The notes under the pieces: model-generated
Told to the model about the DNA's origin: nothing
Seen by the model: only the letters and a program-made list of their open reading frames with translations
The model's database searches: none
In this document: one piece after another, positions 1-64,000 of the stretch
Numbering within the stretch: the first letter of the stretch is position 1
Layout: every line of letters starts with the position of its first letter
Position numbers and translations under genes: made by a program
Source of the DNA: Prorocentrum cordatum
Lineage: Eukaryota > Sar > Dinophyceae > Prorocentrales > Prorocentraceae
Direction of reading: 5' to 3'
DNA: 64,000 nt
NCBI GenBank assembly: GCA_963575745.1
Contig: CAUYUJ010001314.1
Span: 535,592-599,591, forward strand

Positions 1-62
1 CCTCCTCCTCCTCCTCCTCCTCCTCCTCCCCCTCCTCCTCCTCCTCCTCCTCCTCCTCCTTC
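1..62. repeat. (CCT)n microsatellite
   Basis: Nearly pure CCT triplets run from the window edge to the base before the spliced-leader match. The tract directly abuts the 5' end of LINE A. Confidence 0.95.
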
Positions 63-64
63 CC

Positions 65-110
65 CCGTAGCCATTTTGGCTCAAGCCATTTTGGCTCAAG
101 GCCATTTCGG
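65..110 (+). other. Dinoflagellate spliced-leader (DinoSL) copy plus tandem truncated relic
   Basis: Positions 65-85 match the last 21 of 22 nt of the conserved DinoSL exon, ending in TTTTGGCTCAAG. Positions 86-100 repeat its last 15 nt (CCATTTTGGCTCAAG), and 101-110 (GCCATTTCGG) may be a third decayed start. In dinoflagellates mRNAs receive this leader by trans-splicing; a genomic copy with tandem shortened copies is the accepted mark of repeated mRNA retroposition. No GT donor follows 85, so this is not an SL RNA gene. The match rests on the known family sequence recalled, not on a search. Confidence 0.9.
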
Positions 111-268
111 GAACTCACCCCCCCGACTCAAGTGGCCAGCGCCCGCCGCGCGCGCGCACGAGGACACAGACGCTCGCCCGAGCAGTCCTCGTGCTTCTCT
201 GTTTTTCCATTCTCCCATAGCATTCTATTACGCGTATCCCTCCCGTCACTCCTCCCCCCCCTGCTGCG

Positions 269-1351
269 ATGGCCAAGTCTGACGCTCGTGGCAGCTCGGA
301 TGACAGCCGTGAGCAGAGGCGACACAAGAAGGAGAAGAAGGAAAAGAAACATAGTCGGTCACGTTCGGACGATCGGGCTCGTGGTCGCCACAGCCGCCGC
401 CACGCCGACTCCGAGGATGAAGCCCCTACTGCGGCTCCTGCATGGCTGGCAGATCTGGTTAAGGGCATCGAGACCACCAATTTCAGAATCTCAGAGCTGG
501 ATGGCACGCTGAAGCATGAACTCACCGAGGTGAACAACAAGCTGGAGGCGCATGGACACGCAATCGACGTGCTGGCGAACCGCACCTTGAAGCTTGAGCA
601 GCAGGCCCAGGGCTCACTTGATCGGGCCATGGCAGCTGCCGTCGATGAGAAAGTGAAGGAGCAGATTGCTAACTTAGACTCTGCCATTACGGAGCTGAAA
701 AACTCACGGCCATCGCCGAGATCGACTACTGGCAGCGCTTCTTCCAGTGCCCCACTCTCTTCTGCTTCTGGTCCACAGTCGAGAACTGTGAAGACACGGA
801 GGTGGATTGGTACTTTCCCACGTTCGCTCACCTGTGCTCAAAGACAGCAGCACTGGGACTCGGTGGTCTTCCCCAGGCTGACGCAGGAGCTCAAAGACGA
901 CGCGAAGATCACGATCTCGCGGGTCGGCAAGAGTTACTCGGTCGACTTCAGTGAGGAGACCATGGCGGAGAACTTCAGCACCCTCATCAGTGGAATGGAC
1001 ATCTCCTGGCGTGACCCTCGGTCCCAGCAGCTACATGAGATTCGGGCACGTGGAGATCTGCCAATGGACGTACGGGCTCGTCAGCGGGCCGCATCGCTGG
1101 TATGGCAAGGTACTCTTGAACTGCTACGAGGTGGAGGTCATGACATGGCTGGATATCGTCTTGGAACAAATGGATTCCAAGGATTGGTACACTTCAGTTC
1201 AGCAGAAGAAGTATATGAGCTCTTTTGGATCCGTGGATGTCCGCAGTCTGGCTACACATACGACCCTGTGATCGACAACTTCAAGCACTGGAATGTGGAC
1301 CCGGATGCTGTACACCACATGCTAGAACGCATCAGAAAGTCCAAGCACTAG
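269..1351 (+). CDS. LINE A ORF1 protein (putative RNA-binding)
   Basis: 360 residues from an ATG at 269, the first ATG of this frame after the leader. The N-terminus (residues 1-60) is a charged, Lys/Arg/Ser-rich tail (KKEKKEKKHSRSRSDD), suited to nucleic-acid binding. Residues ~65-150 are helical and likely coiled coil (DLVKGIETTNFRISELDGTLKHE region). Residues ~170-360 look like a globular, RRM-type C-terminal domain, although no RNP motif is clear. The layout basic tail, coiled coil, globular domain is that of LINE ORF1 proteins, which coat the element RNA. Function is inferred from position upstream of EN-RT. The reading frame has no breaks. Confidence 0.75.
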   Translation: MAKSDARGSSDDSREQRRHKKEKKEKKHSRSRSDDRARGRHSRRHADSEDEAPTAAPAWLADLVKGIETTNFRISELDGTLKHELTEVNNKLEAHGHAIDVLANRTLKLEQQAQGSLDRAMAAAVDEKVKEQIANLDSAITELKNSRPSPRSTTGSASSSAPLSSASGPQSRTVKTRRWIGTFPRSLTCAQRQQHWDSVVFPRLTQELKDDAKITISRVGKSYSVDFSEETMAENFSTLISGMDISWRDPRSQQLHEIRARGDLPMDVRARQRAASLVWQGTLELLRGGGHDMAGYRLGTNGFQGLVHFSSAEEVYELFWIRGCPQSGYTYDPVIDNFKHWNVDPDAVHHMLERIRKSKH

Positions 1352-1459
1352 GAAGTTCGGCTACGGGAACATGGCTCATCTTGTGAGGTCAGGCTGGGGC
1401 CTGACTGCCGGCCTGAGGGGAGAGGTGCATCTGCTCCGCACCTCTCAGCTGGCCCGCGG

Positions 1460-2980
1460 GTGCAAGAACAGTGCCCTACGCGTAGGGCCGAGCGTTCCAG
1501 TTTTTCCGTTTGTAAGAATTCACGCATTGAATCGTTGAATGCTAGTGCTTCGAACACCACCAGAGGCCCAGGCCCAGGAGCTGTACAGGGATCTCCCCCC
1601 TCTCCTCCCTCCTCTTCCTCGTCTTCGTCGTCGTCCTCATCCAGTGGCTATCCTGAGGTTCCGTTCCAGGCGTCTACTTGTCCGTATTCGGCGTGTACCT
1701 GGAACTCCCATACGCTATGTGGAAGCATATGGGCCTCACATGCTACTCAGTGTCGTAAGCTATCGTCTTTGAAGTATCTACTACGCCGTCATGAGATTAT
1801 ACTGATTCAAGAGTGCCACGGTTCTGAGGGTGATCTTTGGGAACTTCGAAAGCGATTTCCGTCCTTTAAAATCTTCGGCTCTTTCCTGGACTCTGAGGCT
1901 GCTGGTGGTGTGCTCATTTTTATCCATGAACGGCTTGCTCAGCACTTCTCTACTTTCTCTACATCTGCCCCGATCCCTGGTCGAGTACTTACTGTTCGGT
2001 GTGCTGGGCAGTCTGGCACGCTTGTACTCACCTCTGTCCATCTCGACCCCTGCCGGTCACAGTCTAACTTTAAGGAGGCTATTCGTATTCTGGGTACTTC
2101 GCGTCCAAACTATTCAGAGGCCACTTGGATACTGGGAGGTGACTTCAACTTTCTTGAGGAGGGGGAGGGCCGTCTGAGGGTTCGCGATGGTCATGTACAG
2201 CTCACGGCGGGTCATCTAGCTAGGTACTTCCACTCCCAGTGCCCGAACTTAGCTGAGATTCAACAAGTGGAGATGACTCACAAGACCGTCCAGGATGATG
2301 CAGTGGTGTCTGTTGGTCGCTTGGACAGGATCCTCTTGAGTACTCCCAGCATGGACCTCATTGATTTTAAACCTGTTTCTGGAGTTGTATGGAATATATT
2401 TTCAGATAAGATTCCAAGCGACCATACGGCAGTGTTTGTGCGCCTTTCGGCACCTGAATACGCTACGTCGACCCCGTCCATTCCGAAATGGGTCGCTTGC
2501 AGTCCGCAGTACTGCGAGGAGCTCCGAAGTTTGAATGCAGAGCTAGACGTTGATCCTGACCCTGTGCAGCGTGTCCTGGACCTTAAGGATATGATGCATG
2601 AGGCCTCCCGTAGAGTTCGGTTTCGGGCTGAAATCAAGGGCCCTGGCTCCCCTGAAGAAAAGTGTTCCTGGATGCTTGCCCTCAATGGGGCCCACCGGGC
2701 TGGCAGGCAGGATATAGCGTCAAGGGCATGTAGGTCGTATCCCAGGTTGCTGGACTTCTACGACCCTACTGTTATGCAGTGGCATGACTTACGAAGGTTT
2801 CACGCCGATTTCTCTGCTCTTACTCGTGCTGAGCTGCAGCGCCAGCAATCTGCGATAGCTCTTGATCCTGATTTACATCCATCATCGAAGGAGTCCAAAC
2901 TTACGAGGCTTCGAGAGCTATCAGCGGCATGGAAGCCAAGATACAGGCAGATCTACCTGCACTCTGTAGCAGATAAATAA
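1460..2980 (+). CDS. LINE A ORF2, N-terminal part: APE-type endonuclease
   Basis: Exonuclease-endonuclease-phosphatase fold that nicks target DNA to prime reverse transcription. Catalytic landmarks are all present: WNSH near residue 80, QECH (E118), GGDFN (residues 226-230), the RLDRI signature (D289) and the terminal SDH triad (320-322). A Ser/Pro-rich low-complexity stretch precedes the domain (residues ~45-62). The open frame begins at a GTG at 1460 and has no early ATG, so the true start is unknown; re-initiation or a shorter start is possible. The frame ends at TAA 2978-2980, where the RT continues one frame over. Removing a single T in the 'AAATAAG' at this junction joins the two frames, so ORF2 was almost certainly one protein. 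Confidence 0.85.
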   Translation: MQEQCPTRRAERSSFSVCKNSRIESLNASASNTTRGPGPGAVQGSPPSPPSSSSSSSSSSSSGYPEVPFQASTCPYSACTWNSHTLCGSIWASHATQCRKLSSLKYLLRRHEIILIQECHGSEGDLWELRKRFPSFKIFGSFLDSEAAGGVLIFIHERLAQHFSTFSTSAPIPGRVLTVRCAGQSGTLVLTSVHLDPCRSQSNFKEAIRILGTSRPNYSEATWILGGDFNFLEEGEGRLRVRDGHVQLTAGHLARYFHSQCPNLAEIQQVEMTHKTVQDDAVVSVGRLDRILLSTPSMDLIDFKPVSGVVWNIFSDKIPSDHTAVFVRLSAPEYATSTPSIPKWVACSPQYCEELRSLNAELDVDPDPVQRVLDLKDMMHEASRRVRFRAEIKGPGSPEEKCSWMLALNGAHRAGRQDIASRACRSYPRLLDFYDPTVMQWHDLRRFHADFSALTRAELQRQQSAIALDPDLHPSSKESKLTRLRELSAAWKPRYRQIYLHSVADK

Positions 2981-2987
2981 GCATGGA

Positions 2988-5246
2988 GTGCCTTATCAGT
3001 CACCCGATGATTCAGCCGCCGCACTTGCCGCACACTGGGGAGAGATTGGGAGGAACTATGAGGTTTCTGAGGAGAGATTCTTGACCCTCGAGCCGTACAT
3101 CCAGAAGGTTTTTGGTGATGAGGTTTGGAAGCTATCGGAGGAGGAGTTTCATGAGATGGTCAAGAAATCGAAAGATTCGGCACCTGGCCTTGATGGTGCG
3201 CCGTACTCTGCCTGGCGTGCCGGAGGCCCAGAGATTTCTAGCTCGCTGTATCGCTTGTATGAGCACTTGCTGGATTTTGGTTCGCTCGGCCCTGGTTTCA
3301 ATCATGGTGTCTCTGCCTTTTTGCCCAAGGGCAAAGAGGAGGCTGGCACGCGAGGGCAGACTCGCATGGCAGACTGCACACGGCCGCTCACTCTCAGTAA
3401 TACCGACAACAAACTCATTGCTTCCGCGATCTGCCGCCCTCTTACCCGTCTTGCTGTCTCAGTGTGCTCTGGGGTTCAAAAAGGTTTTATTCCTGGTCGC
3501 CAAGGGTTAGATCATGTTATCGATTTGGATTCTCAGATCATGATTACAAACGACATCGAGGGGAACTTTAGGAGTGGTGCCTGCCTCTTCGACGTGAAGG
3601 CTGCCTTCCCGAGTCTGCACAGAAAGTGGATGTTTTGGGTGCTTGCTCGAATGGGCATCCCTGAAAATATTCAACACGCTTTGAGACAGCTGTATGATGA
3701 TTGCAGAATTTTCATCCATTTTCGTGGGTCCACTAAACACTGCTATATCATGGGCCGTGGTATTAAGCAGGGTTGCCCATTGAGCGGAGTATTATTCGCA
3801 CTCTGTATAGATCCAGTGCATCGTCTTCTGTTCGCGCGAGCTGGCCCAAGTTACGACCCGCAGTACTCCCTGTATGGCTATGCTGACGATCTCGCAGTGT
3901 TCTGTCAGGATATATTTCTGTCCCTGCCGCAGATCATCCGCACTCTGATGGAATGTGCCCCAGGCACTGGGCTCATAATTCACCCTGCCAAAACCCAGAT
4001 TGTTATTCCTCGTCAGTTCGACCTCTGCTGGATCCGCCTAGAATTCAAGTGGCACGGTCTGAATATTAAGCCGTTTCGAATCTCCACGTGTGGTAAATAC
4101 CTTGGGCTGATTGTAGGGCTGGAGGCCCCTGATAGGTCCTGGCAGGCGCCCATAGCCGCTCTCAGGACCCGCTGCTCCCACCTCAACCAGCTCGCCTTCT
4201 CTTTCAGCCAGAACATTCTCATGTATAACACCTTCTGCTTCCCGGTCGTGGGACATGTTTGTCAGGTTCACCCTCCTCCCAAAGCTGCTCTTCGTGCGGA
4301 GTTCCAGTGTCTCCAGGGCCTTGTACGAGGGCCTTATAACGCTTTCCCGTGCACGCTGATTCGCCAGCTGAAAATGTTCGGTTTCGAGATGGAGCCTCGG
4401 AACCTTGCCCTGCACTGCAAGGCCGCTGCCTATCGGGTCTGTCACCGTAGTGAAGCGTACCGGAGGGTGGGGCATCAGATCACGAGCATTCTTGAGGACG
4501 AGGAAGGAGACTATGTGGTAGCATATCAATATCAGAAACTGTATCGCACATCTATCTTCAAATACCTGAATGAGGTGTGGAGTGAACTGACGGCTATTCC
4601 TGGGGTTCCTCTTGAGCCTGTCCCCCAGCTTCAAGGCAAAACGTATCGTGCTCTCGAACGTTCCAGCCCGTTGCCGTCGGTTATCGAGGTTCTCAATAGA
4701 AGACTGTCGAAGTGGTGCAGGGAATATGGCCCCTCAGTAGCAGAGTTGACCCTTATTCGTTTGAATGTGCTGGCTAAAAAGATTCCTCCCCATTTCATTG
4801 CGACCTTGCTGAAGACCTACTTGAACGCCTGGAACACCACAGCTCGGTATCGACTCGGCACGATTCCTTGTAGACTGGGCTGTGACTTGCATGATGGGGA
4901 CAATCTCATGCACTACTTATGTTGCCCTCACTTTCAACAAGTTGTGACTGGGCTCCTCCCCCTTCTTCCCTCCTCCTGGGCCTCTGGAGATCCAGCTGGT
5001 TTCATCATTGGCGTTCCTAGGTATCTGTCGTTCTCTGAGTTGCTGAGCATTGCCATTGCCATAGATATCACTTACAGTACATTTAATCACGTGCGTGTTC
5101 ATGGTAGATGTAGTCATGCTATGCTCTCCTCCCTCGCCCGTGCGCGCGCCCGCGCAATTGCTGCGGCGTCGCCGACGGTACGGCGAGCGCTCCAAGGGCA
5201 TCATGGCCCGTGGGGTGGGGAAGAGGAGGAGGAGCAGCAGCTTTGA
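2988..5246 (+). CDS. LINE A ORF2, C-terminal part: reverse transcriptase with CCHC knuckle
   Basis: Reverse transcriptase for target-primed reverse transcription. Landmarks, counted from 2988: the fingers motif with FLPKGKEE near residue 105; motif A FDVKAAF with catalytic D202; motif B IKQGCPLSG around Q261; motif C YADD at 298-301. The post-RT region carries a cysteine/histidine knuckle, C628-x3-C632-x9-H642-x3-C646, typical of LINE C-termini. The first codon is a GTG only because the preceding frameshift cuts the polyprotein; the true start lies in the endonuclease. The last residues (EEEEEQQL) are encoded by a GAG microsatellite, so the natural C-terminus may have been altered. All RT catalytic residues are intact. 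Confidence 0.92.
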   Translation: MPYQSPDDSAAALAAHWGEIGRNYEVSEERFLTLEPYIQKVFGDEVWKLSEEEFHEMVKKSKDSAPGLDGAPYSAWRAGGPEISSSLYRLYEHLLDFGSLGPGFNHGVSAFLPKGKEEAGTRGQTRMADCTRPLTLSNTDNKLIASAICRPLTRLAVSVCSGVQKGFIPGRQGLDHVIDLDSQIMITNDIEGNFRSGACLFDVKAAFPSLHRKWMFWVLARMGIPENIQHALRQLYDDCRIFIHFRGSTKHCYIMGRGIKQGCPLSGVLFALCIDPVHRLLFARAGPSYDPQYSLYGYADDLAVFCQDIFLSLPQIIRTLMECAPGTGLIIHPAKTQIVIPRQFDLCWIRLEFKWHGLNIKPFRISTCGKYLGLIVGLEAPDRSWQAPIAALRTRCSHLNQLAFSFSQNILMYNTFCFPVVGHVCQVHPPPKAALRAEFQCLQGLVRGPYNAFPCTLIRQLKMFGFEMEPRNLALHCKAAAYRVCHRSEAYRRVGHQITSILEDEEGDYVVAYQYQKLYRTSIFKYLNEVWSELTAIPGVPLEPVPQLQGKTYRALERSSPLPSVIEVLNRRLSKWCREYGPSVAELTLIRLNVLAKKIPPHFIATLLKTYLNAWNTTARYRLGTIPCRLGCDLHDGDNLMHYLCCPHFQQVVTGLLPLLPSSWASGDPAGFIIGVPRYLSFSELLSIAIAIDITYSTFNHVRVHGRCSHAMLSSLARARARAIAAASPTVRRALQGHHGPWGGEEEEEQQL

Positions 5247-5261
5247 AGGAGAGGATCGGAC

Positions 5262-5375
5262 TCACCCCACGGAGTGGCGCCTCCTCCTCCTCCTCCCCCT
5301 CCCTCTTCCCCTCCTCCTCCTCCTCCTCCTCTTCTTCCTCCTCCTCGTCCTCCTCCCCCTCCGCCGGGGGTCTGG
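5262..5375. repeat. (CCT)n tract after LINE A
   Basis: Pure to slightly interrupted CCT/CTC triplets start about 30 nt after the RT stop codon and lie on the LINE coding strand. Confidence 0.9.
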
Positions 5376-5879
5376 GTAGAGAGGTCTCACGGCGGCGGGA
5401 TAGGGGCACCCCAACACCCATCTTACACACGGGCACTCTATCCTCTCGCGCGGGCTGCCGGCGGCCCATAGCAAGCGGGAGGCGATCACACCCGCGGCCA
5501 GCTCTCATGCGGAGCATACCCCTCCTCCCCCATCTTCTTCCCCTCCCCGCCCCAGTAATTACCCGTCCCATGTGAGAGGGGGAAAATCAGATCAGGGGGA
5601 GATAAAGGCGGAAATAGTCAGAGGACCGATGATGAGGACGAGCACGAAATATTGGTGGTATCCCTACGGCCCGTAGTTTGTTACGCAGGACTTGTCCCCA
5701 TTCTTCGACGCAGCGCTTCATGTATCGTGCGCAAGTCGTAAAACGTCGTACTGACATCCAGCCCCTGGCCTTGCCCAGTCAGCTTTCCCACTGTTGTCTC
5801 CAGGCTGGGCGACTTGTTCATTGCAAATCAGAGTTCACGGATGTTCTCTTCTCGTTCTGTGCGCGTCTCTGAAGACGAT
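5376..5879. other. No recognisable gene
   Basis: GC-rich single-copy-looking sequence. Short open frames on both strands show no family motif. Confidence 0.5.
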
Positions 5880-7150
5880 AGAGGATGGCGGTCGTAGGGT
5901 CGGTGGTCGGTAAGTCTGCTGGTCGGAAGTCTGCTGGAAGGTGGGCGTTCGGAGGCTCTGCTGGTCGGTGTGTGGTCGGTAGGTTTGTTGGTGGATGGGT
6001 CGGCTGGTAGGTGCTGGTGGGCGGTGGCGCTGCTGGTCGGCAAGTCGGCAAGTCAGCTGGTCGGTGACAGGCGCGGCTTCCGCGGTCGCCGTTGCCTCGC
6101 TTGTGGCTGGGTGGTCGGCGGGTCCTGCTGATCGGTGGCAGTGCCTGCCGGCGGGCGGCCAGTGGCGCTGCTGTTCAGTGGGGTTGCTGGCGGGTGCTGT
6201 TGGGCGGTGGCGTTGCTGGTCGGTGGGTCTGCGGGTCGTCGCCGCTTGCCGCTGGGCGGTGGCGCTGCTGGCCGGTGGGCCGGCCTGTCGTGCTGCGTCG
6301 TGCCCGGCGTCGTTGGTGTCGGGCTGCTGGTTGTCTTCGGGGTGTCGGCGGCCTGCTTGCCTGGGCTGTGCTGGTGTTCGTAGGTGTGGTTGCTGTGGTC
6401 GAAGGTGCCCTGCTGGTGAGTGGGTGGTCGGTGGATCTGCCGGTCGGTGGGTGGGCAGTGACGCTGCTGGTTGGTGGGTCTGCTGGCTGTTGTGCCGCTG
6501 GGTGGTGGCGCTGCTGGTCGGCGAGTCGGTGGGTCAGCTGCTCGGGGGGTCGGCTTGTAATGGGTCGTGGCTGGTCGTGCCAGTGGTGGCCGGGCGTCGT
6601 TGTCGTCGTGGTGTCCCTGGAAGCCGTCGCCGCTGTTGGTCGTTGCGGCGCCGTGTGTGTCGCGGTCGGTCGCTGCTGCGCCTGGCTGTCGTATATATTC
6701 AATGCTGCTGCGGTAGAGTCGGTCTGCTGCGCTGAACTGTGCTGGAGTCGGACTGCTGTGCGGTGCCCTTCGTTGCGTCCGTCCTGGTTTGTGGCTCTAC
6801 CACCTTGCTCTTGCACCTTTCATCACTCCTCCTTTTTCGTCGACTGGCACCCACCCAATATGCGCAAAACGAACATACAGGTTTGAGGCTGTCGTTCTCC
6901 CAAAGCGTTCTTGACACGCCGTCGCGCAAAGGAGCAGCGTCATTGAGGACAGGCGGTGCTGAGGGAAGCGACGGCAATGATACATGACAACGGCTTTGCT
7001 GGCAGGTGGGTCTGCTGATCGGTGGGTCTGCTTGTCCGCGGGTGAGCAGTGGGTCTGCGGAACGGCGCGTCTGCGTGCCAGTGCCGCTGGGTGTGTGTGC
7101 TGCTGGTCGGTGGGTCGGCTGGTCGGCGGATCTGCTTGTCGTTACTGGAC
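5880..7150. repeat. Degenerate minisatellite built on 'GCTGGTCGGTGGGTCT'
   Basis: The words GGTCGGTGG, GCTGCTGG and GTGGCGCTGCTGG recur throughout at irregular spacing. A less repetitive 200-bp island (about 6740-6960) interrupts it. Long open frames rich in Gly/Trp/Cys/Val are by-products of the repeat. Confidence 0.8.
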
Positions 7151-8800
7151 GTGGCTAGTCCCTGGCCGTCGCTGGTGGCCGGTTGTCGTTGGTGTCCGTC
7201 GTCGGCGGCTCGTGGTCGTCGGCGGTGGTAGTCGCTGGTCGCGGTACTCTGCGTGGCCGTTGTTGGCTGCCTATTGCGGTGCGCGTGCTCGTAAAAGTCG
7301 CTGCCGCAGCTGTCGCAGCTGTGGTGGGAGCCGGCGTGGCGTGCTTGCTCGTCGTGAATGCCGCGGCGGTTGTCGTGGCGGTGGTGGTGGCCATCGTGGT
7401 GTGCGTGCACCTGGGAGTCGCTGTCGTCACTGTCGTGGATGCCGTGGTGGCCGCTGTGGTGTGCTTGCTCGTCGGGGTCGCTGTCGTGGCTGTCGTGGTG
7501 GCCGCCGCCGTGCGCGTGCTCGTAAGAGTCGTTGTCGTGGCAGCGGGAGCTGTCTTGGTATCTCCCTGGGTGCGCTTGCTGTGGCTGCCATCGGCGACGT
7601 GGCTGTAGCAGTGGTCGCCGTGGTGTGCTTGCTCTTGTGGAGTCGCTGTCGCGGCTGGCGTGGCTGTCGTGAAGGCCCGCCTTAGCGTGCTTGCTCGTGT
7701 GAAGCGCTGTCGGTCGTGGTTGTCGTAGCTTTGGGCCGCCGTGGTGTGCGTGCTCGTGAGAGTCGCTGCCGTCTCGGTCGTGGCTGTACGGCCGTTGTTT
7801 GTGGAGCTCGTCGTGGAGCTGCTGGAGCAGGGCGCATTGGTCATTGAAGAGTTGCTGGGGTCGGTCGTAGTGTTCGCTGTACAGCTGCTGCTGTCGGTCA
7901 CTGCTCGCTGTGTTGCTGTCGTTGTGCTGTTCGCGGTAGGCGTTGCGGTGGTAGTTGTTCGTTTCTGCCGCACTGTGGTTGGGTTGTTGATTGGTGCTCG
8001 GCGCGTGTGTTGGTGGACGCGGCGGCTACCAAAGGTCTGGTAGCGAGACGGGTCCAGGAAGTAGGCAAGTTCCGTGCACTCGGTTATCGTTGTGTTGCTT
8101 GTGCGGCTGAAGGCCAGGCTTGAGTTGAGTATAATGATATGTTTGGTGGCCAGATGTGAACGCATGATGTGTGTACGGCGGTCACGTTGTCTTCTTTTTG
8201 CCAAGCTGCTCCGTTGCTGATTATGGAGCTGCTGGAGTCGGTCGCCGTGCTTGCTGTGGCATTGATGGGGGTGATCGTGGTGCTAGACGTCGTCCAGCTG
8301 AGGTCGGTACTGTAAGTGCTCACGTTCAGAGCTACCAACATTGTTGGTAGCTCTGAACGTCGTAGTGCAGAGGTTGGTGCAGAGGTCGGTGCTGAGGTCG
8401 GTGTTGGACGTCGTAGTGTTGGAAGCGTTGGTGGTGCTGGTCGTCGTACTGGTGAGGTCGACACTGGACGTAAGGTCGGTGCTGGACGTCGTAGTGTTGG
8501 AAGTGTTCGTTGTGATGGTATTGGTAGTGCTGGAAGTGCTGGTGATGCTGGTTGTGCTGGTATTACTGCGGGTGCTGCTCGTGCCATCCGTAGCATTGGT
8601 CGTGCCAGTCATCGTATTGGTCGCACACTCCACGCTGGTAGTACTCGTCTCGCTGTCCATGCCATCTATGTTGATAGTTCGGATCTTCCTAATTTATGCC
8701 GTCGCGGGGTCGCTCAAGACGATGGCGACTCAAGGTCGGCACACGAACAATTTGCTCCATCGGCTGCTTCTCACGAGTATATAGGAGATGTAGGAGGTAA
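7151..8800. repeat. Degenerate minisatellite built on 'GTCGTGGCTGTCGTGG'
   Basis: Recurring words include GTCGCTGTCGTGG, GTGTGCGTGCTCGT and GGTCGGTGCTGGACGTCGTA. Copies such as 7320-7350, 7440-7480, 7500-7540 and 7740-7790 share a longer motif, so a higher-order unit may exist. The opposite strand gives a Thr/Ala-rich open frame (7155-8204) that is low complexity. Confidence 0.75.
8322..8360. repeat. Perfect 39-nt palindrome
   Basis: Two 19-nt arms (8322-8340 and 8342-8360) are exact reverse complements around a single T at 8341. It sits inside the GTCGTGG minisatellite and would form a very stable hairpin. Confidence 0.9.
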
Positions 8801-8944
8801 GTTCAAGGACAGGTGAAAGAGGTCAGGCATATGTGATGGGAGTGACTGGTGAGTACCTGCCACGGGCGCTGCCTTGGCGGAAGGGCGCCGCGCTTCTCCT
8901 TCTCACAACTTTTCTCAATGGCTCAAGGGATCAGTAGCTCTTCG

Positions 8945-9125
8945 ATCATCATGCTCCTCCTCGATTCTCCTCCTCGATCCTTATCTTTCTCCTCGTCGTT
9001 CTCCTCGATCCTCCTCCTCCTCCTTCTCCTTCTCCTCCTCCTCCTCGATCCTGCTCTTCTTCCTCCTCCTCCTCCTCCTCCTCCTCCTCCTCCTCCTCCT
9101 CCTCTTCGACCCTCGGCGAGACGTC
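8945..9125. repeat. (CTC/CCT)n tract
   Basis: Pyrimidine triplets on the plus strand, nearly pure over 9060-9105, with TCGATC interruptions in the first half. Confidence 0.9.
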
Positions 9126-9239
9126 CCCCGCGAGGAGGAGATGGACGGCGCGTGGGACCCCTCGGAGTTCGGCATCCTTGGCTCCATCGACAAGGCCACC
9201 CTACTCCTCCCGCGGGCACCAAGCGGGGACCTCTTGCCC

Positions 9240-9380
9240 TGAGGAGGAGGCAGAGGAGGAGGAGGAGGAGGAAGAGGATGTGTTCACACACACATTTATA
9301 TATGTATATACACACAAGATTGCATTGGCGCTTCGCGCCGTGCACCTTGTTCCTTGTAGTTTCGGATGCAGGCGGCGCGC
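9240..9380. repeat. GAG and TA/CA tracts with a dispersed motif
   Basis: A short GAG run is followed by CACACA and TATATA, then by a segment (9313-9360, containing ATTGCATTGGCGCT and GTGCACCTTG). That segment recurs at 23755-23805, again directly after a TA tract, so it is a dispersed repeat pair. Confidence 0.75.
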
Positions 9381-9750
9381 GTGCGCGTGGACATGGGGCG
9401 GGCCGCCGTGAAGTTGGGATGGGTGAGGGGGTCCCAAGCGGGAGCGACCGGACGACACCAGCCGAAGCCAGCTCAGGGCGGTTCGGGGCCCAGGGGCGCG
9501 AAGATGTCTCGCACACGGATGCATCCGCTCTGCTCGGAGGTATCGTCGCAGAGGAGGGACGCCAGAGCTTGACACAGACGGCTGCGCACAGCAGGCGCAG
9601 GCCGCGCGAGGGGGAGCCCAAGACACCTCCGAGACCATCCGGCAGAGCCCCCAGAGGGCCCCCTCCGAGAGATCCCCACGGCGGACCCTGGAGAGGCCCA
9701 AGACAGGCCGAAGAGCTCCCCGAGAGGCCAAACTCCATTGAGAACTTGGG
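9381..9750. other. No recognisable gene
   Basis: GC-rich, non-repetitive sequence. Open frames on both strands lack recognisable domains. Confidence 0.45.
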
Positions 9751-9754
9751 GAAC

Positions 9755-9965
9755 TTCCATTGATAAGCCCGTTTTCCACCACCACCACTACCATAAGTTG
9801 GAGGGGGGAAGCAGGAGGAGGGCGAGGAGGAGGAGGACGAAGAGGACGAAGAGGAGGAGGAGGAGGAGGAGGAGGAGGAGGAGGAGGAGGAGGAGGAGGA
9901 GGAGGAGGACCCCCCCCTCCAACTTATGGTGGTGGTGGTGGTGGAAAACACGCCCATCATTCCAT
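9755..9965. mobile_element. MITE-like element with a GAG-microsatellite core, copy 1
   Basis: Terminal inverted repeats of 48 nt (9761-9808 and 9912-9959) match at about 43 of 48 positions and contain GTTTTCCACCACCACCAC and CCATAAGTTGGAGGGGGG. The 6-nt word TTCCAT stands immediately outside both ends (9755-9760 and 9960-9965), as expected for a target-site duplication. The core between the ends is almost only GAG/GAC triplets. There is no transposase, so it would need one in trans. A second copy begins at 63877. Confidence 0.85.
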
Positions 9966-10815
9966 GGTTCTGGTCTTCTCGCCTTGTCGCTTGGAATCTG
10001 CGCTCGAGGCCCAATTGCAGCAGGAGTGGTCAAGAGAGCTCGCGGGCGGGCCCAAAAGAGGCGGAAGGCAGGCCGGAGAGCACCCAGAGAGGCCAAGGTG
10101 TGTCACAAGTTGTGGGAAAACGCATGTTTTCGGCATGGTCGCCTTACCGCTGCCGATCTGGACTGCAAGCCTGAAGATGGCGTCGTGATGGTCCCAGAGA
10201 GCCAGCACGCGTACCTGAGGGAGGCCCAAGACGGGTCCAAGAGCGCCGGGAGAAGTCAAAATGCGTCTCGCGTTTTCGGCTCTTGAGGCCTGAAGAAAGC
10301 CCCACAGAGCCCTAAAACGGTCCGCAGAGAGGCCCAATGCGGGCCCAAGAGGGCCCAGTATGGCTTCCAGACTGCCCAAGAGGCCCCCAAGACGCCCCAA
10401 GAGGTCCCCAAAGGGGATCCCAAGAGGCAAAAATCGTCCCATGCCCTTCGGAAAGCGTACATTTTTAGCATGCTCGCCTCTTTGGTCTCCGCAGCGTCCA
10501 AAACAGCCCGGGACGCCCCCAAGACCGCCCCAAGACGGCCCCAGAGGGCCCCCAAGACGGCCACAGTGGGCGTCAAGACGGCCCAAACAGAGCCCCAAGA
10601 CGGCCCGAGAGAGGCCCGCGAAGGTTCCAAAAGGTTCCCAGGAGGGCCACAGGAGGTCCCCGTGGGGACCCAGGAAGGCCCCCAGAGGGACGGCCCAAGC
10701 CCGCCAAGCTGGCCCAACAGGGTCCCGGGATGGCCCAAAAGGGCCCCAAGACGGGCCAAACGAGCCCCAAGAGGACCCCCAGGAAGGCTTGGAAATGCAA
10801 TGCTTACTTTGATGT
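9966..10815. repeat. 'GGCCCAAGA' decamer array with AT-richer cores
   Basis: From about 10240 the sequence is a degenerate 10-12 bp tandem repeat of GGCCCCAAGACGGCCCAAGA type. Two non-repeat cores interrupt the family: 10105-10165 (AAAACGCATGTTTTCGG and GCCTTACCG) and 10430-10500 (ATCGTCCCATGCCCTTCGG and AGCATGCTCGCCT). Similar cores sit inside the other arrays of this family. The 9966-10100 part is less repetitive. Confidence 0.85.
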
Positions 10816-10879
10816 TCGCAAGGTTGGTTGCTAGATGCTTGTAATGTCGTGCCGAAGCCTCAACACCGACAGGGCTCCA

Positions 10880-11010
10880 AGAGACACTAAGCCAGCCACC
10901 TCGTGCCCTCACAAAAGAAATGCGCTTCCCGTCCCCGTGCCGGCCCAGGTGACGGAAAAAGCAAAGAGCGAGGCACGAGCGAGAGACGTTTCGTAGGGGG
11001 CGAAGCCCTT
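10880..11010. repeat. Partial dispersed element with CCGTGCCGGCCCAGGTGACGG
   Basis: Diverged copy of the hairpin module seen at 19063-19105 and 20561-20603: GTGCCGGCCCAGGTGACGG, then GAGCGAGGCACGAGCGAGAG and an ACGTT. The left hairpin arm is decayed here. Confidence 0.7.
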
Positions 11011-11149
11011 TAAGGGGGGGGGGTCCGGGGGAGGGGGCAGGACCGGGGAGAGTGGTCAAATGGCCCGTTGTCCCTTGTTTTTTTTTCGAGTGAAGCGGCT
11101 CCTGGGCGGCTCCCATGGCCTGTTTCCTCGTATTTTTGCCGGGTGCAAG
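11011..11149. other. No recognisable gene
   Basis: G-rich run (11017-11040) and an 8-T run, otherwise unremarkable. Confidence 0.4.
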
Positions 11150-11650
11150 GGCCAGAGGGCCAAGACGGCTCAAGAGGGCCCCGAAACAGCTTCAGACGGC
11201 CTCAAGACGGCCCCAAGACAGCTTCAGACGGCCTCCAGACGGCCTAAGAGAGTCTCGAGACGGCCCCAGTGGCCCTCAAGAGGCCCCCCGAGAGGGCCTC
11301 AGGAGGCCAAAAATATTGACTTCCCTAGCTGGTTTTTGGGGTTCTCCCTTTTTCAGTCCCAGAAGGGCCCCAGACGGCCCAAGAGGCCCCAAAGATCGTC
11401 CCAAGACGGCCCCAGAGGCGCCCCAAAGGGGCCCAAAGCGGTCCAAGAGGACCCCCAGACGGGCCCAAGACGGCCCAAGAGGCCCCAAAGATCGTCCCAA
11501 GACGGCCCCAGAGGCCCTCCAAAGGGGCCGAAAACAATCCAAAAGGGCCCCCAGACGGCCCAAGAGGGCCCCAAGACAGCCCGAGAGGGCCCCCAGACGG
11601 CCCCAAGAGAGCCCCACAAGGGACCCAAGAGGCTCCCAGGTGGGCCCCAG
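11150..11650. repeat. 'GGCCCAAGA' decamer array
   Basis: Same family as at 10240. Core at 11308-11362 includes AAAAATATTGACTTCC and GGGTTCTCCCTTTTTCAGTC, nearly the core of the 18360 array. The array runs directly into the purine tract. Confidence 0.9.
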
Positions 11651-11654
11651 GGGG

Positions 11655-12555
11655 ACGAGGAGGAGAGGAGGAGGAGGAGGAGGAAGAGGAGGAGGAGGAG
11701 GAGGAGGAGGAGGAGGAGGAGGAGGAGGAGGAGGAAGAGAGGAGGAGGAGGAGGAGGAGGAGGAGGAGGAGGAGGAGGAGGAGAGAGGAGGAGGAGGAGG
11801 AGGAGGATGAGGAGGCTCCTGAGAAGGAGGAGGAGGAGAAAGGAGGAGGAGGAGGCTCCTGAGGAGGCTCCTGAGGAGGAGGAGGAGGAGGAGGAGGAGG
11901 AGGAGGAGGAGGAGGAGGAGGAGAAGGGAGGAGGAGGACGACGACGACGAGGAGGAGGAGGAGGAGGAGGAGGAGGAAGATGAGGAGGATGGGGAGGATG
12001 AGGAGGGAAGAGGAGGAGGAGGAGGAGGAGGAGGAGGAGGAGGAGGAGAGGAGGAAGAGGAGGAGGAGGAGGAGGAGGAGGAGGAGGAGGAGGAGGAGGA
12101 GGCTCCTGAGGAGGAGGAGGGGCAGGAGGAGGAGGAGGAGGAGGAGGAGGAGGAGGGGAGGAGGAGAGGAGGAGAAGGAACGAGGACGAAACCAAGGGAG
12201 GAGGAGGAGGAGGAGGAGGAGGAGGAGGAGGAGGAGGAGGAGGCAGGAGGAGGAGAATGAAGAGGAGGAGGAGGAGGATGAGGAGGACGAGGAGGAGGAC
12301 GAGGACGAGAGAGGAGGAGGCTCCTGAAGAGGAGGAGGAGGCTCCTGAGGAGGAGGAGGAGGAGGAGGAGGAGGAGGAGGAGGAGGAGGAGGAGGAGGAA
12401 GGGGACAAAGAGGGAGGAGGAGGAGTGGGAGGATGAGGCAGAGGAGGAGAATGAGGAGGAGGAGGAGGAGGAGGAGGAGGAGGAGGAGGATACTAATACA
12501 AGAGGAGGAGAAGGAGGCGGAGGAGGAGGAGGAGGAGGAGGAGGAGGAGGAGCAA
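11655..12555. repeat. ~900-bp (GAG)n polypurine tract
   Basis: Almost uninterrupted GAG/GGA triplets with a few GGCTCCTGAG and GACGAC islands. One strand is nearly pure purine. Very long Ser/Leu/Pro or Glu/Gly/Arg frames are artefacts of the triplet repeat. Confidence 0.97.
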
Positions 12556-12815
12556 GGCTCCCAAGTGAGAGCGGTGTCGTAGCACGCGCTTGCCAGCAGG
12601 GCTCCCAAGAGCGTGCTGTGGTGCAACAAGCTCTTACCACCAAGGCTCCCGAGAGCGAGCGGCAACGTAAGCATCTCTGGGCACGAGGACTCTAAACAGA
12701 GATCGGTGACGCAACAAGCTCTTGCCAGCAAGGCTGCCAACCGAGAGCGGTGACGTAACACGCGCTTACCAGCAAGGTTCCCAAGAACGAGCGGTGACGG
12801 AACAAGCTCGGGCCG
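12556..12815. repeat. ~46-bp tandem repeat, 'AAGGCTCCCAAGAGCGAGCGG'-type
   Basis: About six degenerate units, each with AAGGCTCCCAAGAGCGAG, then CGGTGACGTAACAAGCTCTT. The same unit recurs at 18830-19030, 19610-19870 and 20415-20530, with a stray reverse copy near 27930-27955. Confidence 0.85.
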
Positions 12816-13090
12816 AACACGGTCCAAGAGGGCCCCCAGACGGCCTAAGAGGGCCCCAAGACGGCCCAAGAGTGCCCCCAGACGGCCCCAAGAGAGCCCC
12901 AAGAGGCTCCCAAGCGGGTGCGAAGAGGCGGTATGGGGTCCAGGCTGCTTGGGTGTCGGGACTGGGCTGGCCCAATGACGGCCCCATAGTCCCAAAGCGG
13001 TCCAAGAGGGCCCCAATAGATTCCCAAGACCGCTTCGGAGGCCTCAAAAGAGTTTTAGGACGGCTCCAGGAGAGCCCAAAAGGAGCCCCG
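12816..13090. repeat. 'GGCCCAAGA' decamer array and flanking unit
   Basis: Decamer array to about 13030. The end (13028-13097) holds a GACCGCTTCGGAGG...AAAAGAGTTTTAGGA unit that returns at 13219-13256 and, in part, at 16337-16382 beyond the channel gene. Confidence 0.8.
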
Positions 13091-13150
13091 AACCAGCCCC
13101 CCGACAGAATTATACCAGGGCCCTTTGGTATGATTCTGTCGGGGCTGGTT
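13091..13150. repeat. Inverted repeat (hairpin) upstream of channel gene
   Basis: Left arm 13091-13117 and right arm 13126-13150 pair over about 25 bp with one mismatch and a 2-C bulge, around an 8-nt loop (GGGCCCTT). Arms contain AACCAGCCCC and GACAGAAT. Confidence 0.85.
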
Positions 13151-13255
13151 TCCGAGGCCCTCTTGGATCTATTCGGAGCTGCACTCCGCCCTTTTTGGAG
13201 CCTTCTTGGGCCCCTCGAAGACCGCTGCGGAGGCTTCAAAAGAGTTTTAGGAGGG

Positions 13256-13277
13256 TCCGTAGCCATTTGGACTCGAG
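13256..13277 (+). other. DinoSL-like relic before the channel gene
   Basis: Reads TCCGTAGCCATTT then GGACTCGAG. Aligned without gaps to the 22-nt DinoSL it differs at three positions (14, 16 and 20), so 19 of 22 match, including the first 13 in a row. It lies 39 nt before the ATG of the channel gene on the same strand. This suggests the gene was re-inserted from a trans-spliced mRNA. It is a single diverged copy, so chance cannot be fully excluded. Confidence 0.65.
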
Positions 13278-13316
13278 GGCCTCCAGTCCGATCCTCGGCG
13301 ACCGGTCCGTGGCCGC

Positions 13317-15575
13317 ATGTCGCCAGAAACCGCCCGCCATCGCGGGGTGCCACCCATGGTGGCGGCAGTGCCCGAGCGGCCAGGCCCGGACCTGGACGCG
13401 AGCTGGGACGACGAGCTGTTCTTGGGCGCGAGCTGGAACGACGACACCCAGACCTCGAGGACGAGCGCTCGCCGCGAGGCTGCCGGGCCCCTGCCCGCGC
13501 GCTCGCCGGGGGAGGGCACGCCGAAGACGCCCCCGCCCACGGGATCGCCCATGCAGTCACCCAGGGACAAGACGGGGGCCAACAAGATCTCGCCCCGCGG
13601 CCCCCGAACGCCTCCGCAGCCGCCGGCGACACTGCCCCCGAGCCCCGAGCCGCCCAGCACGAGCCCGAGCGGCGCGGACCTGGAGGGCATACGCCTCGTG
13701 GTCCGGGAGGAGGTGCAGGCGAGCCAGAGGCAGGCCGCCCTGCAGCTGGCGGAGCTGCTGCACGCCCTGGAGCGGCGGCTGCGCAGCGACCCCGCGCCAG
13801 AGGGCGCAGGGCTGGCGGGGTCCGTCGGCCAGCCCGCGCAGCGGGCCGCCGCGCCTCCGCGGCCGGGGCCTGAGCCGCCGGCGCCCTGGGGACAGCGCCC
13901 CAATTTCTCGCCCGCGGCAGAAGAAGGCTGGCAGAAGTTGTGGATGGAGGTACTCTCCGAATGGCCCGGTCGCCTCTCGAAATGCTCTAGCGAGACCCAG
14001 GTCATTGCTGGCCTTGTGCGCAAGAGTCTTGTGCAGAGGATCGCGGAGATGCGTGAAGCGTTCGAGGACAAGTACGGTTCTCTGCCGGAGACGATGGGCG
14101 CGTTCGCTAGGGCGATTCAGAGTCGTTGGTTCGAGCTCGCGAGCGGGCTCATCATCATCCTGAACACCGTGTACGCAGTTACTGACGCCAACCTCACCAT
14201 GAATCTGGCTATCGAGGGCCATGTTGACTCGGAATTCCATGTCGCTGAGGCTGTGTTCTTCGGATGGTTCACCATAGAGTTGATATTGAAGTTAATGGCA
14301 CAAGGGAAGTACTTCTTCACCGCCAAACCAGACGTTATGTGGAACTACTTTGACACACTCCTGTGGGCTCTGACTTTCTTGCTCGCAGTGTTCAGCGTCT
14401 CCGCGAACGTGAATGTGTCCTTCTTACGTGTGCTTCGGTGCCTCAAGCTCGTCAAGGTCATCCAATTACTTCAATTTCTTGAGTTCACGCAGGAATTGAA
14501 AATAATGATGGAGTCCACGATCCAGTCTGCACTGACTCTCTTGTGGTGCTTGTTGATGGTCGGCTTCTTCGTGCTGCTCTTCGCGCTCTTCTTTGTGCAG
14601 TCGGCGTCGGCCGTGCTCGCGAGCACAGACGACAGCCTAACCGATGCCCAGCGGGATGCCATCATAGCATACTTCGGAAGCGTGCACATCGCAGCTCGGT
14701 CGCTGGTGATGGCAACCACTGGAGGCTTCGACTGGGAGATCCTGCACGGGACACTGGTCCCTGTGGGAGCGCACGCCGTGTGGACGATTTATTTCTTCAT
14801 CCTCTTCTTTCAGATAGCCATCTGGAGATGGTGAAGAGGTACACCCTATCTCTGGAGGTGCTACACCAGTGCACCAAGAGTGACGTCCAAGAGCGGATGG
14901 GTGACCATTGGCCAGGATGCGTCTTTAGCAAACAGAGCCCGTATGATGAGAGCTGGTTGCGAGCTTGCGATCATGATCTTATCACGTGCCCCTGATGAGC
15001 GACTTCGTCCTATGGATGGCTAGTCTTTGAATGGAGGTGCTTCTCCCGAGATAGGGTGTACCTCTTCACCATCTTCTTCCATCTGGAATGTTGTGACATC
15101 CATATTCGTGGACAAGGCGTCACAACTTGCAAAGCCTAGTGCCGAGGCAGCCTTGCAGCATAAGCAGAGGATGGAACACAGAGACCGCCAAGCTCTCAGG
15201 AGGATGATCGAGAAGTGCGATATCAATAAGGATGGCCGAACAAGCCGGGAAGAGTTCATACACATGATCTCCCGTTCGGATTTCCAATGTTTCTTGCAGG
15301 AAAGGGGCATCGAGATTAAGGAGGCGGTGAGCTTCTTCAGCATGGTCGCTGCCGCCAACGGCACCGACGAGGTAGATTTTGACGCGCTGGCTTTTTCCTG
15401 CTTGCGCAGCCAGGGTTCGGCCACAGGCATCGACCTCAACACTTTGCGGCACGAGACCAGGATCCATCTCAGGGAGATCACCTCCTCCCTCGCAGATCTG
15501 CGCTGCATCGTGGACTGCCTCGCCAGGGCCTTTGCCGGCGCCGCAGTGGAGGCCGGGCAAGTCCAGGGGCAATAG
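13317..15575 (+). CDS. Single-domain voltage-gated cation channel with EF-hand (split by an insertion)
   Basis: Ion_trans-type membrane channel; 665 residues if the 261-bp insertion is removed. Residues 1-260 are Pro/Ser/Arg-rich with a short helix (LVVREEVQASQRQAALQLAE). S1 starts near 268 (SGLIIILNTVYAV); S2 contains FFGWFTIELILKL; S3 lies near 340-362. S4 holds R371, R374, K377 and K380 at every third residue. S5 is near 404-428, the pore has TTGGFDWE (467-474), and S6 starts near 485. After S6 comes a canonical EF-hand loop DINKDGRTSREE (548-559) and a weaker second one, implying Ca2+ control. Ion selectivity cannot be read. The frame is intron-free except for the insertion at 14818-15087, which adds a stop just after IWRW. 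A DinoSL-like relic lies 39 nt upstream. The gene works only if the insertion is spliced out; otherwise it is a pseudogene lacking part of S6 and the EF-hands. Confidence 0.85.
14818..15087. mobile_element. Small inverted-repeat element inserted in S6; introner candidate
   Basis: The 9-nt word CCATCTGGA occurs at 14818-14826 and 15079-15087, flanking the insert as a target duplication. Inside it, 14826-14852 and 15048-15074 are perfect 27-nt inverted repeats containing GATGGTGAAGAGGTACACCC. Net insertion is 261 bp. Deleting the insert with one duplication copy rejoins IAIW to NVVTSIF in frame across S6. The 3' end has no AG, and no GT/GC-AG pair gives exact excision. It is therefore either a non-autonomous transposon that broke the gene, or an unconventional intron whose ends are paired by the inverted repeats. 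Confidence 0.85.
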
Positions 15576-16390
15576 TGCGCGCCACGAGGAGCGACGCCAG
15601 CGGGGGATGGGTCGGTGGACCCCTCTCGTCGAGGAATGCTGCCCTCTATCCTCTCGACCCCGCGCTGACCCCAGCAGCGCCGACCCCAGACGATTCTCGA
15701 TGACCACGGGGTCCGCTGGAACTCGGGGTCGTCATCCTCCTCCTCCTCCTCCTCCTCATCGTCTTCTTTCCAACCCTCCCAGAACCTGCCTCCTCGTCCT
15801 CCGCCTCCATCCTTTCCCTGACAATGTGATACACCCACTTCGTAGGTATAGTGATGCCTCCTCGCGCCGAAGCGTCTTGCCTTCAGCCCAGCGCCGACTT
15901 GTGAAGCAATGTGATTCGGCGTTTGACCTGATTGCGAAACTGCGTGAGTGCCGCAGGCTTTCCAACGTGCAGGGCGCACACACGTCTGCACCCGTTTCTC
16001 GGTGCCAATCTGTTGCACCCGTTTTTCAAAGTGTTGCGCATTGTTCTGGCACCACCGAGGGTGCATGTGCTCCGACGGGACTGATTGGTATCACCCAAGG
16101 GGCCAGGGCCTGGCTTGTCTCAAGCACCGCGCCCGCAGCACAGAAGCCTTCCGCTTGATGCGACCTTTGCTCCTTAACTAACCAGTTGTCTCCAGGTCAT
16201 TGGACCATCCTTTACCTCCTGTCTATCCCATTCCCCGGGCGATTCGTCATTTCGTTTCGCCGTGCGCGCACACCGTTGGCCAACGGGCCAGACACGCGTG
16301 CATCAGGCCAATGCGTCTTTGTCAACCAAAAAAACAGGTTTAGGAGACCCGAGGAGAGCCCAACAGGAGCCCCGGAGCCAGCGGCAACGT
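15576..16390. other. 3' flank of channel gene with (CCT)n and a direct repeat
   Basis: A CCT/CTC run lies at 15728-15757, about 155 nt after the stop codon. At 16337-16382 a 46-nt segment (GAGGAGAGCCCAACAGGAGC inside) repeats 13052-13097 from upstream of the gene. No other coding signal is seen. Confidence 0.6.
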
Positions 16391-16945
16391 AGTTGTCACT
16401 TTTGGGCTCCTCAGACTTGAATATGGAGGAAGTATCAGGCGGGAGCCTCGTCTGTGAGTGAATTGTCAGGAAGTCTCAGGCGGGAGCCCACTCTCTAAGG
16501 GGCCCGCGCTTCATGTTCGAATCCGAGGCGGGTCATCGGCATCTTGTAATTGTCGTCGTTTTTGGGCTCCCCAGGCTTGAATATGGAGGATTTATCCGGG
16601 GGGAGCCTCGTCTGTGAGTGAATTCAGAGGAAGTCCAACGGGAGCTCCCTCCCCAAGGGGCCCGCATTTCATGTTCGAATCCGAGGCGGGTCATCGGTAT
16701 CCTGTAACTGTCGTCACTTTTGGGCTCCTCAGGCCCGATGGAGGAAGTATCAGGCGAGAGCCTCGTCTGTGAGTGAATTGTGAGGAAGTCTCAGGCGGGA
16801 GCTCCCTCCCTCAGGGGCCCGCATTTCATGTTCGAATCCGAGGCGGGTCATCGGCATCTTGTAACTGTCGTCACTTTTGGGCTCCTCAGGCCTGAAAATG
16901 GAGGAAGTATCAGGCGGGAGCCTCGTCTGTGAGTGAATTGCGATC
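16391..16945. repeat. ~160-bp tandem repeat, about 3.5 copies
   Basis: Each unit has TTTTGGGCTCCTCAGGC, GGAGGAAGTATCAGGCGGGA, GCCTCGTCTGTGAGTGAATT and CATGTTCGAATCCGAGGCGG. Unit starts are near 16391, 16551, 16717 and 16872; the last is cut where the helicase remnant begins, so GTGAGTGAATTG joins directly to coding sequence. Confidence 0.9.
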
Positions 16946-17607
16946 CAGACGCGGGCCGACACCTCCTGAACGTGCCGAACATGCACAAGACGGGGGACAT
17001 CCATGGCGTCTTACCCGCACACATCGGCATGGAGGTTCGGTACACGGCCGCGCAGGAGGAATTGAAGAAGAAGTTGGGGCTCGTGCGGGAGCAGCGGGCC
17101 ACCATCGTGTCCTTCGAGTTTCATCCGCACGACGAGCGGGACTAGCTCTTTCGCCCCCGCTACCTACCGCAGGGAATCTGGCTGCAGGCACACGGTTTCA
17201 AGGAGTCCCCGATATACAAAGAGGTCGCCGAGCTGCTGCTGCAGGGCGCCGAAGGCCCCGTCGAACACGGCGAGGCCGAGGCGCGGGCGAGGAGCTCGCT
17301 CACGTTCAGGCCCAGCGAGCAGGAGCTCACGTGGCAGAGCTCGGGGGCGCACGCTGCGCGCCGTTCGGGGTTCACCCTGACACGCGCGCCCTACCTGACC
17401 TCCATGCTGTCGCAGGGCCAGATGCTGCGCAAGGGCGCCACCATCGACTGCGCGAGGGACGAGGGCGCTGGCCGCACGGGCATGTCGGCCGAGCGGTGGC
17501 GGCTGCGCCTCTACGTCGCGTTCTCCCGCGACGCGTGCGCGCAGAACACGCTGATCCCGCGGCCGCCCTCGCGCGAGCGAGGAGAAAGCGAAAACCTCCA
17601 GGTGTGA
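16933..17607 (+). pseudogene. PIF1-helicase-like C-terminal remnant
   Basis: Open frame with one internal TAG (17143-17145). The first part reads LNVPNMHKTGDIHGVLPAHIGMEVR, then TIVSFEFHPHDE. After the stop it continues in the same frame with GIWLQAHGFKE, TLTRAPYLTSMLSQGQMLRK and LYVAFSRDACAQNTLIPRPP. The LP-x-GMxVR stretch, the SQGQTLRKG-like stretch and the terminal YVxFSR motif resemble the C-terminal part of PIF1-type SF1 helicases found in many copies in dinoflagellates. That family call is from memory of the motif pattern. The helicase core (Walker A/B) is missing, replaced upstream by the tandem repeat, so this is a truncated remnant. Confidence 0.6.
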
Positions 17608-17639
17608 GGCCGAGCAGCTTGCCGCGGAGATTGGCTTCG

Positions 17640-17830
17640 CGCTGCCTCCCGCATGAGCGCCGCGTCGCGGGGCTAGAGGCCCGCGGGGTTGTCCCAGCGG
17701 TCTTGCCTGCGGGGTTGCCCCGACGGCCTGCCCCCGCGCCCCTGCGGCCCGCGGGGTTGCCCCAAAGGCATGGCCCGCAGAGCTGCCCCAAAGGCTTCGC
17801 GGACCAGCCGTCGGCGAATGCGCGCGCTGG
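17640..17830. repeat. Short degenerate repeat 'GCGGGGTTGCCCC'
   Basis: About six units of GCCCGCGGGGTTGCCCCAAAGG type with changing spacers, just after the helicase remnant. Confidence 0.75.
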
Positions 17831-17939
17831 CCGAGGCGGCGACAGCGCCGAGGGAAATCGATCTGCTTGCCCCGACCAAGGGGAAGTGGGGGAGGCGCAT
17901 GGAGAAGAAACAAAGGAAGGATGACGACGGGGAAGGGAT

Positions 17940-18100
17940 TGGGAGACGGCGACGATGATGAGGAGGTGGAGAAGGAGGGGGAAGACGATAAGTAGAAGGA
18001 GGAGGAGGAGGAGGAGGAGGAGGAGGAGAAGAGACGAAAGGAGGAGGAGGAGGCGGAGGAGGAGGAGGAGGAGGAGGAGGAGAGGGCAGAGCAGAGGGCG
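17940..18100. repeat. (GAG)n tract
   Basis: GAG/AGG triplets, densest at 17997-18090. Confidence 0.9.
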
Positions 18101-18189
18101 AGAGGAGGGTGTCTGCCAGGGCGAGGAAGGGAGGGCTAAGGGCAAGCTGTCCTGTTTCTCATGCGGGGTCCTTCCGTCGGAGTAATTTG

Positions 18190-19600
18190 GGTGAAGCGGC
18201 TGAGGGGGCTCCAAAACGGCCCAAGAGGGCCCCAAAACGGCTTCAGAAGGGCACCGGGACGGCCCCAAGAGAGCTTCAGATGGCCACCCGACGGTCCACG
18301 AAAGTCTCGAGACGACCCCAGAAGCCGTCGAGAGGGCCCCCGAGAGGACCTCAGGAAACCAAAAACGCTGATTCCCCTAAGGTTTCTGCCAGTTTTTCGG
18401 GTTCTCCCTTTTTTAGTCCCAAAAGTGCCCCAGACGGCGCAAGAGGCCCCAAAGATCGCCCGAAGACGGCCCCAGAGGCGCCCCAAAGGGGTCCAAAACG
18501 GTCCAAGAGGGCCCCCAGACGAAGAGGGCCCAAGAGGCCCCAAAGATCGTCCCAAGACGGCCCCAGAGGCCCCCCAAAGGGGCCGACAACGGTCCAAGAT
18601 GGCCCCCAGACGGCCCAAGAGGGCCCCAAGACGGCCCAAGAGGGCCCCCAGGCGGCCCCGAGAGAGCCCCAAGATGGCCCCAAGAGGCACCCAGGCGGGC
18701 CCGAAGAGGCGGTAGGAGGTTTGGGCTGCTTGGGCGTAGGGACTGGGCTGGCCCAAAGACGGCCCAAAAGCCCCAAAACGGTCCACAAGGGCCACCGATA
18801 TAATCCCAAGAATCCCCAGAGACGCTAAGGAACACCATGGTTCCCCACAGCGAGCGGTGACGAACAAGCTCTGAACACCAAGGCTCCCCAGAGCGCGGTG
18901 ACGTAAACAACTCTCAACATCAAGGCTCTCAGGAGCGAGCGGCAACGCAAAAGTCTTTGAACGCCAGGGCTCCCAACAGAGAGTTGTGACGTATCAAGGT
19001 CTTACCACCAAGGTTCCCAAGAGCGAAGGGCGCCGTGAGCCATCTCGGGCAAGTTCCTGATCCGCTCTTTCCGTTCCTGTGCCGGCCTAGGTGACGGAAA
19101 GAGCGAGGCACGAGCGAGAGACGTTGCGGTTGGCGCTTGCGCCTCCCGAGGGGGAGTGCAGAGGGGGGACTGTACAGGTCTAGTGTCCATTTGTCCGTGT
19201 CAACTGTCATATTGTATAGACAGCTTTGCAGGGAATATCAGTGGAAAACGAGCCTTACACGATTTTCCGTGTAAAGCTATACTTCAGCGGATGTAGACAC
19301 CGTTTTGCATGGAATATCTGTGTACATCGATGCTTACACACATGTATACATAGATTTACACGCAATCTCTTTGTACAGCAATAGTAACATAGCTGTAGAC
19401 ACCGGGGAATCATTCTGTGTGCATGGAACTCTCCGTGCAAAGCGATTCTTACACGGATGAAGAGTTTTATATGTAATCTCCGTATACAGCGAGCTTCAAA
19501 CGCTCCTGGGAAGTTCGAATGTTGGAAGGCGCTCGATGATTCGCTTCTATAGATGTGTGCGTTCACTCATGCGTATATGCGCATACATGGTACTTGTGGG
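18190..19600. repeat. Segmental duplication, copy A
   Basis: Four modules in order: GGCCCAAGA decamer array with core at 18358-18420 (18190-18790); ~46-bp AAGGCTCCC repeats (18830-19030); a hairpin with 12-bp perfect arms CGCTCTTTCCGT (19063-19074) and its complement (19094-19105); and an AT-richer ~50-bp degenerate tandem region (19200-19560) with words TGTAGACACCG, TTTGCATGGAAT and CTTACACGGAT. The same order returns at 19985-21065. Confidence 0.9.
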
Positions 19601-19604
19601 AACT

Positions 19605-19984
19605 GTGACGTAACAAGCTCTCTGAACACCAAGGCCCCCAAGAGCTCAAAGTGACTTGGCAAGCTCATCGCACGAAGGCTCCCGAGAGCGAGCAGCGACG
19701 TAAACAACTCTGAACACCAAGGCTCCCAAGAGCGAGCGGCAACTTAAACATCTCTTAACACCAAGGCTCCCAAGAGCGAGCGGCAATATAACAATCTCTG
19801 AAGACTAAGGCTCCCAGGAGCGAGCAGTGACGTAACAAGCTCTCAGCACCAAGGCTCCCAAGAGCGAAAGGTGCGGTGAGCCATCTCGAGCGCGTTCCTG
19901 AGACGTTCTTTCCGTTCCCGTGCCGGAACAGGTGACGGAAAGAGCGAGGTACGAGCGCGAGACGTTGCGGTTGGGGCGAAGCCT
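19605..19984. repeat. ~46-bp AAGGCTCCC repeats with third hairpin module
   Basis: About six units from 19610 to 19870, then the hairpin module (arms near 19904-19915 and 19935-19946, one mismatch). This looks like a partial third copy between the two duplicated blocks. Confidence 0.85.
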
Positions 19985-21065
19985 TCACCTTTTCAGTCCC
20001 AGAAGGGCCCCAGACGGCCCAAGAGGCCCCAAAGATCGTCCCAAGACGGCCCCAGAGGCGCCCCAAAGGGTCCAAAACGGTCCAAGAGGGCACCCAGACG
20101 GGCCCAAGAGGGCCCAAGAGGTCCCAAAGATCGTGCCAAGACGGCTCCAGAGGCCCCCCAAAGGGGCCGACAACGGTCCAAGAGGGCCCCCAGACGGCCC
20201 AAGAGGGCCCCAAGACAGCCCAAGAGGGCTCCCAGGCGGCCCCAAGAGAGCCCCATGATGGCCCAAGAGGCTCCCAAGCGGGCCCGAAGAGGCGGTAGGA
20301 GGTTTGGGTTGCTTGGGCGTAGGGACTGGGCTGTCCCAAATACGGCCCAAGAGTCCCAAAACGGTACAAAAGGGCCCCCGATAGATTCCCAAGAATCCCC
20401 AGAGACGCTAAGGAACACCATGGTTCCCCACAGCGAGCGGTGACGCAAAAGTCTTTGAACGCCAGGGCTCCCAACAGAGAGTGGTGACGTATCAAGCTCT
20501 TACCACCAAGGCTCCCAAGAGCGAAGGGCGCCTTGAGCCATCTCGGGCAAGTTCCTGATCCGCTCTTTCCGTTCCCGTGCCGGCCCAGGTGACGGAAAGA
20601 GCGAGGCACGAGCGAGAGACGTTGCGGTTGACGCTTGCGCCTCCCCAGGGGGAGTGCAGGGGAGGGACTGTGCAGGTCTAGTGACCATTTTCCGTGTCAA
20701 TTGTCATATTGCAAAGACAGTTTTGCAGGGAATCTCCACGAGCCTTACACGATTTTCCGTGTAAAGCTATACTTCAGCGGATGTAGACACCGTTCTGCAT
20801 GGAATGTCTGTGCACATCGATACTTACACAGATGTAGACATATCTGTGCACGCGATCTCTGTGTAAAGCAATAGTAACATAGCTGTAGACACCGGGTAAT
20901 CATTATGTGTGCATGGAACTCTCCGTGCAAAGCGATTCCTACACGAATGAAGACACCGTTTTACATGGAATTACGTGGAGTAAATATTCGTATGCAGCGA
21001 GCTTCAAACGCTCCTGGGAAGTTCGAATGTTTGAAGAAGCTCTATGATTAGCTTATGTAGATGTG
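19985..21065. repeat. Segmental duplication, copy B
   Basis: Decamer array 19985-20390, AAGGCTCCC repeats 20415-20530, hairpin arms 20561-20572 and 20592-20603 (perfect), and the AT-richer 50-bp repeat region 20700-21050. It is highly similar to 18400-19600 module by module. Confidence 0.9.
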
Positions 21066-21067
21066 CG

Positions 21068-21086
21068 CGTTGATTCTTATACATAC

Positions 21087-21120
<34 letters not shown>

Positions 21121-21130
21121 GTATGCGCAG
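21068..21130. repeat. (TA)n tract
   Basis: CATACATATATA then pure TA to about 21120, followed by TATGCGCAG and a C run. Confidence 0.95.
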
Positions 21131-21641
21131 CCCCCCCCCCAGCACCCATTCATTTTGCATCGGTCCTTGAACGGTTCACTCTCTCTCTCTCTCTCTCTCT
21201 CCCTCTCACACACTTTGTCTCTGCTTATAGAAGGCGGAGGAGGAGGAAGAGGAGAAGGGGGGAGACAGAGGCGGAGGGGGACAGAGAGAGAGTGAAAGGG
21301 GGAGACTCGACGGAGCAGCGATCCCTGTGAAATCACAATGTTTGCGAAGCCTGGGGGCACCCACAGCACCCACAGCACCCGCTGATTTCCCCTCGGGCCT
21401 CGGCCTGTGCACAGCTCGCTCCCACTCTTCCTATTAGTGCTTATTTTCAATATCGTCGTCCATCTCCCCACCCCATCCCCATCATCTTTTCCTTCCCCCT
21501 TCATTCCTCCCCCCTTCTCCCTCCCCCTCCCATGGCATCCCCTTGCGCCTCGTTTCTCTCCCTCTCTCTCCCTCTCTCTCCCTCTCTCTCCCTCTCTCTC
21601 CCCCCCTTGCTCTCTCATCCTCCCGTTTCCGTAGCCCATTC
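21131..21641. repeat. Pyrimidine-rich flank with CT dinucleotide tracts
   Basis: (CT)n runs at 21178-21203 and 21559-21602. Segment 21300-21350 (CGATCCCTGTGAAATCACAA) is a diverged copy of 22046-22075 inside the palindrome, and 21136-21150 (CCCCAGCACCCATTC) matches the outer end of the right arm. It appears to be an earlier, rearranged piece of the same element. Confidence 0.7.
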
Positions 21642-23338
21642 TTTGTTTTTTTTCTTTCCACGTTGTCTTTCGCATCCCTTCCTCCGCTCCCCTTTTTGTT
21701 CTCTGTCCCGTTGTCCTCCGTCCTCCTTGCCGTCCTCTCTCTCTCGCTTGCCACTTCTCCCCATGGGGGCTGCGGGCGCCTTTTTCGTCGCCTCCGCGCA
21801 GGGGAGACCAACGCTTGAAGGGGCGCCATCCTCCACACAGGAAGACCAAGGCTTGCAGGGACCTTCCCCCAGACACGCCAGTGCCCCCACACCCTATGAT
21901 TTAATATGGATTTCTCTCACACAGGAGGAGGAGGGGGAGGAGGATCAGGGGGGAGACAAATATGGAGGGGGGACAGCGAAAGAGAGAAAGAGATAGAGAA
22001 AGGGAAATGAGAGAGAGAGAGAGAGGGGGAGACTCGAGGGAGCAGCGATCCCTGTGACACCACAATGTTTGCGACGCCTGGGGCCCCCAAACTCTGTTAT
22101 GTCATTTAGATGTTTGGGATTTCCGGGGTCAGAATCCCAGAGACCCTATGATTTCATTTGGATGTTTTTCTGATTTTTGTGATTTTCTGCCCTCAAACAA
22201 AATCAGCTCTGGAGCCCCTCAGGGGTCAGAATCATAAAAATCACAATGAAGTCACAGGTTTCGCGATGCCAAGGTGCTCCAAACCTTATGATTTCAGGTG
22301 GATGTTTGGGGTTTCTGGGATGAGAATCCCAGAAACCTTATGATTTCATTGGGATGTGTCTGATTTTTTGAATTTTCTGCCTTCCAGCAAAATCAGCTCA
22401 GGAGCCCTTCAGGGGTCAGAATCCCAAACGTCCCAATGAATTCGCAGGTTTCGCGATGTCAGGGTGCCCCAAACCTTATAATTTCACTATGATTTTTGGG
22501 ATTTCTGAGATGCGAATCCCAGAAACCTTATGATTTCATTCGGATTTTTGAGATTTTTGCGATTTTCTGCCCTCCAGTACAATCAGCTCAGAAGCCCCTC
22601 AGGGGTCGGAATCCCAAAAATCCAAATGACTTCGCATGTTTCGCGATGTCAGGGTGCCCCAAACCCTATGATGTCATTTGGGTTTTTGTATTTTCTGGGA
22701 TGAGAATCCCAGAAACCTTATGATTGCATGTGGATGTTTGGTACTTTTGGGATTTGGGAGGGTCTGGGCCCACTTGTGCTGATTTTTGCTGGAAGGCAGC
22801 AAAATCACAAAAGTTCTGAAAATCCAAATGAAATCATAAGGTTTCTGGGATTCTCATCCCAGAAATCCCAAAAATCACAATGAAATCGTAGGCCTTGGGG
22901 CACCCTGACATCGCGAAACCTGTGAATTCATTTGGATTTTTGGGATTCTGACCCCCGAAGGGCTCCTGAGCTGATTTTGCTGGAGGGCAGAAAATTCAAA
23001 AAATCAGAAACATCCAAATGAAATCATAAGGTTGCTGGGATTCTCATCCCAGAAACCCCAAACATCCACCTGAAATCATAAGGTTTGGGGCACCCTGGCA
23101 TCGCGAAGCCTGTGTATTGGTTTGGATTTTTATGCTTCTGACCCCTGAGGGGCTCCGGAGCTGATTTTGCTGGAGGGCAGAAAATCATAAAAATCCCAAA
23201 ACATCCAAATGAAATCGTAAGGTTTCTGGGATTCTCACCCCGGAAATCAGAAACATCCAAATGAAATCATAGGGTTTGGGGCCCCCAGGCGTCGCAAACA
23301 TTGTGGTGTCACAGGGATCGCTGCTCCCTCGAGTCTCG

Positions 23339-23377
<39 letters not shown>

Positions 23378-23715
23378 GCTGTCCCCCCTCCATATTTGTC
23401 TCCCCCCTGATCCTCCTCCCCCTCCTCCTCCTGTGTGAGAGAGAAATCCATATTAAATCATAGGGTGTGGGGGCACTGGCGTGTCTGGGGGAAGGTCCCT
23501 GCAAGCCTTGGTCTTCCTGTGTGGAGGATGGCGCCCCTTCAAGCGTTGGTCTCCCCTGCGCGGAGGCGACGAAAAAGGCGCCCGCAGCCCCCATGGGGAG
23601 AAGTGGCAAGCGAGAGAGAGAGGACGGCAAGGAGGACGGAGGACAACGGGACAGAGAACAAAAAGGGGAGCGGAGGAAGGGATGCGAAAGACAACGTGGA
23701 AAGAACAAAGACGAA
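21642..23715. repeat. ~2-kb palindrome with ~1-kb arms
   Basis: Left arm about 21642-22740 and right arm about 22795-23715 are reverse complements with small differences. Matched pairs include 21880-21892 with 23465-23477, and the Gly/Arg-rich frame in one arm recurs on the other strand. Within each arm is a ~189-bp tandem unit (three copies, for example at 22150, 22341 and 22529) with CAAAATCAGCTC, GCCCCTCAGGGGTC, GGTTTCGCGATG and TGGGATGAGAATCCCAGA. A ~50-bp unpaired spacer (22742-22794) separates the arms. Confidence 0.9.
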
Positions 23716-23734
23716 GAATGGGTGCTGCGGGGGG

Positions 23735-23985
23735 CTCTCCATATATATATATATATACAAGACTGCATTGGCGCTGAGCGCCATGCACCTTGGTCCTTTG
23801 GAATTTGCACGCTAGCGGAGTGCGAGCGTGCGTCCATGCGCACACACATGCGTCTATGAATGCATAGTACATTTGTACATATATATATAGATATGTATAT
23901 ATATATACGTTTGTATGGATATGTACATGTACATGCAAATGGTCAGTGTAATTATGCGTGCGCATACACAAGCGTATATCAGGCG
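23735..23985. repeat. TA tracts and dispersed GCATTGGCGCT motif
   Basis: TA runs at 23741-23757 and 23879-23911 surround a second copy of the segment found at 9313-9360. No coding signal is seen. Confidence 0.7.
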
Positions 23986-23999
23986 GTAGTGGCCTGACC

Positions 24000-24460
24000 A
24001 GTTGCTCATATCATCGCGCCACTAAAAGGCGCGAGGGTCTCAGGCAAACGTGGTCAGACTACCATGGGACAGTGCGTCGCCGAGGTCAGTGTTGCGAGGA
24101 CGTCCCGGGTGAAAATGGCTTGAACACCTCCGCTCAGGGGAGGGCATATCCGAAGTCAGCCGTGCGAGGAAGTTTCAAGCGAGGAGTGGTCTGAACACCT
24201 CTGTTCAGGGCATCCTTGAACTTAGAGTTGCGAGAAGTCGCACGCGAAAGTGGCCGAACCACCATGGTGCAAGGCACCTCTGAAGTGAGACTTGCGAGAG
24301 TGTCTCAGGCGACAGTGGCTGGAACACCTCAACTGAAAGTGTCTCGGGCCCCAGAGCTGCGATAATGTCTCAAGCGAAAACGGCGGGACCGATGCGAAGC
24401 AAGGCGCTTCTGAGGTCGGAATTGCGAGCATATCTCTGGCGAAGCGGATTAGACTACTTT
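24000..24460. repeat. ~66-bp tandem repeat 'TTGCGAGGACGTCTCAGGCG'-type
   Basis: About seven degenerate units with GAAGTCAG, GTTGCGAGGA, TCTCAGGCGA, AGTGGC and GAACACCTC. The same unit recurs at 37885-38065. Confidence 0.85.
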
Positions 24461-24474
24461 CCGTTATCTCCTAT

Positions 24475-24935
24475 TCCTCCTTCCCTTTTTCCTTTCCTTT
24501 CCTCCTCCTCCTCCTCCCCCCCCCTCCTCCTCCTCCAACCCTGGTTCCCAACAGCGCGTCCGGATGAGATGGTGTCGTGGCCCCGATGGTTTGTATTGAG
24601 TGTTGCGAGAAGCTCAGTCGAGGCGGGAGGAGGAACGCGAAGAGGATGAGGAGAAGGAGGAGGAGGAAGAGGAGGAGGATGAAGAGGAGGAAGAGGATGA
24701 AGAGGACAGAATACGTGGATATCTGGGGCACAGCCGAGGTGTCGCGGAAGAAATCCGCAGCTGAGACTTTGGAGAGTGAGGAGAGCTGCTTCTGCTAGAC
24801 CTTTGGCGGGGAAGTAGGAGAAAGAGGAGGAGGAGGTAGGACATCACGGGGAATTAGGAGAAGGAGGAGGAGGAGGAGGTAGAGGAGGAAGAGAATGAGG
24901 AAGAGGAGGAGGAGCTCTTGGGTCCTGCGGTGGTT
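24475..24935. repeat. (CCT)n then (GAG)n tracts
   Basis: Pyrimidine triplets at 24478-24540, purine triplets at 24625-24710 and 24820-24915, separated by short unique sequence. Confidence 0.85.
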
Positions 24936-25019
24936 TGAACGAAAAATGGCCTCGCTGCGCCATTTGATACGACAACGACGACGACGAAGAAGGCGACGAC
25001 AAGGAGAAGGGATAATGAG

Positions 25020-25610
25020 AAGGGAGACCGCTTTTTTGGGATCTCGTGGTGCGCCTCTCGGGGCCCTCTGGGAGGCAGTTTTGAAGCCTCTTGTGGGTGT
25101 TTTGGGGTTCTTGGGATGTTTTTTGGGGCCTCTTGGGGGCCTCTTGGGGGCTCCTTGGGGCCTCTTGGGGGCCTCTTGGGGCCTCATGGGGCTCTCGCCG
25201 GGCCTCTTGGGGCCCTCTCGCGGCGGAAAATTTAGTTTTTGAATTTTTGGGCGCCCTCTTGGGTCTCTCTTGGGGCCGTCTTGGTGCTCTCTTGGGTCGT
25301 CTTGGGCGCCTCTTGGGCGGTCTCGGAGCCCTCCTGGACCGTGTTGGGGCCTTTTTGGGGGCCTCTTGGGCAGTATTGGGGCGATCTAGGGAGCCTCTTG
25401 GGCCATTGTGGAGCGTCGGGAAGCGGGAAAAGCGAGAAGGCCAAAAACATCGAAAAACACACAGGATAATCAACAATTGTAGCCTCTCGGGGCTCTCTTG
25501 GGAGGCCTCTTGGGGGTCTCTGGGGGCGTCTTGGACGCGTCTTGGGCAGTCTTGGGCCCAGATTGGGCGTCTTGGGCCGATGTTTGGGTGTCTCGGGGCC
25601 CTCTTTGGCC
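25020..25610. repeat. 'GGCCCAAGA' decamer array, reverse orientation
   Basis: Plus strand reads CTTGGGGGCCTCTTGGGG. The core at 25408-25490, read in reverse, has TTTTTCGATGTTTTTGG, CTTCTCGC and GCTTCCCGACGCTCC, the same core as in the forward arrays at 38910 and 26390. Confidence 0.88.
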
Positions 25611-26082
25611 GTCGTGTTTTTTTTTTTTTTTCGCGTCGCACTCGCAGGACAGACACGGAGCACTCTGCAGGGGCGCCCCAAAGGCTCGGGGAGGCCGAAA
25701 TTCGTTTTTTTTGGGGGGGGGCACCGTGTGCCGCTTTTCCGGGGTCCCCGGCCCTGTAAAAATATATAAATAGGAATATGTGTGTATGAATTGGTAGGAG
25801 TTCCCGGGCCCCCCAAAGTGTACTGCTTTATCTTCCGGCCGTTTCGGATCCGGCGGGGGGCGCCAAGAAACGTCAAAGGGGGCCGAGAAATGTCCACAAA
25901 AGGGCGCCAAGATGGCCGAATAGCGCTCCAAGAGAACCCAAGACCGCACAGGAGCGTTCCAGAATTGGTCCAGCATGGCCGAAGACAGCCGAGGGGGCTT
26001 CAAGACGGCCAAGATGCTTTCAAAAGGGCTCCCACGAGGCACTCAGGAGGCGAACGAAATGGGTTTTTCTATGTTTTTCCCC
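25611..26082. other. Poly(T), G run and decayed decamer sequence
   Basis: A 16-T run at 25616-25631, a T8-G9 run near 25706-25722, and from about 25860 a degenerate CAAGA-type repeat. No gene is recognised. Confidence 0.5.
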
Positions 26083-26395
26083 CAATCAGAGCTTGCCTTT
26101 GTAGGGGTCCTAGCGGATTCATATGGTTAGGTGAGCGCGTGGCGCCGAATTCGGCTGCACGCCCGGGTGCCCGGGTGCCCGTCAGCCCTGTAGCCTGATA
26201 GCCGACCTAATAGCCCTGTAGCCCAATAGCCCTATAGGTCTATAACCCTATAGTCTTATAGCCCTATAGCTCCATAGCCCTATAGCCATATAGCCCTATA
26301 GCCCTAGAGCGCTATAGCCCTATAGCCCCATGGCCTTATAGTCCTAAAGCCCTATAGCCCTGTAGCCCCATATCCCTATAGCCTTAAAAAGATTA
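26083..26395. repeat. Octamer composite element, locus 1
   Basis: Begins CCCCAATCAGAGCTTGCC, then GGATTCATATGGTTAGGTGA, a short GGGTGCCC octamer run and about 20 degenerate TATAGCCC octamers. The same order is seen at 27352 and 35097. Confidence 0.85.
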
Positions 26396-26799
26396 TGATG
26401 GTTTTTCTCATGTGTTCTCGCTGTTTCGTGCTTCCGACGGTCCAAGACAACCCACGAGGCCCCAGAAATCAGTTTAACACTGCCCAAGAGACACCCGAAG
26501 AGGGCGCCATGACGGCGCAAGAGAGCCCCAAGACGGCCCAAGAGCGCCCCAAGACGGCCCACGAGGCGCCCAAGATCGCCCAAGAGAGCCCCAAGACGGA
26601 GCCCAAGAGGGGGAACACGAACAGACAATTCGAGCCTTCCGTCCCAAGAGGCCTTCAGGAGGCCCCAAGAGGCACCCAACAGAGCCCAAGAGGCTCCCCA
26701 GAGGCCCCCTAGAAGCCCCACGAGGCCCCAAAGAGGCCCCAAAAGAGGCCCCAAGAGCACCCCAAAAGGCCCCCAAGAGACCTCCAAACCATACTGGTG
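26396..26799. repeat. 'GGCCCAAGA' decamer array
   Basis: Core at 26396-26445 (GATGGTTTTTCTCATGTG, TTCTCGCTGTTTCGTGCTTC) followed by the decamer array to about 26790. Confidence 0.85.
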
Positions 26800-27351
26800 C
26801 ACAGCAAAGGACCGCCTAGACTATCGTTGCATCGCAGCGCTGCATGACATGACATGGCACGGCACAGCACGACAGAGCTTACCGTGCCAGTTCATATTAC
26901 AGTATGGTTCAGTATGCAAAATCATTGCATTACATAGCTGTGTCTAGCTGAGCCCAGCACTGCACGTCACGACGTACCATTGCCCAGCATGGCATTGCAT
27001 CTCATGACACACATACACACATCGTAGCGTACTATGGCATTCCAATGCGCATACATTAATCGAACAGCACCGTACTGCTCTGCGGAACACTAAACCGATA
27101 TCATGAACATATCACACCTCCGTTGTTCCTCTTACCGTCGTCCTGCTTATTTTAGCCAAACAGCTCATAACATGGCATATAGTTGCATTGCGTTGCATTG
27201 CATAACACGGTATGCCGTGTCTGTGCATACCATGTAACACGGTAGCATCGTTCTTCGTAGGAAACATAGCATGATATGGTTCAGCGTATCATCTCATATT
27301 TTCATCTAACATTTCACAGCGCAGCATTGCATGGCATGCAATGCGCACTGT
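26800..27351. repeat. Degenerate pentamer repeat (GCATG/GCATT)
   Basis: The words GCATT, GCATG, GCACG and ACATG recur at five-base spacing. No coding signal. A related stretch lies at 28815-28935. Confidence 0.65.
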
Positions 27352-27835
27352 TCCCCAATCAGAGCTTGCCTCTCTAGGGGTCCTAGCGGATTCATATGGT
27401 TAGGTGAGGTGGGGCGCCGATTTGGTGGCCGGTGGCCGGGTGCCCGGGTGCCCGGGTGCCCGTGGGTGCCCGGTGCCCCAGGATTTCGGTGGCTGGTGCC
27501 CGGGTGCCCAGGTGCCCGGGTGCCCGTGGGTGCCCGGGTGCTCGGGGGTGCCCGGAGGTGCCTGGGGGTGCCCGGGTACCCTATAGCCATATAGCCCTAT
27601 AGCCTTATAGCCCAATAGCCCAATAGCCCAATAGCCCAATAGCCTAATAGCCCATCTAGCCCATATAGCCTTATAGCCCAATAGCCCTATAGCCCTAAAG
27701 CCCTAGAGCCCCAGAGCCCTATAGCTCTAGAGCCCTATAGTACTATAGCCCTATAGCTCTATAGCCCTATAGCCCTATAGCCCTATAGTACTATAGCCCC
27801 TATAGCCCAATAGCCCAATAGCCCTACCTATACGA
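27352..27835. repeat. Octamer composite element, locus 2
   Basis: Starts TCCCCAATCAGAGCTTGCC at the pentamer repeat border, then GGGTGCCC octamers (27430-27570) and TATAGCCC octamers (27575-27830). Confidence 0.9.
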
Positions 27836-28109
27836 CCACCCTGCGGGTGATAAGGAGGTTGGGGGGGAGGGCCCCAGCAATGGGCAACAGTTGTGATTGT
27901 TGTTGTGACGATGCCAATGGAGAGTGTTGCGTTGCCGCTCGCTCTTGGGAGCGTCGGTGTCGAGTTGTGTACATCACCCTTCGTTCTTTGGCGCCTTGGT
28001 ACAATTCGTCCCTCCCCCTGGGAACCTGCCCAACCTGCCCAACGGCAGCCAACGGCGGCATGTGGTCACAGAATACTGGAGCGCTGGCAAAGGCTGGCGC
28101 AGCCCGTGC
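27836..28109. other. No recognisable gene
   Basis: GC-rich sequence holding one reverse copy of the AAGGCTCCC repeat (27930-27960). Open frames continue into simple repeats and have no motif. Confidence 0.4.
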
Positions 28110-28325
28110 CCCCTCTTGCACTATCGATCTCACTATCGATCTCACTATCTCACTATCGATCTCAAAATCGATCTCATCATCGATGTCTCTCGGCCGGTCT
28201 CACTGTCGATCTCACCATCGATCTCACTATCGATCTCACTATCGATCTCACTATCGGTTTCCCTAACGATCTCCTTTTCCACCTCACTCGATCGATCTCA
28301 CTGTCGATATCAGCGTCTCATCATT
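28110..28325. repeat. 12-bp repeat 'TCACTATCGATC'
   Basis: About 16 degenerate units, most containing the palindrome ATCGAT. Confidence 0.92.
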
Positions 28326-28690
28326 ACCATCATCATCATCATCAACATCATCATCATCATCATCGGGACACCGACGGGACACCGACGGGACACGGGCGGG
28401 ACACCGGCGGGACACCGCGGGCCCCCAGACGCCTGGACGGCAATCATTTGGTCCGGCCGCGCCTCAGCTACACGGGACCCCAGCGGGACACCGGGCGGGA
28501 CACCGCGGGCCCCCAGACGCCCGGACGGCAATCATTTGGTTCGGCCGCGCCTCAGCCACAGGAGACTTTCTCTCGCCCGCCCACGCAGCTTCGCCTCGCC
28601 CGCACGCACGGCACGCACGAACACGAAACCGAAATCGATTTCCCAGTGGGGGGGCTCTCCGTTCCACTTCGATCTCACCCCGCAACCTCC
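28326..28690. repeat. (CAT)n, GGGACACCG repeats and an ~85-bp tandem duplication
   Basis: (CAT)n to 28362, then GGGACACCGAC units. A block with GCGGGCCCCCAGACGCC and GGCAATCATTTGGT occurs at about 28416-28478 and again at 28503-28560. Confidence 0.85.
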
Positions 28691-28935
28691 GATAGCACTA
28701 TACCCCTATAGCCATATAGGCCATATAGCCCTATAGCCTCATAGCCCTATAGCACTATAGTCCTATAGCCCCATAGCCCCAACAAACATATGATTGGGTT
28801 TTTTTCTCCAGTATCATTGGGTCCATCATGCTATTGCATTGCGTACTGCATAGTGCCATTGCGCTTTATAGCATGGCATGGTGTATCATGGTATTCCATA
28901 GCATAGTGTAACATGGCGCTGTAGCGCTGCATTTT
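28691..28935. repeat. TATAGCCC octamers, then pentamer repeat
   Basis: Octamers 28691-28785; GATTGGGTTTTTTTCTCCAG near 28793 resembles the right border of the 35-kb composite; degenerate GCATG pentamers follow (28815-28935). Confidence 0.75.
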
Positions 28936-29754
28936 TTCCTGGCCCATAGCTTGGCGACAGATCACTGGTCGACCGGTCGATGAGAGCGGAGGAGGAGGAA
29001 TGAGGAAGGGGCAGGAGGAAACAGAGAATGTTGACCTGCATTTGCATCTAAGGGGTAAATCGACCAGCAGGGCCCAGGCCACGACAGCGGGGATAGTCAT
29101 CGGTTAAACGATGTTCAGTTTGCCTCCTCCTGCTGCTCCTCGAGCCGACGGTCGGGGAGCGCGTTGTCGGCGCGCGCCCCGCGGGCTCAGAGGAGCAATG
29201 CTTTGTGGTGCAGAGTGCCGCGAGGCGGCAAGCCACAGAGTCCAGGCTATCGAGACACCCGAGGGTCTCGGGTTGCGCGACCCGCGAGCGCGCCCAGACC
29301 TCGCTGAGATGTTTAATGTCGCCTCCTGCCGTAGGTCCTGCCATGGGCCTCCCGGAGGCACGAGGCGGCAGGCCGCCCTTATGATTACATTTTCCATTGC
29401 TCTTACTATCCCGGGCATTCGCGAAAGAGAAACACAACTTGATCCTCCTGCCTCATCGTGCCTGCCGAATTGCGGTCCTACCTCTCTCCTCTCCATCGCC
29501 CGTCTTTTCGACACTCTTCACGAGCACCTTCTGCGAAAGAATCCCGAAAGCCATTGGAACGTCTATGACAAGCACTTCCCTCCACCATACGTCGGCAACA
29601 AGGAAAGCACGCTTCCCGTGGCCCCCGGGCCACAAAAGACAGTGTTCAATTTTCTCCGAAAAGCGAATAATTTTGTACACACGAGTTTTGATAGAAAATG
29701 CCACTGCCAGTACACTTTTCGTTTACCCCAACCGCTGCCCAGCGAAGGGCGTGT
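28936..29754. other. Unrecognised mostly single-copy segment
   Basis: An open frame runs 29111-29977 on the plus strand with parallel frames on the minus strand. The composition of its middle part (29370-29750) is protein-like, but no domain or motif is recognised. Its last third is decamer repeat, so it is unlikely to be one intact gene. It could hide exons. Confidence 0.35.
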
Positions 29755-29940
29755 CATGAGAATCTGGGCCACTTGGAGCTGTCTTGGGGAGCTCTTGGAG
29801 CCTCTTGAGCATCTTTGGAGCCATCTTGAGCCATCTTGGGCTATCTTGGGCCATCTTGGAAGTCATCTTGGGCTCACTGAGGCCCTTTTGGAGACGTCTT
29901 CGGCCATCTTGGACGCTCCAACTACCAGCGGAACGCCCCG
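29755..29940. repeat. 'GGCCCAAGA' decamer array, reverse orientation
   Basis: Reads TCTTGGGCCATCTTGG and variants; short array without a clear core. Confidence 0.8.
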
Positions 29941-29974
29941 TCCAGCTCCAGGGGAGGGCGTAAGGGAGAGGGGT

Positions 29975-30125
29975 TAATCCCTCCCCGAAGGAGAAGAGAC
30001 GCTGGAAGAGGAATCTCTCTAAGCCGCCTACGCCCTGAAGGGCTGGTGGGATTCAAGGACCTCTGGGCGCAACGCTGAAGCCAGTCTGGGAAACGTGCCA
30101 GGACCACCTCCGTGCCCACGTGAGG
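29975..30125. repeat. Dispersed repeat, copy 1
   Basis: CTCCCCGAAGGAGAAGAG, TAAGCCGCCT and AGGGCTGGTGG in order. A second copy lies at 30737-30815 (CTCCCCGAAGGGAAGAGG, TAGACCGCCT, AGGGCTGGTGG). Confidence 0.7.
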
Positions 30126-30194
30126 GCCTAGGCAGGTAAAATCAGGAGACGCGAAAGACGCGGGAATAGCACAAGGAGCACGCCAGGAAGTGGA

Positions 30195-30670
30195 GGAGGA
30201 CGAGGCTACGGAGGACGAGGACTAGGAGAGTTAGGACGAGGACGACGAGAATGCCGACGACGAGAGGAATGACGAGAACGAGGATGATGAGGAAGAGGAG
30301 GAGGAGGAGGAGGATCAGAAGAACGGGAAGGAGGAATGGATGAAGCAGGAGAAAAAGGGATAGAACGCAGAACGACAAGGACAAGAAGGAAGGAGGGCGA
30401 GGACGAGAATGAGGTGGAGAACGAGGACGAGATGAGAGGGAGAACGAGAAGGTGGGCAGGACGAGAAGGCGTTTCAACTCCTTCGGGGGAACTTCTGACC
30501 TTCCTGACACCCCCTCGGAAGTGTCTTGAGAGCCTCTCGAATGCCCTGTCGACGCCTCTTGTGGCATCTTGGGGCACTCTTGGAGTCCTCTTGGGGGGCT
30601 TCTGGCGAGCCCTGGAAAGCCTCTTAGGACCATCTTGGAGAAGGCCCTCCCTCGAGGCCCTCCCACTAAC
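30195..30670. repeat. Purine-rich tract then reverse decamer array
   Basis: GAGGACGAGG-type sequence 30195-30470, followed by TCTTGGGGCACTCTTGG-type decamers at 30500-30660. Confidence 0.75.
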
Positions 30671-31477
30671 GAACAAGGAGCCTCCGACATTTTGCCAATC
30701 TGACAAAAAACTCCGGAAGGAGAAGGGGAGGACCACCCCTCCCCGAAGGGAAGAGGGGTCGTCGAAGAGGACGCAGAACGTCTTTAGACCGCCTGTGTTC
30801 CACAGGGCTGGTGGACTAGAAATACCGTCGTTGCCTCCCTCAGGGTGCGCTGGACAAGACAGCGCACGGCTCGGCTGCAAAGAGAAAGCCCTGAAGCTGC
30901 TCCCTTCCGCGTCCTCTCCCGCTGTCCTCCTTCTCCTCCACCGCCTCTTCCTTCCTTTCCTTTTCAAGTTCTCCTGCTTCTCCCATCCCCCTCCTCCCGC
31001 CTCCTCGTCCTTTCCCTCCCCTGCTCTTTTCAAGCTCAGGGGCTCTCGACCTCCCCCCCTCTGGAGAGTTCGAAACCGACCCGCAGCCTGTTCTGGAGCT
31101 CTCGACCTTCTCCCCTTGCGCCAAATGCGCGCTGCTCGGCCCGAATTTCACGACAGTGGTATTGGACCTCTCACCTCACTCTTGGCTATCCTCCGCCTCG
31201 CCTCATCGAGCCCTCTGCAGGGCAGCGCTGGGCGAGAGTAGTCTGGAAAAGGAATCCTCTGCGCCGTTCGGGAGCGTCGCAGGCCCAGCAAGCGAGAACC
31301 CCCCCAAGCCACTGCGCGAAATCCCCATGCGAGACCAGCTGGTCACTATCAAAACGGCCGACCGATGGTTGGCATTACGACATCCAGAGGTCGACCCCAA
31401 GGCTCAACGACTTCTGCCGTCCTTCGACTCGCGCTGGAGCGGCCGCGAAGTGCTCGAACTTTCCCTGGAGATCTCTG
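30671..31477. other. Second dispersed copy and unrecognised sequence
   Basis: Contains the second dispersed copy (30737-30815) and a pyrimidine-rich stretch (30895-31030). The frame 31156-31548 includes a protein-like segment (IPMRDQLVTIKTADRWLALR) before the next repeat, but no family is recognised. An exon is possible, not shown. Confidence 0.35.
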
Positions 31478-31670
31478 GATTTACCTGGATTTACCCAGAT
31501 TTATGCAGATTTACCTGGATTTATCTAGATTTACCTGGATTTGTCTAGATTTACCTGGATTTATCTAGATTTACCTGGATTTGTCTAGATTTACCTGGAT
31601 TTATCTAGATTTTCTCTGGATTTACCTGGATTTATCCAGATTTACCTGGATTTGCCTCGATTTGGCCCTT
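31478..31670. repeat. 10-bp repeat 'ATTTACCTGG / ATTTATCTAG'
   Basis: About 19 units. A 20-bp higher-order pair (TAGATTTACCTGGATTTATC) is visible. All three forward frames are open through it, so frames crossing it are not evidence of coding. Confidence 0.95.
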
Positions 31671-31729
31671 TTTGGCTCCACGCGCACGGCCGCACGCCGC
31701 ACTGTTCGCCGGTGGCTTTCTCGTGACAT

Positions 31730-32260
31730 TTGTGTGCACCCTTGGGAATGTTTCCCGCGGGAGGGCCAGAGATCCAAGCCATCTCTCGCGCAGCTCAGGG
31801 GGGGGTCCAGGGGGTCGTCCTGGACCACGCCCACGCAGAGATGCTGCCTCTTCTGGTGCCGCTTCGCCACGTCGTGTGTCTCTTTACGACGTGCCACCGC
31901 AGGACGTCCGTTCCCGTTTGTTTCCTGGCAAGGGATGCTGGTGGCCGCTCGTGCCCGCGCGTCAAACACAAGGTTCACGAACTACACGTCGCCATTCGGA
32001 ATCACGAACACGGCACCAGGGACCCACAAACTTGGACGACAGTCCCCGTCATGGCAACGATCTTTGGCCTACGTCAGCTGCTTAGCAGCCTCGCGCCCGA
32101 TGGCGGGCGCGATTTCACGACGAACAAATTGAACAGTTTTAGGGCCGTCCTCGACTCCACCAGCACCACGAAACAGTACTTACTCATGCGCGCAGCCAAT
32201 ACCTCAATGTCCAACGCGCCGTTATTTGCGAAAGTGCGCCAGTGGATCTCCCTGAATACA
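31730..32260 (+). CDS. Possible coding fragment, unknown function
   Basis: An open frame preceded by a stop at 31724-31726 and without a credible start (TTG). Its middle and end look protein-like: TVPVMATIFGLRQLLSSLAP, RDFTTNKLNSFRAVLDSTST, then KQYLLMRAANTSMSN and FAKVRQWISL. It runs into a G/C homopolymer region at 32262, where any relation to protein ends. No domain is recognised. It could be an exon, or a piece of a mobile-element ORF, because it is flanked on both sides by repeats. Confidence 0.35.
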
Positions 32261-32261
32261 T

Positions 32262-32510
32262 TAAAGAGGGGGGGAGTCCAGACCCCCCCCCCTCCCTTCA
32301 AGGGGGGGGGGTCCGGACCCTCCCCCCCTCCCCCCTTAAGGGGGGGGGGGGTCTCCCGACCCCCCCCCCCTTCCCTTGAAGGGGAACGGGGGTTCCAGAC
32401 CCCCCCCCCTCCCCCCCCTTGGCGCTGGAAAGGGGGGGGCGGAGTTCGGACCCCTCCCCCCCTCCCCATTTGCGCCGGAAAGGGAGCCGGGGAGGGGGGG
32501 CCTCTCTCGC
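32262..32510. repeat. G/C homopolymer-rich block
   Basis: Alternating runs of 7-12 G and 7-10 C (for example 32285-32300 and 32338-32352). Strong potential for G-quadruplex or hairpin structure. Borders the heptamer array. Confidence 0.9.
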
Positions 32511-32529
32511 TTCTCCTTTCTGCGTCGGA

Positions 32530-34262
32530 GAAGGTGTGTAGGGAGTACGGAGTTGGGAGTAGGGAGTGGTGAGTAGTGAGTGGTGAGTTAGTGCGTAGTG
32601 AGTAGTGAGTATTGGGTCGTGAGTAGTGGGTAGTGAGTGGCGAGTAGGGAGTAGGGAGTAGGGAGTGAGGAGTAGTGAGTAGTGAGTAGTGTGTACTGAT
32701 AAGTGAGCAGTGAGTGGCGAGGAGTGAGTAGTGAGTAGTGAGTAGCGAGTAGCGAGTAGTGAGTACAGAGTAGGGAGAAGGAAGTAATGAGTAGTGGGAA
32801 GTGAGTAGTGGGTAGTGAGGAGTGGGTGGCGAGTAGTGATTAGTGAGTCGTGATTAGTGCGCAGTGCGTAGTGCGTAGTGAGTAGTGAGTAGTGAGTAGT
32901 GAGTAGCGAGTAGTGAGTAGTGAGTAGTGAGTAGTGAGTAGTGAGTAGCGAATAATCAGTAGTGAGTAGTGAGTAGTGAGTACTGAATATTGAGTAGTAC
33001 GTAGTGCGTAGTGAGTAGAGTGTAGTGAGTAGTGATGAATAGAGAAAAGTGGGTAGTGACAGTGGGTAGTGAGTAGTGAGTAGCGAGTAGGGAGTAGCGA
33101 GTAGTGAGAAGCGAGGAGCGAGTAGGGTGTAATGAATAGTGAGTAGTGAGTAGAGAGTAGTCAGTAGCGAGTGGTGGGTAGTGATTAGTGAGTAGCGAGT
33201 AGGGAGTAGCGAGTAGTGAGTAGGGAGTAGGGAGTAGGGAGTAGTGAGCAGTGAGTAGTAAGAAGTGGGTAGCGAGTAGTGAGTAGCGATTAGTGAGTAG
33301 TGAGTAGTGGGTAGTCAGTAGTGACTAGTGACTAGTGAGTTGTGATAGTGACTAGAGACTATGTAGTGACTAGTGATTAGGGAAGTAGTGAGTAGTGAGT
33401 AGCGGGGGGTGAGTAGTGAGTATTGAGTAGCGAGTATGGGAGTAGCGAGTAGTGAGTACTGAGTACTGTGTAGTCAGTATTGTGTAGGGAGTAGGGAGTA
33501 GCGAGTAGCGAGTAGTGGGTAGTGGGTAGCGATGTGTGGGCAATGAGTAGAGAGTAGTGAGTAGTGAGTAATTGTTAGTGCGTAATGAGTAGTGATTAGT
33601 GAGGAGTGAGTAGGGAGTGGTGAGTAGTGGTTAGTGAGTAGTGAGTATTGAGTAGTGGGTAGTGAGGAGTGACTAGTGAGTAGGGAGGAGGGAGTAGTGA
33701 GTAGGGAGTAGTGGGTAGCGAGTAGTGGGTGGTGGGTACTGAGTAGTGGATAGGGAGTAGTGAGTCGTGAGTAGTGAGTAGGGGTAGTGAAAGGTGAATA
33801 GTGAGTAGCGGGGAGTGAGTAGTGAGTATTGAGTAGCGAGTATGGGAGTAGCGAGTAGTGAGTACTGAGTACTGTGTAGTCAGTATTGTGTAGGGAGTAG
33901 GGAGTAGCGAGTAGCGAGTAGTGGGTAGTGAGTAGTGATTTGTGGGCAATGAGTAGAGAGTAGTGAGTAGTGAGTAGTGGATAGTGGGTAGTGGGTATGA
34001 GTAGTGATTAGTGAGTAGTGAGTAGGGAGTGGTGAGTAGTGGTTAGTGAGTAGTGAGTATTGAGTAGTGGGTAGCGAGGGGTGAGTAGTGAGTAGGGAGG
34101 AGGGAGTAGTGAGTAGTGAGTAGTGAGTAGCGAGTAGTGGGTGGTGGGTAGTGAGTAGTGGATAGTGAGTAGTGCGTCGTGAGTAGTGAGCAGGGGGTTA
34201 CTGAGAAGTGAGTAGCGAATAGCGAGTAGTCAGTAGTGGGTAGTGAGTTATGAGTAGTGAGT
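32530..34262. repeat. 1.7-kb heptamer array (GTAGTGA)n
   Basis: About 245 degenerate 7-bp units. A higher-order repeat is visible: from about 33391 the pattern repeats from 33797 with an offset of 406 bp, exactly 58 heptamers at the 33401/33807 match, widening to 412 bp later. Stop-rich in one strand, so non-coding. Confidence 0.97.
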
Positions 34263-34325
34263 ACTCTTTGGGGCTGAGGTTAGTGGTTAGGGTTCGGACT
34301 AGGGGTTTGGGTTAGGGTGAGGACT
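34263..34325. repeat. Telomere-like degenerate TTAGGG segment
   Basis: GGTTAGTGGTTAGGGTTCGG and GGTTTGGGTTAGGGTGAGG. It resembles plant-type TTTAGGG telomere repeats in decayed form. The same junction recurs at 45405-45470. Confidence 0.7.
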
Positions 34326-34545
34326 AGGGGCGGCGGGGGTCGGGTTCCGGAGTCAGGGGGCGGCGTGGCGAAAGGGGGGGAGGAGGGGGGGGGACCGAAA
34401 GGGGGGGAGGGGGGGGGGGGGGGGGCCCCGACGACGGATCGGGGAAGGGGGGGGGGGTCCCCGACGACGGATCGGGGAAGGGGGGGGGGGGCGGGGAGGG
34501 TTCCCCCCCCCTTGGAGAGATCCAGCGGCGCACCCTCGTTATTTG
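34326..34545. repeat. G-rich element with CCCCGACGACGGATCGGGG, copy 1
   Basis: GTCGGGTTCCGGAGTCAGG, G runs, two copies of CGACGACGGATCGGGGAA, and an ending AGATCCAGCGGCGCACCCTC. The second copy is at 46120-46375 with the same order and ends. Confidence 0.88.
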
Positions 34546-35096
34546 CGTGCATGGCCACAATGTACGTCGACGAGGGACCATCTATCGTGAGTTTGTTCAT
34601 GGGTGTATGCGTAAGTGGCCCGGAGCAGATTAAGTTCGAGAGATGTCAAAGACAGCATTGCCAAGCAAGACGAGTTGAATTTACGGTTCCGTTAGAATAT
34701 CACGGCTGCTCTTCGTTCAGACACCCCAACCACTTGTCATGAAGCTTTACAAATATGCTGCTGTCTGTTTGGGCGACAGCCCCTGGCAGGGTATCGCCAG
34801 GATCCAGGCCGACCCCAGGACGACAAAAGCGACATCTTAGCAGATGGCGCGGGCTGAAATATCACCGATATTCGAACGGATTGATGCAACTGCTAAGGCG
34901 GTTCGGCGACAACGAGTGCAACTGGATCACAGCCCTTTGTTTACAGTGCGCAGCGTAAAAACTATGATGCAGACGTCCCGAGATTGGAAGCCGTATCGGG
35001 CGCAGCTGACCCTTCTGAGGTATATAAAAGCAAAGTGGCGGGATGCCTACGACAATGCATCCAGGACGTCGATCGAGCTCCCCGGGGCTGGAGCGT
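34546..35096. other. No recognisable gene
   Basis: Moderate-GC, non-repetitive sequence. Frames up to 93 codons (34844-35125) have no motif. Confidence 0.4.
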
Positions 35097-35672
35097 TGTT
35101 CCCCAATCAGAGCTTGCCTCTGTAGGGGCCTTAGCGGATTCATATGGTTAGGTTAGGCTCGCCGCCGATTTTCGCGGCACGCCCGGGTGCCGGGGGTGCC
35201 CGGGGGTGCCCGGGGGTGCCGGGGGGTGCCCGGGTGCCCGCGGGTGCCCGGGCGTGCCGGGGTGCCCTGGTGCCCGGGTGCCCTGGTGCCCGGGTGCCCG
35301 GGCGTGCCCGGGGGTGCCTGGGGGTGCCAGGGGGTGCCCTATAGCCCAATAGCCAATAGCCTTATAGTCGTACAACTCTATAGACCTATAGCTCTATAGC
35401 CCTATAGCTCAATATTCGTAAGGCTCGGTTAGGTTTGCCGCCGATTTTCGCGGCACGCCCGGGTGCCCGGGTGCCGGGGGGGGCCCGCGGGTGCCCGGGT
35501 GCCCGGGTGCCCGGGTGCCATGGGCGTGCCTGGGGGTGCCTGGGGGTGCCCGGGGGTGCCCTAGAGCCCAATAGCCCTATAGCCCTACAACTCCATAGCC
35601 CTATAGCTCTATAGCCCTATAGCTCAATAGCCCCATAGCCCTATAGCCCCCTAGCCCTATAGTCCTGATTGG
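35097..35672. repeat. Octamer composite element, locus 3 (two units)
   Basis: Starts CCCCAATCAGAGCTTGCC at 35100 and ends CTGATTGGGG at 35664-35673, so the outer 10 nt are perfect inverted repeats. Inside are two units of GGTTAGG, CGCCGATTTTCGCGGCACG, GGGTGCCC octamers and TATAGCCC octamers (35150-35410 and 35420-35660). Confidence 0.88.
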
Positions 35673-35713
35673 GGTTTTTCTCTGGTATCATTTTTTGGCG
35701 CAAGCTGGACACC

Positions 35714-36025
35714 CTCGGTTTCGACGCGCTGGGAGCAGTCCGCCAGGCGATGTCGGAGACATCAGGCTCCGACTCCGCGCCCTTGAGCGCGGCAGCGTCC
35801 GCCGACGGAAGCACTGCGGAGAACGCGCCGACTGCACAGGCCAAGGCGTGGGCTCGAGTGCTCATCCATGTCTTTGCCTCCAGCAACTGCCACATGGTGC
35901 TGCAGCAGCGCGTGAACGCGCGTTTCGAGCAAAAGGACCACGACTGGGACGACTGGCAAAACATCTTCTGCGAAGTTCGCTGCTTCGTGCATGGGAACAT
36001 GCAGCGAAAGGCTAACCTTGACGAC
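35714..36025 (+). CDS. Possible exon, unknown function
   Basis: Open frame with balanced amino-acid use: FDALGAVRQAMSETSGSDSA, then AKAWARVLIHVFASSNCHMV, LQQRVNARFEQKDHDWDDWQ and IFCEVRCFVHGNM. GC-rich third positions resemble the channel gene. A pyrimidine-rich stretch (36040-36215) ending CCTGCACAG follows, which looks like the 3' end of an intron, and the frame resumes at 36220. No domain is recognised. Confidence 0.4.
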
Positions 36026-36217
36026 TATCTACCAGCCTTCGGCTCCTCCCCTCTCCCTTCCACCTCTCCTTCTCTTTCCCTCCACCCACCTCCCCGCTCT
36101 CTTTCCCTTCCTTCTCGCCTTCCCTCCCGGCCTCCGCTCTGGCTGCTTCGGCCTCGCTGTTCGTTCGGTCGTCGCCCCATCCGGCACCCTCCAACCACGA
36201 AATGCCATGCCCTCCTG

Positions 36218-36405
36218 CACAGACGCACCGGCGCGAACACCAATGGCCGCGAGGGGCCCGGCGCGCTCCTAGCCAAGTGCTTCGGCACGGTGGCGGATCT
36301 AGCCGAAATTCGCAACCTGCACAGAGAATGGCACCTGGAAGCTGACGCTGGCAACTGCCAGCGGCGACTCGAGCGCGCGCGGCGTGAGGGAACGCCTCGG
36401 CAGGG
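36218..36405 (+). CDS. Possible second exon, unknown function
   Basis: After a CAG at 36216-36218 the frame reads GALLAKCFGTVADLAEIRN, then HREWHLEADAGNCQRRLERA, helical in character, before entering the TTCGA repeat. It may belong with 35714-36025. Splice sites are inferred only. Confidence 0.3.
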
Positions 36406-36409
36406 CTCG

Positions 36410-36625
36410 TTTCGATTCCTCCGATTCGATTCGATTCGACTTCGATGGATTCCGATTCCGATTCGATTCGACTTTGGATTCCGATTTGGGCTCCGATTTT
36501 CCAATGGAGGCTTGCTAAACTGCCGATTTCCGCCGATTCGACTTTTCCCGATTCGGCTGCCGACTTCCGCCGATCCGATTGATTTCGATCGCCGATCCGA
36601 CTTATCGATTCGATTCTGGGCCCTC
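36410..36625. repeat. Pentamer repeat (CCGAT/TTCGA)
   Basis: CGATTCGATTCGA-type words with degenerate spacing. A related stretch is at 55735-55950. Confidence 0.85.
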
Positions 36626-36739
36626 CTGCCTCGGCTTTCGCACCACTTCCCTTTCCCCTCCCCGCCATGTCCATCAGCTCCTGGCACGCGCTGTCCTGGT
36701 CCTCTATCTTTCCTCGCGCTGTCCTGGTCCTCTTTCCGT

Positions 36740-36970
36740 CTTATCCCAAGAGGGGGAGGGCGAAGGAGGAATCGGACGAGGAGGAGGACTGGGAGGAAGT
36801 GGGAAGTAGGAGGCGGGAAAGAGAGAGGGGAGCAGGGAGGAAAAGGAGGGGGAGAAACAGGCGAAAGAAGAGGACGAGGAGGAGGAGGAGGAAAAGGAAA
36901 CAGAGATGGAGGAGGAGGAGGAGGAGGAGGAGGAGGAGGAGGAGGAGGAGGAGGAGGAGGAGGAGAGGAG
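36740..36970. repeat. (GAG)n purine tract
   Basis: GAG/AGG triplets, pure over 36908-36962. Confidence 0.92.
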
Positions 36971-37059
36971 GAACGTGCGAGAAGAATGGCCAGAGGCCTC
37001 GTGAATGCCTTCTGGAGTCTCCTCGGATGCATATCGGGAGCCTGTTTGAGGCTGCGTGG

Positions 37060-37405
37060 GACGTCGCGTGGGCCTCTTGAACGTTCTGGGGGCCTCCTGG
37101 AGCGTCTTGAGAGCCTCTTGGATGCCTCTTGGGCGCCTCTTGGGACCTCCCGGGCGCCTCTTGGGGCACTTGTTGATGCCTTGGGAGCGCTATCGGAGCC
37201 ATCTTGAAGGAGATCCATCAAAACAACAGGGTTCCCTGATTAGGCCCCCCCCCCCCGCGAAAGGCACCAGAAACACTTTTTGAACACTCCTTCGAGCGCC
37301 CTTGGATCGCTATTCGCATTCTTGGGGCTGTCTTGACGCTCTCTTGGGCCTCTCTTGAGGCCCTCTTGGGCCCTCGTGGGGCCATCTTGAGGCTTACTTA
37401 GAATG
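37060..37405. repeat. 'GGCCCAAGA' decamer array, reverse orientation
   Basis: GCCTCTTGGGCGCCTCTTGG-type words, interrupted by a core (37210-37300) with a C run. Confidence 0.82.
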
Positions 37406-37884
37406 GCCATCGGAATCGAAAGACAAGAAAGCAAACATCATATATGCTCCGTGGTTTGTAAATGATTATGGTTTTCTGGTGGCCTCATGGGGAGGCTCCG
37501 TGGCCACTCGGAAACGTCTTGCCCCGTCTTTGAGCCTCTTGGGGCATTTTGCAGATGGTCGTGCAGAGTGTCGAAGCATGCTGCTGGTGCGATCGCTGGT
37601 GCTGCTGCTAGTGTGCAGCTGATGATGCTTTTGCTGGTGGTGGTGGTGCTGCTGCTGCTGCTGCTGATGCTGCTGGTGCTGGCGGCAGTGTTGCCATTCG
37701 TGCTGTTGACGGTGGTGATGCTCCTGCTGGTGCTGCCGCTGCTGCTAGTGCTGTCGCTGGTGGTTGTGGAATTGTTGCTGTTGGTTCTGCTGATGCTGAC
37801 GGTGATGGCGGGAGCATCCAGTGGAACAGCCGCTTCCGAAGCGTTTTCTCTGAGATCTCTTGGACCATCTCACAGCCCAGTGAC
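37406..37884. repeat. (GCT)n-rich degenerate repeat
   Basis: GCTGCTGGTGCTGCTGCTAG-type trinucleotide sequence at 37580-37800, preceded by ~150 bp of unremarkable sequence. Confidence 0.8.
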
Positions 37885-38065
37885 TATCTGAACTTGGGAT
37901 TGCGAGGATGTCTCGAGCGAAGGTGGCCAAACCGCCATGCGGCAGAGCATATCCGAAATCAGGATTGCGAGGATGTCTCCTGCGAAGGTGGCCTGACCAC
38001 CTCGGAAAAGGGCATTGCCGAAGTCAGAGTTGCGAGAATGCCGTAGATCTGGTACCCACGCATTG
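37885..38065. repeat. ~66-bp tandem repeat 'GATTGCGAGGATGTCTC'
   Basis: About 2.5 units, same family as 24000-24460: GAAATCAGGATTGCGAGGAT, GCGAAGGTGGCC and CCGAAGTCAG. Confidence 0.85.
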
Positions 38066-38099
38066 CAAACGGGATCCTCGAGCTTTGGGATGCTGGTTC

Positions 38100-39320
38100 A
38101 CAGAGCCTTTGGTCTTGCCTCCCAGAGGCCCCAAAGAGGCCCCCAATACGCTTCACTAGACTCCCCAGGGAACCCCAAGCCTCCCCCAAATGACCCCAAG
38201 ATGGCCGAAGGCACCCACACAAAACGGCATATTATCAAATGGGCAGAACAGGAACCAGCATAATTCGCCCTGTAGTCGTCCTCTCCTTCGTCTTCTTCTT
38301 CCCGCATGTCACACCCACCTGTCCTTCAAGGTCGGGGTTCGTGGCAATATCAGGTTCTGCAGATTTGCACGTGTGGGCTCCTTGACACGAGTTTCATTGA
38401 TTGCCCCAAGCGCTCCGCAGCCACGCTCCTTCATGTGCTAAAAGTATGCGTTTTGGTCGAGACGGCCCCAAGAAGAGCCCAATCTGGGTTCCCCCACCCT
38501 CCCTGGGGCATCCTGAGCCGCTCCCCGGCGCTTCCTCGGCGTCGCGAGAGCTGGTCGCTCGTGCCCTCCTTCCATCCTATCTTCCAGACTCTCCTTGCCA
38601 TTTTTTCCCCGACCTTGCGAAGGGGTTCCCGTTTAGTGTTCCCCTGGGGGGGTCTGGGGGGGGGACCCCCCCCGGGACATGGCCCCGGCCACGCGACGAA
38701 TGCTGGCAGAAGTCCGGCGGAAGACGGCGGAAGACGGCCCCATTTCGGCGTACATGCTTTTGGGCGGCACGGGCGGCCCCAAGATGATCCGCAAGATGGT
38801 CCAAGAGGGCCACGTGCCGCCGACTGAGCGGTCTAGACGGCCCAGGGAGCCCCGAAGACGGTCTGAGAGGCCTCCAAGAGGCTCCCCGGGAGAGCCCCAA
38901 GAGTCAACGTGCATTGGTTTTCCATGGGTTTTTGAAGGTTTTTCGCGTTCTCGCCTGTTCGGCTTCCCGACGCTCGAAGACGACCCAAGACACCCCAAAG
39001 ATCCGATCCCCCCAAGACGGCCCAAGAAGCCCCCAAGACAGCGCTCGAACGGTCCAAGACGCCCGCAGGACAGCTTCAGCGGCCTCCAAGACGGCCTCAG
39101 AAGGTCCCAAGAGAGCCCCATAGAGGAGGCAGGGACCGAAATTTCGGGCCCCCCGCCTGGGGAGACCCCCAGGAGGCCTCAAGAGGCCCCCGGGAGGCCC
39201 CCAAGAGGCCTCCACGAGGCCCCGAAAAGCTTCGAAGAGGCCTCCAGGAACCCCCAGAAGCCTCCAAGACGGCCCCAAGACCCCCCGAGAGAGCCCCACG
39301 ATGGCTGGTGACGCCCCGAC
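38100..39320. repeat. 'GGCCCAAGA' decamer arrays with two cores
   Basis: Arrays at 38105-38215, 38780-38905 and 38990-39300. Core 38906-38985 has GGTTTTTCGCGTTCTCGCC and TTCGGCTTCCCGACGCTCG. Between them, 38283-38345 is a dispersed segment (CACACCCACCTGTCCTTCAA) repeated at 39385-39445 and 39905-39985, and 38350-38700 is unrecognised. Confidence 0.82.
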
Positions 39321-39985
39321 AAAGCGTCACAGCCCCAAGCGGACAACACGGGAATCAACGTCACGCGCTCCAAGGGCATCCTCTTCTTTGTTGTTCTCTT
39401 GCTCGAAAGTCACGCCCACTTGTCCTCCAAGAGGCTCCCAAGAGACCCCCAAGAGGCCAAACTCATTGATTTTTTTCAGTTCTTTCAGTTCTTCTCTGTT
39501 TTCGGCTTTCCGGCTTCATATCGTTCCAAGGCGGCCCGAGAGACCCCACATAGTCTCCCTGGAGGGCGCCCAGACGGTCGAAGACGCCCCCAAGACAGCC
39601 TACGACGCCCCCAAGAAGGCCTAAGACGGCCCAAGGAACGCTTCAGGAACGGCCCCAGAAGGGGGGGCAGGGACCGACATTTCGGGCTCTCCGCCCAAAG
39701 AATCCCCAGGAGCTCCCAAGAGGCCCCAAGAGGCCCCAAGAAGCCTCCAAGAAGTTTCCAGGAAGCCCCCAGAGGCCCCCAAGAGAGCCCCAAGACTGGC
39801 CAAAGAGGGCCTCAAACGGACAACACGGGAACCAACATAATGCGCTTGAATGCGGCACAGCGTCAAACGGACAACACGGGAATCAGTACTAAGCGTCTTA
39901 TAGACATCTTCTTCTTTGTTTTTCCGTTCCCCGCAAGTCACGCCCACTTGTCCTCCAAGGTCGGGGTTCGTGGAAAAAACATGTG
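39321..39985. repeat. Decamer array plus dispersed segments
   Basis: Dispersed segment AAGTCACGCCCACTTGTCCTCCA occurs twice (39403 and 39934 regions, described by its first 20 nt). Core with TTTTCGGCTTTCCGGCTTC at 39498-39520, decamer array 39530-39800, and GACAACACGGGAATCA repeated three times (39340, 39820 and 39875 regions). Confidence 0.8.
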
Positions 39986-40182
39986 TTATTAATTGTTCAG
40001 CGGCGGGGAGTCTTCAGCGGGTCACTCGGTATGCCACTAGCGCGCGGGCGTGTCAGGCTGCTGGGCCGACCTGCAGGTGAGCTCCGCTTGCGGACATCAT
40101 CGCCTCTGTTTACGAAGACCGTTTTGCTCTCGGACGGTCCGAAGAGATTCGCAGGCGACGTTCGCCTGTTGTCGGGGCAGCG

Positions 40183-40206
40183 ATTGGCTCAAGGATTGGC
40201 TCAAGG
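40183..40206 (+). other. Two tandem DinoSL 3'-end relics at LINE B 5' end
   Basis: ATTGGCTCAAGG occurs twice in direct tandem (40183-40194 and 40195-40206). TTGGCTCAAG is the exact 3' end of DinoSL. This is the same tandem truncated pattern as at 86-100. It lies on the same strand and about 115-130 nt before the start of the ORF1-like sequence of LINE B. Confidence 0.75.
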
Positions 40207-40318
40207 ATCCATCCGGCTCACAGCTGATACTTGTACATATATTATTTGCCTGTCTCTTCACCTTCTCACTCATTGTGTGATTCTCGCATATTGATTGTTG
40301 TTTCTCGCTTCCCGCCCA

Positions 40319-41346
40319 GAGACGCAATAGTGAAAAAGGGGGACAAACGGACAAGTGGAGATGCTAAAACGGGGGAGACGCCGGAGAGTAAGGAAAGCCG
40401 CAAGGCGAAGGCAATCGCCATCGTGGATGAGGACGTCGCGATCGGCGAGGGAGACAGTTCTGAGTTGGAAATGCTGGAGGGGCAGGAGGGCGGCCGAGGT
40501 TCAGCGATCCAGGAAGAGGCACCTCCATGGTTTAAGAATTACATGGCAAGCTTCGGGAAGCGTTTCACGTCCAAGATTTCGAAGCTCACCGATAATCTCG
40601 AGGAGGTTAAGAGCATCGCGCAGAACGCGAAGTACGAGGCGCAGTTGGCTGCTGCTGCGGCCTCTGATGCTCAGGCGGCGGCGGAGACAGTAGAGCAGGA
40701 ATTGGATGTGATGCGGACGGAGCTCGACACACAGTACATGACGAAAGGCGCAGCTATAATAATGATTCTGGACCTGTTGCCTGGCATCAAGCACTCCCAC
40801 GGCCAGAGCACGAAGCAACACAAGCAAGGAGAGGCAGGAGGATATATTGGAAGCGAAAGTGATGACAACACAGAGTTGCAGATCATTGTAGGGGGATTCG
40901 ACGAGGATACGGACGAATATCACATCGTTCAAACCATTGAGGGCTTCTTGGCTGAGGGTTTTTTACCTTCAGTGACCCTTCCAGGATTGGCGTCATCCAG
41001 TTCGAGTCCCTGTCCGCGAAGATCGGCTTTGTAGGACAGTTAAGAACGTATCTAAAGGTGTTGACGGTGGCATCACACTATGGTTTACTAACAACCGGAT
41101 TTTCGAGCAGAGGATCCGGGACAAGACCCTGGGTTGATCAAACACTAGTTGATTGAACAGTCCGGCTACTCTCCGAATGATGTCAGGATCAAGTGGCAGA
41201 GCGGCACCGTGAACCTGAAGATGACCAAGGTCGCTTGGGTTAACGACGACACTGCAATGATTCCGAAAGGCACGGTGGAGGAGGCGAGGACAGCAGTCGA
41301 GGAAGGGATTAACGAATGGCGAGACAAGAGGCGGGACAGGGAGTAG
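40319..41346 (+). pseudogene. LINE B ORF1-like, frameshifted
   Basis: First block reads VKKGDKRTSGDAKTGETPES, an acidic region, FKNYMASFGKRFTSKISKLT, an Ala-rich coiled coil (residues near 40620-40720) and IIVGGFDEDTDEYHIVQTIE, which resembles an RRM RNP-like strand. Continuation requires frame changes near 40970, 41050 and 41130-41150, after which SPNDVRIKWQSGTVNLKMTK and EEARTAVEEGINEWRDKRRD complete the domain. No ATG opens the frame; an ATA at 40327 in GCAATAGTGAAA may be a mutated start. Role by position: binds the LINE RNA. Confidence 0.65.
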
Positions 41347-41559
41347 GGAACGCATTTGTGCGCATCCGGACACTGTACCTGTACAAGTATTATACAAGTC
41401 GAGGCATGTTCAAGAACTAGTGGTGGGCAGGGCAATCCGTCTGCTTGTGCACGGGGTGCCGGAGGAGGTCGAGGAGCATATTCTTCTATCTCGGGGGATG
41501 TACCTGTGTCTTTTCGGACACCTCCGCTTGCTGTGACAACTATTTTGACTATTTTCGCC

Positions 41560-42290
41560 TACAACATCCACTCGTTCATGTGCTGCTTCGACCGGCTGGA
41601 TCATGTCTTAGTCGAGCTTGGGGATCAGAGCTGGGATATTTCAGTTTTTCACAGAGACGTGGAGGGAGGAGGTATTGCCGACAAGTGGAGGACACACGTG
41701 GTTCGGCAGCGGCGGCAGCAAAGGGCGCAATTGCATTGGCATGCTCGTGCGCAAAAGGCGGACCCACATCTCTTTCAAGGCAGCGTGCGATAGAGTTGCC
41801 GTGCTCGCAATGAACGTCCACGGCGTGCCCCTAGAGATTGCCGGAGTGCACATGCCCCACGCTGCGAAGAACGATGAAGAAGTGCAGATTCAGCGTTCTA
41901 TCCTGGATGATGAGGTCATCACGGCGAAGTCGAAACGCAAACGGTTGGTACTGGCAGGCGACTGCAATGCTGAAGTCGGTCCACGCTCCGCGGATGAGGA
42001 CGAAGACGCGATGGGTGCGAAAAACATCAGATATAGGAATTTCAGGGGTGAGTCGTTGTTTCAATGGTGTGTTTTTTCACAGGCTCATGCCGGCAAATCT
42101 TTTCACAGACGACGGCGACGATGATTTATGGACATATTCGAATGGGGATTTGCGCAAGCAGTTAGCTTACATAATTTTGGAGGGGCATTGTAGTAAAGGC
42201 ATACGCACACGTGGAGTTGCAAGTTAGCTCGACGCGGGCTCTGACCACCGGGCGATTCGATTGCAATTCGGCATAGCATCGCGTTCGCAG
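41560..42290 (+). pseudogene. LINE B APE-type endonuclease, frameshifted
   Basis: Recognisable blocks: TETWRE (near 41655), GSGGSKGRNCIGMLVRKR (41710-41765), MNVHGVPLEIAGVHMPHA (41810-41865), LVLAGDCNAEVG (41947-41982, the GGDFN position) and, in another frame, DAGSDHRAIRLQF (42231-42269, the terminal SDH triad). The order and spacing match LINE endonucleases. The 5' part before 41600 has stops. At least two frame changes separate the blocks, so no active enzyme is made. Confidence 0.75.
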
Positions 42291-42579
42291 GCTAAGCCAA
42301 TCAGGGGGAGAAGGCCGAACTGGGGACCAGAGATAGATCAGTAGAAGTACGCTGCGAAACTGGGCGCCGGCCTCGCGGGGAGCGGCGCGAACGAACTACA
42401 ATCGACGAAACGAGCGCCCTACATCGAGAAGGCGATGGCGAATGCCCTCTTGACTGCGTTGCCAAACAAAAAGAAAGTGATGCCACGGCGTGCGAGAAAT
42501 GGAGGGGTCGACGATTTGATCCGCCGGCGCCGGCACCTCAGGCGACGCGGCGACGTGACTCCTTCAAAGAAAAACGCAG

Positions 42580-44330
42580 GGTGGACCTCAGCAAACGCAT
42601 CAAGAAGCTGGTCGCCCTCAGGCTCAAGGAGGAGAAGACAGGAATAATCCAGTCAATCCTCTCGGAATTCCGCGGCTTGCCCGCCATTTCACCAGCAGGG
42701 CGCCCGCGGCAGAATGCGCGCGCAGCAAGCGTCATTGGCGAGGGCGGCGCGGGACACGCGTCGAAAGACGGAATCGCAGAAGTCTTCGCGAAGTTCTACG
42801 AGAAGTGTCAAGTTGACGTCCAGTTAACGGTGGTGTTCCCAGGGCCGCGCCCGATCCAGACTTCGCGAAGGCGGAGTTGGAGGGGGCTATATCTCATATG
42901 AAGCGTGGTCGACGTTGCGACGGATCGGGGGCGGCTGCCGAGATGCTCAAATACAGTGGGCAGCATTTCCGATAAATTATTTTGAGATTGTCCAGCGACG
43001 TTCTGCAGCCAGACGCGGATGTTCCAGAGACTTGGAGGAGGGCGCGCTTGGCGGCGTCGTTCAAAGAGGGCGGCGCTCGATGCCCTGAGAATTTCCGCCC
43101 GATCGCGATATCACTTGTTCAGCGTGAGCTTTCTGCGCGGATACTCTGCGACCGCCTGCAAGCGAAGATCGCCCTGCAGCAGTCGCCGGGCCAAGCGGCG
43201 TGCAGGAAGGGGCATTCAACGACTGGCCACGTGCTGTCAACCACCTTGCTGCTGGAGGTTGTGCAGAGTGGACTTATGACCTATGGCTTGGACTGGTTGA
43301 CGTTGAGGCGCCGTTCGGCGCGGTTGAGCATTCGAGCCTCTGGGGGATTCTTCGCGCCCTTAATGTTGATGAAGATAGTGCTGCGCTGCTCCAGAAGCTG
43401 CGCCGCCATCGGACTGCATCGGTCAAGGCTGGGGATGCATCGAGAAGATTGTCGTTGAACAGTGGAGTCAGACAGGGAGATCCCATGAGCGCATTGCTTA
43501 TCATTGCCGCGATGGAAGTTTGCCTTCGGAACTTCAAGAAAAGGTGGATTGGCTTCAATCAGCGGAGACGAGGATGCTATCACGGCATGGTGGTGGATCA
43601 GCCAGAAGACTTTTGAACGAATCTCCGGTTCGCAGACGACTTTGTGTCAGTAGCTGTGAACAAGACGGACGTTTCCAAAATGCTCGCGGGTTTGAGGTAA
43701 GTGGCAACCAAATATGGGCTTGTTGTGCACATGGGGAAGACGAAGATACGTACGAGCGCCAGCCTGAATCTTCCTGCTTGCATCAAAACTGAAGGAGCTG
43801 ACGTAGACGTTGCCCCACCGGCGAAGTACAAGAAGTATTCGGGGCGGCGCCTTCGCATGGGAAGTTATCGCGAATCCGAGTTTTCCTACAGGATGAACGG
43901 AGCTTGGCGTTGTTTTGCGAATTTCAGGGGCGCGTTTTGTTCAAGATCCTACCCGCTTCGGTCCAGATTTCAACTCTTTGATGAAGCGGTCACGCCAGCG
44001 GCGATGTGCGGATTCGAGTGCTGGGCGCTCAACGTGCGCAGTCGCCAGATGTTGCGGACGACTTGGCGGAATATGGTGCGGGAGATATTTTGCGCCCGAA
44101 GGGGCGACGAAGAAACGCGGGTATATTACGAGCAGCGTGCAACTGCGCGCGCGGAGGCTAGAGGTGCAGATTGGGGATTCCGCAATTGGGCTATCACGCA
44201 GCCTAGAAGGAAGGAGATCTTCGCCGCCAGGGTGGCGAAAGACAACGCAGACAAATGGAATTACCGACTACTTCACTGGCGCCCTTGGCCCACCTTGGCA
44301 TCGCTGCTCGGCCCGTCGTCGACCAGGTAG
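42580..44330 (+). pseudogene. LINE B reverse transcriptase and post-RT domain, broken
   Basis: A linker (SKRIKKLVALRLKEEKTGII, IAEVFAKFYEKCQVDV) leads into RT. Motifs: NFRPIAISLVQRELSARI (43090-43145); motif A LVDVEAPFGAVEH with catalytic D codon at 43299; motif B GVRQGDPMS (43463-43489); motif C FADD (43629-43640). Frame changes occur near 42900-42980 and 43260. In-frame stops are at 43614-43616 and 43698-43700. The post-RT part has LFDEAVTPAAMCGFECWALN and a W/R-rich tail (NYRLLHWRPWPT), typical of LINE C-termini. RT catalytic aspartates survive, but the protein cannot be made in one piece. Confidence 0.85.
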
Positions 44331-44384
44331 ACCGCGCCTCCGTTGGCGAGGCGCAGTGATGCATGTCTTTGATATTTAACTTTT

Positions 44385-44460
44385 GCTCCTCCTCCTCCTT
44401 TCCTCCCCCTCGTCGTCGTCGTCGTCGTCCTCCTCCTCCCCCTCCTTCTCCCCTCTTCCT
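44385..44460. repeat. (CTC/GTC)n tract after LINE B
   Basis: CTCCTCCTCC and a (GTC)n run about 55 nt after the post-RT stop, on the LINE coding strand. Confidence 0.88.
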
Positions 44461-44727
44461 CTCGCTTTCCTATGCAGGCAGGGCTTCTCTGACTGAAAAC
44501 CCGCACACCAGTGGATTTGTTAATCGTATTTTCCTGCGTGTGCTCGTTGCCGACGTTAATTTTCCGACGTGCTCAGCGCGCGGTATGCCCTCTAGGGGGG
44601 CCGCTCCGCTTACCAGAGCTGGCACGCAGACTTCCTTCCTTCCAAACAAACAAATGCAATCTTCAATCAGGGTCGTGGCGTTCAGTCGTGCGGGCGGGCG
44701 GGACATTAAATGTAATGTGGGGGTACC
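44461..44727. other. No recognisable gene
   Basis: Non-repetitive sequence between the triplet tract and the heptamer array; frames of 78 to 125 codons have no motif. Confidence 0.4.
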
Positions 44728-45400
44728 GAGTAGTGAGTAGTGAGTAGTGAGTATTGAGTAGGGAGTAGTGACTAGTGAGAAGGGTGGAGTGGGTAGCTAG
44801 TAGTGGGTCGTGAATAGTGAGTAGTGACTAGAGAGTAGTGAATAGAGAGTGATGGGTTGAAATTAGTGAGTAGTGAGGAGAGGGTAGTGAGGAGTGACTT
44901 GTGACTACTGACAAGTGGGAAAGGAGTTGTGCGTAATGAGTTGTGAATAATGAGTAGTGAACAGAGCGTATTGGGTAGCGAGTATGGTGTAGGGAGTAGC
45001 GAGTAGTGAGTAGTGAGTAGTGCGTACTGTGTAGGGAATGGCGCGTAGCGAGTGGTGGATAGTGAATAGTGAGTTGTGGGCAGTGAGTAGTGAGTAGTGA
45101 AGTGTGAGTAGTGAGTCGGTGATCGTGGTTAGTGGTAGTGAGTAGTGATTAGTGAGTAGTGAGCAGTGGGTAGTGAGTTGTGTTTAGTGAGTAGTGAGTC
45201 TTGAGTAGTGGGTAGTGAGTAGTTAGTAGTGAGTAGTGGGTAGTGAGTAGGGAGTAAGGAGTAGTGACTCGTTGGTAGTGGGTACTGAGAGGTGGGTAGT
45301 GAGTAGTGATACGTGAGTAGTGAGTAGTGATTAGTGAGAAGTGAGTAGTGAGTAGCGAGTAGGGAGTAGTAGATAGTGCGTAGTGCGTAATGAGTAGTGA
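44728..45400. repeat. Heptamer array (GTAGTGA)n, second locus
   Basis: About 95 degenerate 7-bp units of the same family and orientation as 32530-34262. Confidence 0.95.
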
Positions 45401-45404
45401 GTCT

Positions 45405-45470
45405 TGTTTGAAGCTAGGGCTAGGGTTTGGGGTTAGGGTTAGAGGTTCGGGTAAGGGTGAGGACAAGACT
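45405..45470. repeat. Telomere-like degenerate segment, second locus
   Basis: GCTAGGGTTTGGGGTTAGGG then TTCGGGTAAGGGTGAGGACA. Shares its order and end (GGGTGAGGAC) with 34290-34325. Confidence 0.7.
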
Positions 45471-45589
45471 CCCTCCCCGCCAGCAAACCGTTTCGCTCAC
45501 TCCCACCCGCCCTCCCAACACATACGTAGCACCCGAGTCTGGCCCAAGCCTTAGCAGTCGTCTTTGGATGGGCAGCTACTGGGGGCCAA

Positions 45590-45935
45590 TCCGCCGCCGC
45601 CGCCGCCGCCTCCGCCGCCGCCGCCGCCCCCGCCGCCGCAGCCGCCGCCGCCGCCGCAGCCGCTGCCCGCCGCCGCCGCCGCGCCGCCTCCGCCGCCACC
45701 GCCGTCGCCGCCGCCGCGCCGCTCCGCCCGCCGCCGCCGCCGCCGCCGCCGCCCCCGTTGCCAACTCGCCGCCGCAGCCGCTGCCGTCGCAGCCGCTGCC
45801 GCCACCGCCACCGCCGCCGCCGCGCCGCCGCCGCCGCCGCCGCATCTGCCGCCGCCACCGCCGCCGCCGCCGCCGCAGCCGCCGCCCCCGCCGCCGCCGC
45901 CGCAGCAGCCGCTGTCGCCGCCGCCGCCAAGTGTA
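45590..45935. repeat. (CCG)n tract
   Basis: ~340 bp of CCG triplets with CAG and GTTGCC interruptions. Poly-Pro, poly-Arg and poly-Ala frames here are artefacts. Confidence 0.95.
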
Positions 45936-46119
45936 CTCTGTATTGTTTTTGTGACAGGGATGGCGGGGGGAGTCGCATCGGGTTGGCTGCGCATGCTCCG
46001 AATTTGGAGGCAACCTGTGTTTTGTATTGCTTTTTGTTTACAAGGCATGGTAGGGGGCTGGTTGGCTACCAGTCGCCTGGGGGAGGGGGTGTTCATTAAT
46101 AGGGAACAGCGATTTAGTG
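45936..46119. other. No recognisable gene
   Basis: Short single-copy-looking spacer. Confidence 0.4.
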
Positions 46120-46375
46120 TTAGGGGTGGCAGGGGTCGGGTTCCGGAGCCCGGGGGCGCCGTGGCGAAACGGGGGAGGGGGGGGTCGAATTTGGCGGCCA
46201 AAGGGGGGGGAGGGAGGGGGGGGCCCCGACGACGGACCGAGAAAAGGGGGGAGGGTGGGAGGGGGGTTCCCGACGACGGATCGGGAAAGGGGGGGGGGCC
46301 CGACGACGGATCGGGGAAAGGGGGTGGGGGGTCCCAACCCCGCCCCCCCCTTGGGGAGATCCAGCGGCGCGCCCT
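46120..46375. repeat. G-rich element with CCCCGACGACGGATCGGG, copy 2
   Basis: GTCGGGTTCCGGAGCCCGG, G runs, three CGACGACGGA units, ending TTGGGGAGATCCAGCGGCGC. Same module order as 34326-34545. Confidence 0.88.
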
Positions 46376-46381
46376 CATAAT

Positions 46382-46458
46382 ATACACGACTCATGTTCGC
46401 TGCAAAGTTTTTCGGCCACGTTCGCAGGACAACCTTGCGACGAACATGAGTCGTGTAT
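46382..46458. repeat. Hairpin with 18-bp perfect arms
   Basis: Left arm 46382-46399 (ATACACGACTCATGTTCG) is the exact complement of 46441-46458, around a 41-nt loop. It directly follows the G-rich element. Confidence 0.9.
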
Positions 46459-46614
46459 GGCTATCGCTGCCCGCTCCCATTTCCTGCTCCTCACAAAAAG
46501 TGGCACAACCCTTAAACCGGAAGAAGCTAATTACGCTACCGAGGAACCCCACATACTTATATTATGGCTGGAGTGATGATAGCTGAAGAGAAGCATGTGA
46601 TAATGATGTTGGTG
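46459..46614. other. No recognisable gene
   Basis: Spacer of moderate GC before the satellite. No motif seen. Confidence 0.4.
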
Positions 46615-47660
46615 GCCATTCCCTGCCCACCCCCTATGGCGTCGAGAAACTTCACGCCTGTTGCGCCCTGGACGACCGGCTCGGATAGCGGCCGCGCTCA
46701 AAGACCACCACCTGCGGACCCCCTAAGGTTATGAGAATATGCCACGCCTGCTCCGCCAGCGTTCCCCTGTGCCCTGAGCACGACCGGCACGGATAGCAAA
46801 CTTGCGTACCGATGTGCCCTGAGCACCACCGTCACGGATAGAGGCCGCGCTCAAGGACCACACCGTGCGCACCCTGTGGTGTCGAGTTTATGCCATGCCT
46901 GCTATGCCCTCGACGACCATCACGGACAACAGCGCCCTGGACGACCGGCACGGATAGCGACCGCGCTCAGGGACCACCCCATGCGCACCCCCTATGGTGT
47001 CGGGAAAGTGCCACGCCTGCTAGGCCCTGGACGACCGGCACGGATAGCGGCCGCGCTCAGGGACCCCCCCTTGCGCACCCCCTCTGGCGTCGAGCAAGTG
47101 CCACGCTTGCTATGCTCTGCGCCATGGCCCGCATAGACGCCGCGCTCGGGGACCACTCACTGCGTACATCCTATGGTGTCGAGAAAGTGCCACGCCTGCT
47201 ATTCCCTGCGCCATGGCCCGCATAGACGCCTCGCTCAGGGACCACTGACTGCGCAACCCCCTATGGTGTCGGGAAAGTGCCACGCCTGCTATGCCCTGCG
47301 CCATGACCCGCATAGACGCCGCGCTCGGGGACCACCCCCTGCGCACCCCCTCTGGCGTCGAGAAAGTGCCACGTTTGCTATGCTCTGCGCCATGGCCCTC
47401 ATAGACGCCGCGCTCGGGGACCACCCCCTGCGCACCCCTTCTGGTGTTGAGAAAGTGCCACGCCTGCTATTCCCTGCGCCATGGCCCGCATAGACGCCGC
47501 GCTCGGGGACCACCCCCTGCGCACCCCTTATGGTGTCGAGAAAGTGCCACGCCTGCTATTCCCTGCGCCATGTCCCGCATAGACGCCGCGCTCGGGGATC
47601 ACCCCCTGCGCACCCCTTATGGTGTCGACAAAACCCCACGCCTGCTGTGCCCTGGACGAC
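46615..47660 (+). repeat. 90-bp satellite, array 1 (degenerate)
   Basis: About 11 units containing GTCGAGAAAGTGCCACGCCT, GCCGCGCTCGGGGACCAC and CCTGCGCACCCCCTATGG. Two subtypes are mixed: one with CTGGACGACCGGCACGGATA, the other with TGCGCCATGGCCCGCATAGA. The complementary strand of array 2 (52838-54340) is the same family. Confidence 0.93.
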
Positions 47661-47840
47661 CGTCGTGCTGTGCTGTGCTGTGCCGAGCACTGCTGTGCTG
47701 TGCTGAGCTGTGCTGCGCTGTGTGAGAAGGAGAAGGAGGAGGAGGGGAGGTGAGTGAGGGTCGCGGGTGCGACGCGGCAGGGATGAAAACCAGAACCCCA
47801 CGAAACATGTGGGGAAGCAGTGGCACAGGGAGAGAGCGAG
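47661..47840 (+). repeat. Satellite border: (GCTGT)n plus unique tail
   Basis: TGCTGTGCTGTGCTG pentamers, GAGAAGGAGAAGGAGG, then GTGCGACGCGGCAGGGATGA and CCACGAAACATGTGGGGA. The same border occurs inverted at 52630-52837. Confidence 0.9.
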
Positions 47841-47934
47841 GAGGAAGGGGTATGGGGAGGGGAAGGACGAGGGAAGGGAGCAAGAGGGAATTCCGCTGCC
47901 TCGATGCGCCCGCTGTGGAACGCAGCTCGTAACG

Positions 47935-48085
47935 TGCTCAAGACGTCCGCCTCGATACGCCGCGTGTCGGCTCAACGTGTTGGCCCACGTTTTGGCCAAC
48001 GCATCGCGTCAGACCCACGACGTTTTCAGTTTACGTGCTGAGCTCCGTATCAATACGCTACGTGTTGCGTGTTGCGTATCGGGTC
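47935..48085 (+). repeat. Dispersed repeat, copy 1
   Basis: CAAGACGTCCGCCTCGATAC, GGCTCAACGTGTTGGCCCA, TTTTGGCCAACGCATCGC and GTGTTGCGTGTTGCGTATCG. The second copy is at 63690-63835 in the same orientation. Confidence 0.85.
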
Positions 48086-48320
48086 ACCTGAGAGAGGGAC
48101 AAGAAAGGGAGGACGAGAGGGGTTAGCAAGAGGGCGTAGCAAGAGGGGATGGCAAGGACGTCTCAGGCGAGGGCGCGGTTCCCGAGTAAATGATGAGGTA
48201 GTCCAGGCGAGAGCGCGATTCTTGAGCGCCGAGAGAGCGATACGTGAATAAGTTGTGAGGACGTCTCAGGCGAGAGCGCGATTCTTCAAGAAGTTGCGAA
48301 GAGAAATAAGGCAGGACCCG
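48086..48320. repeat. Tandem 'GAGGACGTCTCAGGCGAGAGCG' relatives
   Basis: Three to four units of GTGAGGACGTCTCAGGCGAG followed by GCGCGATTCTT (48145-48290). Confidence 0.75.
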
Positions 48321-48429
48321 CTGTTGTTGTAGTTCTGGTGCGAGCCCCAGGAGTAGTACTCCAATTGCAACAAAAACACCTGGGGCGTTCTAAAAACGGC
48401 CTTGCCTTCGCGAGTAAAAGGGGCTGTCA

Positions 48430-48515
48430 TCTCTTCCGCGGCGGAAGGCGGCGGAAGGGCGGCGGAAGTAAAAAGAGGCGGAAGGGCGGCGGAAGGCGGC
48501 GGAAGTGAAAAATGC
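48430..48515. repeat. (GGCGGAA)n short array
   Basis: About nine GGCGGAAGG or GCGGCGGAAG units. Confidence 0.9.
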
Positions 48516-48734
48516 GCCCCCAAGAGATGAACACGTTTTTGGGTTCAGGGTTTCCGAAATAGCACACATGTGTTTCCGTAAAGAGGAGAATCCGAGGATC
48601 AGGATCGAGGGTCAACAAAAATAATAGGTCGTCGGGCAGGTTTTCTTCCCCTCTGTAAGCCTCTGGGGGCCTCGATCCAGCTCCACGCGCCTCCGGCACT
48701 TCTGGATACCCCTCCTGGGGAGAGTGAGTGGAAG

Positions 48735-48905
48735 ACAGAATCGAAGAAGAAACAAACACATAAACATATCCGCGCTGGGCCCCCCTGGCGGCACCTCCGG
48801 CGCCGCCGGCGCCGCCCCTGGCGCGCTCCGCGCGCCAGGGAGGGGGGTCCGGCGCGGATCCAAGAAATCCGCGCGGAGCGCCAAAAGTGTATGTTTATAT
48901 GGCTT
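48735..48905. repeat. Nested inverted repeats
   Basis: CATAAACATA near 48760 pairs with TATGTTTAT near 48890; CCTGGCGCGC with GCGCGCCAGG (3-nt loop) near 48813-48837; and GCGCGGAT with ATCCGCGC near 48850-48875. The block resembles a small foldback element. Confidence 0.7.
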
Positions 48906-49925
48906 TTTCTTCTAAGAAGGCGAGGAGGAGACCGGGGAGGCAGAAGTGGGAGCACCCGGTGGCGGAAGGTCATTACCCAGACATGCGATGTCCTGAATTT
49001 TTCCCTGCGCGGTCCCCGGAAGTCCCGACCCTTTCCCCAGAACCGGTGTTTCGCCCTGGACCGTCTTGGACGGTCCCGGAGCTCGGCGAGGGCCCCCAGA
49101 GGCTGACAGGCAGGAACAAAGATCCGTTTTATTGGCGACGCGAGCGTGCCCTGGTACCGCCCATCCTTCGGGCAGCATCTCTGGAGCACTTGCCAGGGCC
49201 AGGAGGGGGGGGGGAGCAGGTTCCGAGCGTGGCTCGGGGGAGTCTTCGGCGCCACTCTCTCCGCGGTGCTTCCTGACATTCCTGGACGTTCTGGGAGAGC
49301 GTGGCAGGGGGAGGGGAGAGACAAGGGAATCAGAAGTTGGAAGAGAACGACGAGGAAGAGAAAGGGGAAGAAAGGGAACAGCCACGAGGACGAGGAGGAG
49401 GAGGAGGAGGAGGAGGAGGATTGAGGGAGGGAGGGAAACATAGACGAAGAGGAGAAGGAGGAGGGGAAAGATGATAATGATGATGGCGAGGAGGAGGGTA
49501 GAATGGAAGAGCAAAGGGAGAAGAAGGTTGACGAGGACGAGGAGGCAGAGGAGGAGGGTGTCTGAAGGACAAGGATGAGGACGAGAGAGACACGCATGGA
49601 AAGACCATAACAGGAGGAGGCAGCATGTGCAGCGGAATAAACAGAACGGATGATGAGGAAGGACGCGGTAAGACTCGCAGCAAGTGTCACGACGACGTCC
49701 CCCCCAACTGGCTTCTACCCACGCGAGGGGCGCTACATGGCAATTCGTTGTTTAGAAGTGATTCCTCCACGCCAAGAACGGAAGGTTTTAGGGATCAGGG
49801 TTCCCGAGGCTGGCTGCGCTTAAGTCGGGCCTGTCCCTCTACAGGAGGACGATTTTGGGAGTATTTTTGCTTACTGTCTGGATCGGTTTCACTCTTTTTA
49901 TTCTTCGTCCAAAATGCGCCTGTAG
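48906..49925. other. No recognisable gene; purine tracts
   Basis: GAG-rich at 49340-49460 and 49480-49580. The remaining sequence has no motif. The end (49861-49925) is T-rich and finishes CCTGTAG, a plausible intron 3' end. Confidence 0.45.
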
Positions 49926-50117
49926 GGGGACATGCCCGACCTACGGCTACGCGTCCTTCCTCGAGGGCTGCTCTGCCGGCCCGGCGAGGTCGGCATGACG
50001 GCCACGTCCATCATCTGGGGCCGGAGCCTCCAGCTCTGCAACGTCAAGCTGCTGCTATGCACCGGGCTGCTCATCAACGGCCTGTGCACGGCCGCGTTTG
50101 GCAGCCTGCGCAGCAAG
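49926..50117 (+). CDS. Putative MFS transporter exon (TM2 region)
   Basis: After an AG at 49924-49925 the frame reads GDMPDLRLRVLPRGLLCRPG, then EVGMTATSIIWGRSLQL and NVKLLLCTGLLINGLCTAAF, ending GSLRSK. The pattern 'loop, IWGR, K, hydrophobic helix with GLLxNGLxTxxFG' is that of transmembrane 2 in spinster-like major-facilitator transporters. A GA donor (AAG|GAC) is possible because dinoflagellates use GT, GC and GA; a GT lies 13 nt further. It links in sense and order with 55497-55547 and 57964-58044. Substrate unknown. The family call is by motif shape only. Confidence 0.55.
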
Positions 50118-51136
50118 GACCCCCAGGGGGGTCTGCAAGAAGAGTGCACTCGTGGCTCGAGCGAAACGGTGCTCTAGCGACTTCGTGGGCCGTTGTCGTT
50201 TTGACTTCGTTGCGCAGCAGAGGCAGAGCGAAGACAGAATGAAGGGTCGCGAACGCAAAACGAAAGCGGCAAACTGTTTAGCTCGAGTCCTGGGCAGCTT
50301 GTCGTCTTTCTTGATGACCCAGAGAGTCTGGAGTGAAGGAAGGCTGCCGCGATTGAAACAAGTCGCGTCCTCGCCTCAGATGTCTGGGTCCTCCGGCGGT
50401 TCTCGGGGGCGGCCAAGAGGGGGGTGATGACTACAGTCGGACCGAGGTATGAGACCGAGGTCGGTTCGGGGAGGGTGCCCTAACGTTCTTCGTGCTTGTT
50501 GGATGCTCTTGTGCATCCTGGGGGAGGGCACCCTCGACTGCTCTTCTGGTTGGGGGTGTTCTGGCAGGCGGAGGGTCTCATGTTCTTGAAGGATGTTCTT
50601 CTGGCCCAGGTCCGACTGTAGGAGGTGTGGACATCATGGCGGGGGGCATGATATCTCTCCAGATTTCAGGGCGCGTCCTCCTCATTTCAATACGTCCCCG
50701 GCTACCCCCCTGGGCCGCACACATGCCGCCGGCCATGATTTGCGCCCCACCCCCCTCTTGGACGCCCCCCTCTCGGACGCCCCCGAGCTTCCAGAGTCTC
50801 GTCAGCAGCCTCCGTGACCGTCCACTGCTGCAAGCAGGTGCGCCATGGACGGAGACTTCTCCTTTCCCGACGCCCCTGGGCACCCAAGGGAGTTTTGAGG
50901 CATCCCTGTCGATCGGACATTGCACCCCGTGATTTCTTACTGCAAGCAAGATCGATCGAGCATTTCACCCTTTGATTTCTTACAGCAAGCTTTGTGAACG
51001 TATCTACAAACTGCAGGCCTTTTGGAGCCCCCCACCCCACCACAGGGCGCAACATGGCGCACCGTCTGGCCGCGAAGCGGAACCCTGGTGCTTATGTACG
51101 GCTGCGTTCTCTGAGCTCGGGGCTAAGCATACCTCG
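50118..51136. other. Likely intronic; short repeats
   Basis: Holds a 10-bp inverted pair (GAGGGTGCCC and GGGCACCCTC near 50475 and 50525) and a ~44-bp tandem pair (50904-50945 and 50948-50991) with CACCC and TGATTTCTTAC. No coding motif is recognised. Confidence 0.45.
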
Positions 51137-51257
51137 GCATCGCTCGGACGTGTGCATTTTTCTCGGCGAGGCTCATCGAGGGGCATCCTGGATCATCTTG
51201 CGAAAAAAATGCACGCTTGACGCCGAAACCAGCACGGGGAATGGACGTCCGAGCGAT
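51137..51257. repeat. Imperfect inverted repeat
   Basis: CATCGCTCGGACGT (51137-51150) pairs with ACGTCCGAGCGATG (51244-51257), and GTGCATTTTT with AAAAATGCAC nearer the centre. Confidence 0.75.
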
Positions 51258-51582
51258 GGCAAGATACGAACTTTGTGCTCCTCGGCATGACACAATATGT
51301 GTAGGGTACGGAGATCCAGGGGCCGACAATGGGCGGGACTGTATTCGGCTGGCCTCGCAGACGCAGTTCTTCAATCTCGGAGCAGTATATTCGACACCGA
51401 GCCAACATGCGTTTTAGGAGCAGTGGCGCAATGCCTGCGGTTGACAATCTTGGGCACAGAGATGTGTGAAGTAACTTACAGGTGGGGCTGGCAGCGGGAC
51501 GGTCTCAGAGGGCTCCATGAGTGCCTAAGACGGCCCAATGGCATGCCAAGATTTCCCAAGAGAGTCCAATCGTTACTGGGTG

Positions 51583-51606
51583 TGGCTCAAGCCGCTTTGG
51601 CTCCAG
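51583..51606 (+). other. Weak tandem DinoSL-like relic
   Basis: TGGCTCAAG followed directly by CCGCTTTGGCTCCAG. The second part matches 12 of 15 of the DinoSL tail. The tandem layout resembles 71-100, but identity is low and no gene follows clearly. Confidence 0.3.
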
Positions 51607-52011
51607 ATACCTTACATCTAGCGTATTCAGTTACATACGGGTAGATACCCGTAGCCGCCTCCTCATTGCCAACACAGAATCCGTTGTCATAAAACGTCGG
51701 CAGGCCATGGTCTTCATCTGGTTGTCACTTGTGGGACTGCCGCTTGTCGGTGGGCTTTCCATTGTCAGCCTGTCCCCTCATGGGCCCATCGGACTATATT
51801 CTCCATCCTCCCCCGTACGAGCCCATCGTACAAGAAGTTGGACTCGGCGAAACATGTGCGTCCGATAGTCGTCAACAAATGCCCCCAACGGCGCATTGCA
51901 AAGAGGGTGACTGGATGATTCCTAAGCTTGAGGTGCCAGCGAAGAGCACCGCACGTTCTCCCAATAAGTCATGGACCGTGATCAGAGGGTCAACGTTTCT
52001 CGCTCCTCGGC

Positions 52012-52100
52012 TGGGATGCAGGAGGAGGAGGAGGAGTAGGATGAGGAGGAGGAGAAGGAGGAGAAGGAGGAGGAGGAGGAGGAGGAGGAGGAGGAGGAGT
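52012..52100. repeat. (GAG)n tract
   Basis: GGAGGAGGAG run with ATGAGG and AAGG interruptions. Confidence 0.92.
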
Positions 52101-52101
52101 T

Positions 52102-52215
52102 CTGCTCGATCTCGCAGCACGTGGGGGAGCCTCTGAAGAAGGCGTACGCCCTGCGCTGCGCCCTGCGCTCCGTGCACGTGCACCTCTGCGTCCGCCCCCA
52201 CATGGACAACAGTGA
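52102..52215 (+). CDS. Possible exon, unknown function
   Basis: After TCTCGCAG the frame reads HVGEPLKKAYALRCALRSVH, then VHLCVRPHM. GC-rich third positions resemble the channel and MFS exons. It lies between two MFS exons in the same strand but does not fit the transporter order, so it may belong to another gene or be fortuitous. Confidence 0.25.
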   Translation: MLDLAARGGASEEGVRPALRPALRARAPLRPPPHGQQ

Positions 52216-52504
52216 CATTCTGATGAGTGCCAAAGAGTCCACTACATTGAACATGCACCCGATGGGCCCATCACAGCTGGGGACGCCCCACGGACCGCCC
52301 AAGCCGGCTCCAGACGGCCCAAACATTAGCCAAGGAGTGCCTGAAGAGGCTCCGAGACGGACCCACGTTGGGGAACCAGGAGGAGTGTTGGGAGGCGTTG
52401 CTCCCCAGGCAGCCTCCAAGGCGCCCAAGCCCAGGACGACTCGACGACGCACGCCCTCAACAGGACCCTGGCCTCGTCCTCCTTACCTTCTTCTCCGATG
52501 TGTT
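52216..52504. other. Decayed decamer-like sequence
   Basis: CCCAAGCCGGCTCCAGACGG-type words (52280-52450). No gene recognised. Confidence 0.45.
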
Positions 52505-52526
52505 TCCGTAGTCAGTTTGGCTCAAC
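52505..52526 (+). other. DinoSL-like relic
   Basis: Reads TCCGTAGTCAGTTTGGCTCA then AC; against the 22-nt DinoSL it differs at positions 8, 11 and 22, so 19 of 22 match. A short frame opens at ATG 52587 (MAAAALWPVRLV) but no gene is recognised before the satellite border. Confidence 0.5.
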
Positions 52527-52629
52527 GCACTGCCCATTCGTTGCGAGCGACGAATTCGAGTTCGCGAGTTACAGCAAGACTCCGCATGGCTGCAGCGGCT
52601 TTGTGGCCTGTGCGTCTTGTTTGACACGG

Positions 52630-52837
52630 TGACTTGTTCCCCACATGTTTCGTGGGGTTCTGGTTTTCTTCCCTGCTGCGCCGCACCCGCGTCTCACACC
52701 TCCCCCCTCCCCTTCTCCTTCTCGCACAGCACAGCACAGCACAGCACGGCACGGCACGGCACGGCACAGCACAGCTCACCGCACAGCAGCACAGCACAGC
52801 ACAGCACAGCACAGCATAGCACACAGGGCATTCCTTC
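52630..52837 (-). repeat. Satellite border, inverted copy
   Basis: Reverse complement of 47661-47840: CCCCACATGTTTCGTGGGG, TCCCTGCTGCGCCGCACCC, then GCACA pentamers. Joins array 2 in mirror image of array 1. Confidence 0.9.
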
Positions 52838-54340
52838 GACGCCACAGGGGGTGGGGGTGCGCAGAGGGTGGTCCCTCAGCGCGGCCTCTATCCGTGACAC
52901 GCTCGCAGATCGTGGCAGGCGTGGCACTTTCTCGACACCACAGGGGGTGCGCAGAGGGTGGTCCCTCAGCGCTGCCTCTATCCGTGACACGCTCGCAGAT
53001 CGTGGCAGGAGTGGCATTTTCTCGAAGCCGCAGGGGGTGCGCAGAGGGTGGTCCCTCAGCGCGGCCTCTATCCGTGACACGCTCGCAGATCGTGGCAGGA
53101 GTGGCACTGTCTCGACACCACAGGGGGTGCGCAGAGGGTGGTCCCTCAGCGCGGCCTCTATCCGTGACACGCTCGCAGATCGTGGCAGGAGTGGCACTTT
53201 CTCGACACCACAGGGGGTGTGCAGAGGGTGGTCCCTCAGCGCGGCCTCTATCCGTGACACGCTCGCAGATCGTGGCAGGAGTGGCACTTTCTCGACACCA
53301 CAGGGGGTGCGCAGAGGGTGGTCCCTCAGCGCGGCCTCTATCCGTGACACGCTCGCAGATCGTGGCAGGAGTGGCACTTTCTCGACACCACAGGGGGTGC
53401 GCAGAGGGTGGTCCCTCAGCGCGGCCTCTATCCGTGACACGCTCGCAGATCGTGGCAGGAGTGGCATTTTCTCGACACCACAGGGGGTGCGCAGAGGGTG
53501 GTCCCTCAGCGCGGCCTCTATCCGTGACACGCTCGCAGATCGTGGCAGGAGTGGCACTTTCTCGACACCACAGGGGGTGCGCAGAGGGTGGTCCCTCAGC
53601 GCGGCCTCTATCCGTGACACGCTCGCAGATCGTGGCAGGAGTGGCACTTTCTCGACACCACAGGGGGTGCGCAGAGGGTGGTCCCTCAGCGCGGCCTCTA
53701 TCCGTGACACGCTCGCAGATCGTGGCAGGAGTGGCACTTTCTCGACGCCACAGGGGGTGCGCAGAGGGTGGTCCCTCAGCGCGGCCTCTATCCGTGACAC
53801 GCTCGCAGATCGTGGCAGGAGTGGCACTGTCTCGACACCACAGGGGGTGCGCAGAGGTCGGTGGTCCCTCAGCGCGTCCTGTATCCGTGACACGCTCGCA
53901 GATCGTGGCATGAGTGGCACTTGCTCGACACCACAGGGGGTGCGCAGAGGGTGGTCCCTCAGCGCGGCCTCTATCCGTGACACGCTCGCAGATCTTGGCA
54001 GGAGTGGCACTTTCTAGACACCACAGGGGGTGCGCAGAGGGTGGTCCCTCAGCGCGGCCTCTATCCGTGACACGCTCGCAGATCGTGGCAGGAGTGGCAC
54101 TTTCTCGACACCACAGGAGGTGCGCAGAGGGTGGTCCCTCAGCGCGGCCGCTATGCACGACGGTCGTCCAGGGCATAGCAGGCGTGGCACTTTCTCGACA
54201 CCATAGAGGCTGCGCAGGGGGTGGTCCTTCACCGCGGCTGCTATGCACGACGGTCGTCCAGGGCATAGCAGGCGCGGCATTTTCTCGACCCCATAGAGGC
54301 TGCGCAGGGGGTAGTCCCTCACCGCGGCCGCTGGCTGGCT
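52838..54340 (-). repeat. 90-bp satellite, array 2 (homogeneous)
   Basis: About 14 nearly identical 90-bp units (for example starting 53040, 53130, 53220) with GGGTGGTCCCTCAGCGCGGC, CGTGACACGCTCGCAGATCG and TGGCACTTTCTCGACACCAC, then about three diverged units (54130-54335) of array 1 type. The unit length is a multiple of three and free of stops in several frames, so 30-residue repeat proteins appear in silico; no start or context supports them. Confidence 0.97.
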
Positions 54341-54540
54341 CGAATCTGTCCTCGACGGAGGATAGAAGGCTAGGAAGAGGGAGGAGGTTCAAGCAATATG
54401 GCGTTGGATGACACATAGGGGAACATTTGCGACGAGGGCTGAGAACGCAGAATTGCACATATATGATAAACTTAAGCAAACACTCAATGTTTAAGTTAAG
54501 TATGTGGGGTTCCTCGGTAGCGTAATTGTTGGCTAATGCC
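54341..54540. other. No recognisable gene
   Basis: AT-richer spacer after the satellite. Confidence 0.4.
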
Positions 54541-54789
54541 ATCCCCGACACCTCCCCATTGGCACCAGCCTCAGCGCATCCTCGGCCTCCGAGGAGGCAT
54601 CCTGCGCCTTGGTGCCCTCCTGCTGCGTCGTGGCCCACAGCTTCTGAGCTTCACGCAGCTCGTCGCTCTTGGCCTCAGGCGGCGTGCCATCGGCCTGCGC
54701 AATGAGTCTGGCCTTGGCCGCCTCTCTGGTGCTGCTGCCCCTCTGCTCCGGCAGGGCGACCGTGGCCAGAAGGTTGGGCGTCGCGTAAG
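54541..54789 (-). CDS. Possible exon on minus strand, unknown function
   Basis: Read on the minus strand, an open frame without stops gives ATPNLLATVALPEQRGSSTR, then EAAKARLIAQADGTPPEAKS and DELREAQKLWATTQQEGTKA, helical and charged. It lacks a start codon. The plus strand has GTAAGT at the upstream end, which could be coincidental. Family not recognised. Confidence 0.3.
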
Positions 54790-55496
54790 TGGGGGGGGCA
54801 ATAACGGGGGGGGGGGGGGGGATAGGTTAACGACCGAGGAGTCGAACCTACACGGTAACCCGTAGGTAGAGGTGAGTGAGGAAGAGGGTGGCTAATCTTT
54901 TTCCAGGGCGTTGCGCGGAGGGCAGCGCGGTCTGTACACCAATACCCGAGCCGATACGCTAGCGGTATGTAGTGATATAATGGTGATCTGAGCGGACTTC
55001 ACACACAGGGGGCGGGAGGGGGGCAGCGGGGGCTGCGGAAAAGGGGCCCTTCAGGGCCCCTGAAGGGGCCCTTTGGGGCCCACAAGGGGCCCTGCAGGGC
55101 CCGAGGAGTGTACCTCTCTTCCCCCCCTCGTGTATCGCCCCCCATCAAGCGGCGCCCAGGAGTGCCCGAGTCGGTCTCCGTGGCTTTCTCGTCGGGCTGC
55201 CTGGGTGGCTCCGGGCCAGCGGCTGCCGAGTCCCCCTTTCGCGCCCCTCTTCTTATGTTCTTCACCTACCTCCACCTCCTGCTCCTTCTCTTCCTCCTCC
55301 TCCTCCTCCTCCTCCTCCTCCTCCTCCTCCTCTTCTCAAGCGATGCCACCTTGACCTATCCAGATGTGCGTTTTGACCAGCATGTTAAGGTGTACCCAGC
55401 CGTAGCGACGAGAAGGCGCCCCCCGGAGGCCCGAACAGGGCCCCACACGCTCCAATCCTCGAACCTCGATGCTCGAATCCCCCTATCGCCCCCGAG
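54790..55496. other. Likely intronic; GGCCC palindromes and (CCT)n
   Basis: A G run at 54809-54823, a block of GGGCCC words (55043-55105, with GGGGCCCTTCAGGGCCCC) and a (CCT)n run at 55290-55334. No gene recognised. Confidence 0.6.
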
Positions 55497-55547
55497 TGGA
55501 TGATGTACCTGGCCAAGCTGCTCATGGGCGCCACGCAGTCGCTGCAG
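55497..55547 (+). CDS. Putative MFS transporter exon (TM3)
   Basis: 51-nt exon candidate between CCCGAG (AG at 55495-55496) and GTCAGG (donor at 55548). It encodes WMMYLAKLLMGATQSLQ, the usual form of transmembrane 3 in spinster-like MFS proteins (aromatic start, lipophilic, GxxxxLQ-like end). Phase 0 at both ends lets it join 57964-58044 directly: ...SLQ + GVWG.... The short length alone is weak evidence; the join is the support. Confidence 0.5.
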
Positions 55548-55734
55548 GTCAGGCAGGGCCAAGCTCGGTCGCCACTGGGGTCGCCAGCTTCTCCTTAGGA
55601 TCGAGGTCCGAGGATCAAGGGTCGAGGAGATGTTTGCCAGTTTTGAGCGTTTGGGAGGTTCTGGGGGGCTTTGAAGCTCCTGAGGGGTTGTCCTCCTCGA
55701 ACAGGTGGCGACCCCCCTAGCAGGGCCCATTTCG
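55548..55734. other. No recognisable gene
   Basis: Likely intronic spacer. Confidence 0.4.
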
Positions 55735-55955
55735 ATTTGATCGATCCGATTCGTTATCGATGTTGTCAGGCTCGATCCGATCCGATTACGATGCTCCGAC
55801 GATCCGATGCGACCAAGGCTTGCATGGCTTGCTGTGCACTCAGCGCAGCCGATCCGACTCGAATTCGGCCCCGTGCCCGTGCGGCCCGATCCGACGCACG
55901 TTCCGGTCCGACCCGACTACCCGATTCGATGCTGACCGATCCTGCCCCAAATGGC
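55735..55955. repeat. Pentamer repeat (CCGAT)
   Basis: GATCCGATCCGAT-type words with irregular spacing; same family as 36410-36625. Confidence 0.8.
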
Positions 55956-56345
55956 TCGTCCTCCTGGAGCAGGTGGCGATGCCCCTGCGGTGCCAGGCAT
56001 CCGACGGCCCTTTTGCTGCTGTTTCTCGTTCGCGGCCCCAGCGGATCCGACCACTTCCCCAGGTGCAGCTTCTCGTCCCATACACACTGGGAACCATGCC
56101 AAGAAACACCTTGCTTGCCTCCATGGTGCCCTGAGTTTCTTGGGTTTCGATGGCTTTGCCATGGAAGCCGTGACGTTCCCACACCAGGAATCAGTGGACG
56201 TCCTGGGGTCTCAGGCTTGGGTTTCTTGTGGAAGGCTTCTTGTGGTGGAGCTCCCACTGTACAGTCCCAGACATCCGACGATCTCTTCGCTGCTGTTTCC
56301 CGTTCGCGGCCCCAAGGGACCGTGTGTGTAGCAATCCGCGAGGTT
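55956..56345. repeat. Dispersed repeat block
   Basis: Two sub-elements. One (55985-56085 and 56262-56325) has GCTGCTGTTTCTCGTTCGCG and GTGCAGCTTCTCGTCC and recurs at 57285-57365. The other (56092-56225: CATGCCAAGAAACACC, TTGGGTTTCGATGG, CTGGGGTCTCAGG) recurs at 61485-61610. Confidence 0.82.
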
Positions 56346-56600
56346 GTGTGCAGCCAGTCCGCGAGGGGTGTGCTCAATATTCGCATTTTTCCGCTGCACG
56401 TGTTCTTCTTTTGTGCAAGAATCACGCCGTTCCCGCAAGCGGGTCGAGACGTCCTAGGGCGCTCGATCGGAATGTTGTTGAATATTCATATCTAAAGAAT
56501 AAGTATTGCTAATCTCCGGAAGCGGTTCCGTGCGCTCTCGCCTCGACGCCGGCTACATGTTCTCTGAAAACGAGGCTCCCGTTCGAGCGTTGGCTTGAGC
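56346..56600. other. No recognisable gene
   Basis: Moderate-GC spacer; ends with the first partial unit of the next repeat. Confidence 0.4.
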
Positions 56601-57155
56601 CTAAATGTGGGCCCTTGGAGGCCCTACGACAACCCGGCTCCGGCTCGATACTTCCTCACAGTTTACCTTGAGACACCCTGACCAGACAGGTCCACGAACT
56701 CAGAAACGGCGCTCACGCTCGAGACGACTTCCTCGCAATTCGATCAAGTTGGCGGGGGCCCAGCCACGACGACAAGGGTTCCTGCTCGATGCTTCCTCAC
56801 AATTTACCCCGAGACACCCTGGCCAGAGAGGCCCCCGAACTCAGGAACGGCGCTCTCGCTCGAGACTTCCTCTCAAGTGAATCAAGTTGGCGGAGGCCCA
56901 GCCACGGTGACAAGGGCTCCTGCTCGATACTTCCTCACGATTTACTTCGAGAGCCCCTGGCCAAGAAGTCCCCCGAACTCATGAACGGCGCTCTCGCTCG
57001 AGACTTTTTCGCAATTCAGGCAAGTTGGTAGAGGCCCGGACACGGCCACAAGGGTTCCCTTTCGATATTTCTCCAAAGGTGTTCCGAGAGCCCCTGACCA
57101 GAGAGGTCCCCGAACTCAGGAACGGCGCTCTCGGTCGAAATTTCCTCGCACTTCA
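56600..57155. repeat. ~131-bp tandem repeat, four copies
   Basis: Units near 56620, 56756, 56887 and 57019 share CACAATTTACCCCGAGACAC-like, GAACTCAGGAACGGCGCTCT and TCAAGTTGGCGGAGGCCC words. Confidence 0.9.
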
Positions 57156-57499
57156 GTCAGTGGCCGACAAGGAAGAGATTCCCCCAGAAAGGGGGTGCAA
57201 TCGAAGACGAAGTGGGCGGGCATCGAGGGTTGGGGTATACGGAATGCAAGACACGCGTGCCAGTAAGAGCGAACAGTCTCAAACGTATTGTTGTTGCTGT
57301 TGCTGTTGGCCCCAGGGGACCCGACCACCTACCTCCCCACGTGCAGCTTCTCGTCCTACGAGCGTTGGTGGCCCAGGCGTACCCCACGGCGGACACCAGG
57401 GGCCCCGAAAGGAATAGAGAAGCACGCCGCGACCGAAAGAGCGCGTCGTCGGCGATCCGAGCCCTGGCAGCCTCCGACCCACGCTGTGGCAGGACTTCT
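57156..57499. repeat. Dispersed sub-element and unrecognised sequence
   Basis: 57285-57365 is a third copy of the CACGTGCAGCTTCTCGTCC sub-element. The rest shows no motif. Confidence 0.55.
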
Positions 57500-57745
57500 T
57501 GTGGAGGGGGAGGAGGGAGGGAGGAGGAGGAGGAAGAGGAGGTGGAGGAGGAGGAGGCGGAGGAGGAGGAGGAGGCGGAGGAGGAGAAAGAGGAGGAGGA
57601 GGAGGAGGAGGAGGAGGAGCAGCAGGAGGAGGAGGAGGAGGAGGAGGAGGAGGAGGAGGAGGAGGAGGAGGAGGAGAGGAGGAGGAGGGAGCAGGAGGAG
57701 GAGGAGAGGAGGAGGAGGCGGAGGAGAAGGAGGAGGTCTTCGGGC
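57500..57745. repeat. (GAG)n tract
   Basis: GAG triplets with short GCGGAG and AAAGAG interruptions. Confidence 0.95.
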
Positions 57746-57963
57746 CCAAGCTCAGGCTTCTTGCTGCCGCTCAGGACCATCCAGGCACCCCAGGAACGCC
57801 ATCGGCGAGGCACCTCTGCTGGAAAGCATCCAGCGGATGGAAATCCTCGGGGGTTCGACGGAAATTCCTGAAGACCTCGAACCTCGAACATCGAGCTTGC
57901 GTATTTGGTTGCTCTGGCCATGTGTCTCGGATGGTCATCCCCCCTGTTGCGTTGTTCTGGCAG
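57746..57963. other. Likely intronic
   Basis: Ends GTTGTTCTGGCAG, a good polypyrimidine-poor but canonical AG acceptor. Confidence 0.4.
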
Positions 57964-58044
57964 GGCGTCTGGGGCACGGTGTGGACGGTGACCATGGCGC
58001 CGCCAGACCGCAAGACCCTGTGGCTCGGCCTGGGCGGCGTGTCG
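57964..58044 (+). CDS. Putative MFS transporter exon (TM4 region)
   Basis: 81-nt, 27-codon exon candidate between GGCAG (AG at 57962-57963) and GTGCGG (58045). It encodes GVWGTVWTVTMAPPDRKTLW then LGLGGVS. The APPDRKTLWLGL stretch matches the conserved 'PPExRxxxLGL' loop after transmembrane 3-4 of spinster-like MFS proteins. Phase 0 at both ends fits the preceding exon. Later exons were not found before the window ends, so the gene is either longer than the window or a remnant. Confidence 0.55.
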
Positions 58045-58559
58045 GTGCGGCTTCTTCTTACTCTTACTGCTCCTCCCTCCTCCCTCCTCCCTCCTCCTCC
58101 TTCTCCTCCTCCTTCGAAGTGTGGGGTTTTCCTGTGTTGTCCTGTTATGTTGGCGCCTTTCCAGGCTCGGGGCGATTTCCAACAGCTGCGCCTCGCCGAG
58201 AGCGTTCCGGCGGTGCCGAGATCGCCCCGAGGAGCCGCAGGAAGCCCGAGCTGTGACACGCCAGTCAGCGGGAGGGCGGACTCAGGCGTCGCAGAAGCAC
58301 GACGGCCAGCGCGTGTTCGGCCTCGTGAGGCCACTTCCCTGGCCCCAGGCCAATCAAACAGTGACAGAGGATGACACACTGGCCACAGGGAAGTGGTCGA
58401 GATCCCCGAAGGCCGCAGCCACGAAACGATTCTGTAGGCTTGCGCCACATCCGCCGACCCCTATATAAACGATTGCGCCTCCAGGACTGCATTTCACAAG
58501 GCTTGTCCGAGTCATGACACGGCGCTCGGCATCGTTCCTGTTGCCTCGTTGCTGTTATC
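58045..58559. other. Likely intronic; (CTC)n run
   Basis: CTCCTCCCTCC tract at 58069-58116, otherwise unrecognised GC-rich sequence. Confidence 0.45.
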
Positions 58560-59145
58560 GTACCTCTTGGTGCTCTTTTGTGGCCTTTTGGTGGCATCTT
58601 GGCCTGTCTGCAGGCCATATCCGGCCGCCTCGAGGCATCTTGGGCCAAGTGTTGGGCCTCTTGGGGGCTTCCTGGGGGCTTCTTGGAGGCCTTTGAGGTT
58701 CTCTTGGGGGTCCCTCAGGGCCTCTTGGATTGTTCTTGGGGCAAGCTGGGGGCGTCTTGGGGCCGAAGGCTCGAAAAGGTGCCCTCTGGACTCCGTCTTG
58801 GAGCCGTCTGGGGGCCCTCTTGGGCTGTCTTGGGGGCTTCGTGGGCTGTTGGACCCTCTTCGACCCTTCTTGGGGGCCCATTTGGCCGTCTGGGGGCGAT
58901 ATTGAAGGTTTCTTTGCCCGTCTGGAACGTTGTGAAAACCGAATAGGCGAGCATGCGAAACATGCTTGTTTTTCGAAGGGAATGGGACGATGTTGTTTCT
59001 TGGGACCCTCTTGGGACGCATCTTGGGGGCCTTCTGGGGCGTCTTGGCAGCTTCGGAGGCCGCCTTGAGGCCATCGTGGGCGTCGTGGTCCCCTGGGACC
59101 GTCTCGGGAGCGTTTTGGTGCCTTCCTGGCCAGTTTTGGAGCCCT
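58560..59145. repeat. 'GGCCCAAGA' decamer array, reverse orientation
   Basis: CTTGGGGGCTTCTTGG-type words. The core (58905-59000) read in reverse has ATCGTCCCATTCCCTTCG, GCATGCTCGCCTATTCGG and ACGTTCCAGACGG, closely like the 10430-10500 core. Confidence 0.9.
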
Positions 59146-59309
59146 CCGCTCCCCCGTGGCGCGTTCGGTCCGGGGTCGCGCTCGGCCTGGGGGGGGCGGG
59201 GGTCGAATTGCCGGTTTGGGCTCCCTGGGACGGGGATTACGGGGGGGGATTATTTCACACGCCTAGAGACCCACGAGGGGTCGGCGGATTTCAACGTCGG
59301 GGGAGACAG
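59146..59309. other. No recognisable gene
   Basis: GC-rich spacer with G runs. Confidence 0.4.
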
Positions 59310-59462
59310 TCCTCCTCCTCCCCCTCCTCCTCCTCCTCCTCCTCCTCCTCCTCCATCCTCATCCTTCTCCTCCTCCTTCCTCCTCCCTGCTCCCTTCTCC
59401 TCCTCCTCCTCCTCCTCCTCCTCTCCTCCTCCTCCTCTCCTCCTCCGTCCCTTCTCCTTATC
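59310..59462. repeat. (CCT)n tract
   Basis: CCTCCTCCTCC with TTCTCC interruptions. Confidence 0.93.
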
Positions 59463-59499
59463 CGGTCGCACCCCCAGACGTGTCGGTAAGAGGGCCGGG

Positions 59500-59970
59500 C
59501 GTTTCACCTTCATGATTTGGAAACTTGAAGTGCGCAACAGCTTCACGGAAGGAGGGGAGGCTGTTTTCAGAATAGAGCTCTAGTTGTCGTGCGTTGCACA
59601 GTCGCTTTTAAAAGCTTCACGCGTTTGCTCGGATGGAGGGATGGTGGTTTTCAAATTGGGGCCTTCGCCTCTGCGCCGCACATCTTCGTGTTGAAAGTTT
59701 GCAGCGGCTTCAAGGATGGAGGGGGTGGTTTTGTTATGGAGTTCTCGCCTTAACGCCGTGAGCACAGGTTTCAGGAATCTGCGACATGTGCATGATCTTC
59801 TCTCCCTCTCTCTTCCCCCTTTTTTGTTCTTCTCTCTCTCTATATATATATATATGTATATATTGGAGGCCGTAAACCAAAGACCCGAAGCTTCAACCCA
59901 CGCAGCAGCTGCACGGATGGAGGGCGTTCGTTCTTCAGAGTGGGACTCTCGCGTCAGGTGTTCTCGAAGC
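59500..59970. repeat. ~95-bp degenerate tandem repeat
   Basis: About four units with GCTTCA, GGATGGAGGG, GTGGTTTTC and GTTCTCGCCT. Interrupted at 59800-59870 by CT and TA tracts. Confidence 0.7.
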
Positions 59971-60184
59971 GCCCGGATGGGTGGGGCGCCCTATATGAAA
60001 GCGACCATCTCGCTGGACACCCCGTTGCATTGTATGAGTGCACCTCGTCGCGTTCCAGATTACGCCATAGAGAGATGTTCACTTTGCTCCTTTCTAATCC
60101 TGCGACAGTTTTTTTTTGGGGGGGGGCAAGATCCTTCCATTTCTACCTATTGTTTCCTGGGCCTCTTCCTGGCCAGTAGGGGGC
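59971..60184. other. No recognisable gene
   Basis: Includes a T9-G9 junction (60108-60127) like that at 25706. Confidence 0.4.
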
Positions 60185-60372
60185 CAGGAACGGTTAGAAA
60201 CGAGCACCACTCGAAACGAGCACGATTATAATTTAGCGATGGAGACCATTGGAAACAAGGACGATTAACACGACTTAGTCGATTCACAGTGGAAACGAAG
60301 GGAAGCAATCGAAAGTAACACGATCAGAACAAGGAACAATTGGAAACGAACGCAGTTAGAAATGAGCACGAT
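60185..60372. repeat. Degenerate repeat 'GAAACGAGCACGATTA'
   Basis: About eight units of GGAAACGA or GAAATGAGCACGAT type; purine-rich and AT-richer than its surroundings. Confidence 0.75.
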
Positions 60373-60499
60373 GCGCCTGCAGCAGGGCTGTCGCCTGCAT
60401 GGCAGGGCCACGGAGTGCCAATCTTTCCAGCGGGGGGGGCGCTCCTTGCAGCGAGAAGGAGGGCTTTTGTGAAGTCTGATGGAGGAGGGACCTACGAGG

Positions 60500-60955
60500 A
60501 GGGGACTTGGTCCTCCTCCTCCTACTCCTCTTCCCTCTTCCCCTCTCCTCCTCTCCTCCTCCTCCTACTCCTCTTCCCTCTTCTCCCCTCCTCCTCGTCC
60601 TCCTCCTCCTCCTCCTCCTCCTTCTCCCCTCCTCCTCCTCCCTCCTCCCTCCTCCTCCTCGTCCTCCTCCTCTCCTCCTCCTCCTTCTCCCCCCTCCTCC
60701 TCCTCCTCCTCGCCTCCTCCTCCTCGTCCTCCTCCGCCTCCTCCTCCTCCTCCTCCTCCTCCTCCTCCTCCTCCTCCTCCTCCTCCTCCTCCTCCCCTCC
60801 TCCTCCTCCTCCTCCTCCTCCTCCTCCTCCTCCTCCTCCTCCTCCTCCTCCTCCTCCTCCTCCTCTCCTCCTCCTCCTCATCATCATCATCCTCCTCCGC
60901 CTCCTCTCCTCCTCCTCCGCCTCCTCTTCTCCTCCTCTTCTTCCCTCCGCTCGAA
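60500..60955. repeat. ~450-bp (CCT)n tract
   Basis: Nearly pure CTC/CCT, with CAT and CGC interruptions near the end. Long Ser/Pro/Leu frames are artefacts. Confidence 0.97.
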
Positions 60956-61484
60956 AATCGCCACCCGGATCTCTCCAGGGGTGCGTGTTGACGAGAATTT
61001 CGAGGCGGGCCCAGCCTCTCTTTGGCAGCCCCTGGGCGCCAGGAGGTCGGGCCGTCGTCGAGGCTCCAGGAGTGCGAGGATCGAGATGCTCGAGAGTTTC
61101 GAGAGGCTCGAGAGCTCGAGAGATTCGAGGATTTGGGCTCCCACGATATTCCAAGAGCGAGGGCCGAGGTTTTGTTCCACGTTCTCGCGTTTTCGCTGCG
61201 GGGGGGGGAGCCTGCTGGAGACCTCCGGAGCCCTCGTCGAGGGTCGGGGCGTTGTGCAAGGGGATCGAGGGTGCAGGATGCTCTGTGGATCGAGGGACGG
61301 GGCCACATTCGTGCGGGGGCGAAGGCTCTGAAAGTCTTGTTTTTTTTGCTGCCTCTGCGGGGGGCCTCCGGAGGTCCTGCGGAGAGGTCCCGGAGGCCTT
61401 CGTGGTGGGGCCGCATGGTGGCTCCGGAAGTCCCGTGAGCGCCAACAGCGCCCCAAGACGCGCCTCAAAGTACAGTGGAGGCCC
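60956..61484. other. No recognisable gene
   Basis: GC-rich with repeated GAGGCTCGAGAG-like words (61075-61130). Frames have no motif. Confidence 0.4.
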
Positions 61485-61660
61485 ATGCCAAGAAACACCC
61501 TGCTTGCCTCCAGGGTGCCTTGGGTGTCTTGGGTTTCGATGGTTCTGCGATGGAAGCCGTGACTTCCCCACACCAAAAAACAATGGACGCCCTGGGGTCT
61601 CAGGGTTGTTTTTTTGTATCGACGGTTTCTCGTGGACTGACCTCCACTGTATCGGACCCC
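61485..61660. repeat. Dispersed repeat, second copy
   Basis: CATGCCAAGAAACACC, TTGGGTTTCGATGGTTC, GATGGAAGCCGTGACTTCCC and CTGGGGTCTCAGG, matching 56092-56225. Confidence 0.85.
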
Positions 61661-62086
61661 CCTGTCTCGCCCTCCCCCCGACCTACCGGGAGGGAGAGTG
61701 CGAGCGCGTCCTCCGGCAAGGGGAGAGGGGAAGGGGAGCAGGAGCGGGACTCAGGCTAGCCCAGTCGTTCGAGTCTGCGGGCCCCGCCGGCTCCAACACC
61801 TCCTCCCATGATATCGTAGCCCATGGCGGCGAAGCGACGTTGAGACTGGCGCGCGTCCCCCCGGCGCTCGCGCGCGGCCCCGCTTTTGATGACTTGGCGA
61901 GGGGAAGATCGTCGGGCCGCGCTCAGGCGGAACTTCAAGGAGTTCAAGGGAGGATGTGCGCGACTCAAGCGCATAGCCTCCCCAGACCCCCTCGAGTAAT
62001 GAAAAAATCATGACGGGAGGTTTTTCGCCATTTTCGGCCTCGGGGGGCCCTCACCGGGCCTCGGGAGCGTCAAAAAACGACTCAGG
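61661..62086. other. No recognisable gene
   Basis: GC-rich; both strands have short frames but no domain. Confidence 0.4.
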
Positions 62087-63043
62087 ATGACAAACCGGTC
62101 CCGGGGAATGGGTCCGGACCTCTGGGGGTCGCGTCATGAAAAAATCATGACGTCGGGGGTCTGGGTCTCTCCCACTCTCAGTTCGACTACGGCGGCTTGC
62201 GGCTACGACAATGGCACTACCTGTGCCGACTTGGGCGTTTTGTTCCTCACACCGCCTACGAAGACCATGATCGACACCCACCGACATCTTGCCAGAAGGG
62301 CAGTACCACTCAGACAGTGGAGGGGTGTAGCCCCAGAACTGCTCCGGATGCTTCTAATGGGGCGCTTGGCGGACGTGGGCGACCACCTCTGCCAGCGCTC
62401 ACTACAGCTGCTCCGATGCCGATTACGCCGCCAGGGGCGAGGCACCATCGACTTCTGGGTTCGCGCCGTCTCACGTGCGCAAGCGAAGGGACCGATCTAC
62501 GCACATGAAGCCCACCTGGCCACCATTGGTGCCCGGCCGCACGACAACGGGCAATGGAAAGCACCGGAAGGGACCGTCCGCCTGACTGACGGGATGGGCA
62601 AGCAATTGCACGAGCTCCGCCTAATCATACGGTCTACCGAGTGGTCTATTCTCCAGAACCGCACTCGCCGGGAGAGTCCCCTGGCAGCGGGAATCCCACA
62701 ACCGGCGGTCGCCTTGCGCGTCACTCATGCTCTACGCAGTACCCCCGACCTGGCCTCCCACATGACCGCTGTCCTATGTGGGTGCATGATGCCAGATGCG
62801 CTTCTACAGTCCCACAGATGGGAAGACGCATCAATCACATGTGAACATTGTGGCGGGCAACACGTACCAACGCTGGAACACCACTACTGAGAGTGTCCTG
62901 CAAATGACGACCTTCGCCACGGCGTGCGGGTCCGGACCGACGGCCTCACGCGCAGATTGGGGTGGCCCATCACGGAAGTCACCAAAAAGGCGGCATTTGA
63001 ATCCTGGCTTTCGATGGTCTACACCACGGCGAGGACACGATAA
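62087..63043 (+). pseudogene. LINE C: 3' end of a non-LTR retrotransposon ORF2
   Basis: Open frame to 62890 with segments RRAVPLRQWRGVAPELLRML, LQLLRCRLRRQGRGTIDFWV and LRLIIRSTEWSILQNRTRRE, then CEHCGGQHVPTLEHHY followed by TGA (62888-62890). Past the stop the same frame goes on with ECPANDDLRHGVR and WLSMVYTTARTR to a TAA at 63041-63043. A C-x2-C...H-x-x...C knuckle of the form 'CxxCGxxxxTLEHHYWECP' is typical of LINE RT C-termini, so the TGA most likely replaced a TGG Trp codon. The RT core is missing. A (CCT)n tract follows at 63138. The assignment is by motif only; family unknown. Confidence 0.6.
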
Positions 63044-63137
63044 CGGGCTCTACTGGCTCTGTTTGCCACGACACGCGAGGGGGGGAGCAGGGTACGGAGG
63101 CCTGCGGCCATACCATCCACTATTCTGGGATCAACAC

Positions 63138-63235
63138 ACACCTCCTCCTCCTCCTCCTCCTCCTCCTCCTCCTCCTCCTCCTCCTCCTCCTCCTCCTCCT
63201 CCTCCTCCTCCTCCTCCTCCTCCTCCTCCTCTCTG
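63138..63235. repeat. Pure (CCT)n tract after LINE C
   Basis: About 31 uninterrupted CCT/CTC triplets, on the coding strand and about 95 nt beyond the LINE C stop. Confidence 0.97.
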
Positions 63236-63689
63236 AAACGAATATCATCAGGACCGCAGGCCTGAGGTAAATCTGGTATAGCATGTGCTGCAATGCTATC
63301 GTGTTGGCAGGATGAACCAGTCCCCGCTTTTGCTCGCCGCGGCCTTGCCTTGTGGCGCTGCTCGACCAGCGCAGCCGGCTTTCCCCCAGCAGAACTTGAA
63401 GATCATCCTTGCGCGGTGCTGCGGCGACAACACCATCTGGCCCAGCGCTGCGGCGAAAGCACCATTTACTCCTTTCCCGCGCGGTCGAATTTCCGATGAG
63501 CGCGGCAAAGACGAAGCGTGCACCGCGACGCAGCAGCATTACTACGTCCACGCAGAACCTGCGCAGCGCTCTGGCCAGAACAACATGTTGCCCGCCCTCG
63601 CGCAGCCCCGCTGCCGCTGCCGCCTTTCCGTGCCTGCCAGACCGTAGCTGCCCTGATGCGCCAGATGCGACACGCAACGCGTACCATGT
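63236..63689. other. No recognisable gene
   Basis: GC-balanced, non-repetitive. Frames of about 120 codons on both strands lack motifs. Confidence 0.4.
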
Positions 63690-63835
63690 TCAAGACGTCC
63701 GTGTTGACACGCTGCGTGTTGGCTCAACGTGTTGGCCCATGTTTTGGCGAACGCATCGCCTCAAACGTACGTTCTCAATCTGAGTGTTGAGCCCCCGTGT
63801 CAACACGCTGCGGGTTGCGTGTTGCGCATCGGGGC
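63690..63835 (+). repeat. Dispersed repeat, copy 2
   Basis: CAAGACGTCCGTGTTGACAC, TTGGCTCAACGTGTTGGCCC, TTTTGGCGAACGCATCGC and GGGTTGCGTGTTGCGCATCG, matching 47935-48085. Confidence 0.85.
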
Positions 63836-63876
63836 GGCTACGTGCCAGACCGAGCAGACATGCTCCGCGCCAGAGC

Positions 63877-64000
63877 TGATGGGCTTGTTTTCCACCACGA
63901 CCATAAGTTGGAGGGGGGAGGGGGTATTCCTCCTCCTCCTCCTCCTCCTTCTCCTCTTATTCCTCCTCATCCTCGACCTCCTTCCCCCCTCCAACTTATG
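63877..64000. mobile_element. MITE-like element with CCT-microsatellite core, copy 2 (cut by window end)
   Basis: Left inverted end 63877-63918 (TGATGGGCTTGTTTTCCACC, then CCATAAGTTGGAGGGGGG) matches copy 1 ends. The core is CCT/CTC triplets (63930-63982). The right end starts at 63984 (CCCCCCTCCAACTTATG) and runs off the window. Confidence 0.8.

What the first reader, a model, noticed from the sequence alone, without database searches (positions are those of the whole stretch)
14818..15087. Inverted-repeat insertion with 9-bp target duplication inside a channel gene: transposon or unconventional intron
Seen: CCATCTGGA on both sides, 27-nt perfect inverted ends, 261 bp net, and exact in-frame restoration of the S6 helix when removed. 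The whole rest of the gene has no intron. No GT/GC/GA-AG pair allows exact excision at the junction. Known: introner elements with inverted ends and target duplications have been reported in dinoflagellates and in parasitic relatives, some with non-canonical splice ends. Inference: this is a recent insertion, either disabling the gene or acting as a TIR-paired unconventional intron. The second would be very informative about how new introns arise.
Basis: partly seen in the sequence, partly recalled or inferred. Interest (0 to 1): 0.92.

Follow-up and report, generated by a model that had tools for sequence, protein, structure and literature searches.

The report
Jumping gene aimed at channel codons
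The 261-base insert in this dinoflagellate ion-channel gene is the broken-off tail of a self-copying RNA-type jumping gene, most likely not an intron, and its family prefers a DNA word that spells a conserved part of ion channels, which is an unusual kind of target.

Summary
In detail: 9-bp direct repeat, 27-nt perfect inverted ends, 261-nt insert, exact in-frame restoration of channel helix S6. Sixteen copies of the insert's core were found in the same genome (Prorocentrum cordatum, inferred). None of the 13 others whose 5' end is in view has the left "TIR"; the longest continue into a ~6.8-kb non-LTR retrotransposon (reverse transcriptase, ragged 5' ends, 17-bp target duplications, an empty site). 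The window copy is its last ~215 nt; the left arm is an inverted copy of its own 3' end. Retained, it puts a stop in S6; no GT/GC/GA-AG pair removes it exactly. The host gene is an intronless retrocopy with a relict spliced leader.

The surprise is the target. The 3' flanks share a codon-periodic motif, AAC-ATn-GTn-nCn-Gnn-nTn-TT, like the S6 codons N-I-V-T-G-V-F. A matrix from the 14 other insertions picks the S6 codons as best of ~8,000 positions in 9 of 11 intact channel loci; 0 of 250 permuted matrices did. A different, related LINE sits at the same S6 codons of another channel gene. Only 1 of 16 family copies lies in a recognised channel gene, so S6 as the evolved target is inferred, not proven.

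The parts
13257..13277 (+). relict dinoflagellate spliced leader (18 of 21), 5' mark of a retrogene
   Evidence: best score in 200 Markov simulations of the window was 17, reached in 3; DinoSL letters recalled, remnant motif CCATTTTGGCTCAAG seen in PMC12014239 passages
13317..14826 (+). channel gene, 5' part (Ion_trans) up to S6
   Evidence: (PF00520 E 1.7e-13)
14818..14826 (+). left target-site duplication CCATCTGGA (first 9 of the ~17 bp seen at two full-length copies)
14826..14863 (-). antisense copy of the element's own 3' end (left 'TIR' arm; 27 nt perfect at 14826-14852), ending in the 3' hairpin loop
14832..14834 (+). in-frame TGA if the insert is retained
   Evidence: ORF 13317-14834
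14865..15079 (+). sense 3'-terminal ~215 nt of a non-LTR retrotransposon (5'-truncated), 79-92% to the other 15 copies
14865..15023 (+). remnant of the C-terminus of the retrotransposon's RT-bearing ORF, ending in TAG
   Evidence: family frame ...RLRPLDG* read by eye across copies
15014..15074 (+). 3' stem-loop of the element
   Evidence: 15 copies, -19.0 kcal/mol, 21 pairs; 2 pairs with a both-sided change, but the covariation term as a whole is +0.36, so covariation support is weak
15048..15074 (+). right inverted arm = normal 3' end of the element
15079..15087 (+). right target-site duplication CCATCTGGA
15087..15107 (+). target motif AATGTTGTGACATCCATATTC = codons N V V T S I F of S6
15088..15575 (+). 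channel gene, 3' part (rest of S6, EF-hand region; EF-hand match below Pfam's cut-off)

Best explanation
The insert is a 5'-truncated copy (~215 nt) of a low-copy, ~6.8-kb, probably AP-endonuclease-type non-LTR retrotransposon. It landed by target-primed reverse transcription at the family's preferred target, the codons N-V-V-T-S-I-F of channel helix S6. First-strand synthesis from the bottom-strand nick made the sense fragment; the resected top strand (or a fold-back of the cDNA) copied the same 3' end a second time, making the 38-nt inverted left arm and so a false 'TIR plus TSD' look. SHOWN: family membership, RT domain, truncations, TSDs at some copies, an empty site, a left arm private to this copy as far as seen, a shared codon-periodic target motif, S6 as the best match to that motif in most channel loci tested, a related LINE at the same S6 codons of another channel gene. 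INFERRED: that S6 is the target the clade evolved to use, the double-priming step, the endonuclease type, and that this gene copy is disabled (stop in S6) rather than rescued by splicing.
For: 16 copies found in the genome. Common upstream ORF and common 3' end; RVT_1 E 2.2e-7 in copy L024. Copy lengths 134 nt to 6.9 kb with a fixed 3' end (14 copies with a 5' boundary in view). TSD 17/17 in L032 and 16/17 in L030; empty sites L049/L050 for L030. 0 of 13 other copies with a visible 5' end has the left arm. Target: 16 of 16 flanks score 8-13 of 14 at +7, +9 or +10 (mean 10.8; controls mean 6.3, highest mean of 1000 control draws 7.4); unsupervised alignment of 15 flanks 17.0 bits against mean 8.6 (sd 0.3, max 9.3) for 60 shuffled sets; third codon positions weak (permutation p 0.002). 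Matrix from 14 flanks without the window: S6 ranks first of 7,544-8,474 positions in 9 of 11 intact channel loci, 6th and 16th in the other two; 0 of 150 column-permuted and 0 of 100 base-permuted matrices put any S6 first. Related LINE (ORF1 36% over 246 aa, E 6e-52) directly after AACATCG of S6 in L064, whose intact paralog L059 is 98.7% identical over 616 nt up to the break. Another copy of that second LINE (L087) starts after AACGTC.
Against: Only 1 of 16 copies of the family lies in a recognised channel gene: tblastn with P0001-P0003 gave no credible channel in the other fetched flanks (best E 0.06, over 43 aa), and the targets of L023, L030 and L032 do not look like channels. Of four 5' junctions seen of the second LINE, two are AACATC or AACGTC, one is AAACGGATC and one is a GTA repeat. 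No clear TSD in L018, L022, L025, L027, L029; repeats obscure L016, L024 and L031. No Pfam endonuclease hit in the element pieces scanned; the endonuclease was only seen by eye in decayed frames. The window TSD is 9, not 17. The offsets used for the matrix were set with the window copy among the flanks. The observed alignment had 40 restarts, the shuffled ones 8. No RNA evidence.
Confidence: 0.87

Rival explanations
1. Introner or unconventional TIR-paired intron as in Amoebophrya: paired ends bring the exon junctions together and the insert is removed from RNA although it lacks GT/GC/GA-AG borders.
For: Direct repeats plus inverted ends and exact in-frame restoration; strong hairpin; non-canonical introns with IR and DR are reported in Amoebophrya (PMC7789003 passages), and P. 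cordatum introns are reported as enriched in IR-bounded elements (PMC10666404 passages). The rest of the 665-codon frame is open.
Against: The paired left arm is absent from the 13 other copies with a visible 5' end and derives from the LINE's 3' end, so it was not inherited as an intron end; no copy was shown to be an intron; P. cordatum donors are reported as GT, GC or GA, and none fits exact removal. Openness of the frame is also expected for a recent insertion.
Confidence: 0.08
2. A MITE or other TIR DNA transposon (a 9-bp TSD would suggest a Mutator- or Merlin-like mover; recalled).
For: 27-nt inverted ends and 9-bp duplication.
Against: 0 of 13 related copies with a visible 5' end have the left end; the family has a reverse transcriptase, a fixed 3' end and ragged 5' ends; TSDs of two full-length copies are 17 bp.
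Confidence: 0.02
3. The LINE part is right, but the match to S6 is incidental: the enzyme prefers a DNA motif that happens to look like S6 codons, and the few hits in channel genes are chance in a genome with many channel genes.
For: 15 of 16 family copies lie outside recognised channel genes; some targets are repeats (L031, L024; L087, L088).
Against: Third-position wobble in the motif; S6 is the top site in 9 of 11 channel loci with a matrix built without the window insertion; a second related LINE at the same codons of another channel gene.
Confidence: 0.3

Closest known systems
Site-specific non-LTR retrotransposons (R1, Tx1, R2, NeSL, Utopia)
   Same: RT-based element, fixed 3' end, preferred target motif, looser insertion at look-alike sites (as Utopia in some animals, PMC4640811 passages)
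   Different: [quoted passage not shown] here the motif is the codons of a protein-coding gene family, with third positions free
Twin-primed or inverted LINE copies (recalled from mammalian L1 work)
   Same: 5'-truncated copy with an inverted segment at its 5' side, inside one TSD
   Different: The inverted piece is the extreme 3' end itself, duplicated, so the copy looks like a TIR element
Introner elements of Amoebophrya and other dinoflagellates (PMC7789003, PMC9860276, PMC10666404 passages)
   Same: Inverted ends and direct repeats around an insert in coding sequence
   Different: No other copy in view has the inverted ends; no usable GT/GC/GA-AG pair for exact removal; LINE origin
Homing endonucleases that tolerate synonymous change in a conserved coding target (recalled)
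   Same: Recognition of conserved codons with freedom at wobble positions
   Different: Here inferred for a retrotransposon, from insertion sites only

Membership tests
Non-LTR retrotransposon (LINE) | Reverse transcriptase in the family | tested here: met
   RVT_1 E 2.2e-7 in L024:584-2095:-; not present in the truncated window copy
Non-LTR retrotransposon (LINE) | Common 3' end with variable 5' truncation | tested here: met
   14 copies with a 5' boundary in view, 134 nt to 6.9 kb
Non-LTR retrotransposon (LINE) | Target-site duplication and empty site | tested here: met
   L032 17/17, L030 16/17; empty sites L049/L050; unclear or absent in several other copies
Non-LTR retrotransposon (LINE) | AP-type endonuclease | tested here: inconclusive
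   motif order seen by eye in frames of L029, L030, L032; no Pfam match in the pieces scanned
Site-specific LINE | Shared target sequence across independent insertions | tested here: met
Site-specific LINE | Most insertions lie in the one multicopy target gene | tested here: not met
   1 of 16 family copies in a recognised channel gene; so 'target preference', not strict specificity
TIR DNA transposon / MITE | Inverted ends shared by copies | tested here: not met
   0 of 13 other copies with a visible 5' boundary; L019 and L033/L012 not in view
Introner element | Copies sit as introns with usable splice borders | tested here: not met
   no GT/GC/GA-AG or AT-AC pair gives exact removal in the window; removal by other borders and intron status of the other copies untested
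Introner element | Insert is removed from mRNA | not testable with these tools
   no RNA reads held
Amoebophrya-type non-canonical intron | IR 8-20 nt, DR 3-5 nt over the boundaries, spliced in RNA | tested here: inconclusive
   IR 27 and DR 9 exceed the reported sizes; splicing untested
Dinoflagellate retrogene (host gene) | Relict DinoSL upstream and no introns while a relative has introns | tested here: met
   relative P0001 is split over 8 kb of C3002

The most novel reading that the evidence does not exclude
Prorocentrum cordatum carries a clade of LINEs whose target recognition was shaped by a protein-coding multigene family: it reads the conserved first and second codon positions of the S6 signature N-[IV]-V-T-[GS]-[VI]-F of voltage-gated-type channels, tolerating wobble bases. 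The large channel family would act as the multicopy harbour that rDNA is for R1/R2, and would make S6 a recurrent insertion (and perhaps intron-gain) hotspot.
Probability: 0.6. Interest if true: 0.88.

Novelty: new variant of a known kind. Interest (0 to 1): 0.8.

Why it matters
Site-specific LINEs are known for RNA genes and repeats; a codon-shaped target in a protein-coding family would show that a transposon can adapt to the constancy of amino acids rather than of DNA, and would be a source of turnover in the channel family of dinoflagellates. It also warns that inverted ends plus a short direct repeat, the kind of signature by which introners were screened inside annotated introns of this species, can be made by one faulty LINE insertion.

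Tried and rejected
Rejected: MITE/introner (left arm in 0 of 13 other copies with a visible 5' end); GT/GC/GA-AG or AT-AC splicing with exact removal; canonical solutions near the junction alter S6 (e.g. +9 or +11 aa). Led nowhere: Rfam on the window (none at gathering score); TIR pattern in viral contigs (none) and in genome contigs (7 matches in bacterial records, not examined further); PDB sequence search of the RT (none); NCBIfam on the RT (none). The search for homologous proteins with the RT gave only 2 proteins (68% over half of it in an ENA record, 43% in P. cordatum), so its clade is not placed. The search for homologous proteins with the second LINE, meant to find channel-LINE fusion proteins, gave one P. 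cordatum protein, P0008, without a Pfam channel domain. The idea that the element's 3' end imitates the S6 codons upstream of the target (19 nt, 84%) was left aside as possibly chance. The idea that P0001's small extra residues were mis-spliced introners was not pursued: its gene has a >6-kb gap between the matches that end at residue 336 and start at 351. That S6 breaks in other channel genes (L072-L086) are insertions was not concluded: they may be ordinary introns.

Rows dropped: L012 from the 15-flank and 14-flank sets (near-identical flank to L011); the window copy from the matrix; 9 of 20 channel loci from the rank test (L053, L056 = the window gene; L054, L069 no S6 aligned; L055 S6 absent; L063 duplicate of L062; L064, L067, L068 broken at S6); L019 and L033 from the TSD table (5' side outside the contig piece or N).

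Full report
OBSERVATION. None of the ten equivalent junctions has GT/GC/GA-AG or AT-AC borders. Retained, the frame stops at 14832-14834.

HOST GENE. The frame 13317-14831 matches Ion_trans (E 1.7e-13) and the part after the insert has an EF-hand match below Pfam's cut-off. Three relatives, two of them from Prorocentrum cordatum, read without interruption through the junction (IAIWNVVTS or IAVWNVVTS). The genome G000 has 4.13 Gb in 21,875 contigs, and P0001 matches contig C3002 of it at 90-99% in three pieces, so the organism is P. cordatum (inference). A relict spliced leader (18 of 21) lies 40 nt upstream of the ATG (best of 200 simulated windows 17), and the relative P0001 is split by gaps in C3002. 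The gene is therefore read as a retrocopy, which is why it has no introns. Passages of PMC12014239 describe such remnants as the mark of retrogenes and report 477 retrogenes for P. minimum; that this is an older name of P. cordatum is recalled.

WHAT THE INSERT IS. A DNA search of the whole genome found 16 copies of the part 14865-15079, the window's included; the others are 79-92% identical to it (counts are lower bounds by the tool's own note). In 13 of the 15 others the 5' boundary was in view and none has the left arm; in two (L019 at a contig start, L033/L012 next to N) it was not in view. Where the copies are long enough they continue upstream into an ORF ending ...TILSRAPDERLRPLDG* (read by eye across copies) and share a 3' end ...CACCTCTTCACCATCTTCTTC. 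Copy L024 carries a reverse transcriptase (RVT_1, E 2.2e-7). The 14 copies with a visible 5' boundary range from 134 nt to 6.9 kb with the same 3' end. Full-length copy L032 has a 17/17 target duplication and L030 16/17; two empty relatives of the L030 site exist (L049, L050). In L018, L022, L025, L027 and L029 no clear duplication was seen. The 5' end of L030 and L032 reads ACTCAAG, which resembles the truncated leader remnant CTCAAG named in PMC12014239. The 3' end folds into a stem-loop in 15 aligned copies (-19.0 kcal/mol, 21 pairs; one pair changed from GC to AU in four copies and one other pair changed on both sides in one, but the covariation term as a whole is slightly unfavourable, +0.36). 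An endonuclease of the AP type is visible by eye in decayed frames of L029, L030 and L032 but no Pfam model matched the pieces scanned.

HOW THE FALSE TIR AROSE. The left arm is the reverse complement of the element's own 3' end. Both arms share a base (GAGATAG instead of GAGCTAG) that the 14 other aligned copies lack, so both were copied from the same source; the right arm has further private changes. The arm ends in the loop of the 3' hairpin, in inverted orientation. Priming of the top strand on the 3' end of the RNA, or fold-back of the first cDNA, explains this; it is an inference. The 9-bp duplication is the first 9 of the 17 bp expected from the two full-length copies.

TARGET MOTIF. 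At +7 (12 copies), +9 (1) or +10 (3) from the element's end, 16 of 16 flanks carry a match of 8-13 of 14 fixed positions to AACATNGTNACNGGNNTNTT (mean 10.8; 1000 control draws from the same loci: mean 6.3, highest mean 7.4). Because that consensus was drawn from the same flanks, I repeated the test without it: an unsupervised alignment of 15 flanks (L012 dropped as a near-duplicate) gave the same offsets and 17.0 bits, against 8.6 (sd 0.3, maximum 9.3) for 60 sets of shuffled flanks, which had fewer restarts (8 against 40); third codon positions are the weak ones (permutation p 0.002). Read as codons the commonest residues are N-[IVM]-[VI]-[TP]-[GA]-[VI]-F.

IS IT S6? A matrix from the 14 flanks other than the window (and L012) was run over 11 of 20 fetched channel loci, those with an intact S6. 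The S6 codons were the highest of 7,544-8,474 positions in 9 of 11, and 6th and 16th in the other two; none of 150 column-permuted or 100 base-permuted matrices put any S6 first; dropping the five most S6-like flanks left S6 first in 8 of 11. Channel loci are paralogs, so the 11 are not independent, and the flank offsets were set with the window copy included. In locus L064 a channel gene (98.7% identical to L059 over 616 nt) breaks exactly after AACATCG of S6 and runs on, in frame, into a protein 36% identical over 246 aa (E 6e-52) to ORF1 of our element; the genome search with ORF1 finds it at C13345:159065-161545, open frame 1686 aa. Three further copies of that second element share its 5' end; their 5' flanks end in AACGTC, AAACGGATC and a GTA repeat. 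The first of these (L087) is, by eye, in the same kind of repeat (gcgaacgtcgcc...) as our family's copy L015/L031.

AGAINST. Only 1 of 16 copies of the family is in a recognised channel gene: tblastn with three channel proteins gave no credible match in the other fetched flanks (best E 0.06), and several targets look like something else (L023, L030, L032). So this is a target preference with a codon-shaped motif, and adaptation to channels is an inference with a serious rival (a DNA motif that merely resembles S6). In L068 another channel gene has a 205-nt insert of different sequence, with 16-nt perfect inverted ends and an AACATC repeat, at the same codons. 20 of 85 channel matches, the window gene included, end at P0001 residues 340-361 (my count); of 15 such ends fetched, 9 stop within N-I-V-T-G-I by eye. 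These may be introns and were not counted as support.

LITERATURE. [quoted passage not shown] Three searches for other targets, protein-coding ones among them (listings only), showed no such report in titles or abstract starts; most subscription papers are not held. Passages of PMC7789003, PMC10666404, PMC9860276 and PMC11453091 were read for introners; Roy et al. 2023 (Curr Biol) was not looked up and is known here only from citations in those passages.

VERDICT. Observation confirmed; 'transposon or intron' resolved in favour of a LINE fragment with a duplicated inverted end; the codon-shaped target preference is the part worth following.

Noticed in passing
L068 (G000:C13559), compared with L057: 205-nt insert with 16-nt perfect (about 31-nt imperfect) inverted ends and an AACATC direct repeat at the same S6 codons of another channel gene whose frame goes on after it; no more than short matches to the LINE. 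Could be a true IR-bounded introner or MITE.
   Followed up: partly
L072-L086 (15 channel genes whose match ends near S6): 9 of 15 stop within N-I-V-T-G-I by eye and go on with different sequence; L076 and L079 share one start, L077 and L086 another. Possible intron or insertion hotspot at S6.
   Followed up: partly
window 65-100 and 221-5243: Full spliced leader followed by a second relict, just upstream of LINE-like ORFs (Exo_endo_phos in 1352-2977, RVT_1 in 2970-5243): a LINE whose mRNA seems to be trans-spliced and retroposed more than once. No similarity found to the RT of the element of the finding.
   Followed up: no
window 52506-52526: Another 18-of-21 match to the spliced leader; possible retrogene downstream.
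   Followed up: no
window 21652-23705: Large palindrome with nested perfect arms of 267, 75, 55 and 54 nt.
   Followed up: no
G000:C13345:157370-161545 (L064): Channel gene fused in frame to ORF1 of a related LINE, a 1686-aa open frame.
   Followed up: partly
P0005 (ORF1 of L030): Stretch IDNEGKGDCFWIA looks like an OTU-type protease motif (by eye, recalled); no Pfam hit.
   Followed up: no
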